Source: Saccoglossus kowalevskii (lineage: Eukaryota; Hemichordata; Enteropneusta; Harrimaniidae). From it: 33,089 nt of DNA. The translations under genes and the position numbers were made by a program. Positions 1 through 33,089 of the stretch are shown one piece after another. The notes under the pieces are model-generated. The model did not search any database and was not told where the DNA came from. It saw only the letters and a list, made by a program, of their open reading frames with translations. The number at the start of each line of letters is the position of its first letter. Within the stretch, counting starts at the first letter, position 1. Location: contig NW_003133350.1 in the NCBI RefSeq assembly GCF_000003605.2, forward strand, positions 349,671-382,759, written 5' to 3'.

Positions 1-7
1 TTTACTC

Positions 8-31
8 TGTGTGTGTGTTGGGGGGGGGGGG
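8..31. repeat. GT microsatellite followed by a 12-base G run
   Basis: A short GT repeat runs directly into twelve consecutive G residues. It is a simple low-complexity tract at the window edge with no sign of function. G homopolymers recur at about 2963, 2999, 3088, 7051 and 20353. Confidence 0.85.
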
Positions 32-305
32 TGAGCGTTCCTGTGCAACAAAATACAATAAATATTTCAATTCGCGTAGATGGAGAATTATTATTCTTAA
101 TGAAGCAGAGTTTCGGCAGGCCTTTGAAAACGTGTATCAAGCAATAGTCACAATATCCACGTATAAGAGCAGGCGAAGAATGTGGATGGTATATCTGTAT
201 ACTATCAATTAAATATGAATCGCATGGATGCAACGCGTTATTTTAAATCGATAAATTATTATATAATATTCTTAATAAAAATCGCTCACCAATTTGTTGC
301 TTTAA

Positions 306-431
306 AGCGCGGTGGTCGTCGCGCAGCGCGTATTCGAATTTCATGTAAATAAACAATTTTATTTTACACGCGTTGTATACGTCGCAATGAGTCTAATATC
401 GAACAGGGCGCGGGACGATGACTGCCGCCCT
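306..431. mobile_element. Palindromic TTAA-flanked MITE, copy 1
   Basis: This 126-bp element is flanked on both sides by TTAA (302-305 and 432-435). Its left end AGCGCGGTGGTCGTCGCGC is mirrored by the right end, which reads AGGGCGGCAGTCATCGTC on the other strand. The inverted similarity extends imperfectly toward the middle, so the whole unit could fold back on itself. A second copy lies at 31806-31922. It is too short to code; an open frame crossing it at 312-647 is incidental. TTAA target duplication is known for piggyBac-type elements, but the ends do not show the usual CCC start, so the superfamily is left open. Confidence 0.75.
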
Positions 432-435
432 TTAA

Positions 436-1837
436 ATTTTACCATCCCTCGAAAACTCACTGATTGTCCCAAGTTTTTCCCACGACCCATTTTTTGTTTT
501 TGTTATACGTTTTCGTTGTGGTGCGGGTGTGAGCGGCTTCACACACAGTCATTTGTGTATAATTACATGTACATGCCAACATCTACGAACATCATCGCTC
601 CACTCCAAACCCCCCGACCCAAAAAAACCCAATCTCTCCTTTTTTAACCCCTGTTTTCGATGCCAATTTACACCTGCGGTCGCATCTTATCACACTGCAT
701 AAATGTGGTTATTTGTCTAATTTAGTAGGTGCGTGGGTGTTACATTTCCCACGCTTAAGGTTTAGATATGCAATGTAATGTGAGAAAGCCTACCCGCATG
801 GCGCAAACACAATGATAAGCGGCCGTGACGTATACAGCCGTTCATGTTGAATTTTATTTAGTTTGCTTACCGGCAACATATGACACAACCCAATAACCTT
901 GATCTGAAGTTTGTGGCGTATGATAGTCATTTTCACGAGTGATGCGATGTATCCTGTCTTATAATTTGAAAAGCAGCATGTATACACTGCATCGCGAGTG
1001 AAAATAACTTCCATATCCAAACATCATGCAAAGTTATGGGGTTTCTTCATTGTGTTCCAAGGCTATATGAAAATTGCCAGGAAATTTGTATCCGCTTTTT
1101 CGTGTAAGTGCGCACAAGAGCTGTGACATACTTTATATTCTGTTCAGTGATTGGTTAACTCGACAATCTATTGTATTCATATGCAAATATGTTTAATAAA
1201 TGCAGCAAGCAGAGGAAAAGGAAATTCAAAATAAAAACAGTATACTACTCTTTACCGCCATTAACCCTATTAACTTCAATTTACCATAGATATTGAGAAC
1301 AAAAAAAGATTATTTAAAAAAACATCGAGTCCGGGAATCAAGAGGATCGGCACACGATTGATTTGCATATAATTCAGTAATAACATACTTATTTGAATAA
1401 AACCGGTTGAAATACTTTACTTTTCTCAGAACGAATAATTTAGTTTTCGATGTTCATTAAAAGTATTTTCAACACACACATGCAGGTAATTCAGTGGAAT
1501 ACTACATATAAATATATAAAACAAACAGGATTGTGTTTTTTCTGCTCATTTGCATATCGACAATGGAAATACCAAGTGTATCAATTCAAGGATGCGACAA
1601 AGTAGTATGTAATATTTTGGAGGCCTTATGGTGCAATCGTTATCGCTCTGGACTGGAAATCACAATAAATCAGCTTGAGCTCCGGGCTATTCCTTCGTCT
1701 TGTAGCAAAATACTTTTTACTACTACCTTGTGCGCCAAGAGCGCACTCGATATGAAACGCTCGGCAATTAACCTGTATGACAGCTAGGGATAAACACGCC
1801 ATAGAGGGCGATGTATTTATAAATTAGTATGACCATG
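436..1837. other. Intergenic stretch, no gene seen
   Basis: AT-rich sequence with scattered short open frames (such as 790-1020 on the minus strand and 1533-1787 on the plus strand). None shows a recognisable domain, splice context or codon pattern. Nothing repetitive was noticed beyond short A and T runs. Confidence 0.6.
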
Positions 1838-1861
1838 GAAGGTACTAACGTTAGTACCTTC
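1838..1861. repeat. Perfect 24-bp palindrome
   Basis: The two 12-base halves, GAAGGTACTAAC and GTTAGTACCTTC, are exact reverse complements with no spacer. It is isolated, with no TE ends nearby. It could be a dimeric protein-binding site or a chance palindrome. Confidence 0.8.
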
Positions 1862-2459
1862 AATTGTATGACTCAGTAATATAGCCAACTAATCAGGGCA
1901 ATAATGTGCAGCGTCCTTCGATGTGACCAGTAATGCAATCTAACAACTCGAGGAGATAATCGACTGACGACGTCGTTTCCTGTTGTATGTGCGACATTTA
2001 ATGACATCTTAAAAACAACTCTGGCGCACAATATTCGGTGAAAAGATAATCCTCAATACTTACATTATATGCTTACGCCAGACTTCGTATTTGTATTGTA
2101 CGGACGCCACCCGCTAAGATAATACCGCGTTAGGGATGGCCTGGCAAAAATACTATTTGAAAACTAAATGAGAAATCGACGTTGGGTTGGATTTCCCGCA
2201 TTCGCATCCCTAGGTCTTTCACTATTGGAAACTACACGGACGAGCGATCTACTGCGGGAACATTGGTGGAATATGCCCTACCTTCCACAAACGCTAAAAG
2301 GGGCATTTACAATAATGAACTAATCATATAATTTGGATTTCAAATGCGATGACATAGTCGCGATTGTCATTTTTACAATTTTTTATATACCGTTTACGCG
2401 TGCATTATAACCACTTTAAATACAATACTTCATATGTAATACACTCGTTATGGTATGCC
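1862..2459. other. Intergenic stretch, no gene seen
   Basis: Unique-looking AT-rich sequence. I found no conserved reading frame, repeat or RNA structure in it. Confidence 0.55.
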
Positions 2460-2529
2460 ATTAGAGCCAAAATTGAAAAAAACACCAATAAAAAAATAAA
2501 AGAATAAATAAATAATAGATAATTAAAAA

Positions 2530-2617
<88 letters not shown>

Positions 2618-2868
2618 AATGAAAAAATAAAAGAATAGATAAATAGATAAAACAAGAAATAAACACATTAAAGAATATATAGAAATAGAACAATAATTAA
2701 AAGAATACAATAATTAAAGAATAGAAAAATGAATAAAAAAATGAATCAGCTTATAAAACGAACGTGCGTGCGTGCGTTCGTTCGTGTGCTTGTGTGTTTG
2801 CTTATTTATTTGTGTCAATATGCAAACATACTATATTATATTATTCCATTCATTCATTCATTCATTTA
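2460..2868. repeat. Cluster of tetranucleotide microsatellites
   Basis: The core is an uninterrupted TAAA array at 2531-2618 (22 units). It is flanked on both sides by decayed AAAT/GAAT-type repeats (2480-2530 and 2619-2740). Directly downstream come CGTG/CGTT units (about 2761-2790), then TTTG/TATT units, and a CATT array (about 2847-2868). The open frame at 2405-2710 on the minus strand, rich in YLFI repeats, is a translation of this array and not a gene. Confidence 0.9.
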
Positions 2869-2960
2869 AAACACCCAACAAATATCGTCCACATCTTTAC
2901 GTGACATGGCAATTACAAGAAATATACCAGGCTACAAAGTCGTTTATATAAGGTCATATT

Positions 2961-3135
2961 CCAGGGGGGGGGGATACAGCTCTTTTTTATGGGAGGGTGG
3001 GGGGGGGGGTCAAAACTATAAAATCGCCAGAGTAAGTTAATGATTTTTTTATATTATACAAAAGCAAATCGAACATTTTTTTCAACGGGGGGGGGGGGTG
3101 TCCGGACCTCAAGAACCACCTTAGATCTGCCACTG
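2961..3135. mobile_element. G-run-rich transposon relic, probably hAT-like
   Basis: Three long G runs (about 2963, 2999 and 3088) are separated by AT-rich spacers. The right end reads CAGTGGCAGATCT on the minus strand, which resembles the CAGTGGCG-type termini of non-autonomous hAT elements common in invertebrates. The matching left terminus is not clear, so the element is probably truncated. Family assignment is inference from the terminal sequence only. Confidence 0.4.
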
Positions 3136-3394
3136 TATTACGTGCAAAATATGTGCCCGTTCCTGTAAGGGACATGGAATACCAACACTAGATTTATTAC
3201 TTAATTTTTGGCTTTGTTGCAAATACTATACTCGATTTTGTTACTCTAGCGCCAACATAAGTATTCAATACGATTCGCTATACATGTGAGGGTACCCTGT
3301 TTAAGCAAGGCGTGAAACTACAAAACTACCATGTAATGTTTTCTGTTGATGCCACATAAGTCGACTGTGAAAATGAGATTGCAGTAATATGACA

Positions 3395-3850
3395 GAACCC
3401 CACACCCCCGGGGGGACTCACTTAGATGTGCTATATGTATATCTGCCGCCAAAAGAGGTCCCAAATTCATCACTTCTGTCTGAAAAGGGGTATGTTATTT
3501 TACCCTATCCATTTTTCATTAATTCTGCCGGAAAATGGGTCCATATTTTCCAAATCTGTCTCTAGAACTTGAATGATCTAACAATCAGGAGAATTAAGCT
3601 GATTTGTTTTTCTTTCTGTAACTTCATTTCGATTGAAAGTTCATCCCCGGGAGTACACCTTCTATTTCCTTGGTACCATTTATGCTTACTGTCTGGAAAG
3701 GAGTGTTAAATATCCACAGTTTGTCTGAAAGGGGTAGGCAATTTGAGTTTATTGCTATCTGATAAGGGGTGGGGGTTTCACACTACCAGCTACACACCTC
3801 TGTCAGAATTTTTTGCAAGAACCCCTCCCCCCGGACCCACAACCTCCCCG
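3395..3850. repeat. Block of degenerate TCTG..GAAAAGGGGT motifs
   Basis: A motif of the form TCTGNCNGAAAAGGGGT occurs at least six times at irregular spacing: about 3442, 3475, 3524, 3689, 3722 and 3759. C-rich and G-rich tracts bound the block (ACACCCCCGGGGGG near 3403 and CCCCTCCCCCCGG near 3823). The arrangement looks like an old repeat built from short internal units. No coding capacity is visible and I do not recognise the family. Confidence 0.5.
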
Positions 3851-5071
3851 TGGCTTTCGTTCGTTGTGGAAATACCGATTTAGATTTCATGGGCGAAAAA
3901 TAAACTGCAATATATATGTAATAATGAGAGATATCTATACTTAATAGGTAATTTGTACATATAGTAATCTATTTTGCTTTATTGGAATCAGTATATTTCG
4001 TGGCATAAGTTTTTGATTAATTTTGACATTTATAGTATATTATCTTCTGATTACTAGATGTATTAGTAACATGAACCGGGTATGATAGTAAAACAATAAA
4101 TATGTTTAAGTAATATATTTGTCTTATATTACTTGCATTATTAGGCAGTGTATTGAATATCTGATATAATACTGACCATTATAATTACAAACGGCGCCAC
4201 AAAGGCATTTATTTTTCCATGAAGTACACGATCGCTATAAAAACAAATCTGGAAAGGCGGATTAGACGTTTCATGCAGAGGATGTTTTTTTTATAGAGAA
4301 AGTTCGAAGGCGCCTTATAAATGATGAACCTCAATTTTATTGTTATTTCTCTATTATTCTCTAGGGTGTTTATCTATATGTAGCTGGCTTCGAAAAACAA
4401 TACCTGAGTGGCTCTGGTTGTATGATTTTATAGAAAACATCGCTCAGCTGATTTTATTGTAAACGCAAAAAGGACACATTAAGGTTCGAAAAATGCAATT
4501 ATGGCTTCCATTTTGGGTCGATATAAATCGATATGTATGTGCCATATTTCTTTATGAGAGGGGTATCCAAAAATAAGTGCATATAAGCCATACTTCACAT
4601 TTACTGCAATATTGAATCAGGGAAAATATTACTTTGTTTTATCATGGGCACACCTATACTATTAGAGCAACCACAGTATTATGTTCCTCTGATATATACA
4701 GAATCATCAGGTGGGTGTCAAATAAATTTTAGTGAATAGATGCCATAATAAACTGATTGGTGTAAGTGGTTTAATTAAAAATGTTACTCCACGTTTATCC
4801 CTAAAATTACTTAAAAAAGGTGAGTAAACATTGAAAAACAGTCGGGAACTATATATATGGTACAATAATTTTCCATCTTCTTTTTGTTGTATCTTATATG
4901 GTAGTATTGTTCATTTCACTTCATTGTGAATCTCTGACAGTTTAGAACAGTTTAACACAAGATTAAAGACGCATGGGTTTTGAGACTCGTAGTGACGCGT
5001 AGTGAAAAGATGAATGTATAATTATATTACACTGTAGAATACTATCGCGACATGTCTTTAATAAAGTAAAA
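3851..5071. other. Intergenic stretch, no gene seen
   Basis: AT-rich unique sequence. No reading frame, repeat or structured RNA could be supported. Confidence 0.55.
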
Positions 5072-5425
5072 ACAAATCGCTTGGCAATTTAACTAATTCA
5101 CATGTTCAACGGATATTGGCATTGTATTATATATATTTTATAGCTATCATGTCAAATACATGATATATATTGGGTGGTTTGTGTTATACCGGCCTTTAAA
5201 AAGAATGAAGAGCGATTTGTCGCTAATGGAATGAACAGATCGCTTGGCTAACTAAATAATTGAAATGTTCAAAACGGTTTCAATACGTCGTATTAAATAT
5301 ATTTTAAAGCGCCATGTAAAATAAAGTAAATACAGTGACGTTAGTGGGTTGTTTGTGTCATACCAGCCTGTGAAGAATGTTCAAACGATATCAACGCATT
5401 GTATAAAAAAATGCTAAAATTACCA
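5072..5425 (+). repeat. Diverged tandem repeat, ~163-bp period
   Basis: Unit 1 (about 5072-5234) and unit 2 (about 5235-5379) share a scattered but collinear set of blocks. These include AATCGCTTGGC/GATCGCTTGGC at the start, ATGTTCAA, a TATTAT(A)TATATTTTA core, and GTTTGTG(T)(C/T)ATACC(A/G)GCCT near the end. A partial third unit (about 5380-5425) repeats the GTTCAAACG..TATCAACGCATTGTAT portion. The array is old, judging by divergence. Confidence 0.6.
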
Positions 5426-5659
5426 ATTCATTCCAGAAATTTATGTATCGACTTAGAGATGAATTAGAGATGAGATAATAATTAACAGCATTGTGAGTTT
5501 TGTAAACAGACGCTTCAAAACACAAAATGAAATTGCATAATTTGTCTTTTGATGTTACTTGTACATGTACTACTTTTTAGTTTATGTGAACCAAATATAA
5601 CAACTGATAAGTTATTATTACCACTATAAAACCTCCATTGACCCTCACTGAACACAGAC

Positions 5660-5730
5660 TGGGGGAGTTATGTATTGGATTCCATCTGTTCGTCCGTCCG
5701 TCGAATTATCTCAGAAGTTTCTGGTTGATA
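5660..5730. repeat. Possible dispersed-repeat relic with CCGTCCGTC core
   Basis: The stretch GGGGGAGTTATGT...TCCATCTGTTCGTCCGTCCGTCG followed by TCTCAGAA resembles a decayed dispersed repeat of a type often seen in invertebrate genomes. No ends or duplicate in this window define it, so this is a weak call from pattern memory. Confidence 0.3.
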
Positions 5731-7230
5731 CATGAAGGTATACATTACCCCATGTTTTTCTCTGTTCTGACACAAAATCCTTAAAATATTTTTCAGATTT
5801 GTTGAAAAGGCAGACTAGTAATTTTGCTATACTTATTTTTGTTTATTTTCAAATTGGCTTATAACTGAGTACAATGACTAAGTATATTCAGCAAAGTTTT
5901 GCCATCAATACAACTTTATGTTGTGTTACCCCATATCTCGAGACAATAAGCAATTTGTGGTAAAATTAATGATTTATAAAGAAGGAGAACTATTTTCACT
6001 ATTTTCCTGGGGAAGAAGTGTCGAATTTCTGATAGTGGTCCAACATCTTTGGGTTTTCCAGTTTCTAGTTCAGTTGTGAGCCTGTTCTTATTACATTTTT
6101 TGATTAGCCGGACATGTCCAAATCGTTCACAGCGAATGAATGATGCAATGGTTTACAGTAGTATGGTCATTGTAATTCATTAGATTTTCATATGCAATGC
6201 TTTTATATAATTTCCAACAAAAAAAGATGAAACATTCTATTTGTGACTTCATTCATTAATATTGTGTTTACTTTGCTAATATGGTACACACTTCTGTTGG
6301 TCCCATTCTGAAATTGGAAGATAGTCGATAACCGAAAAACACGAAGTAACTATATTCGTAATCCGAATCAGACTAGTGCATACCTTTATTGCAGGTTTCC
6401 ATAGACTAGTCTCACCTGTAGATGACCACATAATTTATCATCATTTACCAATGTTAACCATATTCAATCATAAAAAAAACTATATTATCAAATTATAGCT
6501 TGGCATTTAATACACCAATGGTCAATAATAACGATTACTGAAACCTGATTTTGGGCAACGACTGAGGAGGCATTATAATTCTGACTGATATCTGAGTAAA
6601 TCAGCAACTTAAATCTCATTAAGACTTCAGGTTTGAGTTTCTAAGCTACTGCTGGAAAATTAATTCACCGAGAAAAATAACAGAGGAGAAGTGCGTGTAT
6701 CGATTTCCTCAAAGACCTGCCGCGTACAAACCTCGAGGGCGTCGACAATTGTAGTGGGCACAGGAGCATGTTAACTTACAGCGAAATCTATTGAAGAGCA
6801 CAAAGCATGGTCGTTGATGTACAGAGCAGAACCTTCAAACGTGTTCCTGCCCAGACAATGGTTATTATTTGCGCGGTTTGATCTCTGGTGTGCTTTCAAT
6901 TTGCCGACAATATACTGTATTCAGTTGTGTGGGTTTTTTCAAAGTTCAACTATGTAGCACTGCTTAAAATTCAGATAATCTTTAGCTGTGACATCATCGA
7001 GGCTGAGGAGTTCCCTCCCTTCTCACAGTAACTGTAACAAACCCCTGTACTGGGGGGGGGGTATATTTTTAACTGGGAATGACTATGACCTATTTGGTAT
7101 TCGGCCAATAATTACACCACGTGAAGTCAGTCGAGATCTCTGCCGTTTCTCTAACATCTTGCTTCCCATGCGCGTTGTGACTTAGGGTCAAAATTTTAAT
7201 CTCGTTGCGCGGCAACGGTGGTTTACTTTT
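5731..7230. other. Intergenic stretch, no gene seen
   Basis: AT-rich sequence with one G homopolymer near 7051. Short overlapping open frames at 6988-7185 and 7090-7284 face each other and show no domain. Nothing else was supported. Confidence 0.55.
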
Positions 7231-7500
7231 CATGGCTTTAAAATATTCATTTAAATAAGCTGATTTATCTATTCTTTTATTCATTTGTGTATTTTTTGTC
7301 TACGCATTTAATTATTGTTTATGTTTCTATTCATTCTTAAACGTTTTTATTTACTGTTCGTTTGTTTATCTGTTCTTTTATTCTTTGTTTTATTTAGTTT
7401 TTTATCTGTTTTATTATGTGTTATTTTACTTATTTGTTTGTTTTTTGATTTATTCATTGATTTATTGGTGTTTTTAATTTCGACCTAATTACATTGCTAG
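7231..7500. repeat. Decayed TTTA/TTTG tetranucleotide tract
   Basis: About 270 bases are dominated by TTTA, TTTG, TTTC and TTCA steps on this strand, such as TTTATTCATTTGTGTATTTT. It looks like an old tetranucleotide array that has accumulated substitutions. It is the complementary-strand counterpart of the array at 2460-2740 in composition. Confidence 0.6.
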
Positions 7501-7544
7501 ATTTTTAGATTTATAGAATTGATCTATTTAAGAATGCAAACATA

Positions 7545-7549
<5 letters not shown>

Positions 7550-7620
<71 letters not shown>
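7550..7620. repeat. AT dinucleotide microsatellite, 71 bp
   Basis: An uninterrupted alternating A/T run. The minus-strand open frame at 7524-7748 with alternating I/Y residues is its translation and is not a gene. Such perfect length suggests it is currently unstable. Confidence 0.95.
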
Positions 7621-7625
<5 letters not shown>

Positions 7626-8486
7626 CTTTCCTCTTTTAAATATGACACAAAATGAATGCGCTTTTCGTGTATTTGAAAATATGTGTCGGACTATTAAATG
7701 AAAACTCCTACAGTCGTTTAATGCATCTGGCATGTTAATGTCATACAAGAGATGTGATCTCGTAATATATATATATATACTATTGTACTATATACTTCAA
7801 CCAACCGCGGCCATACTGCCTGTCCGCGTGCACGAATTATATATAAAAGTGTGATTGTCACTTTACCGGGATACAAATTGACCGTGGACCTACATTTACT
7901 TAATTGTATTCATTCCGACATTGCCTGTAAACCTGTTAATACCTATATACACTGGAATAACATTTTCTTGAATCCTCTATTATTAATTCCAATCACGCAA
8001 AGAGAAATCGCAGAAGGTGGACAGTAACATATATTTGAAAAATCAATTGGTAATTATCAGATCACTGCGATATCTTGCATAATGAGTAAATTGAATGATT
8101 TGATTTTAGTTTTTTGTTATAGTTCAATATCAAAATGCCGATCCTTTGGGGAGAAATTTACATTGCTCACGCTCACTTCATCAAAATTGGCAATTATCAA
8201 ATTCGTATGACGCAAAATTAAGCGTGGGAATACACTAAAAAATCCTTCGTAGTTTGTTAAACGCGATCTTTTAATGTCACTAAGACGCTATGACCTGCGT
8301 ATATCCTTTTGCGATTTTACACATGACAGTGAACAAAAAACGTCAGTTGTGCATAAAATATTTTGCGGACAATTTTATTGTACCACTTGTAATATTAGTT
8401 GCTTTTACTTATAATTCTAACTTTACATGGGAGCGTTTGGAAGGTTTTCTTAATCAATAAAGAATGAAATGTAATTACAAACAAAT
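7621..8486. other. Intergenic stretch, no gene seen
   Basis: AT-rich sequence with a second short TA run near 7766. No gene, repeat family or structured RNA could be supported. Confidence 0.55.
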
Positions 8487-8640
8487 GAAGATACATAAAC
8501 TACAACACTAAACACGGGTTCTAACTTGTGATCACGTCAAAGAGACTCAACTGCAGGAGACGTGCTTCTCATCACGGCACATTCACTATCAGTATTAAAA
8601 TTATAATAGGCATGGCTGCACAGTGACTAGATATGTACAG
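8487..8640 (+). mobile_element. SINE-like dispersed repeat, copy A
   Basis: This shares a conserved order with copies at 8763 and 32028: GAAGATACATA, then TACAACACTAAACACGGG, a TTCTAACTTGTGATC segment, and a CTCAACTGC..CATCACGGCAC stretch. It also shares a CACAGTGACTAGATAT end with copy C. The central segment resembles a tRNA T arm or B box. No poly(A) tail or target duplication is clear. I infer a tRNA-related SINE, but an unclassified short element is also possible. Confidence 0.45.
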
Positions 8641-8762
8641 ACAAGGTATATAAATCGAATATTCATCGTTCAACAAAAACTAGTAAGTTATGATTGTCTT
8701 CGGGGTCATTTCTGCTTAACAGCAGAGACAAATACTGCAGAATTATTGTTTTCACAAGCCGA

Positions 8763-8880
8763 CCAAGATACATACTTTACACACTAAACACGGGATTCGA
8801 TCTCGTATTGATGGAAAAACGACTCGGCTTTTTGTCACGACACAGTTGCTGTCCTAAAAAGTTACATATGCAGTGTATAG
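8763..8880 (+). mobile_element. SINE-like dispersed repeat, copy B
   Basis: This starts AAGATACATAC and keeps the ACACTAAACACGGGATTCGATC core. In this copy the core best fits a tRNA T-arm shape: a 5-base stem ACGGG/CTCGT, with one wobble pair, around the loop ATTCGAT. It continues through a GACTCGGC..TGTCACGACAC segment matching copy A. It lies about 120 bp downstream of copy A in the same orientation. Confidence 0.45.
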
Positions 8881-11800
8881 TTTAAAAAGAATATTGTATT
8901 GATATAGTGAGGTTTAACAGTTGTCTTAAAGCGTTTAGCAAAATTTGGAATTTACATTGAATAAATAATATAGTTTACATACTCTGCACGTGGAAACCAT
9001 ATCAAATACACGCGTCGTGACGACCGTTGCACTTTAAGTTATATCATACCATCTGCCCGAGGGTGGCACCATTTTAAAAGGGTTTAACTGGTAACGTCAG
9101 AAACTGTGTATACAACCGTTAATGAGAGAGTAGTTAATATCGCTGCAGGCTTGATTGGTACTTTCATTTATTATTCAACGTACGTCAAACAATCAAACAT
9201 AAAATTATTAGAAATTGACTAGCATTGTATATGCAATATGTCACGAATACACTACTCATGTGTAGGGCTGCAACGTTTTTATTGGGCGTACTACCTAAGC
9301 CGGGTAATAGAACATATCCATTAAGCATGCAATGTATATTCTTCCTTTCACTAAAGGAGTTTGACTAGAAGGAACCGTATATGAAGTACGTGCCAAATTA
9401 CATCCCATCATTAAAAGAACTCTGTCCTAGATGAAACTTTGACATGGTCATTCTTAAAAGCAAACTGCCATTCAGCCATCTATCTTTCCCGTCGTACAGC
9501 AATGTATCGCCTTATATAATAAAGTACCATCTCGTAAAAAAACGATACTGTTTTCATTATAACGAAATACTTATTGATTTCGTGTTTTTGAACTCGTTAT
9601 AACTGTTTGTATTTAAAGGGAGTCACATTCACATCGTCGATATAGGCATGGTTACTACACAACCAAATATATGTGCTTGCGTCGCATTGTAAGTATATTA
9701 TTTCCTACAGAGTAATGCTGGGTTCATTATAAACAAATCATTATGTATATAAGTTCACGTAACATGTCTATTACAGGTATACAGCATACGGGATTACCCA
9801 CAGGGTATATCCAATAAGAATAATTGGTAAGCCAGTAGCTTGGATTATATTTAGTCAAATCAGTAAATTTCAACATGCATAATATCTACCATGAAAAAAG
9901 AGATTACTCGTCATAATGACAATATATGACAATATCAATAAAACCAAATTATTAATCCATATTACTAGGGCATTTTTCACTATTCTTTCATGGCATCATA
10001 TCCATCCATGTTGAAGGACAATGAGCAAATAAAAATGGGGTAATATTCATTCCGCGCTGTAGGCCATATTCCCAGAAGTACACACATTTAACATTTAGAA
10101 GAATTGTAATGATTGAAGTAACAATAAAGCAAGCAAACAAATATACATAATTACAGACATTAAATTTGTTAAACAATTAAATGCACGGTGCACACAACTT
10201 GCTAAATTGCGCAAAAAAATGGACGATTACTGTTCACAAAGAAGTTCACAGATTTTTAGGGGATGGGGATCTTAAACGTAATATACATTTATTTTAAGTA
10301 TTTGAAAGCGGAACTGATAAGACTAAAATGATATTCGTCTTATATGACTGGGCAAAATATAAAAAAAAACGTTTTCACAAAAAAAGAAATTGAGCACAGG
10401 TACAAATTAGGTATCATTCGAAAGGTTGTAGCTTGCGCAATCACAATCGGGGTTCACAACCTTCAAAATTTACACCATTTTTCATTCTTGTCTTCCCTGT
10501 AAATCAAACTTATTTGTTTCAAATTGAATGACAGATAATGGTTTGGAATAAATTTGTGCATGTTAATTAGGTACATTGCTTAACAATCAACAATTTCAGT
10601 GTGTCGCATTTGTGTGTATCTTATTATGCAGTCAAGCCAATTTGATTATGCATGACTTTTGTTATTGAGATTACTAACTTATATCAATGTGTTTATGATA
10701 AATAGTTAAATCTTTTACCAATTTACGTTCCACTTTGTAAATTGTTTCTACGTGTGTAGTCACTTTGGAATTATTCTTCATATGTCAATTAGCTAATTGC
10801 AAAAAAATGTGTTCAGCCGGTTTATTCTATATCATTATATCATTTTGTTGAAATAAATTGAATTTTTTATACTCGCATAATGTGAATAATTGTGAATAGT
10901 CATTATTAATCAATTTAGCTCATCCTTTTAAGGTTTTATTTTATCATTAGTTTTGAATCGTTCTATATAGTAGCATCAACAAGGCGAACAGGTAAATTGT
11001 TGTATGTCATCTGTTCAACTCTGTTTAATATAATGGTCGCAAGTTGCTCATTGGTTGAATTATTGGCAGTACAATGGCCGTCATTCCGATATCTTGAATC
11101 TAATCATGAAACAAATGACTTGCCTATGTACACTAAGAATGTATAAAGTTGAAATAATTGAACCCTCTTTCCGGAATTTCGAATGAATAAAAAAATCAAC
11201 AATCTCAGACTATTTCTGTTTGTGGAACGAGTTGAACGAATATACGTAAACAATTAGATAATATTGAAAAAGTAAATCGGTTAAAAGAACAAACAATATT
11301 TAGGACAATTTAAAAGTCCGTGAACACAAACTAAACGAACTGACAACAATCGACAAAACTATAAACAAGAAGGAAACATAACCCCCGACATTTCACAAAC
11401 TACATGATGATATCAGTATTCCTCATGGTATATATAAATTGTTGTCGGCTGTTTCGAAAGTTATATCACTCTTGTTAGAACACAAAGCGGAGAGTTTCAT
11501 TTCGGAGTGATTTTTCTTTGTTTTAAACAGATCGTACGTATTTTACCAGATCTCGGGGCCAACAATTTTCGTTACCATACTTGTAGGACTACGATAACTT
11601 TCACCCGAGCTCTTTATTCCGATATTCTCTTAATCAACAAAAATTGTTATTATCGAAAAACAACGCGACAAATCGGACAATGACCCTATACAGACATCGC
11701 GGAGAAACATTAATAAAACAAACAGACAGACAAACAAATATAAACCTCAACAACAGAATTACATGGAAGTGAAACAGTTTTGAAAGTGAAATTTATATTG

Positions 11801-14338
11801 TATCATTACAATATTGACGCTCCAAATTCATAACAAAACACTTTGTTATTACTCTATTTATATGGGTACTGAATATAAATTATGAAGATGTTTAATATGA
11901 ACACATCAAGGACTAGTAGCTCTTGAACGAATTTGATGACAGTAATTTACAATTGATAAATATCTATATATTAGATATACTTAACCACCCAACACGAATT
12001 TTTAATGTATCTACTTTACTTAGTAATACATATTAATAGTAAGAATAAGTATTTTTTATCTGTAGCCGAAGGTGAGACATAGTTTTTTGAGTAACCCTGT
12101 CACTATGGGAACTTGGTTATTATTCTATAAACAGTACATATATGTTAATTTCAAAACTTCACATAGGGTTTAAAGTGTACCCGATTTGTAAGCATCGAGC
12201 CAATTACATGTCTACCTCAGTGAGCGCTTATATATCGCTATCTGGGCGGGTATCTACTTTATCTCCGATTATTCATCAGTTGCACATTATCGGGACCTGA
12301 ACTTCTTGATAGATACTGATAGAATTTTTTTATTCTCATAAGAATGGAGAATTGATTCGGTCAGGGGTAAGTTCATGTTCGACGGCGTTTAAGTTCGAAT
12401 AATCAGAAAACGCTTCTTTAATCTCGGGTTACATCGAGGATATGCTGTTTACATACAATATATCTGAGTGCATGTGACGCTCATTGAAACATATAATGAC
12501 TCTAATTTGTACTGACATAATAACCCATTTGTTACGCTCTACAAATATGCACGAATCCCCAAATCCTAATTACCTTCAACTGTTGACGTGTATATCTCCC
12601 GGCCACGTGTGCTCCCGTTTTAATGATAAGCTTTACGGCTCTAGGCTTGCCAGTATTTGTATGAAGAACGACTCATATTTGTTTTGATTCACCAGCGATT
12701 CCAATGTAAGGTGCGCGCTGAGACCCTAAATAATTTATAATTTCAACGCTACCAGAATGTCAATGTAGAAAAGTGATCAAAAAGCATTTGATCATTAAGT
12801 AAAGTACTTGTAAAACAAACGCCACTTCAGTATATCACCCACTTTCCTTTGTGAATGATTTCGAATTCTAAATTCAGCAATTTATTGTAGTCAACATATA
12901 CAAAGCTACAAAGGGATGGTTCCCGTGTGGCGAACGGTGGATTTTAACATATTTTGCTCAGTCTTGTCAATTGCTACGTGTATGAAATCAAATGTATGTA
13001 GACGTGTACAATACTGGTGACGACTGGCAAAGAAAAGATAAACTAGTCATCCAAGGACAAATATCCAAGAACAGCGCTTTTTATCCTTCAATAATCTAAA
13101 GATTATTTTTCTTTTCTCGGATTACAGATACGGCTTGTGTCGTTCTCATCCATTATTTACGATAAGCCTGTCAGAATACAGACAGACTTTGGTTTGGTTC
13201 GAAACAAAGTTGCCACTTTCTATATAGCAACTGTTTAAATCCCCAAATCCTGATTTCAAAAAAGTTTAATATTAATGTAAATGCGCTCTACACACAAAAA
13301 AAACATGAACGTTCTGCTTTTATATTTCGCAGCTGTCTACTTGCATATACTTATATTTATATATTATAAATTATAATCCCATTTGTGATATTGCAGAAAT
13401 GCTTACCAACATAATGCATTTTCAATCATGTGCACCGTCCAGCTCACGGAATGTCTTACGTTAAAGCCGGAAATGACAACCTAATACCTAGTCAATATTT
13501 CTAACACTTTGATTCCACGTCTGAATATGGACTTATAATATATATTATATGTGGACTACATAAATAAAAAAAAAACACTCCTAATACATTGATAGAAATT
13601 TTGTTCAATAAGACGAATTCCTCTAAGTGAGTGTTACAAAACTAGAACTGATTAACTAAACAGACATACATGATTTTAACATGTCAGATATTTGAAAATC
13701 TTTCAACATTAGAGCAACACGGTGATCGCGCGTTTGAGTGTTGTAAACACAGGTAATGTTACAGTTGTTTGCACGCTGTTGTGCCTGTCGTACGAAACCT
13801 ATAATTATAAACAACTATGGCGTTTTACGACACTACCAACATTACAAAAAGAAGTTTGTAATACTGTCAAAGGTAATCTACGTCGACAGATTGCAGTGCA
13901 CGTTGTTATATATCATAGCTTTCCATATCTCTTTAATAGTGGTACTCGTTTTGCTCTTCAATGGTATTTATTGTTTCTCTTTGATGACGAGATAGAATGG
14001 AACTCTATTTGTAGGGATAATCAAGTCTCGAGGCATTCTCGATCCCAGCGAGACCTCAGCGGCCACTTACGTGTAATGTCTAATTGAGTTACCAGAATAA
14101 TATGCACATAAGGTAAGTCATTCAGCCAAATTTTGATGATTTTAATTCCAACGAGGATGCGCGCAATGCAATTCTACTGCGTTTCGCCCATTAATGGGCA
14201 CATTCCCGTCTTCAATAAATAATGGGCGGCAGGTCGCCATTCATTCCATAAGCAATACTACATACGTATTGAACAATAAAATCACATCTGCTCAGCTCTA
14301 ATGATTATACACTCTCACGTAGAACGGTTCTCCTAGAG
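8881..14338. other. Long intergenic stretch, no supported gene
   Basis: This is 5.4 kb of AT-rich sequence. Open frames are short and lack domains: 9988-10176 minus, 12484-12687 plus, and two overlapping plus frames at 13722-14087 and 13756-13995. The only area with clustered promoter-like signals is about 12199-12372 (listed separately). A 5' UTR exon of the receptor gene could lie anywhere in this stretch or in the next one. Confidence 0.5.
12199..12372 (+). promoter_or_regulatory. Speculative promoter plus first-exon donor
   Basis: Several signals line up on the + strand: CCAAT at about 12200, TATATAT at 12229, GGGCGGG at about 12244, an initiator-like TCAGTTG at about 12276, and a good 5' splice-site sequence GGTAAGT with GT at 12367. 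The TATA-to-initiator spacing (~49 bp) is longer than usual, so start sites nearer 12260 would be needed. It could be the first exon of the receptor gene, whose start codon directly follows a splice acceptor at 21198. In AT-rich DNA these motifs occur by chance, so this is only a candidate. Confidence 0.15.
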
Positions 14339-14374
14339 TTGCATATTGATATTTCATTGCATATTGATATTTCG
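14339..14374. repeat. Two-unit 18-bp tandem repeat
   Basis: The unit TTGCATATTGATATTTCA is repeated directly with a single difference at the last base. It is a small local slippage or duplication event. Confidence 0.85.
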
Positions 14375-16587
14375 ATGCGGATTTAAGTTAGAGCAACATC
14401 AGCTCGTTAAATTTATTGCATTAACGTCTTGTCTTGTTTGCTGTCTTATTAAAATGATTTTCTTTGGAAATCTCGTCAAGAGATTACGCAACTTCCAATC
14501 ATAAATTACTTATACTCTCAGTATTATTGATTTCTACACTACATCTTTATAAAATCGTTCGAGTTAACTAAGTCAAATGGTTCTTTATAAAGTAAAATGG
14601 AGATGAATTTAGTAGTTTGGTGATGTAATCGACGCATCTGTTTATTAGAAAGACCGTGCGTGACATATAGAGTAACAACACTTTGGTAGTTACTAACTTA
14701 ATATTTTTTGTACTTATTTGTTTTCATTTTTCTATTTAAATTATTAGTATCTGTATAATAGAAGATCGTTTATCTGTATAGTTTATCGATAATGTCTACC
14801 TATATTTACTCGCTTAATGTGTATTCGATTATCTTCACAACTATTCCTACACAACTGAATAATACGTATACCACAGCACAACGTTATATCTGTGCCCACC
14901 TTACAGACAGCTACCACTACACAACAACATTGTGCAACATTAAATAATGACTATATATTGTGATTTAATTCAGCTTGATTGGCTCACAATTTACCCATCC
15001 GCTTTGTTTATGCTTTCGTTTCACACAATAAACGCAGCCGGGGAGTTGATAGTTATCTTTTAAATCATTTCTAGGGAGTCATTCTACTCGCTATCAAATA
15101 TATCCCTCTCGCATACATCGAGGATTAAAGGAGTGTGCAGCGTCTCGTTATTTTGCTGTAGTCACTGACTGAAGTGATCGGGTTCCGTATACTGGTTAGT
15201 AATTAATTAAGTTATCTTATGTGTCACAGTGTTTACATGTGTTGTTTTATACTATATTGTGTGGATATTACAACCGTGAAGTGAAAAGTCACTATTAAGT
15301 CAAGTCATATCTCGCCCAACATGTTCAGTCTTATACAGGTTTTCGCAGTGATTTGTTCATTTCACCACATGTATATTGTCTTTTAGTGTCACGTGTGCCC
15401 TTCTTATGGATGAGTTAGGCAATGAATTAGAAATTACGGTATTCTTGAAAATGCGTCTAACTCAGTGCGATCAGTCAGACAAATGTCGCATTCAAGTTGT
15501 TTATATATATATATATCCATACGAAAATATGTTTTTCTTTCGTAAAGCTAATCATGGAATTATCAAAATCTTTTGAAACCATCTATATGTGACGTATTCT
15601 CAAATCTGTGTTGTATCGAATCTTATGAAATTTTAAACAATTGCCTGACAGTGTTGTTGATCCGGGATTGTGCCCACCACATTAGATTTTGCAGTGACAA
15701 ATGTGAATTTATACAATGAAAGATAGGGGGTATTTAAATATCAAATTGAGCTGACAAATATCAGGGGATATGTTACATAGTGATCTTTAGTATTAATTCG
15801 AACTTTGACATTTTACATTTATAGAAGAACCTACTAGACCTGTGAATATCATGCTGGACATTCGATAATACAAGAAACGCACAGACATTCTGTTATTGAG
15901 TAATTTTAGTATTCGCTGAAATCTGAGGGAGACGTTCATTGAATATCGTGATATTTGCGTAAGAAGCTGTACTGACGCTCTGTTCATTCCCATCTAAATA
16001 TTCAGATATGAAGAAATGGGTAGAGACGTTTTAAACTAATTATGTTGGGATAAAGAAATGGGTGGAGGCGGTTGCCTGGTACCTCGGCATTATTTTAAAC
16101 AATACAATACTCTTCTACTATGTATTCCCCTTTATTTCATACTGAAACCCAAATACATACGCCATATTGCAACAATGGACAAGCTATGAAATCATATGAA
16201 AATACAGCTATTAGAGTCAGACCTCAATGCACCAAATGCATTTTCAAACCTACATAGTATTTGCACAATTTTACGTCTTTTTTTTTATTTGATTTAACAT
16301 TCCGGGATAGATGTATTACACTACAACTCATTTTCCCAACAGAGAAGGTAGAACAACTAGTTATACCGCATGTTTGTTGCCTTCCATTCAAAAATGTTGT
16401 TTTGATGAAATACGCCCAAACTTATATAACACCTGCCGTGAACAATTCATGGTTCGAAGGACCACCTAGGTCTTGATTGATATCGCACACATTGATTGAT
16501 AATGTGTTTACAATTTAAATGTGACATCTCTCAAGGCGCAAAAAAACATTAAAATGATGAATTGATTTTCTGAAACTCAAACGATTA
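14375..16587. other. Intergenic stretch, no gene seen
   Basis: AT-rich sequence. A short direct repeat, AAGAAATGGGT followed by GAG, occurs at about 16012 and 16055. Open frames at 15376-15576, 15793-15993 (minus) and 16261-16476 are short and show no known domain. Confidence 0.5.
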
Positions 16588-16589
16588 TA

Positions 16590-17539
16590 CAGCCAAAACA
16601 AGTTCAGCTCGGACGTTCAGTTGCGAGACATATAAAAAAAACGCAGCCAGTGATACATTTTGAAAATAAAAATACAAAATAAACGCAATCAGAGGCGCCG
16701 ACTACGCGCGTTTGAAATAAAAAGAACGCGTTATGACACAGACTCACCAGCCTCTTTCACTCACGCAATATAATTATGCTAATTCCCAAAACACTTATAT
16801 TTAATACCTTGACGAAAAACACCACAAGTAAAATGTAAATCAGACTTGTAATTACTAGTAACTCAACTCGAACGCAATATTCATCACTGTAAAAGTGGAT
16901 AAATTCGAACCAGCCTGCTCATGACCGGAGACGTCCGGTTGTCTTCGTTGATAACTCGCCAATTTACCATAATCGTGGTGGTGAACTGTTTAGCTGATTT
17001 TCAAAAGATGGACATTCAATTCATCCCAACTTATTTGAATATTTTTTCAGAAATTTGAGACATTGTTCAAAAAATCCTGTACAGTTATATGTCTGATGTC
17101 AACTAATAATACGCAATTATCCAGCCAGTACTAGACATTATTACTGATACTAAACATGTTTTGTATTGGGAAGTTGGATAGTTGAACATGTAGTCCCCGG
17201 ACGTGTAGTAGAATGTTTAGTTTGATAATTTATAAACATATATTCAGCGTGAGACTGCTGCTTTCAAGTTGTGTTAATACAAAGATGATTTAAACTTGTC
17301 CCTTCCGTTGCCAACGTATTCAATATACGAAACTAGCACGTGTGTGTGCGTTTGCGTGAGTGAAACTTGAAGATGCAGGTGAGATTTCTCGTCGCAACGC
17401 GTTTTATTTAATTTCAACGCGTGTGGTCGGCGCCTTTGATTGCGTTTATTCTGTTCGTTCATACTCGAAATCTATCGCTGGCACCGTTTATTTTGTCATT
17501 TCTCACAGCTGAATGTTCAAGCTGACTTTGTTTTGGCTG
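16590..17539. mobile_element. TA-flanked DNA element with ~180-bp inverted arms
   Basis: The left arm (16590-16768) and right arm (17352-17539) are imperfect reverse complements over roughly 180-190 bp. Both ends begin CAGCCAAAACAA, and each is flanked by TA (16588-16589 and 17540-17541). Inside each arm lie matching blocks TAAACGCAATCA, GGCGCCGAC, AACGCGTT and TTTCACTCACGCAA. The ~580-bp centre holds no transposase-like frame. TA target duplication is typical of the Tc1/mariner superfamily, so this is inferred to be a non-autonomous member with long inverted ends. Arm divergence suggests moderate age. Confidence 0.7.
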
Positions 17540-17541
17540 TA

Positions 17542-18634
17542 AACCTAATAGACCTAAATAGACTAATGGTCTAATATTACTCAACAATAGTCTTAAATAT
17601 ACAGTTCGTAAACGTAATGTCATGTAATTTACAAGCGTCTTCTCAGCTTGAGTATACATGTACGAAACCACATTGTGAAGGTTGTTGCATTTAGATTAAA
17701 TTAACAGAACTAGACATGCTTATGCTACACTACGTTCTATTCGTCATTAAATCAATCGATCTAAATCGTCTCTTAATAGTGTGGAATTTGAAATATTGAT
17801 TTATACGTGTTGTGACTATAATTCGATTTTCTTAGTCAATACATATGATAATGCATTATTTAAATGTAACCCGTTAAAGGTGTATTGCAATACCGTGTAC
17901 TGCCGATTACTGAAATGACGCGTTCTCATTTTCGATTGACATCGCATGTCGCCCAGTTATCGGACATTACCTGGGCAGCGCTTGAGAACAGACGTGAGAA
18001 CGGATTGAAATGTGATTACATCTCGGCCATCACTGCACTAATTAGGTTATTCTCGGAAAACTCATATACCTCATATACCGTGCTAGATTGTGAGATTTGA
18101 CGTTCGATATTCTCACGTACGTTTAAGCAGCTGATGAAAGGCATTATTTTTTTAGTTTGCCGCAAATGTCTGTACACAGGACAAGTTTTTTTAAGCGATA
18201 ACACCAGTGTTTGACAACTTTGAATTCACGATGAGAAAACTACTCCCAGATTGCGCACTAGCACATCATTCCATGAGCGGAGTAAGTTATACGATTATGT
18301 CTTCTGGCCATTAGTTTACAAATAAATGCAAAAGGGAATGACAGTACAGTTGCGATAGCTGAATTTTCCGTGTTATGGATTACAATAACTCGAATCATAA
18401 TGTACATAAGTGTTGACATGATACAACCGTCACACTGCTGAACAAATGTACCGTACTCGTAAATTGTGTTTAAAATTGTATTAACGCTTACATCGTTTTG
18501 ATATTGAAACTGTACCGGTAGTTGAGAAAGTATATTGAAGCGATGGACATCACGATGTGGTTTATATATATATTCGACTGGATAGTAATGCAACTGTACT
18601 TGTCGTGAGATTTTTTTTTCTAGGCTAATTTGAC
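17542..18634. other. Intergenic stretch, no gene seen
   Basis: AT-rich unique sequence. The 111-residue minus-strand frame at 18258-18593 and the smaller frames near 17459-18204 show no recognisable domain or signal sequence. Confidence 0.5.
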
Positions 18635-19304
18635 ATTTTCTGGTGTGAAATGTAGACTAGACCGCAAATTAATGACGTTTTTGTTGTATGGTTAAATTTT
18701 GTTTTGGCGAACGAAACATACTGATTTTACCGCTAACGTATGTTTAAAATCAAATAATCTGTGACTCACAGATTATTTGATTTTAAACATACGTTGGCGG
18801 TAACCCCAACTTCTCAAACGGTTTTAGTTTGATCTTCAACAAAGACTAGGTCAACTGAATAACAAACAACAATTTATATTGGGGGGATGTTCATGATATT
18901 ATAATATATTCCACTGCTAATAGCTCGTCCTTCATTCACTGCAAGTTTCCTTGGACTTATATTTAAAATGCAATTAAATGGGTTTAAGTCCGCTGATTTT
19001 TCTGCCGATGTTCATTTTCGTTTCATACGTCACACGTAATTGTCTCGCCGTTTTTAATTTTTCAACCTTAATTTGTCAGCTACTGGAAATTATTAATCAA
19101 CATGTAGTCAAAGGACGTCGAAAACCGCAATGAAATGACATTTTTGGGCATAGTGCATGATTAAGTCTAATTATCCTTTAGTCCAGAAAGCTATCAATCG
19201 CAATGCCAGTAAATATTTCTTTTGTCTGATCTCCACAGTGTTTAATTGGCCGAAAAATTCTCGTTTTATGACAATTGTGGAAAAATAAAAACGTTAAACG
19301 AAGT
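18635..19304 (+). repeat. Duplicated ~0.65-kb segment, copy A
   Basis: This runs collinear with 20147-20777 at roughly 93-96% identity by eye, from TTTCTGGTGTGAA at the left to CGTTAAACGAAGT at the right. It differs from copy B by small substitutions, a shorter G run (6 against 11), and an extra inverted segment (18727-18803). The ends show no inverted repeats or clear target duplication. It may be a local segmental duplication or two copies of an unrecognised element. No coding frame is conserved. Confidence 0.85.
18727..18803. repeat. Near-perfect hairpin, 38-nt arms, 1-nt loop
   Basis: The left arm 18727-18764 and right arm 18766-18803 are reverse complements with one mismatch and a single central C. 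In duplicate copy B only the left-arm sequence is present, followed directly by AACCCACAACTTCTC. The right arm is therefore an inverted copy of the left arm added in copy A. At the single mismatch the right arm preserves the base found in copy B. Confidence 0.9.
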
Positions 19305-20146
19305 GACAAAGTACTTGATAAAATGCACATTCGGTATTTTGAACGTTATTACCTTGTCATTGAAGCATAGCATTTTTTATAGGAGTAACTTCGGTGCCAA
19401 GGAAAGTTCGTTTTTCTACTATAAATATATTTCTCTTACAAATACAAGATAACTTATTGCAGTTCGAGCTTCGAACGTGTGCCTGCCAATTATTTTCGTT
19501 CGCATTTCTTTCCTGCAAATCTCTTGCGGTTTTTCATTTAACCTGTAGCGACTATTTATTCACCCGACGGATAAAACGTACTCGTGCTAGTACGTTGACC
19601 CTGTTTTCTTAGATAACATAATATGTTCAACATAATGTAAATAATAAATGAATATATAATTATGACCATGACGGAGAATGTGAATCGATTACAAAATAAT
19701 AAAGTAGTACAATCGTCCAATTCGACATCGATGTGTATAATCAGTGAAATAGTCATCTGAATGAGTATGCTTTTGAACCGTGACACAAAGCGGCAACACA
19801 AAGCAAAATTGGAATAATAATTAGTCGAACGCGACTAGGAAATATGATGATTGGAAATTAATGAGTATTGCGCAATCAATACGGACATCCGGCATCGCCC
19901 AATGAGTTGGCAATGCTGGTTAATTAATTTTACTTCATAGCTTCTTCGAAGGGTCACTACCTCCGGGTAAAAGCGAGAGTTTCAATAAATACGTCGTATA
20001 CCATCGAATTAGTTGTTTTAAAATGAAAAAAAAAATACATAGCATTAAATACCAAATAATCGTTCTTGTTTTGTTTTTATTTCGGCGCTAAATCGAATTG
20101 TAATGACTGCAACTGATCCTTCCGCGACAATTTGAGTAAAAACAAA
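19305..20146. other. Spacer between duplicated segments, no gene seen
   Basis: About 840 bp of AT-rich sequence not shared with the flanking duplicates. Short frames at 19394-19612 and 19556-19801 (minus) show no known domain. Confidence 0.5.
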
Positions 20147-20777
20147 ATTTCTGGTGTGAATGTAAACTAGATCGCAAATTAATGACGTTTTTGTTGTATT
20201 GTTTAATTTTGTTTTGGCGAACGAAACATACCGATTTTACCGCCAACGTATGTTTAAAATCAAATAATTTGTGAACCCACAACTTCTCAAACGGTTTTAG
20301 TTTGATCTTCAACAAAGACTAGGTAAACTGAATAACATATCGAATTTATATTGGGGGGGGGGGATGTTCATGATATTATAATATATTCCACTGCTAATAG
20401 CTCATCCTTCATTCTCTGCAGTTTTCCTTGGACTTATATTTAAAATGCAATTAAATGGGTTAAAGTCCGCTGATTTTTCTGCCGATGTTCATTTTCGTTT
20501 CATACGTCACACGTAATGGTCTCGCCGTTTTTAATTTTTCAACCTTAATTTGTCAGCTACTGGAAATTATTAATCGACATGTAGTCAAAAGACGTCGACA
20601 ACCGCAAAGAGATGACATTTTTGGGCATAGTGCATGATTAAGTCTAATTATCCTTTAGTCCAGAAAGCTATCAATCGCAAAGCCAGTAAATAATTCTTTT
20701 GTCTGATCTCCACAGTGTTTAATTGGCCGAAAAATTCTCGTTTTATGACAATTGTGGAAAAAAACGTTAAACGAAGT
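20147..20777 (+). repeat. Duplicated ~0.65-kb segment, copy B
   Basis: Collinear with copy A at 18635-19304 and in the same orientation, about 1.5 kb downstream. It lacks the inverted hairpin arm and has a longer G run (11 G at about 20353). This copy best represents the original arrangement around the hairpin site. Confidence 0.85.
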
Positions 20778-21180
20778 ATAACTATATAAAAATATATAAT
20801 CTTTGCCAAATGTGTGAATATGTACTCGCACTATAATATCAAATGTGCTCTATATTAATAGGAATACAGGCTAATTTGTGAATTTTGTAGCGTTTTGTTT
20901 TTTGCTTCTGCTATAACAATTTTGACACATGAGAAGATTCAACTACGAATCATATTTACTTTTATAGGTTTGGCAATTTTTTTTTTAACTTTTGATAGAC
21001 AACAAGCATGAAATTCAATGAAGATATAACGAACGCCACTGATATTTGAAAGTGAGAACTGCAATAAAATGTCGTGTACTTTCTTTAAACGTGGCATATT
21101 ATTGTTTTTGCTAATATTTTACAACAAATTCCTGCCTGTTTGAAGCACAATGCACAATTATCAATAAACCTAAAAGAAAT
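20778..21180. other. Sequence upstream of the first coding exon, probably intronic
   Basis: AT-rich, no repeats or frames of note. If the acceptor at 21198 is used, this is the 3' end of a 5' UTR intron and not promoter sequence. Confidence 0.4.
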
Positions 21181-21198
21181 AACTGTATTTTCTTTTAG
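21181..21198 (+). promoter_or_regulatory. Probable 3' splice site abutting the start codon
   Basis: A T-rich tract ending TTTTCTTTTAG lies directly before the ATG at 21199. This is a strong animal acceptor sequence, so the coding exon probably begins at or very near the A of ATG, with the 5' UTR supplied by an upstream exon. The same TAG is also an in-frame stop codon, so the ATG remains the most likely start even without splicing. Confidence 0.6.
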
Positions 21199-21438
21199 AT
21201 GCTGCCTCAAAGATTGGTATATTTTGCAATGGCGTTGATGATAGTGCTTTCCACTAATCGTGAAGTATATGCCAATAAAACGGAGCTACATATTCTGGGT
21301 TTATTTCCAATGGAAACACCGGCCTGGCCTGGTGGCCAAAGTAACCTACCAGCTGCTGAACTGGGCTTGCTGCACGTCAACGATCGGGATGACATTTTAC
21401 CTGGCTACGAGTTAAAGATGTTATGGGGAGACAGTAAG
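21199..21438 (+). CDS. GABA-B receptor-like protein, first coding exon (partial gene)
   Basis: Encodes residues 1-80 of a class C G-protein-coupled receptor of the GABA-B family, a cell-surface receptor whose extracellular Venus-flytrap domain binds ligand. Residues 1-25 form a signal peptide (hydrophobic core around residues 6-18, predicted cleavage after VYA), followed at once by an NKT glycosylation sequon. From residue 29 the mature sequence starts the first strand and helix of the flytrap lobe 1: HILGLFPM, then WPGGQ, then AAELGLLHVND, DILPGYEL and GDSK. The Trp in WPGGQ (residue 43) corresponds to the ligand-contacting Trp65 of human GABBR1b. The exon ends AAG with donor GTAAAC, phase 0. 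The start is chosen because it opens the signal peptide. In this exon the residues resemble GABBR1 more than GABBR2. Confidence 0.9.
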
Positions 21439-22574
21439 GTAAACTTGTTAATTGTCGTGTAAATGAGAAATAATATTTGGTTTGGTGAAACACTTTATAC
21501 AATTGTGTTAAAAGTCGATGTTCGTCGCGTGTTTGGATAATTTCTAGTAAACAATTTTGCACACTTTGAATACGTTGCTATGGAGATAAGACGAGACTAG
21601 CGCTCAATGACATTGCAATCCTCGAGTATTTGGGTGCATGAACCAGAAGGTTTTGTCGATTCGTAAAACGCAATCGGGCGTACGGCGCTAAACGGCATAT
21701 GTATTCTTTTTGAAATGATGGTGATTGAAACGATTTACATATATAAACCAGGAACTACACCAATAACCGTGGTTAAATGAAATAGGTCCTCGAAATAGCA
21801 ACAATACAATATCAGTGTTGTTGGCTGGCACATCAGGAAATTGTCGTTTTAGGTGTAGCTAAGTAGGGTACAGCTAGTCGTCATCGTGACACTCAGAGGT
21901 TTCTCGCATATTGATATGTTTTACTTTCAGCTGTGATCAAAACATGATTCAGGAAGTTACGCTGTCGTCTGTTCGCATCAAGCTGTTCCCCTTTCATTAA
22001 CGGAATCTAGGGACGTTACAACATTTTTTGCCACGCTCCCAACATGCATATCAATGTAAAGTAGTATTACGTGTAAATATTGTGTCGTATCTTTACTTTC
22101 ATTACACTGTATGCGCAAAAGTTACAACACCGAAAAATGTTTGGTTTTGCCATAATCACTCATTAATGTGTTACTACAAGCAAGAAAACATACATATTCC
22201 GATGATTAATACGAGAATACATCAAAATATGCACTCAGGCAGTACGGGCCAGAGTGTAGTAGTACTGACGATATTCCTATATCAATTATTCTTAGTTTGA
22301 CGTAGAAGAACACTCGGGGATTAAATAAATAATTCCAATCCTATTTGTTAGTGGCGAACTGTGGGTCTTATCATTGGTTTATATATTGTTAATAGTTGCT
22401 TTGTTATTTCGCCATGGATCACGACTTGATGGCGACGTTAATCCCGTTATATTATTTATAAAATGTATCAGTTTCACCACTAGAGGTTTAACAAATTGTA
22501 TTGACATATATCAATTTGTCTTAGTAAATTAGGAGAATTACCATTATATTGTGACAACGATTATACTGATTTGA

Positions 22575-22835
22575 CAGCCAGCTACCCCCTCTCTGGCAAC
22601 ATCTAGAGACGTGACAGCGATTTGATTTCGCATTCAGCTATCCGTTCTCGTAAACATCGTGGTACGTAATGGAGGTGTGTTTTCACATCCTACTGTGCCC
22701 AAGCTGGCAACGTGCAAGTACATGACAAAAGTGCGTTTTCACCCAAGCCCCTTCCCTACCCGTTGTAGGTGATAGACATGACAAACGAGGTTCTCCAATT
22801 TATGCCATGTTAAGTATCTGTTTTCACATCCTTAG
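22575..22835 (+). repeat. Diverged tandem units with TTTTCAC(ATCC) ends
   Basis: Three neighbouring units of about 70-110 bp share the order CTGGCAAC, (G/C)ATGACA or CGTGACA, then GTTTTCACATCC or GTTTTCACCC. A related fragment with CCCTTTCATTAACGGAATC and GGGACGTTAC lies at about 21986-22022. The same series is present in duplication copy 2 (about 28917-29150), so these units predate the large duplication. Confidence 0.45.
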
Positions 22836-24385
22836 ATTTAACACATTTCACACTAAAATACTTATATATAATCCCAAGTTATTTTCTTGTTGACGTCATA
22901 GAGTCACAGTTTTGTATAAATCCGAGCCGTAGCTGATGTTCGATATTGGCGGTAATCCCATGTGTCTCCCCAATTGCTTAATTCGTCCTCAGCAACTTCA
23001 TAGAATTTGAAAAATACATGCATTTATTCACGGAATTAGTCTAAGTCATTGCACATACCTAGTATACTAATTGTGTACACAAGCCGTAGTTATTTCTTGT
23101 TCTAGTTTCGAAATCTCTGAGCAAACTTTAGTAGCACTCGCAATTTAAAAGTTCGGCAGTTCGTGACGTCGCACTATGATATATACTTTGGACCTGACCT
23201 GAATCAAACCAGACTAGGAGATACTATCGTTATACATGACATTGTGTAAATACTGTGTAGTAATATGTGTTGTGCATCCCTCACTAACGTCTATCGTATT
23301 TTGTCGAAGATATTACCAATATATGAGTCTATACACCAAAAGCGAGTAAAAATACAAAAGAATCAGTGATCGAGGTGAACTACAATAACAAATTGTAGGA
23401 TAATATATATATATACACATTACGTGATGCGTTTTTTGTGCCAGATAATCTGAAATGACATTTAAGATTTATCTCATTTACAACAGTTATCAGTTACAAC
23501 AGTTTGTTAGCTCAAACACCAGCAAGCATTATAAAAGCGTGTACTCCGATTATTCAATTCATCAATTCATGTAACATTCATAGTCATCAAATTGTCGACA
23601 GTTATTTGTTTTCTTGAGCGAGATCCAGTGACGTGCTAGCGATTCTGTGTAAATTACAAAAATATATTATTATTATTATAGGATTTTGTATATTTATATA
23701 TATATAATACGCTTATTTTGCTTCTTAAGAAATCAAGAAGAATTCAATCTCATGGTGGCAAATCGTCTATTATATGAGATGTATGCACTAAATTTGCCTT
23801 TAGATAATGTGATATGTCAGCTACAAAACGATTAACACGCATTTCCTGATAATGCCCGAGATGCACGTGTGCGGCAAAACGTTTTTCCATGAGCTTATAA
23901 TAAAGTCTAAATGTCATGCTGCTATAACTGTCATGTTACCTATAACTGGCGCCGCCATAATGTACTGACAGCGTTATACTTCTAAGAATATGAACCTTAT
24001 TTTAACTATAAATACATTTCTAGTGCCATCCAATTTCTGATTTTCTCAACAAATATTGTTATCGTTAACTTACTTTGAAATTTCATGCATGAGCAAACCC
24101 GTCGGGATCAATGATTACTTACGAATTGTATTCTTCTATCTTTTGAATATGCCTGCTGATCATTGTAATGATGTGCTCCTTGGAAAAGGGAGTTACTCTT
24201 TTCGATGCATTGAATCAATGGTAAATCAGCGCACGTATACCTATAAGCAATTTATAACGCGGACTTGTAATAAGCACATTCATATGTGTTAAATGTAGTT
24301 GCCACGAAAGCTGTTCATTGAGCTATGTCACTAATAAAAACCACGCTCATCTTCAAACATGTAGAATGCACACTTCTAGATTTCA

Positions 24386-24470
24386 ATAGCCCTGGCGTTA
24401 TTATAAACAATGGTCACTTATACATATATAATTCTGTAGCACTGGCGTTATCATAAGCGATATCCACTTT
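24386..24470 (+). repeat. Two-unit ~50-bp tandem repeat
   Basis: Two adjacent units each carry GGCGTTAT(T/C)ATAA followed by a (G/C)TCACTT or TCCACTT end. The pair is also present at about 30065-30152 in duplication copy 2, so it arose before the large duplication. Confidence 0.55.
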
Positions 24471-25369
24471 ATCAGGCGTAGACAGCCGTGTTTGTAGTAA
24501 TGGTAGTATCTACTTTGATACGTGCATGATGCTTTAGGCATAGCGGAAGTAAGGGCAATATTGATCAGCACATGTGGTTTTTCTGAGGATAATGCGGTGT
24601 ATAGTGTATATACTTTTTCCTGTCAGTTATCTAACATTGTTTGATTGTAGATGATTAATAAAACTGATGATGAAATATTACAAGATCTGAATTAATATGA
24701 GATTGTTACGAGGATACGCGTACAATGTAAATCTTGGAAGCACTTTCGTGGTTTTCATTAAAACACACCGTTGTCATTGAAAGCACATTGTTGTAATTAA
24801 AAACATGTGTATTATGTAATAAAACACCTTATTTTCTATCAAAACAGTAGTAGTATTTTTAGAAAAGTGTTTTGGGAGTTATTGAAACACTTTTTGATGA
24901 AAATTAAGCACATGGCAAACACACAAAAATACACTCATTCAAAATAAAACACGGGGACATAACTATGTCATTGAAGTGATTATTGATAGAACATTTGTGC
25001 ACTAGTGCATCCACCTTCATGAAAGCAGTATTAACAAAACTGAGTGGAAAGTCTGGAGACTTGTAAGTAAACATTATGGTATATATCCCAACTAGACAAT
25101 CACCGAAGGTGACGTAATTCAACGCATAATGATATGAGTCATGACATCACCTTAAGAAAACAATTTTCTGTCAAGCGCCAGGTTGCGGGAGAATTAATTG
25201 TATGTACGCTTGTATGGTCTTACTAACCTAAGTACAACTAGAAATCGAGACACGTGGCGAATTAAGTACCTCGTGACCTAACGGATTTTGATACTCTGCA
25301 TTTTGTAAATAGTAGTTGTAGTTTAAATCTCATCTGAATTTCTCATGTGATTTAAACATTTTTGTTCAA

Positions 25370-25740
25370 AACTGTTTGAAACACTTAAGAAAGGATGTTT
25401 CAACCCAGAACACCAGACTATAAATGTGCTTAAAATGTTAATGCATTAGGCACATTTGTGGTCACTAGAGTAACTAAAACACTTTTCTCCAAATTGTTTT
25501 AACTTGAAACACTTCCTAAAACACATGCAATGTTTCAAAGTAAAACACGCGACTACGCATCTTTTATAAGTGTTTATATATATGACATGTACACAGTAAA
25601 GTGTATAGGAGTAACTAAAACACTATTCTCCCTAATTGTTTTGTCTTGAACCACCTGTAAAACACATGTAATGTTTCAAGCTAAAACACCCGATTATAAA
25701 AATGCTCATATACATGTGTATGCAATCTACGGTATGCATC
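25370..25740 (+). repeat. Three-unit tandem repeat rich in AAAACAC
   Basis: Units begin about 25376, 25504 and 25646 when aligned on TTGAAACAC, giving periods of 128 and 142 bp. Units 2 and 3 share GAGTAACTAAAACACT, CTTGAA.CAC, TAAAACACATG.AATGTTTCAA and TAAAACAC.CGA. Unit 1 keeps the TTGAAACACTT and ATGTTTCAACC..GAACACC parts. Looser AAAACAC motifs continue upstream at about 24760-24850. Confidence 0.65.
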
Positions 25741-26470
25741 TAGAATAGACACAATACTTATTATCGACTGTATGCAGGATATTTATTGGAAAAAAATGTT
25801 CACGTCACAATTATCAGCAGACATACTGTGCTTGTAGCGATAAATTTATTGATTTTACTATTTCCAATAATAAACAGCTATATATAGTCATATATTTTGC
25901 GAGTGTGGATACTATGTACCTGTCACAAGTTGAATAACCAATGCAATTAAACCTGCACGGTGTTTTTATCAATGCTCGAGTTAGTAAGCTCGATGACGCA
26001 GCGCTAGACAGGTGTTAATTCCATGTGATCGAATCATTAGATTCATTTTCTTTATTCTATTATTATTCTATTGGCGGAGCCTCAGTGTTGAATTTCAATA
26101 TGGCGATTACCACACACCTCTGCAAATTTGCGCATGAGTTCCACTATGTCTCTAATAATACATAATCATTTAACTATTATTGGAAAACTCATTATTACAA
26201 TAAATACAATATTAAAACAAATATTGAATAATAATTTAGTTTGCCAATTCTTTGTAAACATTTTGAGATACCTTTCGTAAACGACAGTGTTCACGATGAA
26301 CACTATCGTTGCGTGTGCAAGTAACTGGTATATTGTGTCGTGCACACGCATATTCAACGGTCGAATTATATTAAGCAATACCAATTTGGACCAAATGACG
26401 CCTTTTAATTTTTTTGAGGAAAGAAAGGACGGGAAGTTATCCTAAATAAACCTGAAGGTATGATGATATT
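25741..26470. other. Intronic stretch, nothing recognised
   Basis: AT-rich sequence with no repeat, exon or RNA that I could support. The minus-strand frame at 26166-26384 is hydrophobic by composition only. Confidence 0.5.
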
Positions 26471-27960
26471 GTTACACGTTACGAAACGTGTGAAAGTGTT
26501 ATTAATAAAGCCAGCGTTTGCATTGGCCTCTATTCATTTCATTATATGCGTGTTGTTATGATAACTGATTTAACTCAAACGTTTACAGGACCAGATAATT
26601 TCATACTGCATAACTTCCTTGCCGACATCCCCCAGAGACATGATATGAGTACCCAAATACAATCATAGAAATCGATAACTATGGTTTAATTTCCCCTGCG
26701 AACTTTATTTATGGGACGTTACTTATTTCCGGAGTTTTCCGAAGACGTTCGGATCTCACTCGGTTCTGACGGTGGCGCCATAGTTGTCTGGTGAGTTGCG
26801 TTGTCAAATTCAATGGAATTTTCGGGTTATTCGTGGTATCACGGACTTATTAAATGGTAGCAGAGCATAAACATGGCAAATAATTACAATAATCCACCCG
26901 TGTTTGCTTCCGATGCGGTTTACGAAACATGAAAAATGAAGTTAAAATATGGAGACTGATGACCGAGATCGAGAAAAAGAAACAGGCGTTAGCGGTAACT
27001 CTGTAACTCCCCGGGCAAGCCAAAGCGAAGACGCTAGATATACAATTAAGGAAGTGAGCTTAATAAGGAATATGGTTTAGATATTTAGCTTACACGTGAC
27101 TGGGAAAAGTGATTTTAGCGGGAATGGCGCCTCTGGCATCACGATAAAAGAGGAATTGGCATATGTCAGAGAAAGATTTAATAATCCTAAGTTCTCCCGT
27201 TTCAAAAAAGTGTTACCATCGATCAAGCAACCCAAAAACGTACACAAATTTGGATAACTCAGAAACCCCTAGAGGTACAAATCCTTTGGATAGATATGGG
27301 AGGAGAACCAGATGCATGGTCTGCCAGTCAGTATTCCACTGGGCTAATTGTTCAGACAAAAATGAACAAAATGTTCAAGAGAATGATCCGATTAATGAGA
27401 TATGTAATAAAACTCTACTTACTACTTACTAAAGGACAGCCTGATAATGAGATTTTAATGACTGAGTCATTTGGGTGTGCTATAATTGATACTGCATGTA
27501 TACGCACTGTGTGTGGAAGGAAATGGCTGGCAAATTATGTGGATGATCTTGACACCATACAGAAAAAGGCTTTTACCAGTAATAACGCCATCAAATATTG
27601 TGGTGGTAAAAAGATAACTTCAAAGGATAATGTCATACCACCGGCAAAGATAGGAAACAATGTTTGCAAGATTGATACAGAAGTGGTAGATGTAGATATA
27701 CCTCTGTTGCTGAGTAAAACATCAGAGCTGAGACAAAATTAGACATTTGCAACGACAAAGCAGAAATGCCTTGATGGTACAGAACCTGAGGTGACTGAAA
27801 GTGAAATGATACTGATTGATGAGAATATAAACAGAGTGGATCAAAAGAAAATCCTGATTAAATTGCACCTCAAATTTCTAGTAAAATCACTTTTAAAAGT
27901 GTTGTGACAATAAGCACTTTTATATACATGTTACTGATGGAAACCCTTTTCAAAATGCTA
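26471..27960 (+). mobile_element. LTR-retrotransposon fossil, Ty1/copia-like, broken
   Basis: A degraded, incomplete element in sense orientation to the receptor gene. A possible 5' LTR remnant (starting TGTTACACG, about 26471-26854) is followed by a primer-site-like TGGTAGCAGAGC at about 26855, resembling the initiator-Met tRNA site common in Ty1/copia elements. A gag-like region follows from 26873 to about 27430, with a zinc-knuckle-like Cys/His cluster at about 27313-27352. A retropepsin-like region lies at about 27470-27742 (DTAC near 27488, DIPLLLSK near 27700). Weak similarity to the start of the integrase region lies near 27850. Reverse transcriptase, the rest of integrase and a 3' LTR are not seen. 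It carries several breaks and looks moderately old. Confidence 0.6.
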
Positions 27961-28099
27961 GAAATGTTGCAATAAAAACACTGAATACACTTTATACACA
28001 CGCAATTATGCTTGCTGGTGAACAAAGAATTCGTCTATACGCAGATTTTTAAAATAATATTAAATTCTTATTGTAGCAAAAATGACGCGATTGATACAT

Positions 28100-31000
28100 G
28101 TGACACGAATACAATGTCAGTGTTGTTAGCTGGCACATCATATAAACAGGAAACGATAGTTTGAAATGTTGCCAAGTGTGATATGACTAGTCATCATCAT
28201 CATAACACTCTGGGTTTTCTCGTATATAGATTGGTTTTACATTCAGCTGTGATCACAGCATGATTTAGCTACATTCTATCAAGCTGTCCCACTTACTTTT
28301 TCGGAATCCAGGAACGTTACATTTTTTAAAATTTAAATTCAAGTGTTGGCACACTCCCATCATGAATATCACAGCACTATAGCATTGCTTAAACCAATAT
28401 TATGTCTTTACTTTCATTATACTGTATGCGAAAAATTACCATAATATTGCCATAATCTCTCATTAATTTATTACTACAAGCAGGACAAATGTATATACAC
28501 GAGAATATATCAAACTATGCTATCAGACAGTAACGTATTGACCGACGCGTGTAGTGTAGTAATACTAACGATGTTCTCATGAGAATCATCAAGAACCTTT
28601 GAAGATTAGAGCAAAATAACTCCAATCCTAGCTGCTAGCGGTGAACTGCGGGAAGAAATCATTGGTTTATATATTGTTAATAGTTGTTAGTTTATTTCGA
28701 TATAGATAACGACTTGATGGCGATGTTAATTATTTATAGAAATGGCTACTAGAGGTTTAAGATAATTATATTGGCAGAAATTCGTTCGACTGAGTCAATT
28801 ATAATGACACTAGTCCTTATCAGGAGTATTACAGCGTATAGTCAGAATAAGCTGTATCTCAGGCCATCTAATACTAGTTTACAAGGTCAAGACAACGATT
28901 ATTGTGTTTTAAAAGCCAGCTACCCCCTCTCTGGCAACATCTAGGAACGTGACACGATGTAATTTCGCATTCAGCTATCCACTTTCATAAACAGCATGGT
29001 ACGTAATGACGATGTGTTTTCACATTCACAACAGTGTGTTTTCACCAATGACCCTTACCAACCCGTGGTGGATGATGAACGAGACAAGATTCGTTCTCAC
29101 ATATATGTCATGTTATGTCTAAATTACAAGTATCTGTTTTCACAACAAGGGTTTTAATACACTCCACCAATTCAATGCCGCGCAAACTGTTTTTAAGATG
29201 ACGTTAGTTATGACAGCCACAGTTTTTTTGTATAAATCCGAGCAGTAGTTGATATTTTATATTCGTGGTAATCACGTATGCCTGCCTAATTCCTTATCTC
29301 AAAATCAAACTACAAACGTATATTGTGGGATTGTTTTACCGTTTAAAGGTTATGACAGTTATTTGTATTTGAGAGTTAATGACGTGCCAGCGATTTTATG
29401 CAAACTACAAAATTATATTATAGGATTATGTATATTATATAATAGATGGTAGAACATCGTATATACTACTATACGTAAACGCACAATTTTCCCTCAGATA
29501 ATGTGACATATCAGCTACAAAACCATTGAATAACGATTAACAAGCATTCTCTGCTAATGCCCGAGAATCACGTGTGCGTCGAAACGTATTTTGTGCTTAT
29601 AAATGGAAACTAAATGTCCGAATGTTTCATATAACATATAACTGACTGCGTCATACTGTTCAGTGTGAAGAATATAAATCTTATTTTGCCTATAAACACA
29701 TTTTCCAATTTCCAATTTTCTATTTATAATATTGTTATCGTTTACTTGCCTTGATGTTTCATGCATGTGCAAACCCGCCAGGATGAATGATTATTAACGA
29801 ATTGTATTCTTCTATCTTTGAATATGCCTGCTGATCACAAAAAGAGTTACTCGCTTTGATGCATCGAATCAATGGTAAATCAGCGCACCTACACTTAAGA
29901 GCATTTTAGAAAGTAGGCATGTAATAACCACGATTACATGTGTTAAATTTAGTTGCCACGACAGCTGTTCATTGAGCCATGTCAATATTAATTCCACGCA
30001 CACCTTCAAACGCGAATACAGTTGTCCATTCGTCAGACAATGTTCATTTCAAACTTTTAGAATTCAATACCCCTGGTGTTATTATTAACAATGGTCACTT
30101 TAATACATATATAATTCTGTAGCCATCGCGTTATCATAAGCAATATTCACTTTATTAGGCGTAGACAGCCGATGCATGATATCTTAGGCATAGTGGTAGT
30201 AAAGGCAATATCTGTACATGTGATTCTTTTTGTGGTAATGCGATGTATAGTGTATACATTTTTTGCTGATAATGAAACATTACAAGACTGAATTAAGATG
30301 CAGGTTCGTGGGCACTTGGGAGTGAATTTTTTTTTTTGCTTTTTATTATCCAAACAGTCTTGGCTATAAAATTTTGTAGAATTGTGAATAGTGGAACATA
30401 CTCAAAAGACGATTTTAAAATATAGATAACAGGTGCAAACATTCACTCTTTTGAATGCTTAGCAAGATTTAGCAAGGCTGTACATAAATAATAAAAAAAA
30501 CATGGTAAACAAAAAATGACGGGATCTCCATATTATGCACTATATTTAACTTTTAACAAAACGATAATACATTTAAATTTGAAATTGTTACAGCCATTTT
30601 AATTATGAGCATTAGCAAACTTCTTACTGAGTGAATTGTTATGCAAATTAGCAATTATCTCAGCTTCTGTTTAGTGCACATCCCAGAACTTTAAAAAAAT
30701 AGCTCCTAGATGCTTTGACCTTTTGTTTTAAAATTTTCACAAATAATTAACAATGTGTTTATCTTCAAAACGCCGTCAGGGCATTGTTTTTGGTTGAACA
30801 GTGTTACAACAATCGTACAGACAACTAGCCTGGGTGTTAATTTATGCATAAACTGGAAGTATTGAAATTTGAGCTGCTGCCCTACAAAATTGACAACTGG
30901 TAGACAGTTTTCAAGACGGCACTTTCTTCATAGTAAACAGATGTACCCGTAAACCAATTTTGACAGGAAACAGAAGCATGGTTTAGAAGCTTTTTTTTAA

Positions 31001-31220
31001 AATCACTTTTGACCAAAAAAGCACATTTTTGTGCACATTTCAACTACAGTGTCAATAACAAAAAAATACTAACACAATTTTAAAATTCATACAATAAGCT
31101 TTCCGAAAATATATAGTTTTGTGGACAAGGGAGGTCATCTTGGTTTCCTAATTAACTAATTAAAATACCTGTCAGGTAAACTGCATCTCTACCTTAAATA
31201 TTGTTACGAGGATACGGATA
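28100..31220 (+). repeat. Intronic diverged duplication, copy 2 (interrupted)
   Basis: Collinear with 21800-24724 but shorter by internal deletions. The match runs to GAATTAAGATG at 30300 and resumes with TTGTTACGAGGATACGG at 31200 after the inserted element at 30297-31193. No receptor exon is duplicated; the sequence to its left is unique or belongs to the LTR fossil. Confidence 0.75.
30297..31193. mobile_element. ~0.9-kb insertion at a TTAA site
   Basis: Comparison with duplication copy 1, which keeps GAATTAATATGAG joined to ATTGTTACGAGG, shows this segment is an insertion. TTAA occurs at both borders (30293-30296 and 31194-31197). Near the ends, GATGCAGGTT at the left is mirrored by AACTGCATC at the right, offset by a few bases. 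The interior is AT-rich without a coding frame. It is inferred to be a non-autonomous DNA transposon with TTAA target preference; the family is not recognised. Confidence 0.6.
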
Positions 31221-31525
31221 TATGTTCGATGGGTCTGTGCATTAATTTTGTCAATTCTTTGCGTTTTCCTCATGATCCACCTTGACTTTCTAGTTGCCAC
31301 AACAATCGTGTATAAGCGACCGTTTAATGTCGACGCTACTTTGTATGAACTAAATATAACGAACATTTTCCATCAAAGAATAACGTTTATGTCATGTTCG
31401 AACATAATTATTTGAAAACATATGTACATTTGTGCAGACGGATGAATTGCATTATGTCAGATGAATGATAATTGGTTTACATGATCTAAATGAAATGATA
31501 AACTCTGTCGTGTTGTATACTTCAG

Positions 31526-31663
31526 TGCATTGAAGGAGCTGCCGTCGACGCCATGTATAAACTCTTGTACAGCCAACCAACAAAGATAGTTATCATTGGT
31601 CCAGCGTGCTCACCGGCAGCCCAAGCAACAGCAAAGGCGGCACGGTATTGGAACATAGCTCAG
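31526..31663 (+). CDS. GABA-B receptor-like protein, second coding exon
   Basis: Encodes 46 residues (81-126 of the predicted protein), continuing lobe 1 of the Venus-flytrap domain. It opens with Cys and includes MYKLLYS, KIVIIGPACSP and AAQATAKAARYWNIA. This aligns without gaps to the human GABBR1 stretch running from CDPGQ to MWNLIV. The first Cys and the Cys of PAC match the conserved lobe-1 disulfide pair (Cys103 and Cys129 of human GABBR1b). The Ser after the second Cys matches Ser130, a ligand contact. The acceptor is TATACTTCAG and the donor is CAG with GTAACG; both junctions are phase 0. An ATG at 31553 is internal to the exon and is not a start. Confidence 0.93.
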
Positions 31664-31805
31664 GTAACGTATACATACATAATCTACTGGGTTATTACGA
31701 CTGATATTATATTAAAATTGAAGCCTGGGAATTAAAAACAGTTCTATCCGTATGCTGCAGATATATTTATTTAAATGCAATCCTTTATGAGCTGAGATCA
31801 TTTAA

Positions 31806-31922
31806 AGCGCGGTGGTCGTCGCGCAGCGCGTGTTCGAATTTAATGTAAATAAACAATGTATTTTACACGCGTTTTACGTCGCTGTGAGTCCCATATCGAA
31901 CAGGCGCGACGACTGCCGCCCT
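31806..31922. mobile_element. Palindromic TTAA-flanked MITE, copy 2, in intron 2
   Basis: Shares with the copy at 306-431 the left 24 bases, the TTCGAATTT.ATGTAAATAAACAAT block, TTTTACACGCGTT, TATCGAACAGG and the right end GACTGCCGCCCT. It is flanked by TTAA (31802-31805) on the left and TTGA (31923-31926) on the right. It is 9 bp shorter than copy 1 through small gaps. Same orientation as copy 1, though the element is nearly symmetrical. Confidence 0.8.
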
Positions 31923-32027
31923 TTGAGCTGCATGCGGGTTGAATGTATTTTTTTGCAATTTCATAATATTCTTAATATATATTAATCACATATCTAATCA
32001 TATTTAATTATAAATTATTATGAATGC

Positions 32028-32192
32028 AAAGATACATATCTATACTACAATATAAAACATGAGTTTAAACTTGCGATCCCGCCAATCGCATCTCAAGTAC
32101 AAAAAGACGCAGCTACATCACTCTCACTGCATTCAAAACACGCAGATGCAAATAGCGTAGTGAAAACCGATTACAGTGACTAAATGGATATC
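32028..32192 (+). mobile_element. SINE-like dispersed repeat, copy C, in intron 2
   Basis: Begins AAAGATACATATC and follows the order of copies A and B: TACAATATAAAACATGAG, a TTTAAACTTGCGATCCCG core, ATCGCATCTC, a run to CACTGCATTC, and a TTACAGTGACTAAAT end matching copy A. Together with the MITE it makes up nearly half of the 602-bp intron 2 (31664-32265). Confidence 0.45.
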
Positions 32193-32265
32193 GGACACCA
32201 CCACATGCAACGTACGAGATGTAGAAATTATGAATATATATTGAATCTTTGTATTTCATCATCAG

Positions 32266-32430
32266 ATGTCATATGCAGCTGTGGAGCCATCTCTATCAGA
32301 TATAGACACGTATCCATATTTTGTCAGACTTAAACCATCATCTAGATCACGTGGTTTCGTGCAAATACGATTCTTGCAGCATTTCGGATGGAACAAAGTA
32401 GGAACTCTCACAGAAAACGTATATGCTACG
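32266..32430 (+). CDS. GABA-B receptor-like protein, third coding exon
   Basis: Encodes 55 residues continuing the flytrap domain: MSYAAVEPSLSD, TYPYFVRLKPS, then FLQHFGWNKVGTLTENVYAT. It follows TTTCATCATCAG and joins exon 2 in phase 0. The stretches resemble human GABBR2 (LSFAATTPVLAD, YPYFFRTVPS, WKRVGTLT) more than GABBR1. Positions equal to the GABBR1 ligand contacts Gly151, Ser153 and His170 are Ala, Val and Lys here. The donor is placed at ACG with GTATGA (GT at 32431) because ENVYAT still aligns with the family. An alternative phase-0 donor lies 12 bases upstream (AAC with GTATAT, GT at 32419). Read-through gives one Val and then a stop. The exon's last 15 bases belong to the first unit of the minisatellite. 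Confidence 0.88.
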
Positions 32431-33089
32431 GTATGAGAACGTATATACTACGATATAGCAACGAATATGTCATGGTAAAATTATGTATATACTACGATAT
32501 GGTAACCTATATGCTACGGTATGAGAATATATATGGTACTGTATGAGAAAGTATGTGCTACGGTATGTTAACGTATATGCTGCGTTATGGTGACATATAT
32601 GCTACGGTATGAGAACATATATGCTTCGGTATGAGAACATATATGCTACGGTATGAGAACATATATGCTATGGTATGAGAACATATATATGCTACGGTAT
32701 GAGAACATATATATGCTACAGTATGAGAACATATATGCTATGGTATGAGAACATATATGCTTTGGTATGAGAACATATATGCTACGGTATGAGAACATAT
32801 ATGCTACGGTATGAGAACATATATGCTATGGTATGAGAACATATATGCTACGGTATGAGAATGTATATGCTATGGTATGAGAACATATATGCTACGGTAT
32901 GAGAACATATATGCTATGGTGTGAGAACACATATGCTATGGTATGAGAACATATATGCCACGGTATGAGAACGTATATGCTATGGTATGAGAACATATAT
33001 GCTACGGTGTGATAACATATATGCTATGGTATGAGAACATATATGCTACGATATGAGAGCATATATGCTACGGTGTGAGAACATATATA
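32416..33089 (+). repeat. 22-bp minisatellite spanning the exon 3 splice donor
   Basis: About 30 head-to-tail units of 22 bp, beginning AACRTATATGCTACGG and ending TATGAG, extend to the window edge and beyond. Unit 1 (32416-32437) straddles the exon-intron border: 15 coding bases plus 7 intronic bases. Units 2-8 (to about 32590) are diverged; later units are nearly identical, varying mainly as CTACGG, CTATGG or CTTCGG. A few units are 24 bp through an extra AT. Many units carry the same donor-like ACG-GTATGA sequence as the true splice site. Confidence 0.95.

What the first reader, a model, noticed from the sequence alone, without database searches (positions are those of the whole stretch)
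32416..33089. A minisatellite made from an exon's own 5' splice site
The first 22-bp unit is the end of coding exon 3 plus its donor: 15 coding bases (codons N-V-Y-A-T) and 7 intronic bases. About 30 further units run through intron 3, each carrying the exon tail and many carrying the same ACG-GTATGA donor. The true donor is thus followed by dozens of decoys at 22-bp steps. Choosing a later donor would add in-frame TGA stops from the repeats, because TATGAG follows each unit. Possible outcomes include splice competition, nonsense-containing isoforms that lower receptor level, and variation between individuals as the array changes length. The older, diverged units lie nearest the exon and the homogeneous ones lie away from it. 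This fits birth at the splice site followed by outward expansion.
Basis: partly seen in the sequence, partly recalled or inferred. Interest (0 to 1): 0.85.

Follow-up and report, generated by a model that had tools for sequence, protein, structure and literature searches.

The report
Tandem repeat copied from a splice site
In an animal receptor gene the last bases of an exon together with its splice signal recur about thirty times in a row at the start of the next intron; the repeat is real, but the same arrangement is already known from human and lancelet genes, and whether it changes splicing here is untested.

Summary
The window carries the first three coding exons of a GABA-B-type receptor gene of an unidentified animal. 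A 22-bp minisatellite (30 full units plus a partial one, cut off by the window end) starts inside exon 3. Unit 1 is the last 15 coding bases plus GTATGAG of the intron. GT is kept in register in 25 of 29 later units, GTATGA in 20, the whole ACG|GTATGA in 9. In simple models most decoys match or nearly match the true donor. Any donor beyond it would retain the in-frame TGA at 32434. The age gradient is not simple: unit 1 is near-consensus, units 2-8 diverged, units 9-30 homogeneous. Diverged edges occur in tandem arrays anyway, so they do not prove birth at the splice site; a G shared by the exon and most near units gives modest support.
This is a known kind: amphioxus 'mirages', and human repeats over exon donors in ABCA7, CBS (24 exonic + 7 intronic bases) and IFI6. 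Those range from regular splicing (amphioxus) through rare next-unit use with length-dependent skipping of the following exon (ABCA7) to repeat donors in use (IFI6). I call it a new member of a known kind. Splicing, polymorphism and orthologues could not be tested.

The parts
21199..21438 (+). coding exon 1 of a GABA-B-type receptor gene (80 codons, donor AAG|GTAAAC)
   Evidence: Joined to exons 2 and 3 it aligns in one stretch to human GABA-B subunit 1 (E 1.3e-37, query residues 5-176); alone it has no Pfam match at E 0.5
31526..31663 (+). coding exon 2 (46 codons, phase 0, donor CAG|GTAACG)
   Evidence: ANF_receptor Pfam match of exons 2+3 (E 5.8e-21); GABA-B chains in the PDB
32266..32430 (+). 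coding exon 3 (55 codons, phase 0), preceded by CATCATCAG
   Evidence: Aligns to human GABA-B subunit 2 from residue 1 to 52 of 55, that is two codons into repeat unit 1; to human subunit 1 only to residue 50
32416..32437 (+). repeat unit 1: last 15 coding bases of exon 3 plus GTATGAG of intron 3
   Evidence: 1 edit from the array consensus
32431..32436 (+). presumed authentic 5' splice site ACG|GTATGA; model U1 duplex -4.4 kcal/mol, weaker than the donors of exons 1 (-6.8) and 2 (-9.4)
   Evidence: use of the site is inferred, not shown by RNA
32434..32436 (+). in-frame TGA retained by any transcript spliced at a later donor
32438..32591 (+). units 2-8, diverged (mean 5.0 mismatches); GT lost in units 2, 4 and 8
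32592..33079 (+). units 9-30, homogeneous (mean 1.1 mismatches); GT lost only in unit 29
33080..33089 (+). partial unit 31 at the window end: the array is not seen to end
32419..32424 (+). weak alternative donor AAC|GTATAT inside unit 1; would remove 4 codons in frame
   Evidence: U1 -2.1; PWM 1.86 against 6.31 for the presumed authentic donor

Best explanation
It is an exon-intron-boundary minisatellite. A tandem duplication of 22 bp that straddled the exon 3 donor placed a copy of the exon tail and donor in intron 3; unequal exchange or slippage then multiplied the copies to at least 30. The first unit stays close to the founder because it is coding and carries the working donor. The next units drifted, and units further in are kept alike by ongoing turnover. 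The spliceosome most probably uses the first donor in most transcripts, because exon definition favours the short exon with its own exonic signals. A small fraction probably uses a nearby copy, retains TGA at 32434 and is lost. The array is then mainly a tolerated, mutable passenger. Shown: anatomy, reading frame, donor copies and their model strengths, divergence pattern. Inferred: order of events, splice choice, effect on receptor level, length variation.
For: Array and boundary position. Exon 3 is receptor-coding into unit 1. Unit 1 is near-consensus among diverged neighbours: at the rates of units 2-8 the chance of at most 1 change in 22 sites is 0.03-0.05. The exon state G at position 4 is found in 5 of 7 near units and 2 of 22 far units (Fisher p 0.003, one site, units not independent). 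Of 73 changes from the exon unit in units 2-30, 35 are transitions at its two CpG sites; most of these are two changes shared by many far units, so they are few events. The last five residues NVYAT fit the family better than most alternatives: rank 2 of 17 stop-free registers of the unit, 3-5% of random 5-mers as good (weak). Amphioxus arrays of this kind are said not to interfere with regular splicing (PMC3087553, passages; PMC3902484, passage). In human ABCA7 retention of one repeat unit seems to be 2 +/- 1% of transcripts and does not change with length (PMC5954066, passages).
Against: No RNA, no second individual and no orthologue was available. Most decoys equal or nearly equal the presumed donor in a simple model and several exceed it, and for two comparable donors the intron-proximal one is often favoured (PMC6002489, passages). 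Other relatives are less quiet: IFI6 is said to use two downstream repeat units as donors, giving three mRNA species; human tandem repeats at exon-intron boundaries often also have transcripts that keep the repeat in the exon (PMC2812944, passages); in CBS a 68-bp junction duplication leads to strong use of the more distal site; in ABCA7 skipping of the next exon rises with array length and alternative transcripts can exceed the canonical one in brain. The founder reading rests on one informative site and a weak residue test in which another register (GMRTY) scored slightly better.
Confidence: 0.72

Rival explanations
1. Functional decoy array: the copies draw U1 snRNP away from the true donor, so that transcripts are spliced to later units, retain the stop and are degraded; array length thereby sets receptor level.
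For: 25 of 29 later units keep GT; by the U1 duplex model 14 of these 25 are equal to or stronger than the presumed donor, 9 more lie within 0.2 kcal/mol and 2 are weaker. That donor is the weakest of the three in the window. Later donors retain the TGA at 32434. ABCA7 expression falls with VNTR length (PMC5954066, passages). IFI6 uses later repeat units as donors.
Against: In amphioxus genes with such arrays splicing is reported as regular. In ABCA7 the use of the next unit does not depend on length; what rises is skipping of the next exon. GT losses in units 2-8 fit neutrality: 3 units lost, 2.6 expected from random placement, so there is no sign of selection for or against the decoys.
Confidence: 0.15
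2. Invader: an independent intronic minisatellite grew up to the exon and replaced its end, so that the gene now splices from a repeat-born donor.
For: The last residues NVYAT lie in a variable part of the family and fit only weakly; another register of the unit fits as well.
Against: Homology to GABA-B subunit 2 runs to codon 52, two codons into unit 1. The G shared by exon and near units, with CpG decay in the far units, points outward from the exon. No copy with up to 3 mismatches lies elsewhere in the window, and no exact match to a 20-base pattern in two collections (these are viral and prokaryote contigs, so this is weak).
Confidence: 0.1
3. Assembly artefact at a contig end.
For: The array runs into the window end; whether that is a contig end is not known.
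Against: 23 of 30 unit sequences are distinct and 10 of the 28 units of 22 bp carry a base seen in no other, so the array is not one unit copied by the assembler; only its length is in doubt.
Confidence: 0.02

Closest known systems
Amphioxus 'mirages' (Adh3, globins BflGb6 and BflGb9, TnC, PGBD5)
   Same: Minisatellite-like tandem copies spanning an exon-intron boundary; many but not all copies keep AG/GT signals; in BflGb6 interior units homogenised and boundary units left out; units of 10-72 bp in Adh3 (PMC3087553 and PMC3902484, passages)
   Different: The host species of this window is unknown; length instability and regular splicing were reported there, not tested here; some of those arrays copy the acceptor side
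Human CBS 31-bp VNTR, c.1444_1467+7(16_21)
   Same: Unit of 24 exonic plus 7 intronic bases by its name, 16-21 copies, polymorphic (PMC2630376, passages); here 15 exonic plus 7 intronic bases
   Different: Shorter exonic part here; allele lengths are known for CBS, and reduced enzyme activity is known to me only from the title of a paper it cites
Human ABCA7 intron 18 VNTR
   Same: 25-bp unit whose first copy supplies the exon 18 donor, about 12-427 copies; use of the next unit's donor seen, with a frameshift (PMC5954066, passages)
   Different: There the unit begins with the intronic GT and the passages do not say that the exon tail is part of it; the length effect is on skipping of the next exon
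Human IFI6 (6-16) minisatellite
   Same: Downstream repeat units serve as splice donors, giving three mRNA species (PMC4526556, passage; Turri et al. 1995 seen only as a citation)
   Different: Original paper not held; unit length and copy number not checked here

Membership tests
Exon-intron-boundary minisatellite ('mirage' class, in the descriptive sense) | Tandem array whose first unit includes the end of a coding exon and its splice signal | tested here: met
Exon-intron-boundary minisatellite ('mirage' class, in the descriptive sense) | Many, not all, further copies keep the splice dinucleotide | tested here: met
   25 of 29 keep GT in register
Exon-intron-boundary minisatellite ('mirage' class, in the descriptive sense) | Homogenised interior, boundary units left out | tested here: met
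   units 2-8 mean 5.0, units 9-30 mean 1.1 mismatches; only one edge is in the window, and unit 1 itself is near-consensus
Exon-intron-boundary minisatellite ('mirage' class, in the descriptive sense) | Length instability between alleles or cells | not testable with these tools
   one sequence only
Exon-intron-boundary minisatellite ('mirage' class, in the descriptive sense) | Regular splicing in spite of the copies | not testable with these tools
   no RNA data
Amphioxus mirages in the narrow sense | Host is a cephalochordate | not tested
   The genome search did not answer in seven identical attempts, and the collections I searched for the repeat or the gene hold viral and prokaryote contigs
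GABA-B receptor (class C GPCR) ligand-binding domain | ANF_receptor sequence closest to GABA-B subunits | tested here: met
   PF01094 5.8e-21; all 17 PDB sequences with E up to 1e-10 are GABA-B chains
GABA-B receptor (class C GPCR) ligand-binding domain | Seven-helix domain and subunit-type residues | not testable with these tools
   later exons lie outside the window

The most novel reading that the evidence does not exclude
The array is a lattice of near-identical donors spaced 22 nt apart, less than the 35-nt stretch that U1 snRNP is reported to protect (23 nt upstream, 12 nt downstream; PMC6002489, passage). Neighbouring units therefore could not be bound at once. The presumed authentic donor happens to be followed by a dead unit (unit 2, GT lost), with the next GT in unit register 44 nt away (weaker GTs out of register lie at 10 and 38 nt). 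Array length and the parity of intact units would then tune how often U1 settles on the true donor, making receptor dosage a length-dependent, heritable and mutable trait.
Probability: 0.05. Interest if true: 0.65.

Novelty: new member of a known kind. Interest (0 to 1): 0.3.

Why it matters
It is a clean natural case of one real donor in front of at least 29 graded copies of itself at fixed spacing, with a built-in nonsense reporter. That suits the open question of how the spliceosome chooses among comparable donors (PMC6002489 states that the reason for intron-proximal preference is not known; passage). If array length varies, it may change the dose of a receptor. It adds another gene, and possibly another lineage, to a class that my literature searches (open-licence papers only) turned up in lancelets and humans. 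As a kind of object it is not new. I made no search for repeats in GABA-B receptor genes.

Tried and rejected
RNA structure: a stretch over the exon end and units 1-11 folds no better than shuffles (z -0.22), an interior stretch only slightly better (z -1.61, 15 of 200 shuffles as good); no structural role is claimed. Higher-order repeat of two units (C/T alternation at position 14): not supported, lag-2 p 0.34. Selection against decoys near the exon: not supported. Exon end further upstream: rejected, since homology to GABA-B subunit 2 runs to codon 52 and the sites at 32398 and 32419 score lower than the one at 32431 in both models, the first only slightly by U1 energy (-4.2 against -4.4). 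Similar arrays at exons 1 and 2: none found. Rfam at gathering scores and tRNA scan of the window: no hits. Relatives of the receptor in viral contigs: 7 pattern matches, none confirmed. The unit in viral and prokaryote contigs: 0 exact matches. Six further open frames and exon 1: no Pfam family above its cut-off.

Scoring limits: the 5' splice-site weight matrix and the U1 5'-end sequence are recalled, human-like values; no trained scorer such as MaxEnt was on hand. In one search the two extra bases of units 13 and 14 were dropped when units were laid on 22 columns; these two units were left out of the count of private bases.

Full report
What is in the window. The sequence reads as animal nuclear DNA with low G+C (30-41% per kb). 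Three exons on the + strand, 21199-21438, 31526-31663 and 32266-32430, all phase 0, join into 181 residues that align in one stretch to the ligand-binding domain of GABA-B receptors (best PDB match human subunit 1, E 1.3e-37, query residues 5-176; all 17 sequences with E up to 1e-10 are GABA-B chains). Exons 2 and 3 match Pfam ANF_receptor (5.8e-21). Against human GABA-B subunit 2, exon 3 aligns from its first residue to residue 52 of 55, two codons into the first repeat unit; against subunit 1 the match stops at residue 50. Exon 4 and the intron 3 acceptor lie beyond the window. The species is unknown: the search of the window's own genome did not answer in seven identical attempts.

The array. 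Tandem Repeats Finder reports 32416-33088, period 22, 30.4 copies. A segmentation gives 30 full units and ten bases of a thirty-first, with 23 distinct sequences among the 30. Unit 1 is AAC GTA TAT GCT ACG of exon 3 plus GTATGAG of the intron. Controls: 26 core matches in the window, all in the array, against a mean of 0.07 in 100 shuffles. The boundary 22-mer matches at most 15 of 22 in bases 1-32266, and the boundary 22-mers of exons 1 and 2 reach only 12 and 13 in the 652 bases after them. The array is therefore far beyond chance, and the boundary unit belongs to it.

Donor copies. In units 2-30, GT is kept in register in 25 of 29, GTATGA in 20 and the complete ACG|GTATGA in 9. With a recalled U1 5' end and ViennaRNA duplex energies, the presumed authentic donor scores -4.4 kcal/mol, weaker than the donors of exon 1 (-6.8) and exon 2 (-9.4). 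Of the 25 copies with GT, 14 score -4.4 or stronger, 9 lie within 0.2 kcal/mol and 2 are weaker. With a recalled weight matrix, 17 of the 25 score at least as high as the presumed authentic site (my count on the table). These are crude models, but they agree that the decoys are not intrinsically inferior.

Reading frame. The frame of exon 3 runs on as GTA TGA, so any donor downstream of 32434 retains an in-frame stop at 32434-32436 (the call lists the donors before 32620 and after 33060, and the rest follow by construction). The cause is the first stop, not a stop in each unit; since 22 is not a multiple of three, later units fall in other frames. A weak site at 32419 (AAC|GTATAT) would instead shorten the exon by four codons in frame.

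Age pattern. Compared with the consensus of the far units, unit 1 has 1 mismatch, units 2-8 have 6, 8, 7, 1, 3, 5 and 5, and units 9-30 have 0-3, mean 1.1 (Mann-Whitney p 0.0007; units are not independent, and the extra bases of units 13 and 14 are left out). Rank correlation over all units is weak (p 0.098); unit 1 and unit 5 are near-consensus. Diverged edges and homogeneous interiors are expected of tandem arrays and are described for an amphioxus case, so this pattern cannot by itself tell where the array was born. Two facts add modest support for the exon as founder. First, the only site at which the exon and the far consensus differ (position 4, G in the exon) is G in 5 of 7 near units and 2 of 22 far ones; it is part of a CpG, and the far state is the expected decay product. 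Second, of 73 changes from the exon unit in units 2-30, 35 are transitions at its two CpG sites, though most of these are two changes shared by many far units and so few events. The residue test is weak: NVYAT ranks second of 17 stop-free registers, behind GMRTY, and 3-5% of random 5-mers do as well.

How it most likely works. A 22-bp tandem duplication straddling the donor was multiplied by unequal exchange or slippage. Unit 1 is held by coding and splice function; at the rates of units 2-8 the chance of at most one change in its 22 sites is 0.03-0.05. The loss of GT in three of the seven near units is what random mutation gives (2.6 expected), so there is no sign that the copies are selected for or against. 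The most likely outcome is use of the first donor with low leakage into nearby copies. This is inferred from published relatives, which do not all agree. For: in amphioxus Adh3, globin, TnC and PGBD5 genes the copies are said not to interfere with regular splicing (PMC3087553 and PMC3902484, passages). In human ABCA7, whose 25-bp VNTR supplies the exon 18 donor, retention of one unit appears to be 2 +/- 1% and does not depend on length (PMC5954066, passages). Against: in ABCA7 skipping of exon 19 rises and expression falls with length, and alternative transcripts together exceed the canonical one in most samples of one brain region. IFI6 is said to use two downstream units as donors (PMC4526556, passage). 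Human repeats at exon-intron boundaries often have transcripts that keep the repeat (PMC2812944, passages). In CBS a 68-bp junction duplication favours the more distal site (PMC2630376, passages). The general preference for the intron-proximal of two comparable donors, whose cause is called unknown in PMC6002489 (passages), also counts against; PMC5585400 (passages) shows that SR-protein sites can shift such choices.

Comparison with what is known. The arrangement belongs to a described class. The CBS VNTR is named c.1444_1467+7(16_21), that is 24 exonic plus 7 intronic bases in 16-21 copies. IFI6 uses repeat units as donors (the 1995 original is not held). Amphioxus has a name for such arrays, 'mirages'. 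In the descriptive sense this array meets the features that can be tested from one sequence; instability and splicing cannot be tested. I did not file it under amphioxus, because the host is unknown.

Verdict. New member of a known kind; interest 0.3. The most novel reading, a U1 lattice with spacing below the reported U1 footprint, is speculative and cheap to test with minigenes.

Noticed in passing
window 21803-22980 and 23752-24622 versus 28108-29296 and 29446-30268: Intron 1 holds a diverged direct duplication of more than 2 kb in three aligned pieces (66-70% identity), perhaps two copies of one transposable element.
   Followed up: no
window 18637-19304 and 20148-20777: Direct repeat of about 670 bp at 89% identity upstream of exon 1.
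   Followed up: no
window 301-433 and 31801-31924: Short dispersed repeat, 86% identity over 133 bp, one copy in intron 2.
   Followed up: no
window 16588-16768 and 17352-17541: Inverted repeat of about 190 bp at 76% identity.
   Followed up: no
window 27191-27742: Longest open frame listed for the window (183 aa, + strand, stop to stop), inside intron 1; no Pfam family above its cut-off (VHL at E 0.014, below cut-off). Its GCAIIDTACIRTVCGRKW stretch recalls a retrotransposon protease; this is from memory and untested.
   Followed up: partly
window 2487-2746 and 7550-7625: Long AATA-type (65 copies) and TA (38 copies) simple repeats.
   Followed up: no
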